A DNA stretch of 64,000 bases from Loktanella salsilacus. Lineage in GTDB: Bacteria; Pseudomonadota; Alphaproteobacteria; Rhodobacterales; Rhodobacteraceae. A model generated the notes under the pieces. The model was not told the DNA's origin, did no database searches, and saw only the letters and a list, made by a program, of their open reading frames with translations. Where the stretch lies: the NCBI RefSeq assembly GCF_900114485.1, contig NZ_FOTF01000008.1:124001-188000 (forward strand), in the 5' to 3' direction. The translations under genes were made by a program, and so were the position numbers. This document shows positions 1 through 64,000 of the stretch, piece by piece (position 1 is the first letter of the stretch; every line of letters starts with the position of its first letter).

Positions 1-264
1 ACCGTGCAGCCGACGGACCTGCTGGTACGCCTGTTCCACGAAGAACAGCCGCGTGTCTATGATCCGCAGCCTGTCACCTTTGGCTGCACCTGTTCGGCTG
101 ATCGTGTCCGGCAAAGCCTGTCGATTTATTCGGCCAAGGACATCAAAACGATGACCACGGACGAAGGCATCGTAACTGCTGATTGCCAATTCTGCGGCGC
201 TCATTACGAGTTCCAGCCAGAAACCCTTGGGTTCGAGGCTGTATCGTCCGATGGCGCAGAGTGA
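1..264 (+). CDS. hslO: Hsp33 redox chaperone, C-terminal part (5' truncated)
   Basis: This is the last 87 or so codons of Hsp33, a cytosolic holdase chaperone switched on by oxidative stress. The frame is open from the first base, so the gene starts outside the window. The C-terminal redox switch is visible: a Cys-x-Cys pair (FGCTCS) and a Cys-x-x-Cys pair (DCQFC), which in the family bind zinc when reduced and form disulfides when oxidised. The spacing between the pairs fits the family. The stop overlaps the start of the downstream Nudix gene by 14 bases, suggesting one transcript. The N-terminal substrate-binding domain cannot be judged. Confidence 0.93.
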   Translation, partial: TVQPTDLLVRLFHEEQPRVYDPQPVTFGCTCSADRVRQSLSIYSAKDIKTMTTDEGIVTADCQFCGAHYEFQPETLGFEAVSSDGAE

Positions 265-847
265 TCTGAAAAGCCGCCTACAAGAGGCGCTGGCCCGGCC
301 GGGCCGGCCCTCGACCGACTTTGATCTGAACAAAGATATCACCGCGCCTGCTGGCCGCACATTGCGGGCGGCAGGCGTGCTGATCGGCATTTCGCCCGAA
401 ACAGAGAATGTTTTCCTGACCATGCGCTCTGCCGCGCTAAAGCATCATCCGGGGCAGATTGCCTTTCCGGGCGGCAAACAGGACGCAGGTGATCCGACCA
501 CCACCGCTGCTGCCCTGCGCGAGGCAGAAGAAGAAATCGGTCTGCCACGACATCAGGTCGAGGTTTTGGGCGTCATGCCCGGCCATGAAACTGTGACCGG
601 CTTTCTGATGACCCCTGTCATCGGCTTGATCCACGGTGAATTCACCCCTGTGCCAGAGGCCGGAGAGGTCGCTGAGGTCTTTCAGGTGCCGCTGTCCCAT
701 GTCAGCAATCCCGCGCATTTCGCGGTCCAGTCGCGTCGCTGGCAGGGCCATATGCGCAACTATTATACCGTGCCATTTGGTCCATATTATATCTGGGGTG
801 CCACCGGGCGCATTTTGCGGGCCTTCGCTGATCGGATGCATCCATGA
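251..847 (+). CDS. Nudix hydrolase, CoA pyrophosphatase (NudL) type
   Basis: A Nudix-fold pyrophosphohydrolase of about 198 residues. The Nudix box reads PGGKQDAGD followed by ALREAEEEIGL, with the spacing of the NudL/CoA diphosphatase subfamily rather than of MutT; such enzymes split coenzyme A into phosphopantetheine and 3',5'-ADP. I chose the ATG at 251 over an in-frame TTG at 227 because it is the first ATG and overlaps the hslO end only slightly. The stop overlaps the next start (ATGA at 844-847), so it is translationally coupled to the CCA-adding enzyme gene. The substrate is inferred from the subfamily motif and was not tested. Confidence 0.88.
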   Translation: MAQSDLKSRLQEALARPGRPSTDFDLNKDITAPAGRTLRAAGVLIGISPETENVFLTMRSAALKHHPGQIAFPGGKQDAGDPTTTAAALREAEEEIGLPRHQVEVLGVMPGHETVTGFLMTPVIGLIHGEFTPVPEAGEVAEVFQVPLSHVSNPAHFAVQSRRWQGHMRNYYTVPFGPYYIWGATGRILRAFADRMHP

Positions 848-1977
848 AAATTGCGTCAGACTGGCTGTCGAACCAAAACGCGCAGCGCGTTTGCGCAATG
901 CTGACGGATGCAGGGCATCAGGCGTGGTTTGTGGGCGGCTGCGTGCGCAATGCTCTGATCGGCGCTGTTGCCAGCGATCTAGATCTGACGACTGATGCGC
1001 GCCCCGATACAGTCACAAAATTGGGCAAAGCTGCGGGTTTCAAGGTGATCCCGACAGGCATTGACCATGGTACTGTCACTGTCGTCGTGGATGGCAACCC
1101 GTTCGAAATCACAACCTTCCGCCGCGATGTCGATACGGATGGTCGCCACGCCACCGTCGCCTTTGCCGATACCGCCGATGAAGACGCCCGCCGCCGCGAT
1201 TTCACGATGAATGCGCTTTATGCCGCCCCCGATGGCACGCTGCACGACCCGCTTGGCGGGATCGCTGATGCGCTGGCGGGGCATGTGCGCTTTATCGGCG
1301 ATGCTGGGCTACGGATCCAAGAAGACTACCTGCGCATCCTGCGTTTTTTCCGTTTTTTCGCCTGGTACGGCGATCCGGCGATGGGGATTGACGCCGACGG
1401 TCTGGCCGCCTGCGCGGGCAACCTAGATGGTATCGACGGGCTTTCCGCCGAACGCATCGGTCAGGAAATGCGCAAGCTGCTGTCCGCGCCCAACCCCGCA
1501 CCTGCTGTCGCTAGCATGGCTGCAAGCGGTGCGCTGTTGCGGGTGCTGCCTGGGGCGGGGCCAAACGCGCTGACTGTGCTGATTCATCTTGAAGAAATCG
1601 CCGGGATAGAGCCAGATTTCAGCCGTCGCCTTGCGGCGCTGGGCGGTGATCCGACCCGCTTGCGGCTGACGAATGCAGAGGCGCAGCGTCATGAGATCTT
1701 GCGGGATATGGACATTGGTGCAGGCGAAGCCGGATATCGCTTTGGCGCACAAATTGCCATCGACCGCGCGCTGGTTTTGGCTGCATCCCTATCGCAGCCG
1801 CTTCGCGACGCCGACGTTGTAGCGGCGCGCCATGGCGCGGGTCAAATTCTGCCTGTCAAAGCCGCCGATTTCATGCCCAGTCTAAAGGGTCCCGCCCTTG
1901 GCGCGGCGCTGAAACAGGCAGAAGCCCGCTGGATCGCATCCGGCTTTACCCTGACACGGAACGATCTGCTGGCTTAA
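844..1977 (+). CDS. cca: CCA tRNA nucleotidyltransferase
   Basis: Adds or repairs the 3' CCA end of tRNAs in the cytosol (class II nucleotidyltransferase superfamily, 377 residues). Near the N-terminus are the GGCVRN nucleotide-binding motif and the DLDLTTDARP motif, whose two aspartates coordinate the catalytic metal. The RRRDFTMNAL and DYLRILRFFRF motifs of the head and neck domains follow. It could be CCA-adding or A-adding only; in a genome with a single copy the full CCA activity is expected. It is coupled by a 4-base overlap to the upstream Nudix gene and followed by about 60 bases before the ABC exporter pair. Confidence 0.93.
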   Translation: MKIASDWLSNQNAQRVCAMLTDAGHQAWFVGGCVRNALIGAVASDLDLTTDARPDTVTKLGKAAGFKVIPTGIDHGTVTVVVDGNPFEITTFRRDVDTDGRHATVAFADTADEDARRRDFTMNALYAAPDGTLHDPLGGIADALAGHVRFIGDAGLRIQEDYLRILRFFRFFAWYGDPAMGIDADGLAACAGNLDGIDGLSAERIGQEMRKLLSAPNPAPAVASMAASGALLRVLPGAGPNALTVLIHLEEIAGIEPDFSRRLAALGGDPTRLRLTNAEAQRHEILRDMDIGAGEAGYRFGAQIAIDRALVLAASLSQPLRDADVVAARHGAGQILPVKAADFMPSLKGPALGAALKQAEARWIASGFTLTRNDLLA

Positions 1978-2036
1978 GGCTTTTCCTTTTACAACTTGCG
2001 GCCTACATCAAAGGTCCGAGAGACAGAGGCCTTGTC

Positions 2037-3869
2037 GTGTTTGGTTATTTCGAACGCCTTGTCGATCCCTATACGCCGTATGAGGAGACCGACACACCGC
2101 CCACGCGGCTTGCGCCGTTCCTGTGGGACTACACCCGGCCGTTTCATCGCATTTTTGCAGTGACGGCGGGCCTATCAACGATTGTGGCGTTCATAGAGGT
2201 CGCGTTGATCGGCTACCTTGGTCGCCTTGTCGATCTGCTGGATAAAGACCCCAGCATTTTTTGGGCGGATCACGGGGTAGAGCTGATCGCGATGGCGGTG
2301 TTCTTTCTGACCCTGCGGCCCGTGATCCAGACCGCCCATACGGCGCTACTTAATCAGTCGATTATGCCGAACCTGACCGCCCTTGGCCGTTGGCGCGCGC
2401 ATCGGCAAATCATGCGCCAGTCTATCGGCTGGTTCGAAAACGACTTTGCCGGACGGATCGCCAACCGTGTGATGCAGACGCCAAATGCCGTCGCATCGGT
2501 GATGAACCAGTTCTTCGAGGCTGTCGCATTCGCCGCCGCCTATCTGATCGGTGCCTTCATCCTGCTTGCAGACGCGGACCTGCGGCTCGTATTGCCGTTG
2601 CTGGCGTGGTTCATTCCCTATCTGTTTTTGCTGCGCTGGGTGATCCGGCGGATCAAGCCCGCCTCGCAGGCCTCTTCTGACGCACGCAGTGTTGTTACGG
2701 GGCGGATTGTTGATGGCTACACCAATATTCACGCGGTGAAGATGTTCGCCCACCACGACGCCGAACTGACCTATGCGAAGGGCGCGATAGAGGTTTCGCG
2801 CACGACGTTGATGCGCGAAATGCGGCTTTATACGATCATGGACCTTGCGCTGGTCTTTCTGAACGGCGTGCTGGTGGTCGGCGTTGTCGGTTGGGCGTTA
2901 TCGCTTTGGCTGGGCGGGCTGGCGAGCGTTGGCGTTGTCGCCTCTGCCGCGGCGCTGGTGCTGCGCTTGAATGGCATGAGCGGCTGGATCATGTGGGCCG
3001 TCAGCCAGTTGTTTCAGGAACTTGGCGTGGTGGCCGAGGGGCTAGAGACGATTGGCCAGCCTGTCACGCTCACCGATGCGCCCGGCGCTGTGCCCCTGCA
3101 GGTCACATCTGGCCAGATAGAGGTGACCGCGCTGTCGCACCACTATGGCAAAGCGAAAGGCGGCTTGGACCAGATCAGCCTGTCCATTCCAGCAGGCCAA
3201 AAAGTGGGCCTTGTCGGTGCCTCCGGCGCAGGTAAATCGACCCTAATTAAGCTGCTTTTGCGGTTTTACGATGCCGAGGGTGGCACGATCTGCGTCGACG
3301 GTCAGGACATCGCTGGCGTGACCCAAGGGTCGCTTCGGCAGGCTATCGGCATGGTGCAGCAAGATAGTGCCCTGCTGCATCGGTCTGTGCGGGAAAACAT
3401 TCTATATGGTGCCCCAACCGCAAGCGACGCTGCGATGATCGCCGCAGCCCGCCAAGCGCAGGCGCATGATTTCATCAAGGTGCTGGCCGACGCCGAAGGC
3501 CGCAGCGGTTATGATGTGCGCGTCGGTGAACGCGGGGTAAAGCTGTCGGGTGGTCAGCGTCAACGTGTCGCGCTGGCGCGGGTGATCCTGAAAGACGCGC
3601 CAATCTTGCTGCTGGACGAAGCGACAAGTGCGCTGGATTCGGAAGTAGAGGCCGCAATCCAGGACACGTTAGAGACGCTGATGCAGGGTAAAACCGTGAT
3701 CGCCATCGCGCACCGTCTGTCCACCATCGCCCGGATGGACCGGATCGTCGTCATGGACGACGGACGCATCATCGAGGACGGTACCCATGACGAGTTGCTT
3801 GCGCTGAATGGTCGTTATGCCCGGTTCTGGGCGCGGCAATCGGGTGGATTTTTAGGGGACGACACATGA
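2037..3869 (+). CDS. ABC exporter, fused membrane and ATPase domains (first of pair)
   Basis: A half-transporter of 610 residues: an N-terminal type I exporter transmembrane domain (roughly residues 30-330, several hydrophobic helices) and a C-terminal ATPase. The ATPase shows Walker A GASGAGKST, the signature LSGGQRQR, Walker B ILLLDEATSALD and the switch histidine in IAIAHRLST. The start is a GTG at 2037. Its stop overlaps the start of the next gene by 4 bases (ATGA), and that gene encodes a similar half-transporter, so the two probably form a heterodimer in the inner membrane. The substrate cannot be read; MsbA-like lipid or drug export are the usual options. Confidence 0.9.
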   Translation: MFGYFERLVDPYTPYEETDTPPTRLAPFLWDYTRPFHRIFAVTAGLSTIVAFIEVALIGYLGRLVDLLDKDPSIFWADHGVELIAMAVFFLTLRPVIQTAHTALLNQSIMPNLTALGRWRAHRQIMRQSIGWFENDFAGRIANRVMQTPNAVASVMNQFFEAVAFAAAYLIGAFILLADADLRLVLPLLAWFIPYLFLLRWVIRRIKPASQASSDARSVVTGRIVDGYTNIHAVKMFAHHDAELTYAKGAIEVSRTTLMREMRLYTIMDLALVFLNGVLVVGVVGWALSLWLGGLASVGVVASAAALVLRLNGMSGWIMWAVSQLFQELGVVAEGLETIGQPVTLTDAPGAVPLQVTSGQIEVTALSHHYGKAKGGLDQISLSIPAGQKVGLVGASGAGKSTLIKLLLRFYDAEGGTICVDGQDIAGVTQGSLRQAIGMVQQDSALLHRSVRENILYGAPTASDAAMIAAARQAQAHDFIKVLADAEGRSGYDVRVGERGVKLSGGQRQRVALARVILKDAPILLLDEATSALDSEVEAAIQDTLETLMQGKTVIAIAHRLSTIARMDRIVVMDDGRIIEDGTHDELLALNGRYARFWARQSGGFLGDDT

Positions 3870-5695
3870 AATTCGCAGACTGGATCGACCCCTTTTCCCG
3901 CGCCGCAGGTCCGCCGCCCAGCACTTTGATCGCCTTTTTGCGCTGGGCCCTGCGCGGCAGCTTTGGCGCGATGGGCGCTGGGGCAGTCGTTAGCACGATT
4001 GCTGGCGTGCTCGAAGTCTTGGCTGCATTGATTCTTGGCCGTGTCATCGACTCGGCGCTGGCCAGCGATAGCACGACATATTTCGGTGAAAACGCGTGGC
4101 TGCTGATTGGCGTCGCGCTGTTCTTTGTCGTGTTCCGGCCGCTTGTGCTGGGCCTGTCGGGGATGATGCAATCTGTCGTGGTGGCACCCGCCGTCTATAA
4201 TTTGGTGCTGTCGCGGCTGCACCGCCACACGCTGGGGCAGGCAGTGACGTTCTTTGACAACGACTTTGCCGGGCGCATAAGCCAGAAACAGATGCAGGCG
4301 GCGCGGGCAACGACGGATCTGGGCGTCGATACGATCAACACCGTGTTTTACGCGCTGGCGTCGGTCGTGGGCTCGATCATCTTGCTGACCGATATCGATA
4401 TCTGGTCTGCCGTCGTGCTGGCGATCTGGATGCTTGCGTACATCGGTCTGATCCGCGCCTTCATGCCCCGCATCCGCGAAACGTCAAAGCTGCGCGCCGG
4501 ATCGCGGGCGATGGTGACGGGGCAAGTCGTCGACACGATCACGAACATCAAAACCGTTAAGCTGTTCGCCCATGCTGATCACGAGGACCGCGCCGCCACT
4601 GACGCAATGGAGAAGTTTCGTTTGGATTCTCTCGGCTTCGGCTGGGTGTCTGCGGGCTTCCGCTTTTGGCTGATGACGCTGGCGGGCGTGCTGCCCGTTC
4701 TGCTGGTCGGGATCACGCTTTACCTGTGGCAGCAGGGCGCGGCATCGGCGGGTGATATCGCTGTCGCTGGCACGATCGGTCTGCGGCTGGCGCAGATGAC
4801 GGGCTGGGTCAGTTTTACCCTGATGGGCATGTATTCGAATGTCGGAGAGGTCGAGGACGCTGTTAAAACGCTGTCCAAACCCCACGCGCTGCCAGACGCG
4901 GCTGACGCCGTTGATCTGGATCTTAGCGCTGGGCGCATCGCGCTGGATAACGTGACCTTTACGTATGGCGGCGGCACGGGCGGCTTGCGCGATGTGACGC
5001 TGCATATCGCCAGTGGCGAAAAGCTGGGGATCGTCGGCGGGTCTGGCGCGGGGAAATCAACGCTCGTGGCCTTGCTGCTGCGACTTTATGATCCCGAAAA
5101 GGGTAGCGTTTCCATCGACGGGCAGGACCTGCGCCAGGTGGGGCAGGAAAGTTTGCGGCGCAAGATCGGAATGGTCACGCAGGAAACGGCGATGTTTAAC
5201 CGATCAGCTCGGGACAATATCCGCTACGGTGCCCCGGATGCGACGGATGATCAAATCAAGGCCGCCGCCGCACGGGCAGAGGCCGAGGAGTTTATCGCCA
5301 ACATTCGCGACCACGCCGGGCGCAAAGGCTATGACGCGCATCTGGGCGAGCGGGGTGTGAAACTGTCCGGCGGTCAGCGGCAGCGCATCGCCATTGCCCG
5401 CGCGATCCTCAAAGACGCGCCGATCCTGATCTTGGACGAGGCCACCAGCGCGCTGGATTCCGAGGTTGAGGCAAGCATTCAGGACGCGCTGGACGCCGTA
5501 ATGGAAGGCAAGACCGTGATCGCCATCGCGCACCGCCTGTCCACTTTGCGCCAAATGGACCGCATTATTGTGCTGGATGGGGGTCGGATCGTCGAACAAG
5601 GCGATCATGATGACCTCTTGGCGCAAGAAGGGCTTTACGCGCGGTACTGGAACAGGCAATCGGGGGGCTTCATCAGCGTAGAGGACGACGCGTGA
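3866..5695 (+). CDS. ABC exporter, fused membrane and ATPase domains (second of pair)
   Basis: The 609-residue partner of the preceding exporter, with the same layout: membrane domain at about residues 30-330, then an ATPase with Walker A GGSGAGKST, signature LSGGQRQR, Walker B ILILDEATSALD and IAIAHRLST. Both halves keep the catalytic glutamate after Walker B, so neither site looks degenerate, unlike many heterodimeric exporters. It overlaps its upstream partner by 4 bases, and the following methyltransferase gene begins at a GTGA overlap. Substrate unknown. The tight coupling of the three genes suggests co-expression but not a shared function. Confidence 0.9.
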   Translation: MKFADWIDPFSRAAGPPPSTLIAFLRWALRGSFGAMGAGAVVSTIAGVLEVLAALILGRVIDSALASDSTTYFGENAWLLIGVALFFVVFRPLVLGLSGMMQSVVVAPAVYNLVLSRLHRHTLGQAVTFFDNDFAGRISQKQMQAARATTDLGVDTINTVFYALASVVGSIILLTDIDIWSAVVLAIWMLAYIGLIRAFMPRIRETSKLRAGSRAMVTGQVVDTITNIKTVKLFAHADHEDRAATDAMEKFRLDSLGFGWVSAGFRFWLMTLAGVLPVLLVGITLYLWQQGAASAGDIAVAGTIGLRLAQMTGWVSFTLMGMYSNVGEVEDAVKTLSKPHALPDAADAVDLDLSAGRIALDNVTFTYGGGTGGLRDVTLHIASGEKLGIVGGSGAGKSTLVALLLRLYDPEKGSVSIDGQDLRQVGQESLRRKIGMVTQETAMFNRSARDNIRYGAPDATDDQIKAAAARAEAEEFIANIRDHAGRKGYDAHLGERGVKLSGGQRQRIAIARAILKDAPILILDEATSALDSEVEASIQDALDAVMEGKTVIAIAHRLSTLRQMDRIIVLDGGRIVEQGDHDDLLAQEGLYARYWNRQSGGFISVEDDA

Positions 5696-6894
5696 GCCTG
5701 ATTATCGAAAGTCTGACCCATCTGGGCGCTGGCCGCGCCAATGACGGCACACTTGTGCCGCGCACTTTGCCCGGTGAAGAGGTGGCATTGCGCCCCGACG
5801 GAACCCCGCAAATCCTGACGCCGTCAGCGCAACGTGTCGCGGCACCCTGCCGCCACTTCAAGACCTGCGGCGGCTGCGCCTTGCAGCACGCGGCGGATGA
5901 TTTCGTGGCGGAGTGGAAGCAAACTGTCGTGGCGCGTGCCCTGCTCGCGCATGGGCTAGAGCCTGAATTCCGCCCTATGCACACATCGCCTGCGCAATCG
6001 CGGCGGCGTGCAAAGTTTTCGGGGCGGCGCACGAAGTCCGGCGCGATGGTGGGCTTTCACGCCCGCGCATCTGATGTGTTGGTCGCTGTGCCAGATTGCC
6101 AGTTGGTTACGCCGGGCATGCTGGCTGGAATCCCGATGCTAGAGGCGCTGACCGTCATCTCTGCGTCCCGCCGGGGCGAAGTCGCGCTGACCGTCACCGA
6201 TAGCGCCGCTGGGCTGGACGTGCTGGTGCAGACCGACCAGCGTTTGACCGATCAGCTGCGCATCGAATTGGCGGGCTTTGCCCAGCAGCATAAGCTGTCC
6301 CGTCTGACTTGGGTGGATGAAACCGTCGTCACACTGCGCGATCCTGTGCAGGTCTTTGGCCCCGCAACCGTGACGCCGCCGCCGGGCGCGTTCTTGCAAG
6401 CGACCGAAGACGGCGAAGCGACGCTGCGCAGCGGTGTGATGGACATCGTCGGCAACGCCTCCCGCGTGGTGGACCTGTTTGCAGGTTGCGGCACGTTCTC
6501 GCTTCCGCTGACCCGCACGGCAGAGGTGACGGCGGTCGAAGGCGAAGCGGCGATGATCGCGGCTATGGATCGCGGCTGGCGCAGCGCCAAAGGCGTCAAG
6601 CGCCTGACTGGTATCACACGTGATCTGTTCCGCCGCCCGCTAGAGCCAGACGAGCTGAACCGCTTTGACGCGGCTGTTATCGACCCGCCGCGCGCAGGCG
6701 CTGCGGCGCAGGTGGCAACAATCAGCGTGAGCACGATCAAGACCGTGGCAATGGTGTCGTGCAACCCGGTCACCTTTGGCCGGGACGTCGCGGCGCTGGT
6801 CGAGGCAGGCTTTACCTTAAACTGGGTTCAAGTCGTCGATCAGTTCCGCTGGTCCCCCCATGTCGAGATGATTGCGTCGCTCACGCGGGCGTGA
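5692..6894 (+). CDS. 23S rRNA/tRNA uracil-5 methyltransferase family (RlmD/TrmA-like)
   Basis: A class I S-adenosylmethionine-dependent RNA methyltransferase of 400 residues. A Cys cluster typical of the Fe-S-containing RlmC/RlmD branch is seen (CRHFKTCGGC, with a later Cys in VPDCQLV). The SAM-binding motif VDLFAGCGTF, the IDPPRAG motif and the catalytic-cysteine motif VSCNP near the C-terminus are all present, as expected for enzymes making 5-methyluridine. It starts at a GTG overlapping the exporter stop by 4 bases. At 400 residues it is slightly short for RlmD because the TRAM-like N-terminus is reduced. The exact target base (rRNA or tRNA) is not readable. Confidence 0.87.
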   Translation: MSLIIESLTHLGAGRANDGTLVPRTLPGEEVALRPDGTPQILTPSAQRVAAPCRHFKTCGGCALQHAADDFVAEWKQTVVARALLAHGLEPEFRPMHTSPAQSRRRAKFSGRRTKSGAMVGFHARASDVLVAVPDCQLVTPGMLAGIPMLEALTVISASRRGEVALTVTDSAAGLDVLVQTDQRLTDQLRIELAGFAQQHKLSRLTWVDETVVTLRDPVQVFGPATVTPPPGAFLQATEDGEATLRSGVMDIVGNASRVVDLFAGCGTFSLPLTRTAEVTAVEGEAAMIAAMDRGWRSAKGVKRLTGITRDLFRRPLEPDELNRFDAAVIDPPRAGAAAQVATISVSTIKTVAMVSCNPVTFGRDVAALVEAGFTLNWVQVVDQFRWSPHVEMIASLTRA

Positions 6895-6942
6895 CCGGCG
6901 CGGTTGTCTTAGCGCTTGGCCGCTGGGTGGGTGCTGGTGTAG

Positions 6943-6976
6943 CCAATAGGGAAGGTCGACCAAGATCGACCATTGG
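6943..6976. repeat. nested inverted repeat ahead of the L,D-transpeptidase gene
   Basis: A perfect inner inverted repeat (GGTCGA, six-base spacer, TCGACC) is flanked by an outer pair (CCAAT and ATTGG), with six unpaired bases on one side. It lies 18 bases before the transpeptidase ATG and 49 bases after the methyltransferase stop. No T-run follows, so it is not a standard terminator. It could be an operator or a folded leader; the function is unknown. Confidence 0.5.
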
Positions 6977-6994
6977 ACAGATAGCGGGCATGTT

Positions 6995-7501
6995 ATGATT
7001 TTGAACCGACGTTTAATGATGGCCACGGCCATGGGCGCTTTGCTGACGGCTTGCGGAAAGCCTGCAGTCAGCAAGTTTCGCCGCTATGATGGGCCACCTG
7101 TGACGCGGGTGCAGGTGTTCAAAAAGCAGCGTCGATTACAGCTGCTCAGCGGTAATCGCATGCTGAAAGACTACAAAATGGAAATGGGATTTGCGCCCGA
7201 CGGGCACAAGCAAATCCAGAATGACGGCCGTACGCCCGAAGGCGCGTACCGCATTGATCGGCGCAACGCGAACAGCCGTTTTCACCTGTCGCTAGGCATT
7301 TCCTATCCGAATTCGGACGATATCGCGCGGGCCGAAGCTATGGGCAAACGCCCGGGCGGCGATATCTTTATCCACGGCACCCCGACCAATTATATTGGTC
7401 AGGACGACTGGACCTGGGGCTGTATCGCCGTCAGCAATGACGAGATCGAAGAGATCTACGCCATGGTCAAAGACGGCACGCCGATCTTTATCTATCCCTA
7501 A
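6995..7501 (+). CDS. L,D-transpeptidase (YkuD) family lipoprotein
   Basis: A 168-residue envelope protein. The N-terminus is a short signal sequence ending in a lipobox (LLTAC), so it is probably lipid-anchored. The C-terminal half is a YkuD domain with the catalytic HG...GC pattern: IHGTP around residue 127 and WGCIAVS around residue 147, where the Cys is the nucleophile. The family forms 3-3 peptidoglycan cross-links or attaches proteins to peptidoglycan; small single-domain members like this are poorly characterised. It is convergent with the CAP-domain gene, only 12 bases apart. A nested inverted repeat sits just upstream. Confidence 0.88.
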   Translation: MILNRRLMMATAMGALLTACGKPAVSKFRRYDGPPVTRVQVFKKQRRLQLLSGNRMLKDYKMEMGFAPDGHKQIQNDGRTPEGAYRIDRRNANSRFHLSLGISYPNSDDIARAEAMGKRPGGDIFIHGTPTNYIGQDDWTWGCIAVSNDEIEEIYAMVKDGTPIFIYP

Positions 7502-7513
7502 GGTGGCGAGACC

Positions 7514-8092
7514 CTATTGGGTCATCGGCGGCAGGGACGCAAAGGTATCGGCCGTAAAGGTCGGTGCCTGCACCACAGGGCCCGTGCCCATGGTCATCAC
7601 CCACCAGATTTTGCCAGCGGGTTCTTGAAACCACGACAGGCCCATCTTGCGTGCAGCCGGGTCCAGCACAACGCGGCGCGTATCTGCCTGCTTCATCCAA
7701 GCGGCAAGGGTTTCAAGCTCTGTCTCGTAGGACTCAGAGATATTCTCACCCAGCACGCGGCCTTGAAAGCCGACGCGTTGCGCGCGTTCCAGCGGTGACG
7801 ATCCGTCAGAGCCGAACAGCCAAGGCCGGTTCTGGATCGACATATCGCGCGCATGGGTCGCGTCAGCGGCATTCAGTTGTGGGTCCAGTTCGACCGCAGG
7901 CACGCCAGCGGCGGCGCGCAAGGTGTTGACGCTATCCAACATGCGGAACTGGATATCATCGGTGTCGTCCGGGCCAATGCGGTAGACTTGCGGCAAAGGC
8001 AGGCCATCAGGGCCGATCCGACCCTTGGGCGCGCCGCTACATGCAGCAAGGCCAAGGGCCATCACCCCAAAGATCATCTGACGTCGTAGCAT
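7514..8092 (-). CDS. CAP (SCP-like) domain lipoprotein
   Basis: A 192-residue exported protein. The signal sequence ends in a lipobox (GLAAC), after which about 35 residues lead into a CAP/SCP domain. Recognisable pieces are the helix with HARDM, the GENISES motif and the C-terminal strand WWVMTMGTG. Bacterial CAP proteins are secreted or periplasmic and mostly of unknown activity; some of the pathogenesis-related fold bind lipids or calcium. It runs towards the L,D-transpeptidase gene, another cell-envelope lipoprotein. The link between the two is positional only. Confidence 0.82.
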   Translation of the reverse strand: MLRRQMIFGVMALGLAACSGAPKGRIGPDGLPLPQVYRIGPDDTDDIQFRMLDSVNTLRAAAGVPAVELDPQLNAADATHARDMSIQNRPWLFGSDGSSPLERAQRVGFQGRVLGENISESYETELETLAAWMKQADTRRVVLDPAARKMGLSWFQEPAGKIWWVMTMGTGPVVQAPTFTADTFASLPPMTQ

Positions 8093-8204
8093 TTTGGCAC
8101 CCTTTTGCTGGCCGTTGCGCTCTCTTACCGAAGACAGGCAACCACTTCAAATGCCACATCAGTGAGGTCGCGCTTTCCCGCAGGGGCATAGATTACATGC
8201 CACA

Positions 8205-9383
8205 TCAGGCGCGCGCTGGTTTTGACCCTAGCGCGCCTGACAGAACAAAGCTGACGGCCACAAGCGGCAGGCCAAGGCCAAAGGTCCAGCGCAGACCCGC
8301 GTGTTCGGCGACAAAGCCAAGCAACGGCGGCCCTAGCAAGAAGATGACAAAGGAAAACTGCGCCAGCGCGGCGACATTCAGCGCGGCAGATCGATCGCTG
8401 CGCTGGGCAGCCGCCGACATCGCCAGCGGAAAGATTGCGGCAGTTCCGGCACCGATCAGCGCAAAGCCAAGCAGAGCGACCAGCGCAGACGGAGCGAAGA
8501 ACACGACAAGGACACCAAGCGCCATGGCAACCTGCATCGCCCGCGCGACCCGGTCCGGGGCGTGGCGGTCAACAATGCGGTCTGAAAAGTAGCGTGTGAT
8601 CGCCTGCGACAGCGCGGTCGTGGCGACGGCGAGGCCGCCCAGAAACGGCAGGGCGTCAAACACGGACCGCATATAGATGGCCGACCAGTCGATGCTGGCA
8701 CCTTCTAGCAGCATCGCCGACAGAGATACGCCGACCAGTACCATGATGCCTTTGGTCGGCCGTGCAATCGCCGGTCCGGCATCGGCTGTTTCGGTGCCGC
8801 GTTTTGGGGCTGGCTGAAAGTCGGCCAGAAGCACGCGTACCCCTAGGAAAATGATTGGCAACACAAGCGCCATGTGCAGCGTCGGCGGCACACCAAACTG
8901 GGCCATTGCGGCGCCGAACAGACCGGCGGCGAAGAAACCAAAGCTCCAAAAGGCGTGGGCGCGGTTCATGATGCGGCGGCCTAAGGCGGCTTCGACGCGG
9001 TCCGCTTCGACGTTCACGATCACCTCTGTCGCGCCCATCGTTAGCCCGGCGGGGATCAGCAAGAAATACAGCGCCAGCGGTCCGGTCGCATGGACTGCAA
9101 TGGCGAAGCACAGCGACATCAGCGGCAGAAGGATGAACAGCGCTTGCCGATGCCCAAGACGCGCAATGACTGGCGCAGCCAATGTCAGGGCGATCAGGGT
9201 GCCCGTCGATGTGCCGATCAGGGCCAACCCCAGGGCACCTTCTTCGATGCCCATCGCGCGTTTGATGTCCGGCAGGCGCGGGAAAAGGTTGCCCAATGCA
9301 AAACTATAGATCGCAAAGGCAGCAAAGACGCGCTGATGCGGGGCAAGGCGAGCGGAGATCGACATGAGGGGTGCTTTCGGCAT
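8205..9383 (-). CDS. MFS transporter
   Basis: A membrane protein of about 390 residues with roughly twelve hydrophobic segments and the layout of the major facilitator superfamily. An early loop carries the sequence SFALGNLFPRLPDIKRAMGI, reminiscent of the YbjJ/fucose-permease-like MFS branch. A second start at 9365 (MSISARL...) would drop six residues and is equally likely. The substrate is not readable. It is a single minus-strand gene, with 112 bases to the CAP gene downstream and 166 bases to hemH upstream. Confidence 0.82.
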   Translation of the reverse strand: MPKAPLMSISARLAPHQRVFAAFAIYSFALGNLFPRLPDIKRAMGIEEGALGLALIGTSTGTLIALTLAAPVIARLGHRQALFILLPLMSLCFAIAVHATGPLALYFLLIPAGLTMGATEVIVNVEADRVEAALGRRIMNRAHAFWSFGFFAAGLFGAAMAQFGVPPTLHMALVLPIIFLGVRVLLADFQPAPKRGTETADAGPAIARPTKGIMVLVGVSLSAMLLEGASIDWSAIYMRSVFDALPFLGGLAVATTALSQAITRYFSDRIVDRHAPDRVARAMQVAMALGVLVVFFAPSALVALLGFALIGAGTAAIFPLAMSAAAQRSDRSAALNVAALAQFSFVIFLLGPPLLGFVAEHAGLRWTFGLGLPLVAVSFVLSGALGSKPARA

Positions 9384-9454
9384 TAAATCCGGCGCACTTA
9401 ATCACGGTTATCTGTGCGGGCCAACGGGGACCGGATGCAGCGCTTCGCGCTACA

Positions 9455-9490
9455 GCCTTCGGCGAGAGTTTATTTCGCCAGATGAAGGGG
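9455..9490 (+). repeat. gene-end repeat, copy 1
   Basis: GCCTTCGGCG is followed by GAGTTTATTT and CCAGATGAAGGGG. The first part recurs at 13809 and the second part, slightly changed, at 21209. It lies between the MFS gene and hemH. See the related copies at 13809, 21209, 21267 and 61395. Confidence 0.55.
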
Positions 9491-9492
9491 AT

Positions 9493-9521
9493 CCCGCCGG
9501 AGCGTTTTGGGCCCCGGCGGG
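9493..9521 (-). terminator. hairpin downstream of hemH, possible terminator
   Basis: A perfect 8-bp stem (CCCGCCGG with CCGGCGGG, 13-base loop) lies 28 bases after the hemH stop on the minus strand. It is not followed by a clear T-run on either strand, so it may act as a 3'-end stabiliser or a weak terminator. Confidence 0.45.
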
Positions 9522-9549
9522 GGCAACCGTGTTAGGTTTACCCGGATGC

Positions 9550-10632
9550 TTAGTCCGCCGTTTTCAACCAGCCCTGCAGGTTCTGATCGATCACGCCGCA
9601 AAGTGCGTCAATGTGGGCAGGGTCGTCGTTGAGGCAGGGAATATAGGTGAAGTGTTCGCCGCCGGCCTCTTCGAAGCTTTCTTTGATCTCTTCGTTAATC
9701 TCTTCGAGCGTTTCGATGCAATCGGCGCTGAAGGCAGGGGCGCATACGGCGATGCGTTTGATGCCTTCTTCCTCTGCCAAGCGGGCGACTTCTTTGACCG
9801 TGTAGGGCTTGAGCCATTCTTCGGGGCCGAAGACGGACTGGAAGGTGGTGCGAATTTCAGTTTTGTCCCAGCCAAGGCGTTCGCGCAGCAGGCGCGTCGT
9901 TTTCTGGCACTCGCAGTGATACGGATCGCCCTCTTTCAAGTAGCGTTCGGGCATGCCGTGGTAAGAGCAGATCAGCACTTCAGGGCGCTGTTCGGCGCTT
10001 GCGTAGGCGCGTTCGATGGATTGGGCCAGCGCCTCGATATAGGCGGGATCTTCGAAATAGGGGGCGACGACGCGGGCGATTGGCTGGCGCTTTTCCTTCA
10101 TCAACGCTTGAAAGAATTTGTCGTTAGCCGTGGCCGAAGTTGCGCCAGCGTAATGCGGGTAAAGCGGGAAAAAGAGGATCTTGGTGCACCCTGCTTCGAC
10201 CATCTCGCGCACTTTGGACGGGGTCGAGGGGTTGCCATAGCGCATGCAAAAATCGACGCGGACGTCGTCGCCATATTGCGCGACCATTTTGGCGCGGATC
10301 GCGGCGGTCTGCTTTTTCGTAATCGTCAGCAGGGGGGATTCGTTCTCTGCCTCGTTCCAGATGGATTTGTAGTTCGCGCCCGAGGCAAAGGGCCGCTTAG
10401 ACAGGATGACCAGTTGCAGTAGCGGCTGCCAAAGCCAAGCGGAGTAATCGACGACGCGTTTGTCAGACAGGAATTCTGACAGATACCGACGCATGGACCA
10501 GTAATCATAGCCATCTGGCGTGCCAAGGTTCGCAACAAGCACGCCGACGCGCGCAGGTTTGATCGCCGGGTGATCGGGGGCCGCGTGCACGGGGCAGGTG
10601 GCTGGCCGTTCGGGGGGTGTTTTGTCGAACAT
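9550..10632 (-). CDS. hemH: Ferrochelatase
   Basis: Inserts ferrous iron into protoporphyrin IX, the last step of protoheme synthesis. The 360-residue product has the ferrochelatase opening (VGVLVANLGTPDGYDYWSMR), the active-site histidine region CSYHGMPERYLKEGDPYHCEC, and the C-terminal acidic stretch APAFSADCIETLEEI with the family's conserved glutamates. The N-terminus carries about 25 extra residues with a Cys before the conserved core. It is transcribed alone on the minus strand and followed by a hairpin. Confidence 0.95.
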   Translation of the reverse strand: MFDKTPPERPATCPVHAAPDHPAIKPARVGVLVANLGTPDGYDYWSMRRYLSEFLSDKRVVDYSAWLWQPLLQLVILSKRPFASGANYKSIWNEAENESPLLTITKKQTAAIRAKMVAQYGDDVRVDFCMRYGNPSTPSKVREMVEAGCTKILFFPLYPHYAGATSATANDKFFQALMKEKRQPIARVVAPYFEDPAYIEALAQSIERAYASAEQRPEVLICSYHGMPERYLKEGDPYHCECQKTTRLLRERLGWDKTEIRTTFQSVFGPEEWLKPYTVKEVARLAEEEGIKRIAVCAPAFSADCIETLEEINEEIKESFEEAGGEHFTYIPCLNDDPAHIDALCGVIDQNLQGWLKTAD

Positions 10633-10689
10633 ACTGGCTTTCCTTTTGGTCCCGCAATCGATGCTTAGATCAAGGGAGTTATCGCGGGG

Positions 10690-11502
10690 TCAATTTTGGT
10701 CTGTTTTAAGCGGCGTTTCGGCGGTTCCCAATGCGTCAGCCAGTCGCGCCGTGGCAGAGCCAGGTCGCAGGGGCTGCGGTTGGCTTGCGGCGGGGGCCCA
10801 GCCGGTCAGGGTGACGACCTCGAACGTGGCTGTGATACGGCCATCCGGATCTGCGAAATGTTGGGCGTATATTTTCGCCGCATCAAGCAGGACGCGGGGC
10901 CGTGTCGGGCGGCGCAGGCGGGCGTGCAGAGCGTTCGCCTCTCCCATGGCGCGTAGGTCACGCATAAGGGCGAAGGCGTCGGTGTAGCTGACGTTGATCG
11001 TGTCGCTATCCGCCACCGGCAGGGCAAAGCCCGCGCGTTGTAGCAGGCCGCCAAGGTCGCGAATTTCGCCCATCGGGGCAATGCGCGGGGACAATCCCCC
11101 GGTTAGGCGGGACTCTGCCTCTGCCAGACAGGTCCGAAGCTGGTGCAGGGTTTGACCGCCGAACAGCGTGCCAATGAACAATCCGTCAGGGGCCAGCGCG
11201 CGGCGGGATTGGACGAGTTGCCCGACAAGGTCGTTCGCCCAGTGCAAGGATAGGTCGTGGATCAGTAGATCGTGCGCGGCTTCGGACACAGGTAGCGTTT
11301 CGGTCACCGGAATGGTCGGCGCGTCTGGCACGATTTGTGACCAAAGCGCCGGTGTCGGCGTCACGATCAAGGGGGATGTAAATGACCTGTTAACCTCTTC
11401 CAGTCTTTCCTGAACGTCATCGGCAACACGTTCGCGCAGGAACATTTCTGTTGCGCGGGCGCGGTTGCGGGACAGGGCAAGGGTGTCGGTCAGGGTCTGC
11501 AT
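10690..11502 (-). CDS. SAM-dependent methyltransferase/hydroxylase-like protein, NDUFAF5/BioC-related
   Basis: A 270-residue class I methyltransferase-fold protein. The first segment (LSRNRARATEMFLRERVADDVQERL) and the middle stretch (HDLLIHDLSLHWANDLVGQL, then RALAPDGLFIGTLFGG) resemble BioC and the mitochondrial complex I assembly factor NDUFAF5. The SAM-binding glycine motif is weak, as in several NDUFAF5-like proteins. NDUFAF5 hydroxylates an arginine in a complex I subunit; whether this protein does so is inference. It is divergent from comF with a 28-base gap, an arrangement I recall in other alphaproteobacteria. Confidence 0.72.
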   Translation of the reverse strand: MQTLTDTLALSRNRARATEMFLRERVADDVQERLEEVNRSFTSPLIVTPTPALWSQIVPDAPTIPVTETLPVSEAAHDLLIHDLSLHWANDLVGQLVQSRRALAPDGLFIGTLFGGQTLHQLRTCLAEAESRLTGGLSPRIAPMGEIRDLGGLLQRAGFALPVADSDTINVSYTDAFALMRDLRAMGEANALHARLRRPTRPRVLLDAAKIYAQHFADPDGRITATFEVVTLTGWAPAASQPQPLRPGSATARLADALGTAETPLKTDQN

Positions 11503-11530
11503 CTGGCTGATCTAGGGGGAATGCGGGCGA

Positions 11531-12244
11531 ATGCAAAGTGTCATCAGGGCAATCTATCCGTCGCAGTGCGTCGCTTGCGACACGCAAACGGCCGAGGATC
11601 ACGGGCTTTGCGGCGCATGTTGGCGCGATACGCAGTTCATTCACGGGTTGATATGTGACGCCTGCGGCACGCCGCTGATGGGGCAGGGGGCTGGACCCGT
11701 GCATTGCGATGACTGCATGACGATCCCGCGACCATGGGATCAGGGACGGGCAGCGCTGGTTTATGAAGGGATCGGGCGGCGCATGGTGTTGAACCTGAAG
11801 CATGGCGACCGCACCGATCTGGCAGTGCCTGCGGCGAAATGGATGCTGCATGCGGGGCGGCAGATTATCCGTCCTGATATGGTTGTCGTGCCGGTGCCGC
11901 TGCATTGGACGCGGCTGATCTCTCGGCGGTATAATCAGGCGGCGTTGCTGTCGCGGCTGGTGGCCCGGGGGCTGGGTGCGCCGCATGTGCCGGACGCGTT
12001 GCGCCGGGTGAAGCGGACGACCAAGATGGAAACGGTCGGGCGCGATGCGCGTTTTGCCGCGCTGGCGGGGGCAATTGCGCATCATCCGGCGCGGGCACAT
12101 CTGATTGCGGGACGTGATGTGCTGTTGGTGGATGATGTGATGACGTCAGGTGCCACCTTCGCTGCCGCCACGGAATCGTTACAGGCCGCTGGCGCACAGC
12201 GTGTCTGTATCCTTGCACTGGCGCGGGTGGTGAAGGACACTTAA
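11531..12244 (+). CDS. comF: ComF family phosphoribosyltransferase-like protein
   Basis: A 237-residue ComF-type protein. The N-terminus has a zinc-finger-like set of cysteines (CVAC, LCGAC, CDACG, CDDC within the first 70 residues) and the C-terminus a type I phosphoribosyltransferase domain with the PRPP-binding motif VLLVDDVMTSGAT. In naturally competent bacteria ComF helps move DNA into the cytosol; here the gene says nothing certain about competence, since ComF homologues are widespread. It is followed after 28 bases by grxC on the same strand. Confidence 0.85.
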   Translation: MQSVIRAIYPSQCVACDTQTAEDHGLCGACWRDTQFIHGLICDACGTPLMGQGAGPVHCDDCMTIPRPWDQGRAALVYEGIGRRMVLNLKHGDRTDLAVPAAKWMLHAGRQIIRPDMVVVPVPLHWTRLISRRYNQAALLSRLVARGLGAPHVPDALRRVKRTTKMETVGRDARFAALAGAIAHHPARAHLIAGRDVLLVDDVMTSGATFAAATESLQAAGAQRVCILALARVVKDT

Positions 12245-12272
12245 GTAAGCATCCAAGCCAAGGAGCCTGCTG

Positions 12273-12530
12273 ATGAAAAACGTTGAGATTTACACAAAGT
12301 CGACCTGTGGATACTGCCATGCCGCCAAGCGGCTTCTGACGTCCAAGGGCGTGAAGTTTTCCGAAGTATCCCTGTCGCAAATCCCCGACAAAAAAGCTGA
12401 GATGATCCAGCGCAGCAATGGTGGTCGCACCGTGCCGCAAATCTTTATTGGCAAGACGCATGTTGGTGGCTGTGACGATCTGTTTGCGCTGGAAAGCGCG
12501 GGCAAGCTGGACGCGATGCTGGCCGCATGA
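12273..12530 (+). CDS. grxC: Glutaredoxin 3
   Basis: A small dithiol glutaredoxin of 85 residues that reduces disulfides and mixed disulfides with glutathione in the cytosol. The active site is CGYC near residue 11, followed by the conserved RTVPQIFI (cis-proline) segment and GGCDDL, which contacts glutathione. The length is normal for the family. An AAGGAG Shine-Dalgarno sits a few bases before the ATG. Its stop overlaps the start of the following nitrilase-family gene by 4 bases, so the two are coupled. Confidence 0.94.
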   Translation: MKNVEIYTKSTCGYCHAAKRLLTSKGVKFSEVSLSQIPDKKAEMIQRSNGGRTVPQIFIGKTHVGGCDDLFALESAGKLDAMLAA

Positions 12531-13360
12531 AGGCGGCGCTGATCCAGATGACGGCGGGGGATGATCCCGCCGTCAATCTGATCAAAACCCTGCGATATGT
12601 TGCTGAAGCTGCTGCGCAGGGCGCGACGCTGATCTGCACGCCAGAGGTGACGAATTGCGTGTCGCAAGACCGTGCGCGGCAGCAGGACATCTTGCAGTTA
12701 GAGCAGGACGATATCACGCTCTCCGCCTTATGCGCTGAGGCCGCGCGGTTGGGTGTCTGGCTGTCCGTTGGATCACTAGCGGTCAAGACGGGCGATGCGG
12801 ACGGGCGATTTGCCAACCGCAGTTTCCTGATCGGACCGGACGGCGCGATTGTCGCACGCTATGACAAAATCCACATGTTTGATGTGACGGTGTCGGATAC
12901 CGAAAGCTATCGCGAATCTGCCGGCTATCGCCCCGGGGACCGCGCTGTACTGGCGCGGATGCCGGACGCGGCGCTGGGCCTTAGCATCTGTTACGATCTG
13001 CGCTTTGCGCAATTGCACCGGGATCTGGCGCAGGCCGGGGCGGATATTCTGCTGGTGCCTTCGGCGTTTTCGCCTGTCACGGGGGCGGCGCATTGGCACA
13101 CATTGTTGCGCGCCCGCGCGATCGAAACGGGATGCTTTGTGCTGGCTGCCGCGCAGACAGGGACGCATGCTGCGGGATCTGGGCGGCAGCGTCAGACTTA
13201 CGGACACAGTTTGGCCGTTGACCCTTGGGGCACGGTTCTAGCGGATGCGGGGACAGAACCCGGCGTCACTATGGTTGATCTGGATTTGGCTTTGGTGTCA
13301 CAGTCGCGGGGCCGTGTGCCTTCACTGCGCCACGATCGACCTTATCTGGACCCACAATGA
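12527..13360 (+). CDS. Carbon-nitrogen hydrolase (nitrilase superfamily, Nit-like amidase)
   Basis: A 277-residue nitrilase-superfamily amidohydrolase. The Glu-Lys-Cys triad is visible: Glu in CTPEVTN (about residue 45), Lys in YDKIHMFD (about 115) and Cys in LSICYDLRF (about 150). The DKIHMFDV and CYDLRFP-like context fits the Nit1/Nit2 branch, which includes the deaminated-glutathione amidase; its position after glutaredoxin makes that repair role attractive but unproven. It is coupled to grxC upstream and to a MarR regulator downstream by 4-base overlaps. Confidence 0.88.
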   Translation: MKAALIQMTAGDDPAVNLIKTLRYVAEAAAQGATLICTPEVTNCVSQDRARQQDILQLEQDDITLSALCAEAARLGVWLSVGSLAVKTGDADGRFANRSFLIGPDGAIVARYDKIHMFDVTVSDTESYRESAGYRPGDRAVLARMPDAALGLSICYDLRFAQLHRDLAQAGADILLVPSAFSPVTGAAHWHTLLRARAIETGCFVLAAAQTGTHAAGSGRQRQTYGHSLAVDPWGTVLADAGTEPGVTMVDLDLALVSQSRGRVPSLRHDRPYLDPQ

Positions 13361-13800
13361 CCGATCAGATCCAACACCTTGCCGTGACACTGTTCAGCGA
13401 ATTACTGGCGGTCGACCAATTGGCGCGGGCCAGTATGGCACGGGTTCTACCCAAGGGGATGGAGCTGTCGCATTTTTCGGTGTTGAACCATTTGGCCCAT
13501 ATCGGGGCAGAACGTACGCCAGCCCAGCTGGCGCAGACGTTTCACCTGACGCGCGGGGCGATCACCAATACGCTGAGCAAGCTGGAATGGGCCGGATGGG
13601 TGCATGTCCGTCCGGATTGGGATGACGCGCGGCGCAAGCTGGTATCGATCAGCCCGGCGGGCCTGTCAGCCCGGGACGCTGCGATTGCAGCGATCAGCCC
13701 GCTGGTGGCCGATGTGGTGGCCAAGGTCGGCGAGGATCGCGTGCGTGCGACCCTGCCGGTGCTGCGTGAATTGCGGGCGAAACTAGCGGACCCGGCCTGA
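13357..13800 (+). CDS. MarR family transcriptional regulator
   Basis: A 147-residue winged-helix DNA-binding protein. The core (SHFSVLNHLAHIG, then PAQLAQTFHLTRGAITNTLSKLEWAGWVHVRPDWDDARRKLV) shows the MarR recognition helix, and the wing contains the family D-x-R-x-K motif. MarR proteins are dimers whose DNA binding is usually relieved by small phenolics or oxidation. It is the last gene of the comF-grxC-nitrilase run and overlaps its neighbour by 4 bases, so it may regulate that operon; no operator was identified. Confidence 0.88.
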   Translation: MTDQIQHLAVTLFSELLAVDQLARASMARVLPKGMELSHFSVLNHLAHIGAERTPAQLAQTFHLTRGAITNTLSKLEWAGWVHVRPDWDDARRKLVSISPAGLSARDAAIAAISPLVADVVAKVGEDRVRATLPVLRELRAKLADPA

Positions 13801-13808
13801 CGGCCGGT

Positions 13809-13849
13809 GCCTTCGGCGGGAGTATTGAGAAAAAAGCGAGGAGGGCGGC
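13809..13849 (+). repeat. gene-end repeat, copy 2
   Basis: GCCTTCGGCG, then GAGTATTGAG and an A-run into AGCGAGGAGGGCGGC. The first ten bases match the copy at 9455 and the second half matches the copy at 21267. It fills the 55-base gap between the convergent marR-like gene and ubiG. Confidence 0.55.
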
Positions 13850-13855
13850 GTAGTG

Positions 13856-14596
13856 TTAGGCCGGTTTTGTTGCGGCAGTGACGTAATTTACCGACAGATC
13901 GTCTGGCGACGTGGACCATGTGAAGGCCAGGAAGTTGAAGACATAGCCGGTGCGGTCGACGGGTGTCAGGCCAGCGTTTTTCAGCAGATCGAACAGCTCG
14001 TCCGGGGTGATGAACTTGTTCCAGTCGTGGGTGCCTTTGGGCAGCCAACGCATGACCCATTCTGCCCCTACAATCGCCATCGCAAACGATTTTGGATTGC
14101 GATTGATCGTCGAGCACAGGTGCAAGCCGCCGGGTTTCAACAGCTGCTGGCAAGCGGTCAAAAAGCCAAGGGGGTCGGCGACGTGTTCGACGACTTCCAT
14201 ATTCAGGACAACGTCGAATTGCTCGCCGGCTGCGGCCATCGCCTCGGCAGTGCCATGGCGGTAGTCGATGGTCAGGCCGGATTGTTCGGCGTGGATTTGC
14301 GCCACCGGAATGTTGCGCGGGGCGGCGTCGACGCCAACGACATCAGCGCCAAGGCGCGCCATCGGTTCGCACAGCAAGCCGCCGCCGCACCCGATATCGA
14401 GGATTCGCAGCCCGGCAAAAGGTTTGTCCGCGCCAAGGTCGCGGTTGTATTCAGCAGCGATCTGCCGCGTGATATAATCCAAACGGACCGGATTCATCAT
14501 ATGCAGGGGCTTGAACTTACCGGTCTCATCCCACCATTCTTCGGCCATGGCTTCGAATTTGGCGACTTCTTGATCGTCGATGGTGTTTGTGGTCAT
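13856..14596 (-). CDS. ubiG: Ubiquinone biosynthesis O-methyltransferase
   Basis: Carries out both O-methylations of the ubiquinone head group using SAM. It shows the UbiG hallmarks: the N-terminal [20 protein letters not shown] segment, the SAM motif [21 protein letters not shown] and the membrane-facing region later in the protein. I set the start at the ATG at 14596 (product beginning MTTNTIDD) because GGAGG lies 5 bases upstream; an upstream in-frame start at 14629 would add eleven residues with no ribosome-binding site. The product is 246 residues. It is divergent from the proline iminopeptidase gene. Confidence 0.95.
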
Positions 14597-14671
14597 TTTG
14601 ACCTCCGGCTTTGCAAGTGGCATCTGCAACGAGCCGTGGTTGTGCCCGTTACTGCCCTATATAGGTGATCT

Positions 14672-15661
14672 ATGGAAAACGTCCCAAGCCAAAAGAGCGC
14701 AGTCGCGTATTTATACCCGCCGCTTGATCCGTTCGATCAGCGCATTGTGGACGTGGGCGATGGACATAAAGTTTATGTGGAGCAGTGCGGCAACCCTGTG
14801 GGTATTCCCGTTGTCGTGTTGCATGGCGGTCCGGGCGGCGGGTGTAGCCCTGCGATGCGGCGGTATTTTGACCCGGCTAAGTATCGCATCGTGCTGTTTG
14901 ATCAGCGTGGTTGCGGGCGATCGCGCCCTCATGCCAGCGTCGTGGCCAATACGACGTGGCACCTTGTCGCCGATATCGAACTGATCCGGGTCACGCTTGG
15001 CATTGATCGCTGGATTGTGTTCGGCGGTAGCTGGGGGGCGACGCTCGCGCTGATCTATGCGCAGACCCATCCAGAAAACGTGGCCGCTTTGGCGCTGCGC
15101 GGTGTGTTCTTGATGACGCAGGGCGAGCTTGATTGGTTCTATGGTGGCGGCGCGGGGCGGTTTTGGCCTGACCTGTGGCAGCGCTTTGTCCAGCTTGTGC
15201 CAGAGGACGAACGCGGCAATCTGATTGAGGCCTATCACAAGCGCCTGTTTTCCGGCGATATGATGACCGAAACGAAGTATGCCCGCGCTTGGGCGCAGTG
15301 GGAAAATGCGCTGGCCGCGATTGACAGCGACGGGGTGACGGGGGAAAGCCCAGCGGATTATGCCCGCGCCTTTGCTCGGCTGGAAAACCACTATTTTCAA
15401 CACAGTGGCTGGCTAGACAGCGACCACCAGATCCTTGCGCGCACGGACCGTCTGGCCAATATTCCCGGCGTTATCGTGCAGGGGCGTTACGATATGATCT
15501 GTCCGCCGCTGTCGGCCTATACCTTGGCGCAGCAGTGGCCGCTGGCAAAACTGACCTTTGTTGGGCGCGCTGGGCATGCGCTGTCAGAGCCCGGCATCAG
15601 CGCTGAGCTGGTGCGCGCGATGGATGGGTTTGCTGCCGACAAGACGCGGCTCAGGCTGTGA
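14672..15661 (+). CDS. pip: Proline iminopeptidase
   Basis: A serine peptidase of the alpha/beta-hydrolase fold (329 residues) that releases N-terminal proline from peptides in the cytosol. Seen are the oxyanion-hole motif HGGPGGG, the DQRGCGRS motif of the family, the nucleophile elbow GGSWGATLAL and the C-terminal histidine in GRAGHA. A TATATA box lies only 8 bases before the ATG, so the message might be leaderless or have a very short leader; AGGTGA just before the ATG could instead be a ribosome-binding site. A strong terminator follows. Confidence 0.93.
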   Translation: MENVPSQKSAVAYLYPPLDPFDQRIVDVGDGHKVYVEQCGNPVGIPVVVLHGGPGGGCSPAMRRYFDPAKYRIVLFDQRGCGRSRPHASVVANTTWHLVADIELIRVTLGIDRWIVFGGSWGATLALIYAQTHPENVAALALRGVFLMTQGELDWFYGGGAGRFWPDLWQRFVQLVPEDERGNLIEAYHKRLFSGDMMTETKYARAWAQWENALAAIDSDGVTGESPADYARAFARLENHYFQHSGWLDSDHQILARTDRLANIPGVIVQGRYDMICPPLSAYTLAQQWPLAKLTFVGRAGHALSEPGISAELVRAMDGFAADKTRLRL

Positions 15662-15664
15662 TAG

Positions 15665-15692
15665 ACGCCGCCCTTGCGGCGGGCGGCGTTTT
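15665..15692 (+). terminator. intrinsic terminator after pip
   Basis: A 9-bp GC-rich stem (ACGCCGCCC with GGGCGGCGT) and a 7-base loop lead directly into a short T-run, four bases after the pip stop. Confidence 0.8.
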
Positions 15693-15757
15693 AGTCTAAA
15701 TGATTTTTCAACAGCGGCGTGCTGGCCTCCACCCCCAGCGCCCAACCGGAATTCGCA

Positions 15758-15780
15758 ACGGGCCGCGCGCCCGTTTTTTT
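15758..15780 (+). promoter_or_regulatory. terminator-like hairpin in the rimP leader (candidate attenuator)
   Basis: A stem ACGGGC/GCCCGT with a 5-base loop is followed by seven T, ending 16 bases before the rimP ATG. Because pip already has its own terminator 70 bases earlier, this second one most probably acts on transcripts entering rimP-nusA-infB. A GC-rich imperfect hairpin at about 15717-15742 precedes it and might compete with it. In gammaproteobacteria a 'rimP leader' attenuator is known; NusA feedback is an obvious model but is inference. Confidence 0.65.
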
Positions 15781-15796
15781 GTGCTTGGAGATATCC

Positions 15797-16396
15797 ATGA
15801 ACGACTTGATTGCCAAAGCGGCCATCGACCGCCGGATCGCAGAGATCATCACCCCTGTCATCGAGGACATGGGGTTCGAGGTCGTGCGCATCCGTCTGAT
15901 GACTGGCAAGGAATCGACGCTTCAGATTATGGCCCAAAAGGCCGACGGCACGATCGAGGTTGATGATTGCGGCCAGATCAGCACCGCCGTTGGTGCTGTG
16001 CTGGACGTCGAAGACCCGATCCTTGATGAATATACGCTAGAGGTCAGCAGCCCCGGCATCGACCGTCCGCTGACCCGTCTGAAAGATTTCGACCAGTGGC
16101 AGGGCTTTGAGGCCAAGATCGAAACCGATCAGCTGATCGACGGTCGCCGCCGCTTTAAGGGCGAGCTGGCTGGCGTTGAGGGCGACGAAGTTCTGATTAC
16201 CATTCCGGCCGGCGATCACGGCAAGGATGAGGTCACCATCGGCCTGAAATTCGACTGGTTGTCGGATGCAAAGCTGGTGCTGACAGATGATTTGATCCGC
16301 AACGTATTGCGCGGACGTAAAGACGCGGGCCAGATCGACGAGGCCCAATTCGACGAGATTGAAACCATCATTGATGGGGATGAGGAGAACACCTGA
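15797..16396 (+). CDS. rimP: Ribosome maturation factor RimP
   Basis: Needed for assembly of the 30S ribosomal subunit. The 199-residue product has the RimP N-terminal domain ([18 protein letters not shown], then [21 protein letters not shown]) with the [14 protein letters not shown] motif closing it, and a C-terminal SH3-like domain. I placed the start at the ATG at 15797, with GGAG about 7 bases upstream, rather than at an in-frame start at 15719 lying across the leader hairpin. The C-terminus is longer than in E. coli. First gene of the operon; its stop overlaps the nusA ATG by one base. Confidence 0.94.
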
Positions 16397-18006
16397 TGGC
16401 CATTACGTCTGCAAACCAGCTAGAGCTGCTGCAAACCGCCGAGGCGGTTGCCCGCGAGAAGAACATCGAACCCGGCCTGGTGGTCGAGGCGATGGAAGAA
16501 TCGCTCGCCCGGGCTGCCAAGTCGCGTTACGGCGCTGAAATGGACATCCGTGTCAGCATTGACCGCAAGACCGGTCGTGCGACCTTTACCCGCGTCCGGA
16601 CCGTCGTCGCAGAAGACGACTACGAGAATTATCAGTCGCAGTTTACGCTGGAAACAGCGAAGGATTGGATCAAGGACGCTAAGATCGGCGATACGCTGGT
16701 CGAAGAAGTCCCACCGGTTGAATTGGGCCGGATCGCTGCGCAGTCGGCCAAGCAAGTTATCTTGCAAAAGGTCCGCGAAGCCGAGCGTGACAAGCAATAC
16801 GAAGACTTCAAAGATCGTGCTGGCACGATCATCAACGCGCTGGTCAAGCGCGAAGAGTACGGCAACGTCATCGTCGACGTGGGTTCGGGCGAAGCCATCC
16901 TGCGCCGCAACGAAAAGATCGGCCGCGAAGCTTATCGCCCCAACGACCGCATCCGTTGCTACATCAAGGACGTGCGCCGCGAACAGCGCGGGCCACAGAT
17001 TTTCCTGTCGCGGACTGCGCCGGAATTCATGGCAGAGCTGTTTAAGATGGAAGTGCCTGAAATCTATGAGGGCATCATTGAGATCAAGGCCGTCGCCCGT
17101 GACCCCGGCTCGCGCGCCAAGATCGCCGTCATTTCATACGACTCCAGCATCGACCCCGTCGGTGCCTGCGTTGGTATGCGTGGTTCCCGCGTGCAGGCTG
17201 TCGTGAACGAGCTGCAGGGCGAGAAGATCGACATCATCCCGTGGAACGAAGACATGCCAACGTTCCTTGTGAACGCGCTGCAGCCTGCTGAAGTCAGCAA
17301 GGTCGTTCTGGATGAAGAAGCCGGTAAGATCGAAGTCGTCGTCCCCGAAGAGCAGCTGTCGCTGGCCATCGGCCGCCGTGGTCAGAACGTGCGTCTGGCA
17401 TCCCAGCTGACTGGTCTGGATATCGACATCCTGACCGAAGAAGAAGAGTCCAAGCGTCGTCAGGCCGAATTCGAACTGCGCACGAAGCTGTTCATGGATA
17501 CGCTGGATCTGGACGAATTCTTTGCTCAGCTGCTGGTGTCCGAAGGGTTCACCAACCTTGAAGAAGTCGCCTACGTTGAAGCCGAGGAGCTGCTGGTCAT
17601 CGAAGGTGTTGACGAAAGCACTGCCGGCGAATTGCAGGCCCGTGCCCGCGATTATCTGGAAGCGCAAAGCAAAAAGGCCCTTGATCACGCCCGCGAGCTG
17701 GGTGTCGAGGATTCGCTAGTTAACTTCGAAGGTCTGACCCCGCAAATGGTCGAAGCCCTTGCGGAAGACGGCGTGAAAACGCTTGAAGACTTCGCAACTT
17801 GCGCAGACTGGGAACTGGCTGGCGGCTGGACTGTTGTTGACGGACAGCGCCACAAAGACGAAGGCGTGTTGGAAAAATTCGAGGTCAGCCTGGAAGAAGC
17901 ACAGAATCTGGTGATGACCGCCCGCGTTATGCTGGGCTGGGTTGATCCGGCGGACCTTGTTTCCGATGAAGATGACACCGATATGGAAGAGGAGGCAGAG
18001 GCGTAA
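16396..18006 (+). CDS. nusA: Transcription termination/antitermination factor NusA
   Basis: Binds RNA polymerase and modulates pausing, termination and antitermination. The 536 residues show the N-terminal polymerase-binding domain, an S1 domain with the ILRRNEKIGREAYRPNDRIRCYI segment, and two KH domains (GACVGMRGSRVQAVVNEL and LAIGRRGQNVRLASQLTG). The C-terminal part has helix-hairpin-helix-like repeats and a highly acidic end. The length is typical of alphaproteobacterial NusA. It is the second gene of the rimP operon and could feed back on the leader hairpin. Confidence 0.97.
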   Translation: MAITSANQLELLQTAEAVAREKNIEPGLVVEAMEESLARAAKSRYGAEMDIRVSIDRKTGRATFTRVRTVVAEDDYENYQSQFTLETAKDWIKDAKIGDTLVEEVPPVELGRIAAQSAKQVILQKVREAERDKQYEDFKDRAGTIINALVKREEYGNVIVDVGSGEAILRRNEKIGREAYRPNDRIRCYIKDVRREQRGPQIFLSRTAPEFMAELFKMEVPEIYEGIIEIKAVARDPGSRAKIAVISYDSSIDPVGACVGMRGSRVQAVVNELQGEKIDIIPWNEDMPTFLVNALQPAEVSKVVLDEEAGKIEVVVPEEQLSLAIGRRGQNVRLASQLTGLDIDILTEEEESKRRQAEFELRTKLFMDTLDLDEFFAQLLVSEGFTNLEEVAYVEAEELLVIEGVDESTAGELQARARDYLEAQSKKALDHARELGVEDSLVNFEGLTPQMVEALAEDGVKTLEDFATCADWELAGGWTVVDGQRHKDEGVLEKFEVSLEEAQNLVMTARVMLGWVDPADLVSDEDDTDMEEEAEA

Positions 18007-18025
18007 GCGCCTCTGACTTAACCCT

Positions 18026-18652
18026 ATGACCCGTGGTGGATTGAAAAAGAACCTGGATGACGGACCGGAGCGTCGGTGCATTGTCACCGGCGAAACGCAA
18101 CCGAAGATGGGGTTGATCCGCTTTGTTGTCGGGCCCGACAATCATGTTGTGCTTGACATCTTGGGCAAGTTGCCCGGACGTGGTATATATGTTGCATCCA
18201 CCCGCGACGCGCTGGACAAGGCCAAGAAGGGCCAGTTCAGCCGATCTGCAAAAGCGCAGGTTCAAGTCCCGGATGGATTAACGGAAGAAGTCGAACGCCA
18301 ACTGGTCCGGCGCACACTGGATTTGATTGCGATGGCCCGCAAGGCGGGGCTCGCGGTTTGCGGGTTCGAAAAGGTAAAAGGCTGGTTGGCCGGGGGCGAA
18401 AACGTGCGCGTCCTGCTGCAAGCCGGTGACGGATCAGAGCGTGGCAAGGCCAAACTCTGGACGCCCGAAGGGGCAAGATATTACAGCTGTTTGACCGCAG
18501 CTGAATTGGGTTTGGCTTTCGGGCGGCAAAGTGTGATACATGGCGCGCTCGCGACTGGCGGACTCAGTGACCGTGTTGTAGAGGAAGCCGCAAGACTGCG
18601 CGGACTCCGCGAGATTGACGACAGCAATATGGCTGTCGGGAAGGATACATAG
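18026..18652 (+). CDS. RNA-binding protein, YlxR (RnpM-like) and L7Ae-like domains fused
   Basis: A 208-residue fusion. Residues about 10-85 are a YlxR/DUF448 domain (RRCIVTGETQPKMGLIRFV, then LPGRGIYVA), a fold that binds RNA and, in Gram-positive bacteria, associates with RNase P. Residues about 95-190 resemble an L7Ae/L30e domain (RTLDLIAMARKAGLAVCGFEKV). In Firmicutes these two domains are separate genes, ylxR and ylxQ, at the same place between nusA and infB, so a fusion is natural. It lies 19 bases after nusA and 4 bases before infB. Confidence 0.88.
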   Translation: MTRGGLKKNLDDGPERRCIVTGETQPKMGLIRFVVGPDNHVVLDILGKLPGRGIYVASTRDALDKAKKGQFSRSAKAQVQVPDGLTEEVERQLVRRTLDLIAMARKAGLAVCGFEKVKGWLAGGENVRVLLQAGDGSERGKAKLWTPEGARYYSCLTAAELGLAFGRQSVIHGALATGGLSDRVVEEAARLRGLREIDDSNMAVGKDT

Positions 18653-18656
18653 CTAG

Positions 18657-21149
18657 ATGAGCGATACTGACGGCAAGAAACCATTGGGCCTTGGCGGGTC
18701 GCGTCCGAGCAACGTGAAGCAAAGCTTCAGCCACGGTCGCACGAAGAACGTTGTTGTGGAAACCAAGCGTAAGCGCGTTGTGGTGCCTAAGCCGGGCACT
18801 CCTGCGCCCAAAACTGGTGTGGCCGCTGGCCTGCCCGCTGGCGGTGACCCGTCCAAGCGGCCCGCAGGCATTTCCGATGTGGAACTTGCCCGCCGGATGA
18901 AAGCGCTGGCGCTAGCCAAGTCGCGTGAAGTCGAAGAAGCGGCTAAGCGCGAAGCTGAAGAAAAAGAGCGTGCTGAAGAGCGCGAGCGCCGCCGCGCTGA
19001 GATCGAGGCTAAAGAAGCCGAAGATCGCATCCGCGAAGAGCGTGCCAAGGCGAAAGCCGAGGAAGAAGAAGAAAAGCGTCGCGCTGCTGAAGCAGCCAAG
19101 AACGCACCTGCGGCGCAGGTTGCTGCGCCTCCGGGCCAGACCGAGGTCGACCGTCCGACGTCCAGCGCACCGCGCAAGGCGACCGAACGTGACCGCGAGG
19201 CACAGACACGCGACACCACCAAAGCCAAGCCCGCCCGCGAAGGCGATGGCCGCCGCGGTGGCAAGCTGACGCTGAACGACGCGTTGACGGGCCGCGAAGG
19301 TGGCCGCCAGCGTTCCATGGCGCAGATGAAGCGTAAGCAAGACCGCGCCCGCCAAAAGGCGATGGGCGGTCAGGTCGAGCGCGAGAAGATCGTGCGCGAT
19401 GTGCAGCTGCCAGAGGCGATCACCGTCGGCGAATTGGCGAACCGGATGGCCGAACGGACATCTGATGTCGTCAAGGAACTGATGAAGATGGGTATGATGG
19501 TCACGCAGACCGAAACCATCGACGCTGATACAGCTGAACTGCTGATCGAAGAATTTGGCCACAAAGTTGTCCGCGTGTCCGATTCCGACGTCGAGCAGGT
19601 CATCGAACAAGCTGAAGATAAAGCGTCTGACCTTAAACCGCGTGCGCCGATCATCACGATCATGGGCCACGTTGACCACGGTAAAACATCGCTTCTGGAT
19701 GCGATCCGTAAGACACGGGTTGTGGCTGGCGAAGCAGGCGGCATCACGCAGCACATCGGTGCCTATCAGGTGACGACGGACAACGGATCGGTTCTGTCGT
19801 TCCTTGACACGCCGGGTCACGCTGCGTTCACGTCAATGCGTTCGCGCGGTGCACATGTCACTGACATCGTTGTGCTGGTTGTTGCGGCAGATGACGCCGT
19901 GATGCCTCAGACGATCGAGGCGATTAACCACGCTAAGGCCGCTAAGGTCCCAATGATCGTGGCCATCAACAAGATGGACAAGCCGTCGGCCAATCCTGAC
20001 AAGGTGCGGACCGATCTGCTGCAGCACGAGGTCATCGTCGAGAAGATGTCCGGTGATGTGCAGGACGTCGAAGTTTCGGCTGCGACGGGTGCTGGTCTGG
20101 ACAAACTGCTGGAAGCCATTGCGCTGCAGGCCGAAATTCTGGAACTGAAAGCCAACCCCGACCGCGCCGCCATGGGTGCCGTGATCGAGGCGCAACTCGA
20201 CGTGGGCCGCGGCCCCGTTGCGACAGTTCTGGTGCAAAACGGCACGCTGCGTCAGGGCGACATCTTTGTCGTTGGCGAACAGTGGGGCAAGGTCCGTGCG
20301 CTGATCGATGACAAGGGTGACCGCGTCAAAGAGGCCGGCCCGTCCGTGCCAGTTGAAGTGTTGGGTCTGAACGGCACACCGGAAGCCGGCGACGTTCTGA
20401 ACGTGGTCGACACCGAAGCGCAAGCGCGTGAAATCGCTGATTACCGGATGAAGGCCGCGAAAGATAAGCGCGCCGCCATCGGTGCTGCGACGACGCTGGA
20501 ACAGCTGATGGCAAACGCCAAAGCCAACCAGAGCGTGTCCGAGCTGCCAATCATCGTGAAAGCCGACGTGCAGGGTTCTGCCGAGGCGATCGTGCAAGCG
20601 ATGGAAAAAATCGGCAACGACGAAGTCCGCGTCCGCGTGCTGCACTCTGGTGTTGGCGCGATCACGGAATCGGATATCGGTCTGGCAGAAGCGTCAGGCG
20701 CACCCGTGATTGGTTTCAACGTGCGTGCCAATGCGACGGCGCGGAACGTGGCCAACCAGAAGGGCGTAGAGATCCGTTATTACTCGGTCATCTATGCCCT
20801 CGTGGACGACATCAAAGCGGCGGCCTCTGGTCTGCTGTCGAATGAAATCCGTGAAAAGTTCATCGGCTATGCCAACATCAAAGAGGTCTTTAAGGTCTCG
20901 AACGTTGGTAACGTCGCGGGCTGTCTGGTCACCGAAGGTGTGGCGCGTCGTTCCGCTGGCGTCCGTCTGCTGCGCGACAACGTCGTGATGCACGAAGGTA
21001 CGCTGAAGACGCTGAAGCGCTTTAAGGACGAAGTGTCCGAAGTGCAGTCGGGTCAGGAATGCGGCATGGCGTTTGAGAACCACGAAGACATGCGCCCTGG
21101 CGATGTCATCGAGATCTTTGAGCGCGAATCGGTCGAGCGTAACCTGTAA
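18657..21149 (+). CDS. infB: Translation initiation factor IF-2
   Basis: The GTPase that brings initiator tRNA to the 30S subunit (830 residues). The first 230 residues are a highly charged, probably coiled-coil region rich in Glu, Arg, Lys and Ala, with [10 protein letters not shown]. Next come the IF2 N-domain ([17 protein letters not shown]), the G domain with [18 protein letters not shown] and NKMD, and the C-terminal IF2 domains ending in GDVIEIFE. It is the last gene of the rimP-nusA operon and is followed by a strong terminator. Confidence 0.98.
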
Positions 21150-21171
21150 AGGACGCAGACTTAGAATGAGA

Positions 21172-21206
21172 AAAGGCCCGTCAGCGATGCTGGCGGGCCT
21201 TTTTGT
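21172..21206 (+). terminator. intrinsic terminator after infB
   Basis: A 14-bp stem (one G-T pair, three-base loop) of AAAGGCCCG...CGGGCCTTT type followed by a T-run, 22 bases after the infB stop. It is one of the strongest terminators in the window. Confidence 0.93.
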
Positions 21207-21208
21207 TT

Positions 21209-21233
21209 GAGTTTAGTTGGCCAGATGAATGGG
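21209..21233 (+). repeat. gene-end repeat, copy 3 (half element)
   Basis: GAGTTTAGTTGG followed by CCAGATGAATGGG closely matches the second half of the copy at 9455. It lies directly after the infB terminator. Confidence 0.5.
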
Positions 21234-21266
21234 ATGCGGAGGTGATTTGGGTCGGCCGCCGGATTT

Positions 21267-21294
21267 GAGTATTTAGGAAAAAGCGAGGGGGGCC
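21267..21294 (+). repeat. gene-end repeat, copy 4
   Basis: GAGTATTTAGG, an A-run, then AGCGAGGGGGGCC: a near copy of the second half of the element at 13809. It is preceded by a GC-rich GGCCGCCGG segment and lies 10 bases beyond the end of mutT. Confidence 0.55.
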
Positions 21295-21303
21295 GTGCGC
21301 GTC

Positions 21304-21702
21304 CTACAGCCAGTCGCGCAGAATCGGGATCAGCGGGATGTCTGCAGGCGGCATGGGGTATTGCGCCAAGTCGTTCGCGCGGACCCATTTGAGCGTCTGG
21401 CCTTCGCGGCCCTGCGGTGTGCCGTTCCATTTTCGGCAGGCGTAAAGCGGCATGAGTAGGTGGAAATCCTCGTAGGTGTGACTGGCGAAGGTCAGCGGCG
21501 CGAGGCAAGAGGCCCAAGTGTCGATCCCGAGCTCTTCTTGCAATTCGCGGATCAGGGCGATTTCTGGGGTCTCGCCAGGATCGACTTTGCCGCCCGGAAA
21601 TTCCCACAGCCCTGCCAGTGATTTACCAGCAGGGCGTTGGGCCAGCAGAACCCGCCCGTCGACGTCGATCAGCGCGACGGCAGAGACGAGAAGAACCTTC
21701 AC
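21304..21702 (-). CDS. mutT: 8-oxo-dGTP diphosphatase MutT-like Nudix hydrolase
   Basis: Removes oxidised dGTP from the nucleotide pool and so prevents A-to-C transversions. The Nudix box GGKVDPGETPEIALIRELQEELGI is intact and preceded by the MutT-type RPAGKSLAGLWEFPGG. I placed the start at the GTG at 21702, whose bases overlap the argJ stop (GTGA), giving 132 residues, the usual MutT size; an upstream in-frame start at 21756 would run well into argJ. Translational coupling to argJ and ppiC is likely. Dedicated substrate preference cannot be read. Confidence 0.9.
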   Translation of the reverse strand: MKVLLVSAVALIDVDGRVLLAQRPAGKSLAGLWEFPGGKVDPGETPEIALIRELQEELGIDTWASCLAPLTFASHTYEDFHLLMPLYACRKWNGTPQGREGQTLKWVRANDLAQYPMPPADIPLIPILRDWL

Positions 21703-22910
21703 GAGCGGTAGTCGGCGTTGATCGTGATATATTCGTGGGTCAGATCGCAGGTCCAAACGGTGGCTGCGCCATCCCCGAGGCCAAGGTCGACGTTGATGTC
21801 GATGTTCTGGCCTTTCATATGGGCAGCCGCGGCTTCTTCGGAATAGCTTGGCGCACGCCAGCCGTTTTCCGCAAGCACCATGTCACCAAGTTTGATCGTC
21901 AGCTTGTCGCGATCTGCTGCAGCGCCGGATTTACCGACGGCCATGACGATCCGGCCCCAATTGGGATCTTCACCCGCAATTGCGGTTTTCACCAGCGGGC
22001 TGTTGGCCGTAGCCATTGCCACAAGGCGGGCATCCGCATCGGTTTCAGCGCCGGTCACAGCGATGGTGACGAACTTGGTCGCACCCTCGCCGTCGCGGAC
22101 GACTTGGTGCGCAAGGTCGAGCATGACGGTGTGCAGCGCGTCTTCGAAAGAGGCGTTGCCAGTAACATCGACGCCAGAGGTGCCCGTCGCAGCAAGCATC
22201 AAGCTGTCAGAGGTCGAGGTGTCGCTGTCGACGGTGATATTGTTGAAGGTCTTGTCAGCCAGGCGCCCCAGCATGTCTTGCAGTGGCTGATAGGCGATCT
22301 GGGCGTCGGTGAAGATGTAGACCAGCATCGTCGCCATATCGGGGGCGATCATGCCGGAGCCTTTAGCGATGCCCGCGATCTGGACCGGCTTGCCATCGAT
22401 TGTGACGGTTTGCGTGGACCCTTTTGGAAAGGTGTCCGTCGTCATGATCGCGCGGGCGGCATCTGTCATGGCGGTCGCGGATTGGGCGGCTTTCAGGTCG
22501 TCGATTTTGGCAACGATACGGTCGTGGGGCAGGGGTTCGCCGATCACGCCGGTCGAGGCGGTGAAAACGCGCGCGGCGTCAATGCCCGTAGCGGCGGCGA
22601 CGGCCTGCGTAATGGCGGCGACTGATTCGAGGCCTGCCTTGCCGGTGAAGGCGTTGGAATTGCCAGAGTTCACCAGGATTGCGGCAGGCCCCGTGTCAGG
22701 GCCCAGCTTTGCTTGGCAGTCCAGCACAGGTGCGGAACGCGTGGCAGAGCGGGTAAATACGCCGGTGACAGTGCTGCCGGGGGCGAGCACCGCCAGCATC
22801 ACGTCAGTTCGGTTTTTGTATTTTACCCCCGCTTGCGCCGCCGCGAAGGTGACGCCGTCGATAACGGGCAGGTCAGGAAAGGCGGCGGGGGCAAGCGGGG
22901 ATAATGGCAT
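21699..22910 (-). CDS. argJ: Bifunctional glutamate N-acetyltransferase / amino-acid acetyltransferase
   Basis: Recycles the acetyl group in arginine synthesis by moving it from N-acetylornithine to glutamate; some ArgJ also use acetyl-CoA. The 403-residue precursor contains the autocleavage site, KGSGMIAPDMATML around residue 190, where the threonine becomes the N-terminal nucleophile of the beta chain. The oxyanion-type NSGNSNAFTG motif lies earlier. It starts 3 bases after the ppiC stop and overlaps mutT by 4 bases. Confidence 0.96.
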   Translation of the reverse strand: MPLSPLAPAAFPDLPVIDGVTFAAAQAGVKYKNRTDVMLAVLAPGSTVTGVFTRSATRSAPVLDCQAKLGPDTGPAAILVNSGNSNAFTGKAGLESVAAITQAVAAATGIDAARVFTASTGVIGEPLPHDRIVAKIDDLKAAQSATAMTDAARAIMTTDTFPKGSTQTVTIDGKPVQIAGIAKGSGMIAPDMATMLVYIFTDAQIAYQPLQDMLGRLADKTFNNITVDSDTSTSDSLMLAATGTSGVDVTGNASFEDALHTVMLDLAHQVVRDGEGATKFVTIAVTGAETDADARLVAMATANSPLVKTAIAGEDPNWGRIVMAVGKSGAAADRDKLTIKLGDMVLAENGWRAPSYSEEAAAAHMKGQNIDINVDLGLGDGAATVWTCDLTHEYITINADYRS

Positions 22911-22913
22911 GAC

Positions 22914-23825
22914 TTACTTCTCCAGCAGGTCGAGGTTGGTCAGGACGGCAGGATCAAAGGCGTCGGGTTCAGCCAGCGTCACAGTTGCGGCGGCCTTCAA
23001 CTCTTCGATTTTGGACAGGATCACAGCCTCTTGCAGGCCGCCCACGATTTCTGCGCGGACCTCTTCCAGCGCTGCGACAGGCTTATCGCGCGTCTCGTTC
23101 AACTTGACGATGTGCCAGCCGAATTGGGTCTGCACGGGATCAGAGACATCGTCAGCTTCCATGCCTTCGACGGTCTGTTCGAATTCCGCGACCATCTGAC
23201 CTGGCCCAAACCAGCCCAGTTCGCCGCCCGTGGGGCCGGACGGACCGGTAGAGACTTCTTTGGCGACTTCCGCGAAATCTTCACCCGCAGTGATGCGGTC
23301 TTTAGCGGCTTGCGCTTCTTCTTCGGTTTCGACCAGCAGATGGCTCGCGTTCCATTCTTTGACGGGCTCTTCTGCGGCTGCAGCGACCATTTCGTCATAG
23401 GCGGCTTGGATCGCTTCATCGGTCACGGCGGCTTTGGTCAGGTCGGTGATGACCTCGCCTGCGCGCAAAGACCGTTCTTCGTTCGCCATGGCCCAGCCGA
23501 CACGGGCGGGCACATCGGTCAGGCTGTTGGACAGCAGTTGCTGCTGCACGATCTGGTCCAGCACGCCTTGATAGATGACGTCGGCGGGGAACTGGTCATA
23601 TTGCTGCGGCAGCTGAGCGCGTGCGATCATCATCTGACCAAGCGTAATTTCGGTGCCATCAACCGTGGCAACGACTGCCGCAGGATCAGCGGTGGGGGCC
23701 GGGGCGGCCTCTGCGACCGGTGCGTCAGCGACGGGGGCCTCAGTGGTGGTGTCTTGCGCCTGCGCGGCGGTTGTCAGGGCTAGCGCCAGTGCGGCGGTGC
23801 CCAGCAATGTGGTCATACGGGTCAT
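22914..23825 (-). CDS. Periplasmic parvulin-type peptidyl-prolyl isomerase
   Basis: An exported PpiC-like foldase of about 303 residues. A signal peptide ends near AAQAQDTT and is followed by an Ala/Pro-rich linker. A SurA-type N-terminal helical region comes next, then one parvulin domain (ASHLLVETEEEAQAAKDRI to GELGWFGPGQMV and FGWHIVKL). I chose the ATG at 23825 because AAGGA lies 8 bases upstream; the longer start at 23864 has none. It is divergent from secA, a fitting neighbour since SecA substrates need periplasmic folding help. The outer-membrane protein client set is inferred. Confidence 0.9.
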   Translation of the reverse strand: MTRMTTLLGTAALALALTTAAQAQDTTTEAPVADAPVAEAAPAPTADPAAVVATVDGTEITLGQMMIARAQLPQQYDQFPADVIYQGVLDQIVQQQLLSNSLTDVPARVGWAMANEERSLRAGEVITDLTKAAVTDEAIQAAYDEMVAAAAEEPVKEWNASHLLVETEEEAQAAKDRITAGEDFAEVAKEVSTGPSGPTGGELGWFGPGQMVAEFEQTVEGMEADDVSDPVQTQFGWHIVKLNETRDKPVAALEEVRAEIVGGLQEAVILSKIEELKAAATVTLAEPDAFDPAVLTNLDLLEK

Positions 23826-23866
23826 GGAAACGGTCCTTACAAAGAGTCCCCCGAAGGGGCGCAACG

Positions 23867-23895
23867 TTGACAGTAATCAGCCCGCCCCTTACATC
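23867..23895 (+). promoter_or_regulatory. candidate promoter for secA
   Basis: TTGACA, a 17-base spacer and TACATC on the plus strand, about 120 bases before the secA ATG. The -35 is a perfect consensus; the -10 is weak. It was found by eye only. Confidence 0.4.
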
Positions 23896-24014
23896 GCAAG
23901 GAAGCCTTGAGGGGGCTGGTCTTGGGCCCTGTTTAGGGGCCTTGGCGCAAGCCGACAAGCGACCTCCTCTCAATTCGGTATCACAGGGGCGGCAAGAGTC
24001 CGCTTGGAGAGAAC

Positions 24015-26759
<2,745 letters not shown>

Positions 26760-26771
26760 TCTCATGTAACG

Positions 26772-26797
26772 GAGGGCGGGCCAATTGGTCCGCCCTC
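26772..26797. terminator. palindromic hairpin after secA
   Basis: GAGGGCGGGCC around AATT and back, 11 bp of pairing with one G-T and almost no loop, 12 bases after the secA stop. No T-run follows, so termination may be weak; it may also mark a cruciform or protect the message end. Confidence 0.5.
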
Positions 26798-26897
26798 GCC
26801 ACATTCACGACACCTTAATTCCTTGCGGCGGTCCCGCCGCCGACATTTGCGATGTGCATAACTCCTGTTAACCCCATAACGGGCAAGGAGACGACGC

Positions 26898-27941
26898 ATG
26901 AAACCTGCAACCCGCAAGATAGTCACCGCCGCCACGACATTCTCTGTCGCGCTTAGCATCGGTTTCGTCATGCAATACGGCGACGCGGTTGCCGCACGGC
27001 TTGGGATCGACGAACCCATCGGTGGCCCTGCTGGTCGCACGCAGGTCAGCGTTCCTGGATCGGCTGTCACGGCAAGCAAGGCTGTGGTTGTCCCACAATT
27101 GTTGGCGCCGCGCATGACGGATGACAGCAAAGAAGTGGCAGATATCCCGCAGGAATTGGCAACGCCCACCTTGCAAATGCCCGATTCGACCTCTGTTTCA
27201 GACCTCATTCTTGCCTCTGCCATGACCGAGGCCCCCGTCATGCCAAGCCCTGAAGTGGCCGCTTGCGATCCAATCATGACAGCCACGGCGCAGCCTATGG
27301 CGATGGTGCAGCTTCAGTTGACTGACACCTGCCACAAGGGGGCGCCTGTCTCGATCCATCACCAGGGTATGATTTTTAGCGCGATCACCGATGCAGACGG
27401 TGAGCTGTCGGTGGACGTGCCGGCACTGTCGCGGGACGCGCTGTTTATTGCCGATTTCAATACGGGCAAGGCGGCGGCTGCCTCTGTCTTGGTGCCTGAT
27501 CTTGATACGGTGGACCGCGCAGTTCTGCAGTGGCAGGGCGATGATGGCGTGCAACTGCACGCGCTTGAATTCGGCGCTGGCTATGATGACGCGGGACATA
27601 TCTGGTCTGCGTCGACCGGTGCTGCAGGAAACGTGCAAACCGGCAGCGGCGGTATCTTAACGTCGCTCGGCGATGTTGCCGTCAGCGATGCTCTGCGCGC
27701 AGAGGTGTACACCTTTCCCAGCGGTCAATCCGTCCGTGACGGTCAGGTCGTCCTGAACGTAGAGGCAGAGGTCACAAGCCGGAACTGTGGCCGCGACGTT
27801 TCGGCGCAAAGTATCCAGATTGGTCCAGATCACGCGGCAGACGCCATCGACCTGACCATGACAATGCCGGGTTGCGATGCAATTGGTGAATTTCTGGTGT
27901 TGAAAAATATGTTCGCGGACCTGACACTCGCGGCGAAATGA
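26898..27941 (+). CDS. Unknown exported or membrane-anchored protein
   Basis: A 347-residue protein I do not recognise. Residues about 8-30 form a hydrophobic segment that is either a signal peptide or a single membrane anchor. A Ser/Thr/Ala/Pro-rich linker of about 90 residues follows, then a region beginning at CDPIMTATAQ that looks all-beta: alternating hydrophobics and the phrase SIHHQGMIFSAITDADGELSVDVPAL, reminiscent of Ig-like or transthyretin-like carboxypeptidase regulatory domains. The C-terminus has a Cys pair (NCGRD, GCDAIG). Its stop overlaps the next gene, a PstS-OmpA fusion, by 4 bases, so the two probably act together at the periplasm. Confidence 0.7.
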   Translation: MKPATRKIVTAATTFSVALSIGFVMQYGDAVAARLGIDEPIGGPAGRTQVSVPGSAVTASKAVVVPQLLAPRMTDDSKEVADIPQELATPTLQMPDSTSVSDLILASAMTEAPVMPSPEVAACDPIMTATAQPMAMVQLQLTDTCHKGAPVSIHHQGMIFSAITDADGELSVDVPALSRDALFIADFNTGKAAAASVLVPDLDTVDRAVLQWQGDDGVQLHALEFGAGYDDAGHIWSASTGAAGNVQTGSGGILTSLGDVAVSDALRAEVYTFPSGQSVRDGQVVLNVEAEVTSRNCGRDVSAQSIQIGPDHAADAIDLTMTMPGCDAIGEFLVLKNMFADLTLAAK

Positions 27942-29506
27942 ATTCGCAGCGACGATCCACAAGGTATTCGATAGTGCGCAGTGCGGCAGGGGGACTTGCC
28001 GCACTGTTGCTGTGTATGGATAGCGCTACTGCAGAAGAGGTCACGATCACCTCTGCCCAAGGCAATCTGGTCCTGACTGGCCGTATTGCAGGTTTTGACG
28101 GCACCTATCTGGATATCGAATCGCCGCATGGCCCTTTGACGCTGGCCTATGCGGGCGTCACCTGCGCTGGGGCTGATTGCCCCGATCTAAAGAGCTACGT
28201 TCCGCATTTGCGCCTGTCCGGCGAGCCGCGCCTTGCTAGCCTGCTGCTTCCTGCGTTGATTGATGGCTTTGCACGCGACCGCGGCCTCAAGCTGATACAA
28301 GAGGACACCGACGGTGGTGCGCTTAATATCACTTTGGTCGAAGACGCCCAGCCAGTGCTGCTGGTTAACCTGCGGAACAGTCAAAGCGCCGAGGCTTTTG
28401 CTGATCTGTTGACCTATGACAGCGATGTCGCCCTGACCTTTCGTGACCCGCTGCCCGACGAACAGGCCCGCGCCGCAGAGGTCGGGATCGCTCTGCCGGG
28501 ACTTGCGGGGGGCAGCGTCGTGCTGGGCGGCGAGGCGTTGGTTCCTATCGTCTCTCCGCTTAACCCAATACGGGTTATCGATCCGGCTGACGTGATCGCA
28601 GCCTTTGCCGGGGATATTCCCGATTGGGAACAGATGGGCCAACCAGAGATGCCTTTGACGCTGCATCTGGGGCCAGTGGGTGACGGGCAGGCCGATGCAT
28701 TTTTGGCGATGCTGCCCGCGCCCGCCAGCGCTGCCGTGATCAGACATGCAGACCCTGATGCGCTGGCCGAAGCTGTCGCTGCTGATGCGGGGGCGCTTGG
28801 GATAGCGGCGCTTGGTACTTCTGGCATTGCGCAGCCACTCGGCCTGCGTGATGCATGTGGATTGACGGCACCGCCGGTGCTGCGCGGGATTAAGACGCAA
28901 GACTATCCGCTGACCACGCCAGCATTTGCCTTTGTCAGATCGCAACGGAAACCTGAAATCGTCCGTGCTTTCCTGAATTGGCTACGCAGCCCAGCCGCAG
29001 AACTGATCGTGCGACGCGCCGGCTTTGCTGATCGGGGGGTGGTCCCGATCACTTTAGACGATCAAGGAGAGCGGTTCGCCCACGCGATCACCATTGCCGG
29101 ACCAGACACATCGCTGCGCGATTTGCAGGGCATGGTGGCGATGATGGACGCGCGCGTTCGGATTTCGCTGACGTTTCGGTTTGCGAATGGGACGACTGCG
29201 CTTGATACCGCCTCGGCCGCAAATCTACGTTTGCTGGCCCATGATATGCGTGACGGCGTCTATGCGGGGCGCGAGGTTATGCTGATTGGATTTAGCGACG
29301 GCGAAGGTTCTGCCGATGCGAACCGTGACCTGTCTGCGGCCCGCGCTTTGGCGGTCGAAAGCGCGCTGCTGTCACTACTTAGCGCGATACCAGACGACCT
29401 TCGCCTTGGGACTGCCGGGTTTGGAGAGGCATTGCCGATTGGCTGTGACGATACTGCATGGGGCCGTCAAATGAACCGCCGGGTCGAGGTTTGGGTCGGC
29501 GATTAA
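27938..29506 (+). CDS. PstS-like substrate-binding domain fused to an OmpA C-terminal domain
   Basis: A 522-residue exported protein. After a signal peptide ending near SATAEE comes a small domain of about 60 residues with two Cys (VTCAGADCPD). A PstS-like/periplasmic binding domain in two halves follows (residues about 95-390; compare the LDACGLTAPP and KTQDYPLTTPAFAFV segments with phosphate-binding proteins). The C-terminal 110 residues are an OmpA peptidoglycan-binding domain: LTFRFANGTTALD, then IGFSDGEGSADANRDLSAARA and NRRVEVWV. The ligand is unknown. OmpA domains bind peptidoglycan non-covalently, so it is probably a periplasmic scaffold or sensor. It is coupled to the upstream unknown gene. 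Confidence 0.82.
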   Translation: MNSQRRSTRYSIVRSAAGGLAALLLCMDSATAEEVTITSAQGNLVLTGRIAGFDGTYLDIESPHGPLTLAYAGVTCAGADCPDLKSYVPHLRLSGEPRLASLLLPALIDGFARDRGLKLIQEDTDGGALNITLVEDAQPVLLVNLRNSQSAEAFADLLTYDSDVALTFRDPLPDEQARAAEVGIALPGLAGGSVVLGGEALVPIVSPLNPIRVIDPADVIAAFAGDIPDWEQMGQPEMPLTLHLGPVGDGQADAFLAMLPAPASAAVIRHADPDALAEAVAADAGALGIAALGTSGIAQPLGLRDACGLTAPPVLRGIKTQDYPLTTPAFAFVRSQRKPEIVRAFLNWLRSPAAELIVRRAGFADRGVVPITLDDQGERFAHAITIAGPDTSLRDLQGMVAMMDARVRISLTFRFANGTTALDTASAANLRLLAHDMRDGVYAGREVMLIGFSDGEGSADANRDLSAARALAVESALLSLLSAIPDDLRLGTAGFGEALPIGCDDTAWGRQMNRRVEVWVGD

Positions 29507-30261
29507 AGCAGCCCTTCAGCGCGGAAAGACAATTCCCGCGATTTGCCAATGATAAGATGGTCATGGACAGAGATGCTAAGCGCCCCGGCTGCCGCCTCGA
29601 TCTGCGCTGTCATGGTAATATCAGCTTGCGACGGTGTCGGATCGCCCGAGGGGTGGTTGTGGACCAAGATCATCGATGCGGCATTCAGCTCTAACGCGCG
29701 TTTGACGACCTCGCGAGGATAGACGGGAACGTGATCAATCGTGCCGCGCGCCTGTTCCTCGTCCGCGATCAGGGTGTTTTTGGTGTCGAGGTACAGAATA
29801 CGGAATTGTTCGGTGTCGCGATGGGCCATGACAGTGTGGCAATAGTCCAGCAGCGCATCCCAGCTGCTGACAACATGGCGCGCCATAACTTTGCTGCGGG
29901 CCATGCGGTGTGCTGCCGCTTCTACGACCTTAAGTTCCACGACGACGGCATCGCCGATCCCTTTGACCCGTTTTAGTGCAGCTACGGGGGCCGAAATGAC
30001 GCGGTTGAAATCACCAAACTGATCAATCAACGCACGGGCCAGTGGTTTGACGTCTTGCCGCGGGATGGCGCGAAAGAGGACAAGTTCCAGCAGTTCATAC
30101 TCCGGCAAGGCCGCCGCCCCGCCACTGACAAAACGGTCTCGCAGGCGCGCACGGTGGTCTTTGATATAGGACGGCAACCGGCCGGGTCGGATCGTACCGT
30201 CTGCCTCGTCAATGGCAGCGGGGGTGAAAAATGGCAGGGCTTCCTGAAAAGACTGGGTCAT
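29503..30261 (-). CDS. radC: RadC-like JAB domain protein
   Basis: A 252-residue RadC/UPF0758 protein. The N-terminal part has a helix-hairpin-helix-like segment (ALKRVKGIGDAVVVELKVV) and the C-terminal part the JAMM-type metal motif: HNHPSGDPTPSQAD with an upstream glutamate. The name came from a DNA-repair mutant later reassigned to recG, so the true role is unclear. It converges with the OmpA-fusion gene, their ends overlapping by 4 bases. It lies downstream of dnaJ on the same strand but beyond a terminator. Confidence 0.9.
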   Translation of the reverse strand: MTQSFQEALPFFTPAAIDEADGTIRPGRLPSYIKDHRARLRDRFVSGGAAALPEYELLELVLFRAIPRQDVKPLARALIDQFGDFNRVISAPVAALKRVKGIGDAVVVELKVVEAAAHRMARSKVMARHVVSSWDALLDYCHTVMAHRDTEQFRILYLDTKNTLIADEEQARGTIDHVPVYPREVVKRALELNAASMILVHNHPSGDPTPSQADITMTAQIEAAAGALSISVHDHLIIGKSRELSFRAEGLL

Positions 30262-30326
30262 GCGCTTAGGATGACCCCTCGTTAATGAAAAAGCGGTTAA
30301 AATGATTCCGATTTCGGCAGTGACCT

Positions 30327-30360
30327 TAAAAAAGGGCCCATGCTTTCGCAGGGGCCCTTT
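30327..30360 (-). terminator. intrinsic terminator after dnaJ
   Basis: A 9-bp stem (AAAGGGCCC with GGGCCCTTT) around an 11-base loop, followed on the minus strand by a run of T. It separates dnaJ from radC. Confidence 0.88.
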
Positions 30361-30392
30361 GGTGGCGATACAATAGGATGCCCGCCGCTGCG

Positions 30393-31541
30393 TCAGCCTT
30401 TCATCGAATCCCAGAACCCTTTGACAGACTTAAAGAACGTCGACCCCTGCGGGTTGTTGTCCTTTGATAGGGTATCAAATTCCTTCAGGATTTCGCGTTG
30501 CCGCGATGTCAGGTTCACGGGCGTTTCGACCTGTAGTTCGATGAACATATCACCAGCAGCAGCGCCTCGAAGGGACGGCATGCCTTTGCCACGCAAGCGC
30601 ATCTGACGGCCCGACTGGCTGCCTTCGGGGATCTTGACCCGCGAACGACCGCCGTCGATTGTCGGCACCTCGATCTCTCCACCCAAGGCGGCAGAGGCGA
30701 TGCTGACGGGGACCCGGCAGAACAGGTTGCTGGACTCGCGTTCAAACAGCGCGTGATCTGCGACTTCGATAAAGATATACAGATCGCCCGCAGGTCCGCC
30801 GCGCATGCCAGCCTCGCCTTCGCCAGCCAGGCGGATGCGTGTGCCGGTTTCGACGCCGGCCGGGATGTTGACCGACAGCGCCTTTTCCTTTTCGACGCGG
30901 CCTGCGCCGTGGCAGACGTGGCAGGGATTCTTGATCGTCTGACCTGCGCCGTTACAGGTGGGGCAGGTCCGTTCGACTGTGAAAAAGCCCTGCTGTGCAC
31001 GCACTTTACCCATGCCAGAGCAGGTCGGGCAGGTTACAGGTTCAGAGCCGTCGTCCGCGCCCGTGCCGCTGCAGTTGCCGCATTGCACGGCAGTGGGCAC
31101 GTTGATCGTTTTGGTCAGGCCAGCATAGGCCTCTTCCAGTTTGATCCGCAGGTTATAGCGTAGGTCATTGCCGCGTGCAGCACGGCTACGGCCGCCGCCG
31201 CCACGTTGGCCGCCCATGAAGTCGCCGAACAGATCGTCGAACACATCAGAAAATGCCGAGGCGAAATCGCCATTACCTTGCTGACCGGGATGACGGCCAC
31301 CGCCACCCATTCCGCCCTCAAAGGCGGCATGACCATAGCGGTCATAGGCGGCCTTTTTGTCGCCGTCCTTCAGGACTTCGTAGGCCTCGTTGGCCTCTTT
31401 AAATTGTTCTTCGGCCTTGGGATTGTCGGAGTTACGATCCGGGTGCAATTCCTTCGCCTTCTGGCGATAGGCCTTCTTAATCTCGTCTGCGCCAGCACCT
31501 TTCTGGATGCCAAGCGTGTCGTAATAATCGCGTTTAGCCAT
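30393..31541 (-). CDS. dnaJ: Chaperone DnaJ (Hsp40)
   Basis: The co-chaperone that delivers unfolded proteins to DnaK and triggers its ATPase. The 382 residues comprise a J domain with the HPDRN motif, a Gly-rich linker, four CxxCxGxG zinc repeats ([32 protein letters not shown]) and the two C-terminal client-binding domains. The length is standard. It lies 74 bases downstream of dnaK with a hairpin between, a typical arrangement giving less DnaJ than DnaK. Confidence 0.97.
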
Positions 31542-31564
31542 CTTACAGGTCCCCCTTGGGAATG

Positions 31565-31595
31565 GAAAAGACCGGCCCGGTTCAGGGGCCGGTCT
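31565..31595 (-). terminator. hairpin between dnaK and dnaJ
   Basis: A 10-bp stem (AGACCGGCCC with GGGCCGGTCT, 7-base loop) followed on the minus strand by TTTT. It could be a partial terminator that lets some transcripts reach dnaJ, or a processing or stability element. Confidence 0.65.
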
Positions 31596-31614
31596 ATCCC
31601 GTCAGGCGGATGCC

Positions 31615-33522
<1,908 letters not shown>

Positions 33523-33631
33523 TTTCAGATCCCTTATACTTCAGGCGATGTGAGAGGCGCAGACCCGTTGCGGCACCTGCGCCCGTTTACATGATTGCGC
33601 TGCAGAAACGTCCTGCACCGGCTGTCTGGCG

Positions 33632-33660
33632 TATATAGGGAGGCGTTTTGGCCCCTGCAA
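33632..33660 (-). promoter_or_regulatory. candidate dnaK promoter with overlapping inverted repeat
   Basis: On the minus strand TTGCAG, a 17-base spacer and TATATA, the -10 preceded by CTCCC as in heat-shock-sigma promoters. The -35 lies inside a perfect inverted repeat (CCCCTG, CAA, CAGGGG at 33652-33666). The inferred leader is about 100 bases. The sigma factor cannot be decided by eye. Confidence 0.5.
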
Positions 33661-33738
33661 CAGGGGGCAACCATACAGCGCGCCAATTTTTGGCAATGAA
33701 CGGTACGTCGCGCGGCCGCGCTGGCGCAGGTTCGGCCC

Positions 33739-34560
33739 TTAGCGCGAGGCGTTCCAGCTGACCGATGCGTGGCGGCGGGTGTAGAATTCGCCAAGCAGTC
33801 CCAGCATCAGCAACACAAGCGCCACATACAGCGGATACGTCGGAGAGCTGAAGTGAGGGTTGTAGTTCAAGAAGATGTCGCCGCGAATCTGGTCGATGCA
33901 ATGAAACAAGGGATTCCAATCAAAAATCGACAGCATGGATGCAGGCAACGTATTTGCCAGAAACATCTTGCCGGATGCGATCATGTTGACGCGGCCATAG
34001 ACCGTACTGCCAATGCGGGTGAAATCCGGGGCCCAAGGTTTGATCGCCAAAAAGATCGTTCCAACCGCCACACCAGAGAACCAAGAGATCATCAGCATTT
34101 CCAGCGCGCCGATGGGATTGTCGATCACGACGGGTTTGTAGGTGACGTGATAGATGAACAACACCACAACGATTGATAGAAATTGCAAATACAGCGACGA
34201 AAGCGCCGCGGCGCAGATCGAAATTGCTGTCGTCATCGGGGCGTGATTCATCATCGCGGACGCGGGCCCTTCGGATCCGACGACCGCGCCCATTGCCTTT
34301 GTGTGGGCCATGTACAGAAAAATACCCGACATGATGTACATCAGGTAATCCCCGCGCACCGCAGAGCCGCGCATCCCCAGCAGTGCGAACATGCCGTAGA
34401 ACGATGCGATCATCAGAACAGACTGAAAAATGTTCATGATCAATCCGACCAGCGGATTGCGGTGGTTTTTGCGGACGTCACGTACGGCGCTGTGGTAAAT
34501 CAGTTCGGCCATCCCCAAAACAGAGCGCGTGCGTGATCTTGGGGCCTGCACCTGAAACAT
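33739..34560 (-). CDS. ABC-2 type permease, polysaccharide-export type
   Basis: A 273-residue inner-membrane protein with about six hydrophobic segments and the layout of Wzm/KpsM permeases, which move complete polysaccharide chains to the periplasm. The N-terminal cytosolic helix region (AELIYHSAVRDVRKNHRNPLVG) and the central NHAPMTTAISICAAAL segment fit this family. No matching ATP-binding subunit is found next to it or elsewhere in the window, so the partner must be encoded elsewhere. It is divergent from cysQ, the first gene of the glycan operon, which supports but does not prove a shared role. Confidence 0.78.
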   Translation of the reverse strand: MFQVQAPRSRTRSVLGMAELIYHSAVRDVRKNHRNPLVGLIMNIFQSVLMIASFYGMFALLGMRGSAVRGDYLMYIMSGIFLYMAHTKAMGAVVGSEGPASAMMNHAPMTTAISICAAALSSLYLQFLSIVVVLFIYHVTYKPVVIDNPIGALEMLMISWFSGVAVGTIFLAIKPWAPDFTRIGSTVYGRVNMIASGKMFLANTLPASMLSIFDWNPLFHCIDQIRGDIFLNYNPHFSSPTYPLYVALVLLMLGLLGEFYTRRHASVSWNASR

Positions 34561-34620
34561 CTGACGTTGCCTTTTTCATTCGATTCGCATCGGCGTCGCA
34601 TGTCTGATGCCATGAAATTC

Positions 34621-34649
34621 TTGCCGTTCGCTTTATGCCGCAGCATAAG
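34621..34649 (+). promoter_or_regulatory. candidate promoter of the cysQ-kdsB glycan operon, with inverted repeat
   Basis: TTGCCG, 17 bases, CATAAG. A perfect 6-bp inverted repeat (TTATGC, CGCA, GCATAA at 34633-34648) covers the -10, as an operator might. The ATG at 34714 is 65 bases further on. Found by eye. Confidence 0.4.
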
Positions 34650-34713
34650 AGCGAAAAGGGCGGTTTTTCAATCAATTCACTGTGTGCCCCGCAATTACGG
34701 AGAAAATGTGACC

Positions 34714-35514
34714 ATGGATTTCAACAAGCTGTCCGATGTGATGCGCCGTTTGTCGCTGGAAGCAGGCGATAAGATCATGGAAATCTATAACTCGCCCGAT
34801 TTCGAAGTGCGCACCAAAAGCGACGAAAGCCCCGTGACTGCCGCGGACGAGGCTGCTGATGCGATCATCAGCGCAGGCCTGCGCGCAGCCTTTCCCGATG
34901 TGGCGCTGATTACAGAAGAGCAGGCCGCGTCCCATAAGGTGCAGGCCAGCACGTTCCTGATCGTGGACCCGCTGGATGGCACCAAGGAATTCATCAAGCG
35001 CCGCGGCGATTTTACTGTAAACATCGCCTATGTCGTCGACGGTGTGCCCGTGCGCGGCGTGGTCTATGCCCCCGCCAAGGAACGCTTGTTTTACACAGAC
35101 GCCTCTGGCCAATCGGTCGAAGAAACGGGCCCCTTCGCCAAAGACACTGTTGGCGAAGTCGAGCCGATGTCCGTCACAACCAACCCCGACAACAATGCCC
35201 TGATGGTCGTCGCGTCCAAATCGCACCGCGACCAAGCGACGGATGACTACATCGATTTGTATCTGGTCAAGGACATGAAAAGCGCAGGCTCTTCGCTAAA
35301 GTTCTGCCTGATCGCCACCGGTGAGGCGGATATCTATCCGCGCCTTGGCCGCACGATGGAATGGGACACAGCCGCAGGCCATGCCGTTCTGACAGGCGCT
35401 GGCGGCGAAGTCGTGCGCTTTGATAACCACAAGCCGCTGATTTACGGCAAAGAGGGTTACGCAAACCCCTTCTTCATCGCCCACGCCCCCGGCGTTACAT
35501 TGCAGAAATCCTGA
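34714..35514 (+). CDS. cysQ: 3'(2'),5'-bisphosphate nucleotidase
   Basis: Removes a phosphate from PAP, the by-product of PAPS-using sulfotransferases and of sulfate assimilation. The inositol-monophosphatase-fold motifs are present: the metal-binding glutamate in LITEEQ, DPLDGTKEF, and the C-terminal MEWDTAAGHAVL. The product is 266 residues from the ATG at 34714; a GTG two codons earlier (34708) sits closer to GGAG (5 bases) and may be the real start. The ORF can be read back to 34567 but the extra residues are not conserved in type. It overlaps kdsB by one base. A sulfotransferase-like gene lies at the end of the same locus. Confidence 0.93.
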   Translation: MDFNKLSDVMRRLSLEAGDKIMEIYNSPDFEVRTKSDESPVTAADEAADAIISAGLRAAFPDVALITEEQAASHKVQASTFLIVDPLDGTKEFIKRRGDFTVNIAYVVDGVPVRGVVYAPAKERLFYTDASGQSVEETGPFAKDTVGEVEPMSVTTNPDNNALMVVASKSHRDQATDDYIDLYLVKDMKSAGSSLKFCLIATGEADIYPRLGRTMEWDTAAGHAVLTGAGGEVVRFDNHKPLIYGKEGYANPFFIAHAPGVTLQKS

Positions 35515-36314
35515 TGTCAGTCCTGATTGTTATCCCCGCCCGCTATGCCTCTACCCGGTATCCGGGCAAGCCGCTTGTCGACTTGCGCGGCGCTGACGGC
35601 GTCGCGAAGTCGTTGATCCGACGCAGCTGGGATGCGGCGATGCAGGTGGACGGCGTTGACCGCGTCGTTGTCGCCACAGACGACGACCGGATCAAGCAGG
35701 CCGCAGAGGCATTCGGCGCAGAGGTCGTCATGACCTCGGAGGCCTGCCGCAACGGGACAGAGCGCTGCGCCGCCGCTATCGACGCGATGGACGAAAGCTA
35801 TGACATTGTGGTTAACTTGCAGGGCGATGCACCGCTGACACCCGCGTGGTTTATCAGCGATCTCGTCGCAGGCATTCAGGCACGGCCTGACGTCGATGTC
35901 GCGACCCCGGTGCTGCGCACCGAAGGGCGCGCGCTGAACGGTTTTCTGGACGACCGCCGTGCGGGCCGGGTTGGCGGCACGACAGCCGTATTCGGCGCAA
36001 GCATGAACGCGCTATATTTCTCAAAAGAGGTCATCCCTTACACGGGTCAGACCTTTGCGGATGATGCGGATACGCCGGTTTTTCATCACGTTGGCGTCTA
36101 CGCTTACCGCCCGGATGCCCTGCGAGCCTATGGCACATGGCCCATCGGCCCATTGGAAACCCTCGAAGGGCTAGAGCAGCTTCGCTTCCTTGAACAGGCC
36201 CGGTCTGTCCTATGTGTTGAAGTCGATGCCAAAGGCCGCCAGTTCTGGGAACTAAACAATCCCGAAGATGTCCCTCGGATCGAGGCGATGTTGAAAGAGA
36301 TGGGGGCAGACTGA
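35514..36314 (+). CDS. kdsB: 3-deoxy-manno-octulosonate cytidylyltransferase (CMP-Kdo synthetase)
   Basis: Activates Kdo with CTP for lipopolysaccharide or capsule linker synthesis. The 266-residue product shows the N-terminal IPARYASTRYPGKPL nucleotide motif, VVATDD, and NLQGDAPL in place of the usual NIQGDEP, with the conserved Gly and Asp kept. The HVGVYAYR motif follows. CMP-sugar synthetases of related specificity are possible because the locus is glycan-related. Its start overlaps the cysQ stop (TGATG). The isomerase kpsF/kdsD for the Kdo pathway lies 12 kb away in this window. Confidence 0.86.
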   Translation: MSVLIVIPARYASTRYPGKPLVDLRGADGVAKSLIRRSWDAAMQVDGVDRVVVATDDDRIKQAAEAFGAEVVMTSEACRNGTERCAAAIDAMDESYDIVVNLQGDAPLTPAWFISDLVAGIQARPDVDVATPVLRTEGRALNGFLDDRRAGRVGGTTAVFGASMNALYFSKEVIPYTGQTFADDADTPVFHHVGVYAYRPDALRAYGTWPIGPLETLEGLEQLRFLEQARSVLCVEVDAKGRQFWELNNPEDVPRIEAMLKEMGAD

Positions 36315-36315
36315 C

Positions 36316-37566
36316 GTGCAGCAAAGCGTCAGTGTGATCGTTGTCAGCAACGGCCGCCCTGACGCGTTGCACCGTTGTTTGTTGGGCCTGTCCCAAATCG
36401 ATCACCCCAATTGCGAGGTAATTGTCGTCGCCGATAATAGCTCTTGGCCTGCCATCACGCAAAGCGGATTGGCGGGCCGTATCAAGGCTGCGCGGTGCGA
36501 CGTGCCGAATATCTCGATGGCGCGCAACGCGGGGCTGGCGCTGGCGGCGGGGGATATCGTCGCCTTTATCGACGACGACGCTGTGCCAGAGCCGACGTGG
36601 CTGTCGTATCTCACTGCACCCTTCGCCAATGAAAACGTCACGGCTGCGGGCGGCTTTGTGCGCGGGCGCAATGGAATCGATTTCCAATGGCGCGCCCGGT
36701 TGGCCTTTGGCGACGGTGAGACCACGCCGTTTGAAGTGGACGAGCTGCGCCCAACGCTGATGACCGCCGGGCCCGGGCGGGCGGTCAAGACCGAAGGCAC
36801 GAACATGGCCGTCCGCCGCGCCGCGCTGATTGCGATGGGCGGCTTTGACGAGGCATTTGCGTTTTACCTGGACGAGACAGACCTTAATTTACGGCTGGCC
36901 CAAGACAGCGCCACGACAGCGATAGTTCCGCTGGCGCAGGTCCATCACGGCTTTGCTGCCAGCGCCAGGCGCCGCGCGGATCGCGTGCCGCGCACGCTGT
37001 TTCAGATTGGGGCCAGCCTTGCGGTGTTTTTGCGCAAACATGGCGGGACGGCCCACCCCACAGCGCATGTACCCCGCGCGCACCAGCGGCGGCGGCTTTT
37101 GGCACATATGGTCGCTGGGCGGCTGATGCCCGGTGATGTCAGGCGGTTGCTGCAAACGTTCGATGCCGGCTGGGCCGAGGGGCTGAAGCGCACGCCTGCG
37201 CAGCATCCGGATTTTAGCAAACCGCCGCCGTTCGTGCCGTTTGGCGCGCAAAGCCGGACGCACAAAGTCATAAGCGCCCGGTCTTGGCATGCGGCAAAGG
37301 CGCTGATGGCGGCCAAGCAGGCGGTCGCGGGTGGGCAAATCGTGTCGCTGTATCTGATGTCACCAACGGGGCTATTTCACCGCCGCCAGTTTGATGAAAA
37401 CGGCGTGTGGATTCAGACAGGTGGGCAGTTTGGCAAGTCGGACCGATCTGATCCGTGGTGGGCGCCGTGGCGGGCACGCAGGCGCGTTGATGACGAAGCG
37501 CAGAAAATGCGCGCCCTGCGTGATCCTCACTCGGCGGATTACAACAGCCTTCACGCAAAACGATAA
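36316..37566 (+). CDS. Family 2 glycosyltransferase with long C-terminal extension
   Basis: A 416-residue enzyme. Residues 1-235 are a GT2-type (GT-A) domain: VIVVSNGRPDALHRCLLGLS, the MARNAGLALAAGD segment and the metal-binding IDDDAVPEP, then FYLDETDLNLRLA with the catalytic acidic pair. The last 180 residues are Arg- and His-rich, lack an obvious membrane helix, and I do not recognise them. The start is the GTG at 36316, two bases after the kdsB stop. The acceptor and donor sugars are unknown. Confidence 0.85.
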   Translation: MQQSVSVIVVSNGRPDALHRCLLGLSQIDHPNCEVIVVADNSSWPAITQSGLAGRIKAARCDVPNISMARNAGLALAAGDIVAFIDDDAVPEPTWLSYLTAPFANENVTAAGGFVRGRNGIDFQWRARLAFGDGETTPFEVDELRPTLMTAGPGRAVKTEGTNMAVRRAALIAMGGFDEAFAFYLDETDLNLRLAQDSATTAIVPLAQVHHGFAASARRRADRVPRTLFQIGASLAVFLRKHGGTAHPTAHVPRAHQRRRLLAHMVAGRLMPGDVRRLLQTFDAGWAEGLKRTPAQHPDFSKPPPFVPFGAQSRTHKVISARSWHAAKALMAAKQAVAGGQIVSLYLMSPTGLFHRRQFDENGVWIQTGGQFGKSDRSDPWWAPWRARRRVDDEAQKMRALRDPHSADYNSLHAKR

Positions 37567-37645
37567 CTGGTGACTTGGTTTAGTCACAAACGTGGCGTAG
37601 GACGACTCGAATTGTCAGCCACGAATTGATTGATCGAGGGAACGC

Positions 37646-38539
37646 ATGCGTAGCAAAGTCACCAAAGCCGTATTTCCGGTAGCTGGTTTGGGAACTCGGT
37701 TCCTGCCAGCGACGAAAGCCGTTCCAAAGGAAATTATGACCTTGGTGGATCGCCCTTTGATCCAGTACGCCATTGATGAAGCCCGTGCTGCTGGCATCAC
37801 CGAATTCATTTTTGTCACTGCACGGGGCAAGAACGCGCTCGAGGATTATTTCGACCACGCACCAGATCTGGAACACACCCTGCGCAAAGCTGGCAAGACC
37901 GAGCTGTTGGAAATCTTGAAGTCCACCAACATGGACAGCGGCGCGATTGCTTACATCCGCCAGCACAAGGCGATGGGCCTCGGCCACGCGGTCTGGTGCG
38001 CGCGCCGTCTGATCGGTAACGAGCCCTTTGCCGTTATGTTGCCCGACGACGTGATCGCGGGCGAGAAGTCTTGCTTGCAGCAGATGGTCGAAGCCTACGA
38101 GGAAACTGGTGGATCCATGGTCGCGGCCATGGAAGTCGAACCGGATCGGACGTCGTCATATGGCGTGCTTGATGTGGAATCGGTGAACGGTCCCATCGTC
38201 AAAGCAAAAGGCATGGTTGAAAAACCGGCCGCAGGCACTGCACCGTCGAACCTTGCTGTTATTGGCCGTTATATTCTGACGCCCAAGGTGCTTCAGAACC
38301 TGAACAAAATCGACCGTGGCGCTGGTGGTGAGTTGCAATTGACCGATGCGATTGCGATGGAAATCACCCAAGATCGCGATGTGTTTGGCTATAAATTCGA
38401 AGGTCAGCGCTACGATTGTGGTTCTAAGGCTGGCTATTTGCAGGCGACCGTTGCCTTTGCATTGGACCGTCCAGAGCTAAGCGACGAGTTTGTCGATTAT
38501 CTGCAAGACATTTTGGCGCGGCGCGCAGCCGCCAAATAG
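37646..38539 (+). CDS. galU: UTP-glucose-1-phosphate uridylyltransferase
   Basis: Makes UDP-glucose, the donor for many surface polysaccharides. The 297-residue protein opens with KAVFPVAGLGTRFLPATKA and PKEIMTLVDRPLIQY, and has the LPDDVIAG and GELQLTDAI motifs and FEGQRYDCGSKAGYLQA near the end, all diagnostic for GalU/GtaB. It is placed between glycosyltransferase genes, 79 bases after one and 5 bases before the next, so it probably belongs to the glycan operon. Confidence 0.95.
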   Translation: MRSKVTKAVFPVAGLGTRFLPATKAVPKEIMTLVDRPLIQYAIDEARAAGITEFIFVTARGKNALEDYFDHAPDLEHTLRKAGKTELLEILKSTNMDSGAIAYIRQHKAMGLGHAVWCARRLIGNEPFAVMLPDDVIAGEKSCLQQMVEAYEETGGSMVAAMEVEPDRTSSYGVLDVESVNGPIVKAKGMVEKPAAGTAPSNLAVIGRYILTPKVLQNLNKIDRGAGGELQLTDAIAMEITQDRDVFGYKFEGQRYDCGSKAGYLQATVAFALDRPELSDEFVDYLQDILARRAAAK

Positions 38540-38544
38540 GATCA

Positions 38545-39732
38545 GTGACAGCGGCGCGACTTCTTGATGTGACCAGACTCGCCTCTCGGGCGGGTTTGGT
38601 GGCGACGGGGGTCGACCGTGTCGAACTGGCTTATCTGCAGGCGTTCACAGGCGACACAGACGTGCCAGTCTTCGGCCTATGCCGCACGGCGCTTGGGTTT
38701 GTGCTGCTGGACCGGGCGGGACTGCTTGCGCTGGGCGCGGCATTCACGGCCCGCGATTTTCCCAAACCTGATCTGCTGTCGCGGCTCAATCGGCGGCTGA
38801 CAGATGCGGCCCGGCACGGTCAAAGCTTTGCGCGTCGCCATGCGATTGCGCGGGCGCGGCGCGCACGGCTGAAGCGGTTGTTAAAACACCTTCCCGCGGA
38901 CTTCGCCTATTTCAACGTTGGCCACAGCAACCTGACCCGCCCTGTCTGCCGGGCGATCAAATCGCGGCGCGGCGCGCAGATTGCGATCCTGATCCACGAC
39001 ACGATCCCGCTGGACTGGCCGGACATGCAACGCCCCGGCACTGTGGCGGAGTTCGCGTCAAAGCTAAAGGTTGCGGGAAAATTCGCGGACCGTATCATCT
39101 GCACCTCGGCCGCCTGCGCTTCTGATGTGCGCCGCCATCTGGTTGCGCTGGGACCCGTGCCGCCTATCGTTACCGCGCACCTTGGCGTCGATGTGCCGAG
39201 CTCCGCGCCAGAGGATATCCCCCTCGGCGTCATGCCAATGCGCCCCTATTTTGTAATCCTCGGCACAATCGAGCCACGCAAGAACCATGCTTTGCTACTG
39301 GATCTTTGGGACGACTGGGGGCCGGGCGCGCCGGATCTGCTGATTTGTGGTCATCGTGGCTGGCTGAACAAGGACGTTTTTGACCGCCTCGATGCTGGTG
39401 TGCCCCACGTCAAAGAGGCACCAAACCTGTCCGACGGTGCTATTGCAGCCCTCCTTCAGGGCGCGCAAGGTCTGCTCTTTCCATCCCGCGCCGAAGGCTT
39501 TGGCCTGCCCCCGATCGAGGCGGCGGCGCTGGGCGTTCCGGTCTTATGTGCTGATTTGCCACCTTGCCGCGAACTGCTTGGTGACTGGGCCGTTTACGTG
39601 GATGCCCAAGACCGCTATTCATGGAAAAAAGAGATTTCGAGGTTCCTGCAGATAGCGCCGCAGGATCGCGCGGGCAGGCTTGTTCCCCCCACGTGGTCCG
39701 CGCATTTTAGGAAGGTATTAGGCGAAGCCTGA
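38545..39732 (+). CDS. Family 1/4-type (GT-B) glycosyltransferase
   Basis: A 395-residue GT-B enzyme. The C-terminal nucleotide-sugar domain is clear: YFVILGTIEPRKNHALLLDLW, then PNLSDGAIAALLQGAQGLLFPSRAEGFGLPPIEAAALGVPVL, with the E-x7-E type motif of retaining GT4 transferases. The N-terminal half (GVDRVELAYLQAF, then ILIHDTIPLDWPDM) is typical of GT4 enzymes of polysaccharide loci. The start is a GTG, five bases after galU. Its stop is followed by 41 bases before the next gene. Donor and product are unknown. Confidence 0.85.
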   Translation: MTAARLLDVTRLASRAGLVATGVDRVELAYLQAFTGDTDVPVFGLCRTALGFVLLDRAGLLALGAAFTARDFPKPDLLSRLNRRLTDAARHGQSFARRHAIARARRARLKRLLKHLPADFAYFNVGHSNLTRPVCRAIKSRRGAQIAILIHDTIPLDWPDMQRPGTVAEFASKLKVAGKFADRIICTSAACASDVRRHLVALGPVPPIVTAHLGVDVPSSAPEDIPLGVMPMRPYFVILGTIEPRKNHALLLDLWDDWGPGAPDLLICGHRGWLNKDVFDRLDAGVPHVKEAPNLSDGAIAALLQGAQGLLFPSRAEGFGLPPIEAAALGVPVLCADLPPCRELLGDWAVYVDAQDRYSWKKEISRFLQIAPQDRAGRLVPPTWSAHFRKVLGEA

Positions 39733-39773
39733 TAGTGACCTGCGCTAGATGCAAAGACAGTTAGGAAAAATGC

Positions 39774-40784
39774 GTGGGCATTTTGCGGTCCTACCGGCTA
39801 AGGGTGCAGCGGCAACGCTGGCTCGTGCGCGCCTTTCGCAAGCGCCGCGAATTGAAAGCTGTCGCAAACCGGACTGGGCAGATCAAGCCTGACGACATCA
39901 TCGTCTTTTCGACCTTTCGCAACGAAGACCTGCGGTTGCCGCATTTTATCCAGTATTATCGGGGGCTTGGGGTCAACCATTTCATTATGGTCGACAACGA
40001 TAGCACCGATGGCGGTGCCGAATTCTTAAAAGATCAGCCTGACGTGACACTGTTTCATGCGCATGGCAGCTATAAGCGGGCGCGCTTTGGTGTTGATTGG
40101 CTAAACTGGTTACAGCGAAAATATGCGGATGGTCATTGGACGCTGGTTGTCGATCCAGACGAACTGCTGGTCTATCCGTTCTGCGACACGCGGCCTCTGC
40201 GGGCATTGACTGACTGGCTTGATGCGTCCTCGATTAAATCATTTGGCGCGATGCTGCTGGATATGTATCCCAAGGGACGCATTAACGATGTGCCCTATCG
40301 CCGGGGTGCCGACCCGCTTCAGGTCGTCGAATGGTTCGATAGTGGCAATTATAACATCAAGCGTAATCCTAAATTTGGCAATTTGTGGATCCAAGGCGGC
40401 CCGCGCGCGCGCACCTTTTTTCCAGCAGAGCCAACCCGCGCACCTGCGTTGAACAAGATCCCATTGGTCAAATGGGACAAGAAATACGCCTATGTCAGCA
40501 GCACGCACATGCTGCTGCCGCGCGGCCTGAACCTTGTCTATGATGAATGGGGCGGGGAAAAAGCCAGTGGCGTGTTGCTGCACACCAAATTCCTGCCCAA
40601 CTTTACCGAAAAGGCAAAGGAAGAGATGGAGCGTGGTCAGCACTATGCCAACAGCCACGAATATCGCGCCTATGCCGCGTCTGGCGACGCAAACCCGGAC
40701 CTGTGGTGCAAATGGAGCGAGCGCTATATCAACTGGCGCCAGTTAGAGATTTTGGGGATTATGTCCAAGGGGAACTGGGCATGA
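39774..40784 (+). CDS. Glycosyltransferase family 2-like (GT-A, Glyco_tranf_2_4 type)
   Basis: A 336-residue protein. DDIIVFSTFRNEDLRLPHFIQYY, HFIMVDNDSTDGG and the acidic LVVDPDELLVYP triplet resemble the GT2-like/GT92-like group often annotated as putative glycosyltransferases in marine alphaproteobacteria. The C-terminal part (about residues 150-336) carries further conserved-looking Trp, His and Lys residues. The start is the GTG at 39774. The last four bases overlap the start of the next gene (ATGA), coupling the two. No membrane segment is evident. Confidence 0.8.
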   Translation: MGILRSYRLRVQRQRWLVRAFRKRRELKAVANRTGQIKPDDIIVFSTFRNEDLRLPHFIQYYRGLGVNHFIMVDNDSTDGGAEFLKDQPDVTLFHAHGSYKRARFGVDWLNWLQRKYADGHWTLVVDPDELLVYPFCDTRPLRALTDWLDASSIKSFGAMLLDMYPKGRINDVPYRRGADPLQVVEWFDSGNYNIKRNPKFGNLWIQGGPRARTFFPAEPTRAPALNKIPLVKWDKKYAYVSSTHMLLPRGLNLVYDEWGGEKASGVLLHTKFLPNFTEKAKEEMERGQHYANSHEYRAYAASGDANPDLWCKWSERYINWRQLEILGIMSKGNWA

Positions 40785-42478
40785 CCGTTGGCGTCGTCAT
40801 GCTGGTGCACACCGCCTTTGACCGGGCCGAACAGATCGCCCGGCACTGGGTCGAGGGTGGCTGCCCTGTTGTGATCCACGTCGATAAAACTGTGCCGGAC
40901 GACAAGTTTGAAACCTTTAAAACGGCGCTTGGCGATTTGGAAAAGGTTAAATTCAGCCGTCGCCATCGCTGCGAATGGGGCACTTGGGGGATCGTCGCCG
41001 GCACGCAGTCCGCGTCAGAACTTATGCTGCGGTCCTTTCCGAATGTGCGCCATGTCTTTCTGGCATCGGGGTCCTGCATGCCGCTGCGCCCGGTGCGCGA
41101 ATTGCGCAGGTATCTGGACAGCCGTCCGCGTACTGATTTTATCGAAAGCGCGACGACCTCTGACGTGCCTTGGACGGTGGGCGGGCTTGACCGCGAACGC
41201 TTTACCCTGCGTTTTCCGTTTTCATGGCGCAAGAACCGCTATTTGTTCGACCGCTACGTCGCCTTGCAACGCCGTTTCCGGTTTCGGCGCAAGATCCCCG
41301 AAGGCATCGTGCCACATATGGGATCGCAGTGGTGGTGCCTGACCCGGCAGACCCTATCGGCGATCCTGCAGGACCCCGATCGGCCGCTTTATGATAAGTA
41401 TTTCGCCAAGGTCTGGATCCCGGACGAAAGCTATTTTCAGACCCTTGCGCGCCTGTATGCGGTTAATATCGAAAGCCGGTCTTTGACGCTTTCAAAGTTT
41501 GATTTTCAGGGCAAGCCGCACATCTTTTACGACGACCACCTACAGCTACTGCGGCGGTCTGACTGCTTTGTTGCGCGCAAAATCTGGCCGCGCGCTGATT
41601 TGCTATACCAGGCCTTTTTGGTCGAAGACGCCGCTACCATGAAAGGGGCAGAGCCAAGCCCGGGCAAGATTGACCGCATCTTTTCAAAGGCTGTTGATCG
41701 CCGCACAAAAGGGCGTCCGGGGCTTTATATGCAAAGCCGTTGGCCGAATCAGGATTGGGAAAACGGCATCACGTCGTCGCCCTATTCTGTGTTTAGCGGC
41801 TTTGGTGAGCTGTTTGAAAACTTTGAACCTTGGCTGGCTCGGATCACGGGGTCGCGGGTGCACGGGCACCTTTATGCGCGCGATCGCGTGCAGTTTGATG
41901 GTCGGCAAAAGTTTTTTAACGGTGCATTGTCCGATGCACCCGCCTTGCGGGATCACAATCCGCAGATGTTCCTGACCAATCTGATTTGGAACACACGGGG
42001 CGAACGGCAGGCGTTTCAGTTTGGCCCGTCCGATTCGCAAAAGATTAGCTGGACGCTGGCCAAAGATCCGAACGCACAAATCAGCGTTATTTCAGGCAGT
42101 TGGGCTGTACCATTGTTTCAGTCTAACCGCGATTTTGCCGATCTGCGGCACGAGGCTGCGTTGCTACAGCGCGTCGAAAACGAACATCTAGCCGCCTTGC
42201 GCTCGACCTGGGCCAAGGCCCGCATTCGCATCTGGACGATGGCCGATTTCATCGAGTCCCCGATGGAGGCGATTCAGCTTGTGATCGACGAAATGACGGG
42301 GGAAAAGACGCGCCGCATTGCCGAAGCGCCGCGGATGCATGACCTGACCGGTTTTGGCCAGTTTCTGCAAAACCTGAAAAATCAGGGGATGCACCCGTAT
42401 TTGATGGGCGATTTCCCAGTCGCTTCCGCCCCGCTTAATCAAGCGCCCACGGCGCGCAAACCTTATTTGGTCAAATAA
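40781..42478 (+). CDS. Core-2/I-branching-type N-acetylglucosaminyltransferase with unknown C-terminal half
   Basis: A 565-residue protein from the ATG at 40781; the reading frame stays open back to 40547 but that part overlaps the previous gene. Residues 1-275 resemble GT14 core-2/I-branching beta-1,6-N-acetylglucosaminyltransferases: MLVHTAFDRAEQIARHW, VIHVDKTV, NVRHVFLASGSCMPLRP, SQWWCLTRQTL, and WIPDESYFQTLA. The remaining 290 residues form a separate region with no motif I can name; I recall such a domain annotated DUF5928 in roseobacters. GT14 enzymes add branches, so the glycan may be branched. The next gene starts one base after its stop codon. Confidence 0.8.
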   Translation: MTVGVVMLVHTAFDRAEQIARHWVEGGCPVVIHVDKTVPDDKFETFKTALGDLEKVKFSRRHRCEWGTWGIVAGTQSASELMLRSFPNVRHVFLASGSCMPLRPVRELRRYLDSRPRTDFIESATTSDVPWTVGGLDRERFTLRFPFSWRKNRYLFDRYVALQRRFRFRRKIPEGIVPHMGSQWWCLTRQTLSAILQDPDRPLYDKYFAKVWIPDESYFQTLARLYAVNIESRSLTLSKFDFQGKPHIFYDDHLQLLRRSDCFVARKIWPRADLLYQAFLVEDAATMKGAEPSPGKIDRIFSKAVDRRTKGRPGLYMQSRWPNQDWENGITSSPYSVFSGFGELFENFEPWLARITGSRVHGHLYARDRVQFDGRQKFFNGALSDAPALRDHNPQMFLTNLIWNTRGERQAFQFGPSDSQKISWTLAKDPNAQISVISGSWAVPLFQSNRDFADLRHEAALLQRVENEHLAALRSTWAKARIRIWTMADFIESPMEAIQLVIDEMTGEKTRRIAEAPRMHDLTGFGQFLQNLKNQGMHPYLMGDFPVASAPLNQAPTARKPYLVK

Positions 42479-42479
42479 C

Positions 42480-43913
42480 GTGTCAAAATTCGATTACTTC
42501 GTAGTCTTTGCTGAAATGCGCACGGGCTCTAACTTTTTAGAAGCCAACCTGAACATGTTTGACGGCGTCGCCTGTTTGGGTGAAGCATTTAACCCGCATT
42601 TTATCGGTTTTCCAAATACCCCCGACCTTCTTGGGATGACCCAAGCTGACAGAGAGTCCGACCCGCAGGCGCTGATTGATCGGGTGAAACAGGCCGAGGG
42701 GCTTAACGGTTTCCGATTTTTCAATGATCACGATTCCCGCGTTTTAGATATTGCGCTGACTGACCCGCGCTGCGCTAAGATTGTACTGACGCGCAATCCT
42801 GTCGACAGCTTTGTCAGTTGGAAAATCGCCAGCGCGACGGGGCAGTGGAAGCTGACGAATGTCACCCACGCCAAAACGCAGCAGGTTAATTTCGACGGGA
42901 TAGAGTTTGAAACCCATCTTGCCGCGCTGCAAGCGTTTCAAACGCGCATCTTGAATACCCTGCAGCGCAGCGGGCAGACGGCGTTCTACGTCGCTTACGA
43001 GGATTTGCAGGACGTTGAGGTCATGAATGGCCTGGTGCGCTGGCTTGGCGTCGACAGCCACATCACATCCTTGAACAAAACGCTGAAAAAGCAAAATCCC
43101 GATCCGATGGCGGATAAGGTTGCGAACTTTGCCCAGATGGAAACCGCGCTTGCACGCATGGACCGGTTTAATCTGACACGGACGCCAAATTTCGAACCCC
43201 GCCGTGGGCCGATGATTCCGACGTATATCGCCGCGCCGCACAGCCCGCTGCTTTATATGCCGCTAAAATCCGGGCCGAATGCCGTCGTACAAGACTGGCT
43301 GGCTGCGGTGGACGAAGCGACAGTGCAGGATTTGAAAACCGGCTTTAGCCAGAAAAGCCTGCGGGACTGGCTGCGGGCCCATCCCGGTCATCGCAAATTC
43401 TCTGTCGTACGCCATCCGGTCATTTGGGCGCATACTGCGTTTTGCGAACGGATCGTGGCAAACGGGCCGGGTAGCTTTGCCGAAATTCGGGCGACCCTGC
43501 GCAAAGTCCACGGGGTAGACGTGCCAGATGGCGGCGCGGTGCCAGAAACGGACGTGGTCTATAACATGCAGGCCCATCGCAAGGCGTTTCTGGCATTCCT
43601 AAAATTCCTCCGCAACAACCTGTCAGCTCAAACGGCAGTCCGAACCGATGCGGCGTGGGCGTCGCAGCAGTCACTGTTGCAGGGCATGGCCGACTTCGGC
43701 GTCGCGGACCTTATCGCCCGCGAGGATAGTTTGCGGGCCGACATGGCGCGGCTGGCTGGGCAGATTGGCCGCACCAGCATGCCAGACCTGCCAGAGCAGA
43801 CCGACCCCTATGCCGCGCGGTTGGCTGCGATCTATGATGATGTGGTGGAAGCAGCAGCGCGCGATGCCTATGGCCGCGATTACGAGGCGTTCGGCTTCGG
43901 CGCTTTACGTTAG
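42480..43913 (+). CDS. Didomain sulfotransferase-like protein
   Basis: A 477-residue protein that appears to hold two sulfotransferase folds. Residues 1-240: FVVFAEMRTGSNFLEANL (5'-phosphosulfate loop type) and KIVLTRNPVDSFVSWK (3'-phosphate type), as in Stf0/NodH-like enzymes. Residues 250-477: LLYMPLKSGPNAVVQDWL, KFSVVRHPVIWAHTAF, then REDSLRADMARLAGQIG and YGRDYEAFGFG, the signature order of carbohydrate sulfotransferases (Sulfotransfer_2). The GTG start lies one base after the previous gene's stop. Such proteins transfer sulfate from PAPS to sugars; cysQ upstream could remove the PAP. The substrate and whether both halves are active are unknown. Confidence 0.75.
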   Translation: MSKFDYFVVFAEMRTGSNFLEANLNMFDGVACLGEAFNPHFIGFPNTPDLLGMTQADRESDPQALIDRVKQAEGLNGFRFFNDHDSRVLDIALTDPRCAKIVLTRNPVDSFVSWKIASATGQWKLTNVTHAKTQQVNFDGIEFETHLAALQAFQTRILNTLQRSGQTAFYVAYEDLQDVEVMNGLVRWLGVDSHITSLNKTLKKQNPDPMADKVANFAQMETALARMDRFNLTRTPNFEPRRGPMIPTYIAAPHSPLLYMPLKSGPNAVVQDWLAAVDEATVQDLKTGFSQKSLRDWLRAHPGHRKFSVVRHPVIWAHTAFCERIVANGPGSFAEIRATLRKVHGVDVPDGGAVPETDVVYNMQAHRKAFLAFLKFLRNNLSAQTAVRTDAAWASQQSLLQGMADFGVADLIAREDSLRADMARLAGQIGRTSMPDLPEQTDPYAARLAAIYDDVVEAAARDAYGRDYEAFGFGALR

Positions 43914-44374
43914 GCGGCCTGCGTCGCCTGATTTTCGGTCAGGATAGTGTAAAGCGTCGCAGGGTCGCTATTTGCCCGCAGCTTGGCGCAGATATCTGGA
44001 TTACGCATGGTGCGCGACACCAACGCTAGCGCGCGTAGGTGTTCTACGCCGGCTTCCTCTGGTGCCAGCAAGGCAAAGACCAGATCAACGGGCTGGCGAT
44101 CAACGGAATCAAAATTTAGCGGCTTTTCCAAACGCAGGAACAACCCGCGCACGCGGTCGACATCGGCCAGGCGCGCGTGTGGCAGGGCAATACCATGCCC
44201 CACCCCGGTCGGGCCTAAACCTTCGCGTTCGATCAAAGCGTCGATCACGTCGGCGGACGGCATATGGTAGGATTGCTCTGCCATCGCGCCGAGATCGTGA
44301 AAGAGACGTTTTTTGCTGGTGCAACCGCCCAACATTTTGACGGCACCTTGCTGCAGGATGTCGGCCAGTTGCAT
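43910..44374 (-). CDS. ptsN: PTS IIA-like nitrogen-regulatory protein (EIIA-Ntr)
   Basis: A phosphoryl-accepting regulatory protein of the PTS-Ntr system, 154 residues from the ATG at 44374 (a TTG one codon upstream is less likely). The phosphorylated histidine lies in GIALPHARL, in the context REGLGPTGVGHGIALPHAR, identical in type to PtsN of other proteobacteria. EIIA-Ntr links PEP and nitrogen status to potassium and carbon regulation. It follows hpf on the minus strand after 30 bases; its end overlaps the sulfotransferase-like gene by 4 bases, convergent. Confidence 0.93.
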   Translation of the reverse strand: MQLADILQQGAVKMLGGCTSKKRLFHDLGAMAEQSYHMPSADVIDALIEREGLGPTGVGHGIALPHARLADVDRVRGLFLRLEKPLNFDSVDRQPVDLVFALLAPEEAGVEHLRALALVSRTMRNPDICAKLRANSDPATLYTILTENQATQAA

Positions 44375-44404
44375 CAATTCGTCCCTTGGTGCGGATCCGG
44401 CCGT

Positions 44405-44983
44405 TCAGCCCGCGTTGTGCGGATCGATCCAGCCGATGTTCCCATCTTCGCGCTTGTAGACCACATTGATGCGGCCCTGCTTTTCGTTTCGAAAGACCAT
44501 CACGTTCGCATGGGACAGTTCCATCTGCATCACGGCTTCACCAACAGAGATTGAGGGGATCTTCGCCTCTGTTTCTGCCACGATAACCGGTGCGTCGCTG
44601 GACTGCTCATCCTCGTCGCTATCATCACTCGTTGCGGCGAGGATATACGACCCGCCGCCCGAAACTTCAACAGGGTCGGGGCGATCGCGGTGATGATCCT
44701 TGAGCCGGCGCTTATACCTGCGCAACTGTTTGTCCATTTTTTCCGCGCAGGCATCAAAAGCAGAATAGATTTCCGAATCCTTGCCAGACGCCTGAACTGT
44801 TAGGCCGGTGGACAAATGAACCACGGCTTCTGCCACATATTCGTGTCCGGTCTTGGAGAAGACGACATAAGCTTCGGTCGGGCGACCGGCATATTTCGCC
44901 AGCGTTTCGCCCAGTTCAGTTTCAACGTGGGTCTGCAGGGCCGCGCCAATGTCGATCTGTTTTCCGCTGATCTGATACCGCAT
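44405..44983 (-). CDS. hpf: Ribosome hibernation promoting factor, long form
   Basis: Joins two 70S ribosomes into inactive 100S dimers in stationary phase. The N-terminal domain (MRYQISGKQIDIG... KMDKQLRRYKRRLKDHH) is the S30AE ribosome-binding fold. An acidic linker follows, then the C-terminal dimerisation domain, VVYKREDGNIGWIDPH; so this is long HPF, 192 residues, needing no RMF partner. I chose the ATG at 44983 because AGGAG lies just upstream; the ORF continues to 45049 without a site. ptsN follows. Confidence 0.94.
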   Translation of the reverse strand: MRYQISGKQIDIGAALQTHVETELGETLAKYAGRPTEAYVVFSKTGHEYVAEAVVHLSTGLTVQASGKDSEIYSAFDACAEKMDKQLRRYKRRLKDHHRDRPDPVEVSGGGSYILAATSDDSDEDEQSSDAPVIVAETEAKIPSISVGEAVMQMELSHANVMVFRNEKQGRINVVYKREDGNIGWIDPHNAG

Positions 44984-45162
44984 GATCTCTCCTGTTCTGC
45001 TGGTATTAACGCACAAAGGACCAAGGCCGCAGGCGGCCCAAAGTTCCATTCATATGCGCTTGATAGGATGATGCAGTAGGCGTTTCCAAAGGCTTAAAGG
45101 ATCCACCCAGCGCAGGCGCTACGGCGGAAAGGCGATGGAAAATCTCTTGCATCATCCCAGAC

Positions 45163-45191
45163 ATTCAGCGCCACAACAGGCCGTGTGTCAA
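45163..45191 (-). promoter_or_regulatory. candidate promoter for hpf-ptsN
   Basis: TTGACA, 17-base spacer, CTGAAT on the minus strand, in the 215-base gap between lptB and hpf. The -35 is perfect, the -10 weak; the leader to hpf would be about 170 bases. The rest of the gap shows no ORF and only a small GGCCGC...GGCC hairpin. Confidence 0.4.
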
Positions 45192-45198
45192 TGGCAGC

Positions 45199-45951
45199 TC
45201 AATTTACGCGGAAACTGGAGCCCAAATAAACGCGCTGCACGTTCTCGTCGCGCACGACCTCTTCGGTCGTTCCGCTCATCAGAACTTTACCGTCGTGCAG
45301 GATATAGGCGCGGTCCACAATTTGCAGCGTTTCCTGCACGTTATGGTCGGTAATCAGTACACCGATGCCGCGATTTTTCAGGTCTGCGACAAGGCCACGA
45401 ATTTCGGCAACGGCAATCGGATCGACCCCGGCAAAGGGTTCATCCAGCAGGACATACTTTGGCCCCGCAGCTAGACAGCGCGCGATTTCAGCGCGTCGCC
45501 GCTCACCGCCAGATAAAGCAACGGCGGGGGCTCGCCGCAGGTGTTCGATGGAAAATTCGGACAATAGCTTTTCCAGCTTTTCGCGGCGGCGCTTCTTGTC
45601 ATGCTCAGCGATTTCCAGAACAGCCTTTATGTTGTCTTCGACTGTCAGGCCGCGGAAAATGGACATTTCCTGCGGCAGATAACCGATGCCAACGTTCGCG
45701 CGGCGATACATTGGCAGGGTGGTCACGTCCTCGCCGTCGACGCTGACTTGTCCGCCCTCCAGCGTGATAAGACCTGCGATGAGGTAAAAACAGGTCGTCT
45801 TGCCCGACCCGTTCGGCCCCAGCAGCGCGACGACTTCGCCCTTGCCAAGATGCAAGCTGACGTCGCGGATAACAGGGCGCTTGCGGTAGCTTTTGCGCAG
45901 GTTGGTGACGCGTAGGCCGTCGCCAGCAGGGGGGGGCACGTCGCGGGGCAT
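45199..45951 (-). CDS. lptB: LPS export ATPase
   Basis: The ATPase of the LptB2FG complex that lifts lipopolysaccharide out of the inner membrane. The 250 residues show Walker A LLGPNGSGKTTCF, the Q-loop segment GIGYLPQEMSIFRGLTVEDN typical of LptB, the signature LSGGERRRAEIAR and Walker B YVLLDEPFAGVDPIA. LptB is the third gene of lptC-lptA-lptB; its ATG overlaps the lptA stop by one base. The LptFG permeases are not in the window. Confidence 0.97.
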   Translation of the reverse strand: MPRDVPPPAGDGLRVTNLRKSYRKRPVIRDVSLHLGKGEVVALLGPNGSGKTTCFYLIAGLITLEGGQVSVDGEDVTTLPMYRRANVGIGYLPQEMSIFRGLTVEDNIKAVLEIAEHDKKRRREKLEKLLSEFSIEHLRRAPAVALSGGERRRAEIARCLAAGPKYVLLDEPFAGVDPIAVAEIRGLVADLKNRGIGVLITDHNVQETLQIVDRAYILHDGKVLMSGTTEEVVRDENVQRVYLGSSFRVN

Positions 45952-46433
45952 CAGTTGTTGCCGTCTTGCTGAAACACGGTCCGCACGCGGCCATTCATTT
46001 GCGCGGTGCCAGCGTTCAGGTCCAGCACCATGCTGTCTGCGGACAGGGCGCTTTGGCCTTGGGTCAGCAGCACATCGCCGTTCAAGGTCAGCAAGCCGCT
46101 GGCCAGATTATAGTCGGCGCTTTGCGCCTCTGCCGCTTCGGTCGCGGTGGCAAACGTCACCCCGCCTGTGGCCTGCAGCCGTGTGATATCACCCGAATCA
46201 GCCGCATATGTGACCTGAACAGACGGCGCTGACAGGCGCAGATCGCCCTGACCAATCACGACGTTCCCTCTAAACACGGCAGAGCCGGTGTCTTGATCAA
46301 CGTTCAAATTATCGGCTGTGACTTCAACCGGCGCAGAGGGATCGGCGGCAATCCCGCCAAGGTTAATATTCGTCTGGGCCGTCGCGGGAACAGCAAACAC
46401 CAAAGCAATCAGGGCGGCAAAAAATCGGTTCAC
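45951..46433 (-). CDS. lptA: LPS transport periplasmic protein
   Basis: A 160-residue exported OstA-family protein that forms the periplasmic bridge for lipopolysaccharide. A signal peptide ends near FAVPATAQT. The following beta-rich repeats (PVEVTADNLNVDQDTGSAVFRGNV, then GDLRLSAPSVQVTY) are the jellyroll pattern of LptA. It lies one base after lptC and overlaps lptB by one base. Confidence 0.92.
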   Translation of the reverse strand: MNRFFAALIALVFAVPATAQTNINLGGIAADPSAPVEVTADNLNVDQDTGSAVFRGNVVIGQGDLRLSAPSVQVTYAADSGDITRLQATGGVTFATATEAAEAQSADYNLASGLLTLNGDVLLTQGQSALSADSMVLDLNAGTAQMNGRVRTVFQQDGNN

Positions 46434-46434
46434 G

Positions 46435-47052
46435 TCAATCGTCCTTTGGTGCGGCGGTTGGCGGTGTATACACCAGCTTTACGCCTTTGGTAAAATTCAT
46501 CTGCTGGCCGGTCCCGTCGCTGCCGGTTTGGATCGTCACCTGACCCGCGTTCAATTGGCCAAAGGGGGCCTGGACCTCTAGCGCGCCATCGGACGTCACG
46601 GTGCCAGTGGTCAGATCAGCCTGTAGGCCAGCGGTTTCCATGACATAGCCCGACGATGTCTCTAGCCGGGCAAGGCCACCCAAGTGCGCAGTCTTTGCGG
46701 CGGTATCGACGAGGCCGGTACCTGCGCTGATCCGCAAGGTTGTGCCATCCGTCGCGTCCAGCGACAGGCGCGGCTTGTCGATTGTCACCTCTGTCCCGCC
46801 GTTGGCATCGGGGCGTGCGGCCTCTGCGCTGATCGCAAGGGTGTCGCCCGTGTTCGTCAGTCCGGAAAAACGCGGCGCTGCGATGCGCTGTTCGGCAGCG
46901 GCAGCGTCGATTTCGGCAAAAGGAATCTCTGTCGGGGTGCCAGTATTGCGGGCGAACAGGAACAGCGTCGACAACAGCATCAGCGCGGCCAGCGGCAGCA
47001 GGATCTTTAGCCAGCCAACCAGTTGGGAATGAAAGTTTGTGGCCGCCGCCAT
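46435..47052 (-). CDS. lptC: LPS export ABC transporter periplasmic protein
   Basis: A bitopic inner-membrane protein (205 residues) that receives lipopolysaccharide from LptFG and passes it to LptA. A single N-terminal membrane segment (LKILLPLAALMLLSTLFLFA) is followed by a beta-rich periplasmic domain with repeated short strands. Sequence conservation in LptC is low, so the assignment rests on the membrane anchor, the size and the lptA-lptB context. It starts 3 bases after kpsF. Confidence 0.88.
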   Translation of the reverse strand: MAAATNFHSQLVGWLKILLPLAALMLLSTLFLFARNTGTPTEIPFAEIDAAAAEQRIAAPRFSGLTNTGDTLAISAEAARPDANGGTEVTIDKPRLSLDATDGTTLRISAGTGLVDTAAKTAHLGGLARLETSSGYVMETAGLQADLTTGTVTSDGALEVQAPFGQLNAGQVTIQTGSDGTGQQMNFTKGVKLVYTPPTAAPKDD

Positions 47053-47055
47053 GGC

Positions 47056-48018
47056 CTAGACCACGCCAGCGCGCAGGCAGTCGTGGATATGCAAGATGCC
47101 AGCAACTTTGCCTGCGTCATCGACGGCAAAAAGGCAGGTAATCTTGCGTTCGTTCATGATCGCGACAGCGCGTTCCGCAAGCGCACCGCTTTTCACGGTG
47201 GTGGGGTTGCGGGTCATGACTTCGCCAGCGGTATGGTCCAGCAAGCCCTGCATGTGGCGCCGAAGGTCGCCGTCAGTGATCACACCCGTCAGCGTGCCGT
47301 CATCCGCCACGATGCCTGCCACGCCAAAGCCGCGCTGGGAAATCGCGAGCAGCACATCACCCATGGGTGTGTCGGCGGCAACAATCGGCAATTCAGCGCC
47401 GGTGTGCATCAGGTTTGCAACGGTCGATAGGCGCGCGCCCAGCTTGCCGCCGGGATGCACGTCGCGAAAGTTTTCAGGCGTGAACTTGCGGTGTTCCATC
47501 AGCGCGATGGCCAGCGCGTCACCCAAAGCCAACGTCATCGTGGTTGATATCGTCGGCACAACGCCGGTGCCGCACGCCTCGCCCAGTTGGGGTAGGACAA
47601 GGGCGATATCGGACTGGGTCAAAAGCGTACTGTTCGGCCGGCTGGCCACCCCGATCAGCGAGATGCCAAACCGGCGGGTATAGGCGACAAGGTCCGCCAG
47701 CTCAGGCGTTTCGCCGGAATTGGACAGAACGATCACCACGTCGCCGGGCGTCAGCATGCCAAGATCGCCGTGGCTTGCCTCGGCGGGGTGGACGAAATGC
47801 GCTGGGGTGCCGGTGCTGGCAAAGGTCGCAGCGATCTTGCGCGCGATATGGCCAGACTTGCCCATGCCCGACAGAATCACCCGGCCGCGCACGTCCAGCA
47901 GCATTTGCACGGCAGCGGCAAAGCTATCGTCTAGGGACTGGCCAAGTGCCACAAGTGCGGCGGCTTCAGCCTCGATCACGCGGCGACCAGCGTCGCAAAA
48001 GATTTTATTCTGTACCAT
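47056..48018 (-). CDS. kdsD: D-arabinose 5-phosphate isomerase (KpsF/KdsD)
   Basis: Converts ribulose 5-phosphate to arabinose 5-phosphate, the first step of Kdo synthesis. The 320-residue product has an N-terminal SIS domain (GRVILSGMGKSGHIARKIAATFASTGTPA, then VVIVLSNSGETPEL) and two C-terminal CBS domains. It lies between an RNase D-like gene, whose stop it overlaps by one base, and lptC. Its companions kdsB (12 kb away) and the Lpt genes form a coherent Kdo/lipopolysaccharide theme. The name kpsF is often used for the same family. Confidence 0.93.
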   Translation of the reverse strand: MVQNKIFCDAGRRVIEAEAAALVALGQSLDDSFAAAVQMLLDVRGRVILSGMGKSGHIARKIAATFASTGTPAHFVHPAEASHGDLGMLTPGDVVIVLSNSGETPELADLVAYTRRFGISLIGVASRPNSTLLTQSDIALVLPQLGEACGTGVVPTISTTMTLALGDALAIALMEHRKFTPENFRDVHPGGKLGARLSTVANLMHTGAELPIVAADTPMGDVLLAISQRGFGVAGIVADDGTLTGVITDGDLRRHMQGLLDHTAGEVMTRNPTTVKSGALAERAVAIMNERKITCLFAVDDAGKVAGILHIHDCLRAGVV

Positions 48019-48629
48019 CAGTGTGCAAACACGTCTGGGTCAGCCCATCCGGCCAGATCAAGCTGGGCGCGGGTGGGAAGAAAATCAAAGCAGGATTGCG
48101 CGAGCGCGGTGCGCCCTTCGCGGGCAAGGCGGCCTTCAAGCTCTGCTTTTAACTTATGTAGATATAGAACGTCGGACGCGGCATAATCCAGTTGTGCGGC
48201 GGTTAGGGTCGGTGCACCCCAATCGCTTTGCTGCTGGTGCTTAGAGATGTCAGTGCCAACCATTTCGCGCAAAAGCTCCTTTAAGCCGTGACGTTCCGTA
48301 AAGGTGCGCACCAGTTTGGATGCGATTTTCGTGCACCAGACAGGCTGGCACAGCACGCCGTAAGCATTGAACAATGCGGCAATGTCGAAGCGGCCATAGT
48401 GAAACAGCTTGGTCACATTGGGATCGGCCAGCATGCGGCACAGATTTGGCGCGGGCGCGATATCAAGGGACACCTGCACCAGATGGCAGTCGCCGTCGCC
48501 GCTGGACATCTGGATCAGGCATAGCCGATCGCGGCGCGGGATCAGACCCATGGTTTCGCAGTCGATCGCGACAACTGGACCAAGGTCCAGCCCATCGGGC
48601 AGATCGCCGTGATAAAGATGATTGGCCAT
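48018..48629 (-). CDS. RNase D-like 3'-5' exonuclease, short form
   Basis: A 203-residue DEDD-family exonuclease. The motifs are present: AIDCETMGL (Exo I), the LFHYGRFDIAALF (Exo II) segment and DYAASDVLYLHKL (Exo III). It lacks the HRDC domains found in full-length RNase D, so it is only the catalytic domain. The substrate is probably tRNA precursors or other structured RNA, but short forms are not well studied. It is the first gene of the run into kdsD-lptCAB, with the kdsD ATG overlapping its stop. Confidence 0.88.
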   Translation of the reverse strand: MANHLYHGDLPDGLDLGPVVAIDCETMGLIPRRDRLCLIQMSSGDGDCHLVQVSLDIAPAPNLCRMLADPNVTKLFHYGRFDIAALFNAYGVLCQPVWCTKIASKLVRTFTERHGLKELLREMVGTDISKHQQQSDWGAPTLTAAQLDYAASDVLYLHKLKAELEGRLAREGRTALAQSCFDFLPTRAQLDLAGWADPDVFAH

Positions 48630-48732
48630 GTATGGTCCGCCTGTCCGAGGTTGCCATCAGATAGGGCCCTAGGGCCACCCGCTCAAGCCCTAACCGGGAT
48701 TTAGCCAGGCCCCGCACGGTCCTCAAGGGTCG

Positions 48733-49446
48733 CTAGGGCGCGCGGCGCACTGCGATCTTGGCGCTAAGCGGTAAATGGTCTGACGCCATGCGGCTTAGGT
48801 TCGTGTCGATCATGTCCAGATCATCCATTTCAAAATGGTCCGACATGCCGATCCGGTCCAGCGGGGCCAGGCGCCAGCGGGCGTGATACGAGTGCCCGGG
48901 AGAGCGTAGACCAAACTTGCGCGTCAATGGCCCCAACCCGCGCCGCGCGGACCATTCGTTCAGATCGCCGGCGATGATCGTGGGGTGGTCGTCTTGATCC
49001 GCCATCCAGTCCAGCACCGCATGCTGCTGGCCAAGCCGGGACCTGCGCAATAGGCCCAGATGCAAACCGACGATCCGCAAAGGGCCAAAGGGCGAATCGA
49101 CGACCGCGGCCACGGCACCGCGCGGCTCTAGCCCCGGTAGAACGATCCGGTCGATCGACATCACCGGCCAATCAGGCCGGATCAGGATCGCATTGCCATG
49201 CCACCCTAGACTGACGGTATTTTCCGCCAGCGCGGCAGGTACGAATCCTGCGTCTTCGATGGCGTCGCGGGGCAGGGCGGTTGGGCGTTGACCAAGGCGC
49301 AGGTCAGCCTCTTGCAGGATCGCAATGTCAGGTGCGGCTTCGCGCAGGATCGTCAGGATGCGATGCGGATCACGGCGGCGGTCGGTCCCCATCGCCTTGC
49401 GAATATTATAGCTGACGACGTGCAGCAGATCGGCGTGATTGCTCAT
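48733..49446 (-). CDS. Endonuclease/exonuclease/phosphatase family protein
   Basis: A 237-residue EEP-fold protein. It shows VSYNIRKAMG at the start, ILQEADLRL (metal-binding Glu), GDLNEWSAR and the C-terminal SDHLPLSAK of the family. I chose the ATG at 49446, whose bases overlap the stop of the upstream cardiolipin synthase by four; the frame extends to 49524 inside that gene. Enzymes of this fold cleave DNA, RNA, phosphoinositides or sphingomyelin; coupling to a phospholipid gene makes a lipid-related role possible but unproven. Confidence 0.85.
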   Translation of the reverse strand: MSNHADLLHVVSYNIRKAMGTDRRRDPHRILTILREAAPDIAILQEADLRLGQRPTALPRDAIEDAGFVPAALAENTVSLGWHGNAILIRPDWPVMSIDRIVLPGLEPRGAVAAVVDSPFGPLRIVGLHLGLLRRSRLGQQHAVLDWMADQDDHPTIIAGDLNEWSARRGLGPLTRKFGLRSPGHSYHARWRLAPLDRIGMSDHFEMDDLDMIDTNLSRMASDHLPLSAKIAVRRAP

Positions 49447-50798
49447 AGAATGGGCGCTCCGACGCGGAACAAGCCTTCGCCGATGCGGCGCAGCGTGCTG
49501 GCTTGCGCGATCCCAACGTCGCAATCGGGCGCGAGGTTTAAAAACCAGTTTGCCAAGGTCTGCACACTGTCCGCGTCGTGCACAAAAAGTGCGTCTTCAA
49601 AGTTCAGCAACATGCTGCGCACATCCAAGTTATTTGACCCGACATATGCAGAGTCATCAATGATTCCAGCCTTCGCGTGCATCATGCTGCTATTAAACAA
49701 AAGGACTTGGCAGCCCGCCGCCTGCAAATCGCGCAGATATGCACCGCGTGCGAAATCGGCGATCTTTTGGTTCGACGTGCGCGGGATCAGAATGCGGATA
49801 TCGACACCGCGTCGTCCGGCAACGCAAAGCGCTTCGCTTAGGCTGTCAGTGGGCAGAAAATAAGGTGTCGCGATCCAAACGCGGGTATTGGCGCGGTGAA
49901 TGGCGTTTAGCAGCGCATCGTGCAGCGCGTCATGGCGCAGGTCCGGGCCAGAGGGGACCAGCTGCACAACGGCATCGCCGCTGACTTGCTGGCTGGGGCT
50001 AGCAATCGCCTCCTCTGTGCCGCCTGCGGCGCGCCAATCCGACGCGAAAAGCTGGGTAAAGGACGCAATGGCAGGCCCGCGGAGGGTAAAGGCAAGGTCG
50101 GCCCAAGTATGATCGCCGCTGGTCAGGTATTCTTTACCAATATTCATGCCGCCACCAAAGGCAGCCTTTTGATCGACGACCATCAGTTTGCGGTGATTGC
50201 GCAAATTCAGATGCCCCCGCATCAACCCCTGCGTCAGCGGAGAGAAGAACCGCACTTCGCCGCCCGCAGCTTTCAGCTTTTTCAATGCGGCAGTGGGGGC
50301 ATTCAGGGTGCCAAGCCGGTCAATGACCAGTCGCACACGCACGCCTTGCTGCGCTTTTGCGGTCAGCGCAGTCAGAAAATCATGACCGATGTGATCGTTC
50401 GCAACGATATAGAACAGGGCGTCGATCTGCTCCTGTGCCTCATTGATCAGGTCAAACAATGCCTCTCGGGCTGCATCGGGTTGATTTAACAATTTAAAGT
50501 CGTGCCCGCCTGACGCGCCCGGAAGGTGATAGCTGCGCAGCATCGTATCGACGGCAGACGCGGGCACCTGTTGGCCAATTTGTTCCAGATGCAGGGCATC
50601 CGTCCCCGGCGGCCGCTTTCGCACCCCAAGCGCCACAAAAATTGGCACGGCGATGTAGGGGGCGAAAATCAGGAACAACAGCCAAGCGGCTGTCGACTGC
50701 GGTGATCTGCGCTGTTGCAGCAAAAAGGCCGCAGCGAACAGGACGAGTGCGCTGAGTAGGACAATTTCGGCATGGGTGATCAACCAGTTGAACGGCAC
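49443..50798 (-). CDS. cls: Cardiolipin synthase (phospholipase D family)
   Basis: Joins two phosphatidylglycerols, or phosphatidylglycerol and another lipid, to give cardiolipin. The 451 residues start with two membrane helices (about 1-50) and then hold two phospholipase D domains with HKD motifs HRKLMVVDQKAAFGGG (about residue 200) and HAKAGIIDDSAYVGSNN (about 375). The layout is that of bacterial Cls. It is followed by an EEP-family gene in a 4-base overlap, and the only tRNA of the window lies 110 bases upstream. Confidence 0.92.
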   Translation of the reverse strand: MPFNWLITHAEIVLLSALVLFAAAFLLQQRRSPQSTAAWLLFLIFAPYIAVPIFVALGVRKRPPGTDALHLEQIGQQVPASAVDTMLRSYHLPGASGGHDFKLLNQPDAAREALFDLINEAQEQIDALFYIVANDHIGHDFLTALTAKAQQGVRVRLVIDRLGTLNAPTAALKKLKAAGGEVRFFSPLTQGLMRGHLNLRNHRKLMVVDQKAAFGGGMNIGKEYLTSGDHTWADLAFTLRGPAIASFTQLFASDWRAAGGTEEAIASPSQQVSGDAVVQLVPSGPDLRHDALHDALLNAIHRANTRVWIATPYFLPTDSLSEALCVAGRRGVDIRILIPRTSNQKIADFARGAYLRDLQAAGCQVLLFNSSMMHAKAGIIDDSAYVGSNNLDVRSMLLNFEDALFVHDADSVQTLANWFLNLAPDCDVGIAQASTLRRIGEGLFRVGAPIL

Positions 50799-50909
50799 TG
50801 TGTCCTCCTGCGATCAGGGCTAAGTTATGCCTGTCTGCAGGTCAATCTGTGTTGGGGATGGTAGTGAAAGTCGGTGGCTGATTTGCGTTACAAATCAATG
50901 CCATCCGAC

Positions 50910-50995
50910 TGGTGCCCAGGAGAGGACTCGAACCTCCACGTCCTTGCGAACACTAGCACCTGAAGCTAGCGCGTCTACCATTCCGCCACCTGGGC
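50910..50995 (-). tRNA. tRNA-Leu (anticodon CAG)
   Basis: A class II tRNA with a 7-bp acceptor stem (GCCCAGG/CCTGGGC), an extended variable arm, a GTTCGAG T-loop and an encoded CCA at 50910-50912. The anticodon loop TTCAGGT between CTAGC and GCTAG gives CAG, read at 50960-50962 on the plus strand as ctg, so it decodes CUG, a very common leucine codon in GC-rich genomes. Confidence 0.95.
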
Positions 50996-51150
50996 AGGTG
51001 TCGTGAGGGGGATTTAGAAGGAGGGCGGGGGAGTGTCAACGCGAATTTCACACCAAATCGATAATTCCTCATAAGCAGCCAAGCGGCGTTTCGGCTTGTC
51101 TGATGAAGGGTGCGGGTTTAAACCGCGTTTAGCAGCGAAAGAGGCTTTAA

Positions 51151-52128
51151 ATGACCAAGCTTGTCACCATTTTCGGCGGTTCCGGTTTCGTCGGACGATA
51201 TATCGCCCGCCGTCTGGCCAAGGACGGCTGGCGCATCCGCGTCGCATGTCGCACCCCGAACGAGGCTATGTTCGTGCGCACCTATGGTGCCGTCGGTCAG
51301 GTAGAGCCTGTCTTTTGCAATATTCGCGACGATGATAGTGTGCGCGCGGTCACTAAAGGGGCCAATGCTGTTGTGAACTGCGTTGGCGTTCTGGCTGAAA
51401 GCGGCAAAAACACCTTCAAGGCCGTTCAGGCCGAGGCGCCGGGCCGTATCGCACGGATCGCCAGCGAAGAAGGTGTCGCGCAGATGCTCCATATCTCTGC
51501 CATTGGCGCGGATGCGGAAGCAGACAGCGACTACGCCCGCACCAAGGCGACAGGCGAAGCTGCAGTCCTAGAGTATATGCCAAACGCTGTGATCCTGCGT
51601 CCGTCGATCGTGTTCGGGCCAGAGGATGACTTTTTCAACCGCTTTGCTGGCATGTCCCGCATGGGGCCAGTGCTGCCAGTCGTTGGTGCGGATACGAAAT
51701 TCCAGCCGGTGTTCGTTGATGATGTCGCTGCGGCTGTCGTCGCCTCTCTGGGCGATTCGTCCGCGCGCGGTGTGTATGAGCTGGGCGGGCCCGATGTCGC
51801 CACCTTCCGCGAGTTAATGCAGACGATGCTGACCGTTGTGCAGCGCAACCGGATTGTCGCGAACATCCCGTTCTTTGTGGCGCGCGCCATGGCTGCAGGC
51901 TTTGGACTGGCGAAGACTTTGTCGCTGGGCCTGTTCACCCCGCCGCTGACGACAGATCAAGTCCGCAACCTTGCGGTTGATAATGTCGTCGCGGACGATG
52001 CGCGCGGCTTTGCCGATCTGGGTCTGACGCCGCGGTCGATGGTGTCGGTGCTTCCTGACTATCTGTGGCGCTTTCGTCCCTCCGGCCAATACGCTGAGAT
52101 TAAGAACAGCGCGAAAAACCTAAAGTAG
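51151..52128 (+). CDS. NDUFA9-like complex I-associated NAD(P)-binding protein
   Basis: A 325-residue atypical short-chain dehydrogenase. The N-terminus has the Rossmann motif VTIFGGSGFVGRYIARRLAKDGW and later segments HISAIGADAEADSDYARTKATGE and ILRPSIVFGPEDDFFNRFAGM, the pattern of the NDUFA9 family (also called UPF0105-like). In mitochondria and alphaproteobacteria NDUFA9 sits at the edge of respiratory complex I. The C-terminal domain is family-specific. It is monocistronic in appearance, 9 bases before uppP. The exact ligand is NADPH in the family. Confidence 0.88.
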   Translation: MTKLVTIFGGSGFVGRYIARRLAKDGWRIRVACRTPNEAMFVRTYGAVGQVEPVFCNIRDDDSVRAVTKGANAVVNCVGVLAESGKNTFKAVQAEAPGRIARIASEEGVAQMLHISAIGADAEADSDYARTKATGEAAVLEYMPNAVILRPSIVFGPEDDFFNRFAGMSRMGPVLPVVGADTKFQPVFVDDVAAAVVASLGDSSARGVYELGGPDVATFRELMQTMLTVVQRNRIVANIPFFVARAMAAGFGLAKTLSLGLFTPPLTTDQVRNLAVDNVVADDARGFADLGLTPRSMVSVLPDYLWRFRPSGQYAEIKNSAKNLK

Positions 52129-52137
52129 TCATAAATC

Positions 52138-52944
52138 ATGGAAACGCATACCACCCTCATCGCCGCATTTTTGGGTTTGATTGAGGGGCTGACAGAGTTC
52201 ATTCCCGTGTCGTCGACCGGGCATTTGCTACTGGCTGGGCACTTCTTGGGTTTTGAAAGCGCAGGAAAAACCTTCGAGGTCGTCATTCAGCTAGGTGCCG
52301 TTCTGGCCTTGCTGACGATCTACTTCGGAAAGCTGTGGCAAGTGTTCCGGGATGCGCCGCGCGATCCTGCGGCGCGGCGGTTTATTCTGTCAGTGCTGGT
52401 TGCGTTTCTGCCCGCTGTTTTCATTGGCGTGCTGGCGCATGACTTCATCAAAAACGTACTGTTTGAAACCCCGCGTCTGATTGCCGTGATGCTGGTGCTT
52501 GGCGGCGTTGTGTTGCTGTTTGTGGATAAGATCGCGCCAGAACCACGCCACGATGACGCCACTGCGTTCCCCGTCAAAATGTCGCTGATTATTGGCTTTG
52601 TGCAGTGTCTGGCGATGATCCCTGGCGTATCCCGGTCCGGCGCGACCATCGTTGGCGCCTTGATGTTGGGTGCCAGTAAGCGGGCCGCCGCTGAATTCAG
52701 CTTTTTTCTGTCCCTGCCGACAATGGCTGGCGCCTTTGCCTATGACATCTACAAAAACCGCGACCTTCTAGACGCTGGAGCGGTGAACGAGATCGTGGTT
52801 GGGTTGATCTGCGCATTCATCAGTGCCGTTTTCGTCGTAAAGTGGCTGCTTGGGTTTGTCAGTCGCCACGGCTACGGCCTGTTCGGCTGGTGGCGAATCA
52901 TCGTCGGGTCCGTTGCGTTTGTCGCACTCTCTATGGGCTTCTAG
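52138..52944 (+). CDS. uppP: Undecaprenyl-diphosphate phosphatase
   Basis: Recycles the C55 lipid carrier of peptidoglycan, O-antigen and capsule synthesis. The 268 residues contain about eight membrane helices, with the BacA/UppP motifs [17 protein letters not shown] near the start and the [17 protein letters not shown] segment, both with conserved acidic or polar catalytic residues. It starts 9 bases after the NDUFA9-like gene. The downstream gap of 150 bases before gltD contains a long inverted repeat. Confidence 0.95.
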
Positions 52945-52962
52945 ACTATTAGGTAACTATTC

Positions 52963-53031
52963 CTGACCTATATGGGCAAATAAAGTGCGTTGTTTGGGCG
53001 AAAGCCTGTCATTTTCTGCAATATAGGTCAG
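52963..53031. repeat. 11-bp inverted repeat between uppP and gltD
   Basis: CTGACCTATAT and ATATAGGTCAG are perfect 11-base inverses 47 bases apart. The DNA between them holds a small hairpin with a GAAA loop (GGGC GAAA GCCT, 52996-53007). If transcribed, an 11-bp closing stem and an inner GNRA hairpin would form. It lies 67 bases before the gltD ATG and just after uppP. Confidence 0.5.
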
Positions 53032-53097
53032 CAAGGCTGCCTTTTCTTTCTTTTGCGCGCGTCATAGAACGTCTTCAACGCGAGGATGGAGAAGACT

Positions 53098-54567
53098 ATG
53101 GCCGGCCAAAAGATGCTCAAGTTCACGACCGTCAGCCGGGATATGCCGGAAAAGCGGTCTGCTGATGACCGCACCGAAGATTTCGGCGAGATCTATCGGG
53201 AGTATGCGGCCGCCAAAGCGGAAGAGCAGGCAAGCCGTTGCAGCCAATGCGGCGTGCCCTATTGCCAGTCCCACTGCCCGCTGCAGAACAACATTCCCGA
53301 TTGGCTGCGCCTGACAGCAGAAGGCCGCCTGCAGGAAGCCTATGAAATTAGCCAGGCGACGAACACGTTCCCAGAAATCTGCGGTCGCATTTGCCCGCAG
53401 GACCGCCTGTGCGAAGGCAACTGTGTCATCGAACAATCCGGCCACGGCACCGTGACCATTGGCGCGGTCGAGAAATACATCACCGACACTGCTTTTGACG
53501 AAGGTTGGGTCAAGCCGATCCGCCCGCACTCAGAGCGGACCGAATCCGTTGGCATCATCGGCGCTGGCCCCGGCGGCCTTGCCGCGGCGGATATGCTGCG
53601 CCGTCAGGGCATTCAGGTCACGGTTTATGACCGTTACGACCGCGGGGGCGGCCTTCTGACATACGGCATCCCCGGCTTTAAGTTGGAAAAAGACGTCGTG
53701 ATGAAGCGCATGGCGCAGCTGGAAGACGGCGGCGTGGAATTCGTGCTGAACTGCAATGTGGGCGAAGACCTGTCGTTCGACGCAATCCGTGGCAAGCATG
53801 ACGCTGTGCTGATCGCGACGGGTGTTTATAAAACCCGCGATCTGGACAACCCCGGTGCCGAGGCCGACGGCATCGTGCGCGCGATCGACTATTTGACGGC
53901 GTCTAACCGCGTCAGCTTTGGCGATGAAGTCCCTGAATACAACTCTGGCGAGCTGAACGCGAACGGCAAAAAGGTTGTCGTGATCGGCGGCGGTGACACG
54001 GCGATGGACTGTGTCCGCACCGCAATCCGTCAGGGCGCGACCTCTGTTAAGTGCCTGTATCGCCGCGACCGCAACAACATGCCCGGCTCTCAGCGTGAAG
54101 TGCAGAACGCCGAAGAAGAAGGCGTGGAATTCGTCTGGCTGTCCGCGCCCAAGATGTTCGTGGACGATGCGGCAAACCTGAACGACGGCCGCGCCATCAG
54201 CGGCCCACTCCGCGGTGTTGTTGTCGACAAAATGCGCCTTGGCCAGCCGGACGCGACGGGCCGTCAAAGCCCGGAACTGATCGACGGCGCGCACTACGTC
54301 GAAGAGGCGGACCTTGTCGTCAAAGCGCTGGGCTTCGAGCCTGAAGACCTGCCTGCGCTATGGGGCGTCGACGGCTTGGAAGTCACACGCTGGGGTACGG
54401 TCAAAGCTGATTTTACCACCGGTAAAACGTCCCTCGATGGCGTTTATGCGGCCGGTGACATCGTGCGCGGCGCAAGCCTTGTGGTCTGGGCGATCAAGGA
54501 TGGCCGCGACTGCGCCGCTGCGATCATGGACTACCTGTCGCAAGCCGGTGCGGTGGCTGCCGAATGA
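53098..54567 (+). CDS. gltD: Glutamate synthase small subunit
   Basis: The NADPH-oxidising flavoprotein half of glutamate synthase (489 residues). The N-terminus carries the Fe-S cysteines (CSQCGVPYCQSHCPLQNN and CGRICPQDRLCEGNC). Two Rossmann motifs (GAGPGGLAAADMLRR, then VVIGGGDTAMDCVR) bind FAD and NADPH. I chose the ATG at 53098, with GGAG 6 bases upstream, over a start at 53086. The gene overlaps the unknown gene that follows by 4 bases (ATGA). Confidence 0.95.
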   Translation: MAGQKMLKFTTVSRDMPEKRSADDRTEDFGEIYREYAAAKAEEQASRCSQCGVPYCQSHCPLQNNIPDWLRLTAEGRLQEAYEISQATNTFPEICGRICPQDRLCEGNCVIEQSGHGTVTIGAVEKYITDTAFDEGWVKPIRPHSERTESVGIIGAGPGGLAAADMLRRQGIQVTVYDRYDRGGGLLTYGIPGFKLEKDVVMKRMAQLEDGGVEFVLNCNVGEDLSFDAIRGKHDAVLIATGVYKTRDLDNPGAEADGIVRAIDYLTASNRVSFGDEVPEYNSGELNANGKKVVVIGGGDTAMDCVRTAIRQGATSVKCLYRRDRNNMPGSQREVQNAEEEGVEFVWLSAPKMFVDDAANLNDGRAISGPLRGVVVDKMRLGQPDATGRQSPELIDGAHYVEEADLVVKALGFEPEDLPALWGVDGLEVTRWGTVKADFTTGKTSLDGVYAAGDIVRGASLVVWAIKDGRDCAAAIMDYLSQAGAVAAE

Positions 54568-55289
54568 TGCGCGGGGCGCTGTCCCCATCGGTCGCCCTTG
54601 CGATCCTGACCTGCGGCCCCGCCTTGGCCGCAGAAACATTTGCCCTGCCGCAGGGGTGCAATGCCTTTGTGACGATCCAAAGCCATAGCTGCGCGGTCGA
54701 GCACTACTTTACCTGCGAAAGTGATCCAGAGGGCATCAAGCGCCGCGTTAGCTTGGGCGAAGACGGCCTAAACTTTGTCGGTAGCACCGACCGCGATGCG
54801 CAATGGCTGACGAGTTTCTATCCCTTTACCGACCACCGTGAAGAGTTAGAGTCCTCTCCTGCTGACCCAGCGTCGCTGTCAGAGCTGCTAGCCAAGGGTG
54901 TCGATACCTACGATTTCCAGACAAACTCTGACGAAATCGGCCTGACCCGCTACGTGGGCGAGGATCGCCTGACCGGCCGGACCGTCATCATCGACGACGT
55001 CGTCCTGCAGCAGACAGACTACAATATCACCGCCTATGGCCCCGACGGGACAGAGCTGTGGTCGTCCGCTGGCAATGAATTCGTCAACGCCGAATGGCGC
55101 AGTTTTATCGGCGGAACCACCACGGTGACCTCTCCGGACGATTCCTTCGACAAGGATGACCGCCCGGTGCAGTTCATCTTTCCGGGGGAACCCGGTTTTC
55201 TATCCGCCAACCCGAAATTCGATTGCGGCGCGGTCCTGTCGTCCGCCCCCGCCCTGACACCCAAGGAGATTTCCAATGACCACCTATGA
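54564..55289 (+). CDS. Unknown secreted protein inside the glutamate synthase operon
   Basis: A 241-residue protein with a signal peptide (about residues 1-22, cut near ALA-AE). The mature part has four cysteines (at about 32, 43, 51 and 221), enough for two disulfides, an acidic mid-region, and alternating-strand stretches (TVIIDDVVLQQTDYNITAYGPDG). I do not recognise the family. It starts in a 4-base overlap with gltD and ends 14 bases inside gltB, so it is certainly translated with them, yet it should be periplasmic while glutamate synthase is cytosolic. Confidence 0.78.
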   Translation: MMRGALSPSVALAILTCGPALAAETFALPQGCNAFVTIQSHSCAVEHYFTCESDPEGIKRRVSLGEDGLNFVGSTDRDAQWLTSFYPFTDHREELESSPADPASLSELLAKGVDTYDFQTNSDEIGLTRYVGEDRLTGRTVIIDDVVLQQTDYNITAYGPDGTELWSSAGNEFVNAEWRSFIGGTTTVTSPDDSFDKDDRPVQFIFPGEPGFLSANPKFDCGAVLSSAPALTPKEISNDHL

Positions 55290-58200
55290 TGAAAATTGGG
55301 TTGCCGCGACCGAAGCCAAGCGCAAGTGGATGGCTGAAAACAGCCTCTATCGCGAAGAAGACGAGCACAGCTCTTGCGGCGTTGGTCTTGTGGTGTCGAT
55401 TAAAGGCGAAGCATCCCGCGACGTCGTCGAAAAGGCAATTAACGCGCTGAAAGCGATCTGGCACCGCGGTGCTGTCGACGCCGATGGCAAAACAGGCGAC
55501 GGCGCGGGTATTCACGTTCAAATCCCGCAGGCGTTCTTTCACGATCAAATCCGCCGCACCGGGCACGAACATGCCGAAGGCGAGCGGATTGCCGTTGGTC
55601 AGATCTTCTTGCCGCGCACCGATTTCGCTGCGCAGGAACGCTGCCGCACCATCGTAGAGGCCGAAGTGCTGCGGATGGGTCACTGGATCTATGGCTGGCG
55701 CCATGTGCCCGTGAACAACGAAGTGCTTGGCGAAAAGGCCAACGCGACGCGGCCAGAGATCGAGCAGATCCTGATCCGTTGCACGGGCGATATTGACGAA
55801 GAGCAGTTCGAGCGCGAGCTGTACATTATCCGTCGTCGCATTGAAAAAGCTGTGACTGCCGCTGGCGTTGCGGGCTTCTACATCTGTTCGCTGTCGACCC
55901 GTTCGATCATCTACAAGGGTATGATGCTGGCCGAACAGGTTGCTGTCTTCTACCCCGACCTGATGGATCAGCGGTTTGAATCCGCCTTTGCGATCTATCA
56001 CCAGCGCTATTCCACCAACACCTTCCCGCAGTGGTCGCTGGCGCAGCCCTTCCGCATGCTGGCCCACAACGGCGAGATCAACACGCTTAAGGGCAACGTA
56101 AATTGGATGCGCAGCCACGAAATCCGCATGGCGTCCTCTGCCTTTGGCGAGGCTGCTGGCGATATCAAGCCGATTATCCCGTCGGGCGCGTCCGACTCTG
56201 CTGCGCTGGATTCCGTGTTCGAGGTGCTGGTGCGCGCTGGGCGTAACGCGCCGATGGCCAAGACGATGATGGTGCCAGAGGCATGGTCCAAGCAGCAGGC
56301 CGAAATGCCGCAAAGCTGGCAGGACATGTACGGCTATTGCAACGCCGTGATGGAGCCGTGGGACGGCCCCGCCGCGCTGGCGATGACCGATGGCCGCTGG
56401 GTCTGCGGCGGTCTTGACCGTAACGGCCTGCGCCCGATGCGCTATGTCGTAACGGGTGACGGCCTGCTGGTTGCAGGTTCCGAAGTCGGCATGGTCCCCG
56501 TGGACGAAGCAACGGTCGTCGAAAAAGGCGCGCTTGGCCCTGGCCAGATGATCGCCGTCGATATGGCCGAAGGCCGTTTGTACCACGACACAGAGCTGAA
56601 AAATAAGCTGGCCGTCGCCCAGCCGTTTGGGGCCTGGGTCGAAAAGGTCGTCGAACTGTCTGATCTGCTAAAGAACGTGCCTGAAAAGGCGATGTTTGAC
56701 GGTGAAGTCCTGCGCCGTCGTCAGCGCGCCGCTGGCTACACGATTGAAGAGCTAGAGCAGGTTCTTGCGCCGATGGCCGAGGACGGCAAGGAAATGATCG
56801 CGTCTATGGGCGACGATACGCCCTCTGCCGTGCTGTCGACGACCTTCCGTCCGCTGTCGCATTTCTTCCGGCAGAACTTCTCTCAGGTCACGAACCCGCC
56901 GATCGACAGCTTGCGTGAAAGCCGCGTCATGTCGCTTAAGACGCGGTTTGGTAACCTGAAGAACGTGTTGGACGAAGACAGCAGCCAGACAGAGATTCTG
57001 GTGCTGGAAAGCCCGTTTGTCGCCAACGCTGAATTCGACGAGATGATGAAGCATTTCGGCGAAACCGTTTCGATCATCGATTGTACCTTCGAGCCCGGCG
57101 ATCATGCGCTGGCCCATGCGCTAGAGCGTATCCGGTCAGAGGCAGAGGATGCGGTCCGTTCCGGTGCCGGTCACTTGGTCCTGACGGATCAGCACCAGTC
57201 CGAAACCCGCGTTGCTATGCCGATGATCCTTGCGACCAGCGCCGTGCATTCGGGTCTGACGCGCAATGGTCTGCGGACGTTCTGTTCCGTCAACGTGCGC
57301 TCTGCTGAATGTATCGACCCACATTACTTTGCCGTCCTGATCGGCTGCGGCGCGACCACAGTGAACGCTTATCTTGCGCAGGACAGCATTGCCGACCGTG
57401 TGAACCGCGGTTTGGTTGATGGCACCCTGACCGAAGCTGTTGGCCGCTACCGCGCTGCCATCGACGCCGGTCTGCTGAAGATCATGTCGAAAATGGGCAT
57501 CTCGGTCCTGTCGTCCTATCGCGGCGGTCTGAACTTCGAGGCTGTGGGCCTGTCCCGCGCTATGGTCGCTGAGTATTTCCCTGGCATGCAGTCGCGCATT
57601 TCCGGCATCGGCATCAACGGTATTCAGTCCAAGCTAGAGGCCGTGCACGCCCATGGCTGGCGCCAGACTGACCAGGTTCTGCCCATCGGTGGCTTTTACA
57701 AGTCCCGCCGGTCCGGTGAAAAGCACGCTTGGGAAGCGCAGACCATGCACATGTTGCAGGCGGCTTGTGCCAAGTCGTCCTATGCGATGTGGCAGCAATT
57801 CAGCAAAGCGATGCAGTCGAATCCGCCGATCCACCTGCGCGATTTGCTGGCGATCAAGCCACTGGGCAAGGCGATCCCGATCGAGGAAGTCGAAAGCATC
57901 ACCGCGATCCGCAAGCGGTTCGTGACGCCCGGCATGTCCCTTGGCGCGCTGTCGCCAGAGGCGCACAAGACGCTGAACGTCGCGATGAACCGCATCGGCG
58001 CAAAATCTGACTCCGGCGAGGGCGGCGAAGATCCCGCACACTTCTTGCCAGAGGCGAACGGCGACAACCCGTCCGCCAAGATCAAGCAGGTCGCCTCGGG
58101 CCGTTTCGGTGTGACTGCCGAATACCTGAACGCCTGTGAAGAGCTTGAGATCAAAGTCGCGCAGGGTGCAAAGCCCGGCGAGGGTGGCCAGCTGCCCGGT

Positions 58201-59808
58201 ATGAAGGTCACGGACCTGATCGCCCGTCTGCGCCATTCGACCAAAGGCGTCACGCTGATTTCCCCGCCGCCGCACCACGACATCTATTCCATCGAAGACC
58301 TTGCGCAGCTGATCTACGACCTGAAGCAGATCAACCCGCGCGCCAAGGTGACGGTCAAGTTGGTGGCGTCGTCCGGCGTCGGCACGATTGCTGCTGGTGT
58401 GGCTAAGGCCAAGGCTGACGTGATCCTGATTTCGGGCCACAACGGCGGCACGGGCGCGTCCCCTGCAACCAGCATCAAATACGCTGGTCTGCCGTGGGAA
58501 ATGGGTCTGACCGAGGCGCATCAGGTGCTGGCGATGAACAACCTGCGCGAGCGGATCACGCTGCGCACGGATGGCGGCCTGCGCACAGGCCGTGACATCG
58601 TCATGGCTGCGATGATGGGGGCCGAGGAATACGGCATCGGGACCGCCGCCCTGATCGCGATGGGCTGCATTATGGTCCGCCAGTGTCAGTCGAACACCTG
58701 CCCGGTGGGCGTGTGTACCCAAGACCCGGCGCTGCGTGAAAAGTTCGTGGGCAATGCCGACAAGGTTGTGAACCTGATCACCTTCTATGCGACGGAAGTG
58801 CGGGAAATCCTCGCGTCCATCGGTGCCCGCTCGATCCAAGAGGTGATTGGCCGGGCGGACCTGCTGACGCAGGTTTCGCGTGGCTCTGCCCACCTTGACG
58901 ATCTGGACCTGAACCCGCTGCTGATTACCGTCGATGGCGCGTCCAAGATCAAGTACGACCGCGCGCAGCCGCGCAACGTTGTGCTGGATACGCTGGACGT
59001 CGACATTGTGAAGGACGCTGAACGCTTCCTGAAAGATGGTGAAAAGATGCAGCTGGAATATGCAGTGCAAAACACTCTGCGGACGATCGGCACGCGCACG
59101 TCGAGCCATATCGTTCAGCGGTTCGGCATGAACAACGACCTGCAGGATGATCACCTGACAGTAAAACTGCGCGGAAGTGCGGGGCAGTCGCTGGGTGCTT
59201 TTGCGGTGCATGGCCTGAAGCTGGAAGTCAGCGGCGACGCCAATGACTACGTCGGTAAGGGTCTGTCGGGTGGTACCATCGTGGTGCGTCCGCAGATGCA
59301 AAGCCCGCTGGTCGCGTCCGAGAATACGATCATCGGCAACACGGTGCTGTACGGTGCGACCAAGGGCTATCTGTTCGCAGCTGGCCGCGCGGGTGAACGC
59401 TTTGCCGTGCGAAACTCTGGCGCGCATGTCGTGATCGAGGGCTGCGGCACCAATGGCTGTGAATACATGACCGGCGGTGTGGCGGTGATCCTTGGGTCCA
59501 TCGGTGCGAACTTTGGTGCCGGTATGACAGGCGGTATGGCTTATCTGTACGATCCCGAAGGCACTTCTGCCGAGTTGATTAACCCTGAAACGCTGGTGAC
59601 TTGCCAGGTCACTGTGGATCACTGGGAATCGCAGCTGAAGTCGCTGATTGAACGGCATGCCGCCGAGACAGGCAGCCGCAAAGCCAGCGAGATCCTGCAG
59701 CATTGGGATAGCGAAAAAGGCAACTTCTTGCAGGTTTGCCCCAAGGAAATGCTGGTGCATCTGAAGGCACCGCTGAGCCATGAAGAGCAGGCGATCCCAG
59801 CTGAGTAA
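55276..59808 (+). CDS. gltB: Glutamate synthase large subunit
   Basis: The 1510-residue subunit that takes ammonia from glutamine and adds it to 2-oxoglutarate. The propeptide ends at residue 33 and the N-terminal nucleophile Cys lies in SSCGVGL. Further on are the amidotransferase domain, the central domain and the FMN-binding synthase barrel (LISGHNGGTGASPATSIKYAGLPWE), then the Cys cluster CIMVRQCQSNTCPVGVC for the 3Fe-4S centre and the C-terminal beta-helix domain. The last gene of the gltD-unknown-gltB operon; a terminator follows. Confidence 0.98.
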   Translation: MTTYDENWVAATEAKRKWMAENSLYREEDEHSSCGVGLVVSIKGEASRDVVEKAINALKAIWHRGAVDADGKTGDGAGIHVQIPQAFFHDQIRRTGHEHAEGERIAVGQIFLPRTDFAAQERCRTIVEAEVLRMGHWIYGWRHVPVNNEVLGEKANATRPEIEQILIRCTGDIDEEQFERELYIIRRRIEKAVTAAGVAGFYICSLSTRSIIYKGMMLAEQVAVFYPDLMDQRFESAFAIYHQRYSTNTFPQWSLAQPFRMLAHNGEINTLKGNVNWMRSHEIRMASSAFGEAAGDIKPIIPSGASDSAALDSVFEVLVRAGRNAPMAKTMMVPEAWSKQQAEMPQSWQDMYGYCNAVMEPWDGPAALAMTDGRWVCGGLDRNGLRPMRYVVTGDGLLVAGSEVGMVPVDEATVVEKGALGPGQMIAVDMAEGRLYHDTELKNKLAVAQPFGAWVEKVVELSDLLKNVPEKAMFDGEVLRRRQRAAGYTIEELEQVLAPMAEDGKEMIASMGDDTPSAVLSTTFRPLSHFFRQNFSQVTNPPIDSLRESRVMSLKTRFGNLKNVLDEDSSQTEILVLESPFVANAEFDEMMKHFGETVSIIDCTFEPGDHALAHALERIRSEAEDAVRSGAGHLVLTDQHQSETRVAMPMILATSAVHSGLTRNGLRTFCSVNVRSAECIDPHYFAVLIGCGATTVNAYLAQDSIADRVNRGLVDGTLTEAVGRYRAAIDAGLLKIMSKMGISVLSSYRGGLNFEAVGLSRAMVAEYFPGMQSRISGIGINGIQSKLEAVHAHGWRQTDQVLPIGGFYKSRRSGEKHAWEAQTMHMLQAACAKSSYAMWQQFSKAMQSNPPIHLRDLLAIKPLGKAIPIEEVESITAIRKRFVTPGMSLGALSPEAHKTLNVAMNRIGAKSDSGEGGEDPAHFLPEANGDNPSAKIKQVASGRFGVTAEYLNACEELEIKVAQGAKPGEGGQLPGMKVTDLIARLRHSTKGVTLISPPPHHDIYSIEDLAQLIYDLKQINPRAKVTVKLVASSGVGTIAAGVAKAKADVILISGHNGGTGASPATSIKYAGLPWEMGLTEAHQVLAMNNLRERITLRTDGGLRTGRDIVMAAMMGAEEYGIGTAALIAMGCIMVRQCQSNTCPVGVCTQDPALREKFVGNADKVVNLITFYATEVREILASIGARSIQEVIGRADLLTQVSRGSAHLDDLDLNPLLITVDGASKIKYDRAQPRNVVLDTLDVDIVKDAERFLKDGEKMQLEYAVQNTLRTIGTRTSSHIVQRFGMNNDLQDDHLTVKLRGSAGQSLGAFAVHGLKLEVSGDANDYVGKGLSGGTIVVRPQMQSPLVASENTIIGNTVLYGATKGYLFAAGRAGERFAVRNSGAHVVIEGCGTNGCEYMTGGVAVILGSIGANFGAGMTGGMAYLYDPEGTSAELINPETLVTCQVTVDHWESQLKSLIERHAAETGSRKASEILQHWDSEKGNFLQVCPKEMLVHLKAPLSHEEQAIPAE

Positions 59809-59828
59809 ATCGGCCTTCGTTTGAAAAG

Positions 59829-59864
59829 ACACCCCGCCACGCACATCGCGCGGCGGGGTGTTTT
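59829..59864 (+). terminator. intrinsic terminator after gltB
   Basis: A 10-bp stem (ACACCCCGCC with GGCGGGGTGT, 13-base loop) followed by TTTT, 20 bases after the gltB stop. Confidence 0.88.
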
Positions 59865-59904
59865 CGTTTTGGCAATCTTGACCCGGGGGCGGTCGCCGTG
59901 ACTT

Positions 59905-60639
59905 ATGGGCGTCATGGCAAAAACCCGTAAAACGCGAAAATCAAAAGACGCTCCTGCGCCCAAGCGGCGCTTGCACCTGCGCGTGCGGCGCTGGGTGTTT
60001 CGGATCTGCCTTGGGGTCATCGCAGCAGTGGTTTTATTGACTCTGCTGTACAAAGTCGTGAACCCGCCAACGACGCCTTACATGTTCGCAGAAGGCCGCA
60101 GGCTGGGCGGTGTGGCGCAGGTTTGGGCCCCGATCGGCGATATTGCGCCCGTTATGGTCCGGTCTGTCGTCGCGGCAGAGGACGCGAATTTTTGCCTGCA
60201 CTGGGGGCTGGATGTGGCGGCCATTCGGGCAGCCTTGGCAGCGGGGAGCGACCGGGGCGCGTCAACGATTTCGCAGCAAGTCGTGAAAAATGTCTATCTA
60301 TGGCAGGGCCGGAATTGGACCCGTAAGGCGCTAGAGGCTGTCTGGACGCCATTGACCGAGGCGCTGTGGAGCAAGCGGCGAATCCTTGAGTTGTATTTGA
60401 ATGTGGCAGAGTTCGGAACAGGCGTCTTTGGCGTGCAGGCCGCAGCGCAGCATTACTTTGGCGTCGATGCCGCTGATTTGTCTGCTGTGCAGGCCGCACG
60501 GCTGGCGATGATCTTGCCTGATCCCAAGGGCCGGGACGCCGCAAATCCCACGTCTGCGCAGCGTAGGCGGTCTGCGAGTATCCTTGATGGCGCTGCAACG
60601 ATCAGGGCCGACGGGCGGGCGGCCTGTTTCCAGAGTTGA
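59905..60639 (+). CDS. mtgA: Monofunctional peptidoglycan glycosyltransferase
   Basis: Polymerises lipid II into glycan strands without transpeptidase activity. The 244-residue protein has a basic N-terminus, one membrane helix (about residues 35-55) and a GT51 domain: RSVVAAEDANFCLHWGLD with the catalytic glutamate, GASTISQQVVKNVYLW, and KRRILELYLNVAEFGTGVFGVQAAAQHYFG. A second ATG three codons in (59914) is an alternative start; neither has a strong ribosome-binding site. It stands alone on the plus strand. Confidence 0.94.
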   Translation: MGVMAKTRKTRKSKDAPAPKRRLHLRVRRWVFRICLGVIAAVVLLTLLYKVVNPPTTPYMFAEGRRLGGVAQVWAPIGDIAPVMVRSVVAAEDANFCLHWGLDVAAIRAALAAGSDRGASTISQQVVKNVYLWQGRNWTRKALEAVWTPLTEALWSKRRILELYLNVAEFGTGVFGVQAAAQHYFGVDAADLSAVQAARLAMILPDPKGRDAANPTSAQRRRSASILDGAATIRADGRAACFQS

Positions 60640-60691
60640 ATGCGCGGCCAAGGTGCGGCATTGAGGGGGCATTCCTGTCCCCGAGAGCACC

Positions 60692-61357
60692 ATGAACCGT
60701 CTTTATCATTTCCCGCTATCGCCGTTTTCACGCAAGGTCCGACTGAGCCTCGCCGAGAAACGGATCGAGGTTGAATTGGTCGAGGAGCGTTACTGGGAGC
60801 AGGATAGTGATTTCCTGCGCCGGAACCCCGCGGGCAAGGTCCCTGTCTTGCGGCTGGGCAACAAGTTGCTGAGCGAGAGCGCCGCAATTTGCGAGTATCT
60901 GGAAGAGACGCACCCAAACCCGCCACTGATGCCTCGCGATGCCGATTCGCGGTTCGAGGTGCGACGTCTGGTCGGGTGGTTCGACGACAAGTTTTATACC
61001 GAGTGTACCCAGAAACTGCTGGGTGAACGTGTCTTTCGCAAGGTGATGGGTACGGGATACCCCGACAGCACCAACGTGAAAGCGGGCAGCCGGGCGATGC
61101 GGTTACATCTGGATTATATGACGCATCTATTAGAGCACCGCCGCTGGCTGGCCGGGAATGAAATGAGCCTTGCTGATTTTGCAGCGGCGGCGCAGTTGTC
61201 CTGTCTGGATTATATCAGTGATGTTGATTGGAACCGGTCCGAGGTGTTGAAGGACTGGTACGCCAAGATCAAATCGCGGCCTGCGTTTCGGTCGCTGCTG
61301 GCTGATCAAGTGCCGGGCTTCTTGCCGCCGTCGCATTATGCGAACCTTGATTTTTAA
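60692..61357 (+). CDS. Glutathione S-transferase family protein
   Basis: A 221-residue cytosolic protein with a thioredoxin-like N-domain (LYHFPLSPFSRKVRLSLAEK; the Ser or nearby residue would be catalytic) with the cis-proline GKVPVL and SESAAICEYLEE motifs, and an all-helical C-domain. The substrate is unknown; GSTs of this group serve in detoxification or as isomerases. It is followed by a strong terminator. Confidence 0.88.
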   Translation: MNRLYHFPLSPFSRKVRLSLAEKRIEVELVEERYWEQDSDFLRRNPAGKVPVLRLGNKLLSESAAICEYLEETHPNPPLMPRDADSRFEVRRLVGWFDDKFYTECTQKLLGERVFRKVMGTGYPDSTNVKAGSRAMRLHLDYMTHLLEHRRWLAGNEMSLADFAAAAQLSCLDYISDVDWNRSEVLKDWYAKIKSRPAFRSLLADQVPGFLPPSHYANLDF

Positions 61358-61361
61358 GAGC

Positions 61362-61394
61362 CGGGTGGGTCGGCCCGCCCACCCACCCGTTTTT
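61362..61394 (+). terminator. intrinsic terminator after the GST gene
   Basis: A 9-bp stem (CGGGTGGGT with ACCCACCCG, 10-base loop) followed by five T, directly after the stop codon. Confidence 0.88.
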
Positions 61395-61453
61395 GGGGGC
61401 TCTGCCCCCGTCGCTGGCGCGACTCCCCCGACATATTTTCGTTCAGGTGAAAG
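61395..61453 (+). repeat. gene-end repeat, copy 5 (full two-hairpin form)
   Basis: GGGGGCTCTGCCCCC hairpin, then TCGC TGGC GCGA hairpin, then CTCCCCCGACATATTTTCG and TTCAGGTGAAAG ending exactly at the queG start. It is the longest version of the element; AGGTGA at its end may serve as the queG ribosome-binding site. Confidence 0.6.
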
Positions 61454-62530
61454 ATGGGGCTGAAAGCTGATCTATGCGCCTTTGCACTGGAGGCTGGGTT
61501 TGCCAAGGTAGGGGTATGCCGTCCGGGGGCGGTGCCTGAGACAGCTGAGCGGCTTGCGGCCTTTGTGGATGCGGGGCGTCATGGGCAGATGGGCTGGATG
61601 GCCGAGCGCATGGCCTGGCGCGGAGATCCAACGGCGCTATGGCCACAGGCGCGATCCGTTATCATGCTGGCGGAAAACTATGCACCGGATGTCGATCCGC
61701 TGGCCGTGCTGGCGCACCGGGACCGCGCAGCGATCTCTGTTTATGCGCAGGGGCGCGATTACCATGATGTGGTTAAGAAGCGGCTGAAGGTCGTCGGTCG
61801 CTGGCTGATCGATCAGGTCCCTGGGGCGGAGATCAAGGTATTCGTTGATACGGCACCTGTGATGGAGAAGCCCCTAGCACAGGCTGCTGGTTTAGGGTGG
61901 CAGGGGAAGCATACCAATCTTTTGGCGCGCGATCTGGGGAACTGGGTTTTTCTGGGCGCGATTTTCACGACTGTCGATCTAGAACCTGATGAGGCCGAAG
62001 TCGGCCACTGTGGCAGTTGCACGGCCTGCCTTGATGTTTGTCCAACGCAGGCGTTTCCCGCGCCTTATCAGCTGGATGCGCGGCGGTGTATTTCCTATCT
62101 TACGATTGAGCATAGTGGTCCGGTGGACCCTGATCTGCGCGCGAAGATGGGGAACCGGATTTACGGGTGCGACGATTGTCTGGCGGTCTGTCCTTGGAAC
62201 AAGTTTGCGGTGCAGGGGCGTGATGCGCGATTGGCGGCGCGGGATGATCTGCGGGCACCGCCCTTGGCGGAATTGGCGGCGCTGGATGATGCGGCGTTCC
62301 GGCTTCGGTTTTCGGGTAGCCCGATCAAGCGCATTGGTCGCAACCGATTTGTGCGAAATGTCTGCTACGCTATCGGGAATAGCGGGAACCCCGCCTTGGC
62401 ACAGGTGTTGACCCCGCTGATGACCGACGCCGATGCCACTGTGGCTGATGCCGCATCCTGGGCCTTGGCACAGCTAGGACTGGAGCCACCATGCGACTTG
62501 CCGCCCTTATCGCCTTCATCCCAACAATAG
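61454..62530 (+). CDS. queG: Epoxyqueuosine reductase
   Basis: Performs the last step of queuosine tRNA modification using cobalamin and two 4Fe-4S clusters. The 358 residues include the N-terminal DUF1730 domain ([14 protein letters not shown], then [13 protein letters not shown]), [12 protein letters not shown], and two ferredoxin-like clusters [17 protein letters not shown] and [14 protein letters not shown]. The last 30 residues are HEAT-like. The start codon is the first base after a repeat element. Its end overlaps the next gene by 40 bases. Confidence 0.96.
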
Positions 62531-63648
62531 CCGCTGCGCAGGTCGCGCAGGGTGACCGCAACGCCTCTTTCGAGCCTGCGTTCGAGAACCAGACGCGGGC
62601 ACCGGCGCTGGATGCGACGCCTGTGACGGTTGCACCCTTCGCAGAAGGATTGGCGAACCCTTGGGGCATTGCAGAGTTGCCGGATGGGACGTTTCTGGTG
62701 ACAGAACGGCCGGGTCGACTGCGCCGGGTTGCGGCAGATGGCACGCTGTCAGGTCCGATTGATGGGGTGCCACAGGTCGATGCGCGGCAGCAGGGCGGGT
62801 TGCTTGATGTCGCGATCGCCCCGGATTTTGCGCAAAGCGGCGTGATCTTTCTGACGTATGCAAAGGGTGTGCCAGGTGGCACTGTGACGGCGGCTGCGCG
62901 GGCTGTGTTGCAAGGCACGACGCTGACCGATGTGCGGGATATCTTTGTGCAGGGGCCGCCGTCGGATACCTATGCGCACTATGGTAGCCGGATCGTACCG
63001 ACGGCGGACGGCAAGGTATATATCACCACGGGTGAGCATTTTACCCAAGCGAACCGGCAGCTCGCGCAGGATCTGGACACGACCTATGGCAAAGTGATCC
63101 GGCTGAATGCGGACGGATCGGTGCCGCAGGATAATCCATTCGCAGGGCAGGACGCGGATGAGAGCATCTGGTCGTATGGCCATCGCAACGTGCAAGGCGC
63201 AACATTGGGGCCGGACGGCAAACTTTGGACGATGGAGCATGGCCCTGCCGGCGGTGACGAGTTGAACCAGCCGCAACCGGGCGCGAACTATGGCTGGCCG
63301 GTTATTTCCTATGGTGTGAATTACAATGGCAGCCCGATTGGCTCTGGTCAGGCCGTGATGGAGGGGATGGAACAACCCGTCTATTATTGGGATCCGGTGA
63401 TCGCGCCGGGCGGCATGGGTTTCTATGACGGCAGCTATGCGCCTTGGCAGGGTGATTTGCTGATCGCGGGGTTGAACCCCGGCTCGCTGACGCGGCTGCG
63501 GCTGCAAAATGGCCGTGTGGTGGGTGAAGAACGTCTGTTGCAGGACGTCGGCCGTGTGCGCGACGTCGAGGTGCTGGATAATGGCGATTTGCTGGTATTG
63601 ATCGATGCCGATCCGGGACAAATTTTGCGGGTGACGCCGGGACGCTAA
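62491..63648 (+). CDS. Aldose/sorbosone dehydrogenase-type periplasmic protein (PQQ-dependent sugar dehydrogenase family)
   Basis: A 385-residue exported six-bladed propeller protein. The signal peptide ends near IAAAQVAQ. Propeller motifs of the glucose/sorbosone dehydrogenase (Asd, YliI) family are visible: [56 protein letters not shown] and [14 protein letters not shown]. Such proteins oxidise sugars at PQQ in the periplasm. It begins inside queG (40-base overlap) with GGAG five bases before the ATG, so the two genes are expressed together, with unclear meaning. Confidence 0.9.
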
Positions 63649-63749
63649 GCGCGTTCCGCGTGGCCCGATAAAATCTTTCCAAGGGCGATGTCGTGGGGTT
63701 TTATCCGCGCGCTGGCAGGCATAGGGTCGCGGCGAAAGGGGTCCTTTCT

Positions 63750-64000
63750 ATGCAGCCCTTGCGCGGAATTAGCTACAAAATCGTCTCGGTCATGGTGTTT
63801 GTCGGGATGGCATCGCTGATCAAAGCGGCCTCGACTGATATTCCGCCGGGGCAGGCGGTGTTTTTCCGTAGCTTGTTTGCGCTGCCGATCATTATCGGCT
63901 GGTTGGCGATGCGGCATGAATTGCGCCACGGTTGGAAAACAAAGCAGCCGATGGGCCATGTTTGGCGCGGATTGGTTGGTACGCTTGCGATGGGGTTCGG
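63750..64000 (+). CDS. DMT superfamily transporter (EamA type), 5' part only
   Basis: The first 83 codons of a membrane protein; the frame is open to the window end. A first hydrophobic helix (KIVSVMVFVGMASLIKAA) and a second (AVFFRSLFALPIIIGWLAM) fit the EamA fold of drug/metabolite transporters, as do the PPGQAVFFRS sequence and the later LVGTLAMGF. The start is the ATG at 63750, 101 bases after the sugar dehydrogenase stop. Substrate and full length are not available. Confidence 0.8.
   Translation, partial: MQPLRGISYKIVSVMVFVGMASLIKAASTDIPPGQAVFFRSLFALPIIIGWLAMRHELRHGWKTKQPMGHVWRGLVGTLAMGF

Follow-up and report, generated by a model that had tools for sequence, protein, structure and literature searches.

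The rimP-nusA-infB locus and its leader

In the 64,000-nucleotide stretch of Loktanella salsilacus DNA analysed here (the window), a distance of 138 nt separates the end of pip, encoding a prolyl aminopeptidase, from rimP, which has the same orientation, and rimP is followed by nusA, a gene for a YlxR-like RNA-binding protein and infB (Table 1). The names pip, rimP, nusA and infB had been given in an earlier sequence-only reading and match the family models. The same reading described a hairpin with a seven-T run 16 bases 5' of rimP, preceded by a GC-rich hairpin. Both are present: the first was recovered in the sequence and by a terminator scan, with 16 nt between the end of the T run and the rimP ATG (15797-15799), and the second is the seven-pair hairpin termed P2 below. 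Taken by itself, the window sequence does not set these features apart, because terminator-like sites are no commoner in it than expected by chance (13 in 15 kb against a shuffle mean of 14.0 in the scan) and the folding energy of the leader is average (z = -0.26); the case for the hairpin hence rests on its conservation. The rimP frame extends without a stop codon across part of the leader, as far 5' as the GTG at 15719 (+ strand; 225 aa ORF, 15719-16396), an extension that is probably fortuitous as the spacing between leader and gene varies among relatives.

Table 1. Features of the pip-rimP-nusA-infB region, in window positions
Feature	Position	Strand	Basis or detail
pip, prolyl aminopeptidase	upstream of leader	+	family models
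Hairpin after pip	15663..15691	+	11 pairs
-35 hexamer TTGCGG, predicted	15674..15679	+	alignment with relatives
-10 hexamer TAAATG, predicted	15697..15702	+	family consensus TATATG
Transcription start, predicted	15709 (C of CAACAG)	+	about 7 nt past the -10
P1 5' strand GCGGC, putative antiterminator strand	15714..15718	+	partner 15762-15766
P2 hairpin	15719..15741	+	15719-15725 pairs with 15735-15741; seven pairs, loop CCTCCACCC
Conserved linker	15742..15749	+	CCAACCGG in the window; YCCACCGG usual form
P3 5' strand, putative, within linker	15746-15748	+	partner 15759-15761
Terminator hairpin	15757..15775	+	7 pairs, 5 G-C (terminator scan); stem AACGGGC-CGCGC-GCCCGTT read in sequence
Segment common to terminator and putative antiterminator	15759-15766	+	CGGGCCGC; P3 and P1 3' strands
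T run of terminator	15774..15780	+	seven T; first two also paired within the stem
rimP	15797..16396	+	ORF and family model (RimP)
nusA, likely regulatory target	16396..18006	+	ORF and family model (NusA)
ylxR-like RNA-binding protein gene	18026..18652	+	ORF and family model
infB	18657..21149	+	ORF and family model (IF-2)
Terminator-like hairpin 3' of infB	21170..21204	+	16 pairs (terminator scan)

The terminator of its own that the sequence-only reading had assigned to pip (15665-15692) fares less well. A real hairpin is located there, and the fold of 15660-15700 reaches -22.2 kcal/mol (z -3.7), but it is accompanied by only four T, three of them within the stem, and is absent from the output of the terminator scan for the window, making it weak as an intrinsic terminator. 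Beyond what that reading had noticed, we found a predicted promoter, a putative antiterminator pairing and an overlap between the pip hairpin and the promoter. At the predicted -35 position a TTG is present in 134 of 135 aligned elements, with a spacer of 17 in 131 of those 134, and the full promoter pair (TTG, 17 nt, TATATG-like) accompanies 122 of 135 elements as against 3 of 2709 random placements. The predicted -35 hexamer coincides with the loop of the pip hairpin, such that the end of pip and the initiation of rimP use the same bases (15674-15702, + strand). The short same-strand distance from pip in the window could be taken to mean that the hairpin before rimP is merely a second terminator of pip. 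However, no more than 19 of 137 loci have pip in this orientation less than about 400 nt away, yet the hairpin is present in 136, and a conserved promoter intervenes between pip and the hairpin, which together render this highly improbable.

Conservation of the cassette across the family

We assembled 137 loci, comprising nine genomes of the genus (the window's included) and 128 of 140 other genomes of the family with a RimP match, and scored the cassette as present when a terminator pattern was accompanied by a best match to TCAACAGCGG with at most 4 of 10 mismatches. By this measure 136 of the 137 loci, among them that of the window, have the cassette 5' of rimP, made up of: 1) the promoter; 2) a leader of about 72 nt beginning with CAACAGCGGC; 3) the covarying P2 hairpin; 4) the CCACCGG linker; and 5) the terminator. 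The sequence-only reading had named conservation of the stem across relatives as one point on which its proposal could fail, and had suggested a covariance search; the stem is conserved to this extent, and a covariance model whose base pairs are those of P2 and the terminator only (R1) matches 373 of 394 family genomes at E <=0.01, about 130 of which, having been used in training, match by construction. In 50 further loci the element was detected by pattern in 46, the four misses all falling among nine weak RimP matches. Two of the genomes behind these misses (G061 and G066) nevertheless contain an R1 match. A pattern scan of named genomes yielded at least 120 loci, with rimP 14-96 nt downstream in all 120 listed; we take these loci to belong to genera of Rhodobacteraceae in the wide sense, save two labelled only as alphaproteobacteria.

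In a motif-anchored alignment the positions 5' of the promoter have an average information content of about 0.08 bits, a value to which it returns downstream of the element, with ten-position means of 1.2-1.6 bits at the 5' end of the leader, the terminator and the T run, positions at which the anchor motifs inflate the values. It also rises at the -35 and -10, and the promoter was not used as an anchor. Across 136 loci the leader measures 65-75 nt (median 72), whereas the gap from terminator to start codon ranges over 12-79 nt. This near-constant leader length alongside a variable distance to the start codon points to control via transcription rather than via masking of the ribosome-binding site.

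A search of the leader stretch against Rfam gave no element above threshold, riboswitches included; the SorX model at 15707-15780 attains 13 bits against a threshold of 46.6, which is at chance level and was rejected. Elsewhere in the window (33844-33994, + strand) RF02645 Cis2_sRNA, the Ruegeria cis2 sRNA, scores 60.3 bits, exceeding its gathering score. The own promoter, near-fixed length and conserved terminator of the leader would also befit a small RNA of about 72 nt, released by termination and acting in trans. We consider this quite unlikely, as every locus examined has the element next to rimP or nusA, as it gives one strong match per locus in the 80 loci searched among the at least 120 named ones (plus one chance-level match on the opposite strand) and one strong match in the genome of the window, and as no Rfam sRNA match at the leader stretch exceeds threshold. 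A candidate second copy in the window's own genome, the next R1 match (25.2 bits, E 0.013), appears by eye to be an ordinary terminator after a coding region.

Structure of the leader RNA

A MAFFT alignment of 135 distinct elements, submitted to RNAalifold unprompted, yields three helices: four of the five pairs of P1, lying within GCGGC/GCCGC; six pairs of P2; and two of the three pairs of P3, which join the CC of the linker to a GG of the terminator (CCG/CGG). The terminator is not predicted, and RNAalifold may disfavour it on account of the gappy 3' arm that it has in this alignment. Once the outermost pairs are included, the combined P1, P2 and P3 structure has pairing in 95.0% of cells, compared with 88.6 upon shuffling, and covariation is 0.241 against 0.122, for the most part from P2; the same structure shows 132 both-side changes against 44.9 in shuffled alignments, and sliding the partner strands cuts pairing to 32-46%.

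Taken individually, the helices differ in the following ways: 1) All six counted pairs of P2 show both-side changes. 2) P1 and P3 alone are 97.6% paired and near-invariant. In P1 both-side changes are confined to one pair, in 2 sequences, a level that 76 of 500 shuffled alignments attain as well; in P3 there are none in this alignment. When P1 and P3 are slid by 1-3 columns covariation scores and both-side counts are similar or higher (0.040 at -3 versus 0.038 in register; 4 cells at +2 versus 2), with pairing of only 28-44%. 3) In the terminator 96.4% of cells are paired and 12 show both-side changes, where shuffling gives 1.9; registers slid by +2 and +3 give covariation scores similar to the unslid one; its first three G-C pairs are kept in 135, 133 and 124 of the 135 sequences. 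Overall we grade covariation as strong for P2, moderate for the terminator, and thin but above permutation for the antiterminator. The comparative data indicate a conserved cassette that includes P2 and the terminator. P1 and P3 take up a contiguous segment of the terminator, CGGGCCGC, and this use of it would explain why the 5' arm and adjoining half of the loop are near-invariant while the 3' half of the loop is variable.

Non-standard P1 strands occur in 28 of the 182 records. The energy of pairing between the own 5' strand and terminator arm of these variants is -12.2 kcal/mol, compared with -10.95 for permuted combinations (p 0.00035); with a single row of genus g23 kept, n is 25 and p 0.00046, a permutation that handles kinship for this one genus only. 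In two variants both strands have changed with pairing kept (L063, CAGAGGC/GCCTCTG; L319, ACAGG/CCTGT). Of the seven elements changed on both sides, three pair poorly (L066, L110 and L327), and for L339 and L343 a mixed combination does as well as the native strands; in L014, L117, L118 and L129 P1 is partly broken or weaker. In genus g23, four elements (L310, L313, L320 and L336) have differing terminators of the form TGGGGCC... or ATGGGCC... and keep CCGCTG, which is complementary to the 5' CAGCGG.

Folding in silico allows for both states. Truncation just ahead of the 3' arm leaves 120 of 135 transcripts with a minimum free energy fold that contains P1, counted when four or more of its five pairs form; shuffling the 5' strand lowers this to 2%. 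P3 is present in just 66 of the 135 truncated folds. The energy of the terminator minus that of the antiterminator has a median of -3.0 kcal/mol, favouring the terminator, with 101 of 135 within 5 kcal/mol, and just 90 of the 135 full-length minimum free energy folds contain the terminator. For the growing transcript of the window the antiterminator is predicted at 15767 and 15770, a third fold at 15773 and the terminator at 15776 and 15779. These predictions are in keeping with mutually exclusive, near-equal states, and we consider the antiterminator likely.

The principal structural alternative is an attenuator that lacks a true antiterminator, being either constitutive or tuned by NusA reading the GGGC...GCCC stem, with the 5' strand kept for the promoter or initial transcription. 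Such a design accords with the 2010 analysis of Naville and Gautheret, which in the parts available to us proposed recognition of the stem by a protein, and saw no antiterminator, for the general rimP-leader (PMC2965389). It would also account for the near-invariant P1 5' strand located at the predicted start site, for covariation that is thin and not above the slid controls, and for other alphaproteobacterial families that have the stem and in which CAACAGCGG was not seen by eye. Nevertheless, RNAalifold selects P1 and P3 over the terminator, the variants keep their cognate pairing above permutation, the four differently built g23 terminators retain the complement of CAGCGG, and the linker CCACCGG is conserved though distant from the start. 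On balance we hold the design lacking an antiterminator to be unlikely.

The cassette before nusA

The sole exception among the 137 loci (L074, genome G079, genus g72) has the cassette, with its promoter, directly 5' of nusA. In this genome an extra gene separates rimP from the nusA cassette, and infB is also downstream (L338); the intervening ORF (L338, 1163-2617, + strand) encodes 484 aa with repeats that by eye resemble RTX calcium-binding ones. The only other g72 genome examined (G750, 69% complete) likewise has the cassette between rimP and nusA, such that it precedes nusA in both genomes of this genus, each having one R1 match and none at rimP. By eye, rimP of G750 is preceded by a promoter-like sequence with the element absent, and rimP of G079 by a similar promoter-like sequence along with what looks like the decayed remnant of a terminator. 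Since the g72 cassette stands directly before nusA and rimP is left without a working copy, nusA appears to be the likelier target of the cassette. The arrangement also argues that control of nusA and the genes following it matters in g72. NusA gains some weight as the controller, though this falls short of proof, since infB is downstream in G079 as well.

The signal might instead be the state of the ribosome or of translation, or cold, with a CspA-type RNA chaperone, RimP or IF-2 tipping the switch. The portions of a study of E. coli that we could consult describe a rise of nusA-infB transcripts after cold stress, and CspA-family antitermination figures among its references (PMC6511841); moreover, infB too is downstream of the cassette both in the window and in L338. 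On the other hand, the g72 cassette sits after rimP and before nusA, which makes RimP unlikely as the effector, and an ATG is present in only 36 of 136 leaders, with no conserved ATG-started leader peptide (ATG starts being the only ones considered), a candidate we accordingly rejected. We regard an effector of this class, rather than NusA, as doubtful.

Proposed mechanism

Taken together, these observations are best explained, in our estimate with a probability of roughly 0.7, by a promoter-proximal transcription attenuator with an antiterminator, on which NusA would most likely act. The components of this reading differ in strength: the element is very probably an attenuator of rimP-nusA-infB and its hairpin the probable stop half of an RNA on/off switch, the antiterminator is likely, and NusA as the effector stands at about even odds. 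We infer the start site, the cotranscriptional order of folding, the switching itself and the role of NusA as the signal.

Under the attenuator model RNA polymerase would start near 15709, and the leader, about 72 nt long, would on emerging first fold as a three-way-junction antiterminator consisting of P1 (GCGGC/GCCGC), P2 and P3 (CCG/CGG), in which P1 and P3 would hold all eight nucleotides of CGGGCCGC from the 5' arm and loop of the terminator. Should this structure persist, transcription would read through into rimP-nusA-ylxR-infB; should it yield once the 3' arm GCCCG emerges, the terminator would form and transcription would stop at the T run. The energies of the two folds differ little, so that the balance could plausibly be tipped by a factor that binds the junction or acts on the paused complex, and the likeliest such factor may be NusA itself, resulting in negative feedback on its own operon. 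More speculatively, the leader might be a dedicated sensor for NusA or the NusA-bound paused polymerase, with the three-way junction and the conserved CUCCACCGG strand read by the factor encoded downstream; it would then represent an autogenous switch for a core transcription factor, found throughout Rhodobacteraceae, whose promoter and switch could move together with nusA as one cassette. With the family-wide version a candidate switch of only 72 nt and two defined folds is to hand, and the g72 arrangement is a natural pointer to nusA as its target. The old question of NusA autorepression might thereby come within reach of a small set of point mutations and NusA titrations in common marine bacteria.

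Other alphaproteobacteria and known systems

Outside the family, a GGGC...GCC(C/T)-T pattern precedes rimP in 20 of 30 loci from other families, chosen as the 30 best-scoring RimP matches, with at least two of doubtful status (L280 and L299); the stems are typically of the form GTGGGC...GCCCAC or GCCCGC. The CAACAGCGG strand was not seen by eye in these 30 rimP loci. The terminator half hence looks general and the promoter-proximal antiterminator half specific to Rhodobacteraceae. Duplex energies relative to shuffles have a mean z of -0.9 in 21 loci of other orders and of -1.1 in the family itself, so that this test is without power. A class-wide search with R1 matched 18 of 289 genomes, 4 of the family and 14 others; among these 14 weak matches, rimP is detectable just downstream in 4. 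The order-level sample contained only the same family and provided no outgroup. In one alphaproteobacterium outside the family (L145, minus strand) the leader has CCACCG and later CGGTGG just before the terminator, resembling a longer P3.

The closest known system is the rimP-leader. As far as the accessible text of Naville and Gautheret goes, rimP headed the ranking of genes with predicted control by attenuation, and its leader was called, in 2010, the most ubiquitous transcription attenuator; NusA was named the best candidate regulator, and the repression of the E. coli nusA operon by NusA, known for decades, was cited (PMC2965389). The element described here agrees with that description, so far as we have it, in lying in the 5' leader of rimP-nusA-infB, in having a GGGc...gCCC stem followed by a T run, in a spacing to the start codon that is not fixed (16 nt for the window and 12-79 in the 136 loci, against a published 4-130 nt) and in the proposal of NusA (PMC2965389). 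The independent attenuator of the sequence-only reading is borne out in part: the element looks like a leader attenuator in an alphaproteobacterium, but it is not clearly independent, given this published signature and the similar pattern in other alphaproteobacterial families. In the part of the article seen, no larger conserved element is reported for the rimP-leader and no antiterminator is visible in its general form, whereas several gammaproteobacterial leaders have a second, upstream terminator with a potential antiterminator (PMC2965389). The Rhodobacteraceae element, in contrast, combines a single leader terminator with a 72-nt promoter-proximal RNA, P2, the conserved linker and a probable three-way antiterminator; the extra CCCg...cGGG terminator of Gammaproteobacteria is absent from the predicted leader, and the antiterminator is a different one. 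A term search of the main text for Alphaproteobacteria, the supplement excluded, finds only the title of a reference (PMC2965389).

The E. coli nusA-infB operon, to judge from the sections of its description at hand, shares with the present one the operon, terminators upstream of rimP and a NusA feedback, the last as proposed here; it differs in that metY, more than one promoter and a pair of terminators precede rimP (PMC6511841). Rfam RF01770 (rimP) has the same gene context by name, but the leader does not score the 47 bits of that family: cmscan at E <=10 gives no RF01770 match there, and a genome search returned only sub-threshold matches elsewhere (best 26.8 bits versus 47), while one of 14 control genomes had a match above the cut-off. 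In the nusA operon of B. subtilis, NusA reportedly promotes termination in its own leader (Mondal et al. 2016). The logic proposed here is analogous, with a dependence on NusA that we would presume for the Rhodobacteraceae element. In literature searches covering titles and the beginnings of abstracts, with most subscription journals and all supplements beyond reach, none of the papers listed dealt with this leader in Rhodobacteraceae or with this antiterminator version. The kind of attenuator is already known; the family variant, with its likely antiterminator, is new and well-defined.

Follow-up and report, generated by a model that had tools for sequence, protein, structure and literature searches.

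A family-wide fusion of a NodH/Stf0-like sulfotransferase with a degenerate sulfotransferase-related domain at a glycan locus of Loktanella salsilacus

The fused gene and its locus

The window analyzed here, a stretch of 64,000 nucleotides from Loktanella salsilacus (contig NZ_FOTF01000008.1), contains a forward-strand series of glycan genes that ends with a fused sulfotransferase gene (Table 1). This gene starts with GTG, consists of 477 codons with no internal stops (477 aa), and is separated by only 1 bp from the stop of the Branch-DUF5927 glycosyltransferase gene upstream. Because the listed ORF of that neighbor overlaps the gene before it, its true start probably lies downstream of the listed ATG. 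At the other end, cysQ is the first same-strand gene of the locus, as the sequence-only reading had proposed. The reverse-strand permease gene stands alone between dnaK and cysQ, and no gene for an ATPase (the KpsT partner) was seen beside it within the window. A KpsF/KdsD-type isomerase is also recognized at the locus by NCBIfam.

Most of 40 diverse loci share one gene order: permease (reverse), cysQ, kdsB, [GT2], galU, [GT4], Glyco_tranf_2_4, Branch-DUF5927, and the fused sulfotransferase. The parts that vary are kdsB, GT2, and GT4. Beyond the fused gene, the opposite strand carries ptsN-hpf-lptB-lptA-lptC(-kdsD), again in most of the 40. This conserved synteny upholds the earlier proposal that the gene is tied to a surface-glycan locus.

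Table 1. Genes of the locus and features of the fused protein, in window coordinates
Feature	Position	Strand	Basis
ABC-2 permease, closest to VexB/KpsM capsule exporters	33739..34560	-	below equivalog cut-offs (NCBIfam)
cysQ, PAP phosphatase	34567..35514	+	TIGR01331, 252 bits (cut-off 229)
kdsB, CMP-Kdo synthetase	35514..36314	+	NCBIfam
GT2-type glycosyltransferase, variable neighbor	36316..37566	+	Pfam, synteny
galU	37646..38539	+	TIGR01099 above cut-off; synteny
GT4-type glycosyltransferase, variable neighbor	38545..39732	+	Pfam, synteny
Glycosyltransferase Glyco_tranf_2_4, conserved neighbor	39774..40784	+	Pfam, synteny
Core-2/I-branching-type glycosyltransferase with DUF5927 (Branch-DUF5927), near-obligate neighbor	40547..42478	+	Pfam, synteny, co-occurrence
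Fused sulfotransferase gene	42480..43913	+	ORF list and translation; full-length orthologues family-wide
N domain, residues 1-233, NodH/Stf0-like sulfotransferase	42480..43178	+	9vki profile match, invariant motifs, AF2
N-domain PAPS loop MRTGSN, residues 13-18, RxG-type as in NodH	42516..42533	+	R[ST]GSN in 142/142
N-domain 3'-phosphate motif R105NPVD109SFVS113 (RxxxDxxxS)	42792..42818	+	motif conservation
Interdomain linker, residues 234-242	43179..43205	+	low confidence, pLDDT below 50
C domain, residues 244-474, degenerate, Sulfotransfer_2-related	43209..43901	+	Pfam on C halves, hhalign, AF2, low dN/dS
C-domain degenerate PAPS loop YMPLKSGPNA, residues 259-268	43254..43283	+	motif counts
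C-domain degenerate 3'-phosphate motif R311HPVIWAHT319	43410..43436	+	motif counts

Distribution, partner genes, and the acceptor

A sample of 199 Rhodobacteraceae genomes, nearly one per genus, was searched with the window protein. The protein has matches in 164, almost always along its whole length; G075, G172, and G179 contribute weak paralogue matches only, leaving 161 genomes with a true orthologue. Some of the 161 are fragments at contig ends, and the motif counts given below were taken on 142 distinct orthologues. Among 385 genomes of the class, full-length matches are confined to the Rhodobacteraceae; in three others, the match covers just the N half or a fragment. The protein has named relatives in Loktanella atrilutea (86%) and L. 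fryxellensis (82%) as well as in Yoonia, Octadecabacter, Roseovarius, Salipiger, Sulfitobacter, and Thalassovita. Thus, the search for the fused gene in relatives that the sequence-only reading had suggested finds it across most of the family: it is near-core in the Rhodobacteraceae, and since full-length orthologues span this family and only this family, the fusion is old and family-wide. Neither this near-universality nor the tight linkage to Branch-DUF5927 formed part of the sequence-only reading. A plasmid origin was considered and rejected, as a full-length copy is absent from 72,556 plasmids.

A few genomes have lost the gene. At two loci (L104 in G172 and L105 in G179) it is precisely missing from an otherwise present locus, and the DUF5927 gene abuts ptsN. 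At a third (L087:578-2379 in G149), an ORF that looks like an istB gene of IS21 type, apparently an insertion, occupies the site of the N half, and the C part alone remains; DUF5927 was not detected in this genome. Given these missing and interrupted copies, the gene is dispensable in at least some strains.

In the 199-genome sample, 159 genomes have the orthologue together with DUF5927 and 34 have neither (Fisher 2e-31, shared ancestry ignored). PF05159 (KpsC/KpsS) is present in all 161 orthologue-bearing genomes and lacking in 19 of the 38 others (2e-16, shared ancestry again ignored). In the L. salsilacus genome itself, a KpsC/KpsS-type (PF05159) gene adjoins a Poly_export/SLBB gene amid riboflavin and nusB genes (L140:5414-7429 and 7438-8721); the pair lies on contig C43, which differs from the contig of the locus. 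APS kinase, which L. salsilacus possesses, was discarded as a diagnostic partner; 185 of the 199 genomes have one, and the association is weak.

As judged from this gene content, the acceptor is somewhat more likely to be a capsule-type polysaccharide than LPS or some other glycan of the envelope. The link to capsule is circumstantial, because the KpsC/KpsS genes sit on another contig. The two-domain mechanism is also compatible with an acceptor of the kind used by NodH/LpsS-type enzymes, such as the LPS core, lipid A, or a different glycolipid of the envelope. This alternative, which we regard as rather unlikely, draws on the immediate neighborhood of kdsB, kdsD/kpsF, and lptABC and on the annotation of the nearest solved relative, 9vki, as an LPS sulfotransferase. 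However, the lpt genes are general housekeeping genes on the opposite strand, a KpsM/VexB-like permease lies at the opposite end of the locus, and the genomes with an orthologue all fall within those bearing PF05159.

An N domain with intact motifs and a C domain that has mostly lost them

In searches with the single protein, Pfam detects Sulfotransfer_2 with 22.8 bits (cut-off 22) at residues 301-473, as well as Sulfotransfer_1 at residues 11-204 (17.9 bits for the whole protein and 20.5 bits for the N half by itself, cut-off 22). These matches lie near the cut-off, yet they are real rather than chance ones, since among 65 orthologues 40 match Sulfotransfer_2 (best 8.3e-10), 40 match Sulfotransfer_3 (best 1.7e-8), and 27 match Sulfotransfer_1. 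An AlphaFold model of the full-length protein, built from the family alignment (mean pLDDT 91, pTM 0.54), contains two confident alpha/beta domains whose relative placement is uncertain. Sulfotransferases (3rnl, 3-OST-3, and Stf0) lead the fold search with this model, in which human NDST1 is also present. An internal duplication was considered as well; the two halves align by hhalign over 50 mid-domain columns only, a match too short to serve as evidence.

The N half resembles NodH. A family profile matches its sequence to that of 9vki, a solved "LPS sulfotransferase NodH" (E 1.4e-14); the profile is needed for a firm match, as the single protein finds 9vki as its sole PDB match by phmmer with E 0.1. 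Stf0 (1tex) was not retrieved from the PDB by either sequence search. Within the L. salsilacus genome, PF09037 (Stf0-type Sulphotransf) gave no match, an uninformative result given that the control was also silent. The residues R[ST]GSN, E35, R105, and S113 are present in all 142 distinct orthologues and an Asp or Glu at position 109 in 140. E35 aligns with a Glu of 9vki and is presumably the catalytic base (Glu or His type), a role that we take over from Stf0. The N half thus has a PAPS loop with Lys/Arg and Gly, of the RxG type described for NodH, together with RxxxDxxxS, the 3'-phosphate motif described for PF00685 (PMC11625862). Since the first beta-strand of the model begins at residue 6, there is no room for a signal peptide. 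On these grounds, the N domain is very probably a cytoplasmic, PAPS-dependent sulfotransferase.

The C half is related to Sulfotransfer_2. When isolated, the C halves of 40 of the 65 orthologues match this family (best 1.3e-9). The same genome encodes a canonical, single-domain Sulfotransfer_2 paralogue (L141:4617-5432, contig C56), with which the C half aligns by hhalign (probability 94, E 9e-8); the homology starts at the 3'-phosphate motif and runs onward. Modeled alone, the C half is a confident alpha/beta domain (pLDDT 93, pTM 0.91). Pfam, the 9vki profile match, hhalign, and AlphaFold therefore agree with the sequence-only reading that one protein contains two sulfotransferase-related halves, and the motif positions it gave are correct. 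The structure prediction it had called for yielded two confident domains, but the fold search is less firm when run on the C half by itself: sulfotransferases are the top matches but weak ones (best E 0.077, prob 0.38, TM about 0.27).

An active enzyme of this kind has a PAPS loop with Lys followed by Gly and Ser/Thr, plus PxxRxxS. Both donor motifs are intact in 30/30 copies of the canonical paralogue, which served as a control, and both are degenerate in the C half, where PxxRxx[ST] is found in 6/142 orthologues. Within this motif, P313 is invariant (142/142) and Arg316 is usual (134/142), while position 319 is Ser in only 3/142. In the loop, Lys/Arg263 and Gly265 are each retained in about 80% (113/142 and 114/142), and at position 267, where Ser/Thr is the norm, 100/142 have Asp/Glu. 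In the window protein, position 267 is Asn, Trp316 replaces the usual Arg, and position 319 is Thr; one orthologue from the same genus, at L078, has KSGPT in the loop and Thr319. The earlier remark that the loop PLKSGPNAV lacks some usual residues is correct, and it describes a property of the whole family.

Despite this loss, the C half has a low dN/dS (0.03-0.29 across 25 close pairs), comparable to that of the N half. Because the motifs are intact in the N half and lost in the C half, and because C-half dN/dS is low, one half probably catalyzes while the other is retained, probably without catalysis. The motif counts make it likely that the C domain has lost catalysis, and it is probably kept under selection as a non-catalytic domain. 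The most divergent member (L094, 391 aa) is consistent with catalysis in the N half, since its C half is shortened and its N motifs are retained. Since K/RxG persists in 99/142 orthologues, residual nucleotide binding by the C half is possible.

The sequence-only reading had offered two alternatives: sulfation of a glycan at two positions by one polypeptide, or conversion of one half into an inactive binding module. Two active halves acting on the same glycan now seem improbable. In favor of this proposal, the C half is truly related to Sulfotransfer_2, the His-Pro pair and Arg316 are conserved in most members, and K/RxG is frequent; however, in nearly every orthologue both of its donor loops lack their hydroxyl residues (Ser/Thr in 12/142 in the 3'-phosphate helix and in 9/142 in the PAPS loop), which leaves the two-position proposal unsupported, and deep-branch members have lost Arg311 too. 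The second alternative fares better, in that inactivity of the C half is probable from the loss of donor motifs; a binding role for it is conjectural. That the C half is a functionless, decaying remnant is more improbable still: its conservation is lower than that of the N half (44% vs 55% mean pairwise identity, 5 vs 25 invariant columns) and it is shortened in L094, but its dN/dS is low, it is nearly full length in most orthologues, and W273, W297, H312, P313, and D467 are invariant in 65 diverse sequences.

Proposed role and closest known systems

The reading that we moderately favor combines an active N domain, a retained, non-catalytic C domain, and an acceptor that is the envelope glycan of the locus, most likely of capsule type. 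The protein would be a Rhodobacteraceae-specific, cytoplasmic, PAPS-dependent carbohydrate sulfotransferase whose N domain does the chemistry. PAPS would be held by the RTGSN loop together with K100, R105, and S113, with E35 as the likely general base. Sulfate would be transferred to a sugar hydroxyl of the glycan made by the neighboring glycosyltransferases, above all the Branch-DUF5927 enzyme, and the PAP product would be removed by CysQ. The C domain, descended from a Sulfotransfer_2 enzyme and probably no longer using PAPS, may hold or measure the acceptor glycan, dock on the glycosyltransferase, or dimerize. Export of the glycan would most likely follow a KpsM/VexB-like ABC route.

A second module of this type is present in the same genomes. 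The canonical Sulfotransfer_2 gene lies divergent from a gene for a Branch-DUF5928 glycosyltransferase (L141:5392-7161), and the two adjoin in 30/30 loci examined. DUF5928 is found in 163 of the 199 Rhodobacteraceae genomes, largely those with the fused sulfotransferase. Thus, two parallel pairs of a branching glycosyltransferase and a sulfotransferase co-occur family-wide. The pairing supports a glycan substrate shared by glycosyltransferase and sulfotransferase; the identity of that glycan lies beyond its reach. A wider and more tentative suggestion is that most Rhodobacteraceae, marine roseobacters included, might make a sulfated capsule-type polysaccharide by way of the DUF5927 and DUF5928 modules, with the pseudo-sulfotransferase domain guiding the active NodH-like one to its acceptor. 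A search of the open-access literature found no paper on DUF5927, DUF5928, or capsule sulfotransferases of Rhodobacteraceae; one Nautella paper mentions a sulfotransferase, in passages that do not take up the fused gene.

Sulfated polysaccharides have been reported from few bacteria, in six genera (PMC11625862). A sulfotransferase locus conserved in about 80% of the sampled Rhodobacteraceae genera would mean that a dominant marine family sulfates its surface sugars by default, which would matter for the adsorption of phages, for association with algae, and for the sulfur cycle. The degenerate C domain of the fusion would be a naturally occurring pseudo-sulfotransferase, and the orphan families DUF5927 and DUF5928 gain a testable setting.

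Among known systems, the NodH/LPS sulfotransferases (Sulfotransfer_3-type; 9vki) share the RxG-type PAPS loop, the profile match of the N half, and a likely carbohydrate acceptor. They are single-domain proteins, whereas the fused protein adds a second, degenerate sulfotransferase domain and is encoded in a conserved polysaccharide locus. Stf0, the mycobacterial trehalose sulfotransferase (1tex), resembles the fused protein in the fold match of the full-length model and in its PAPS loop, where Arg replaces Lys (PMC11625862), but is single-domain and has another genomic setting. The canonical Sulfotransfer_2 paralogue is homologous to the C half and is likewise partnered by a Branch glycosyltransferase; it differs in its single domain and its intact PKCACST and RNPxxRxxS motifs. 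Finally, human NDST1 (N-deacetylase/N-sulfotransferase) is also a two-domain enzyme of glycan sulfation, but its second domain is a deacetylase rather than the degenerate sulfotransferase of the fused protein.
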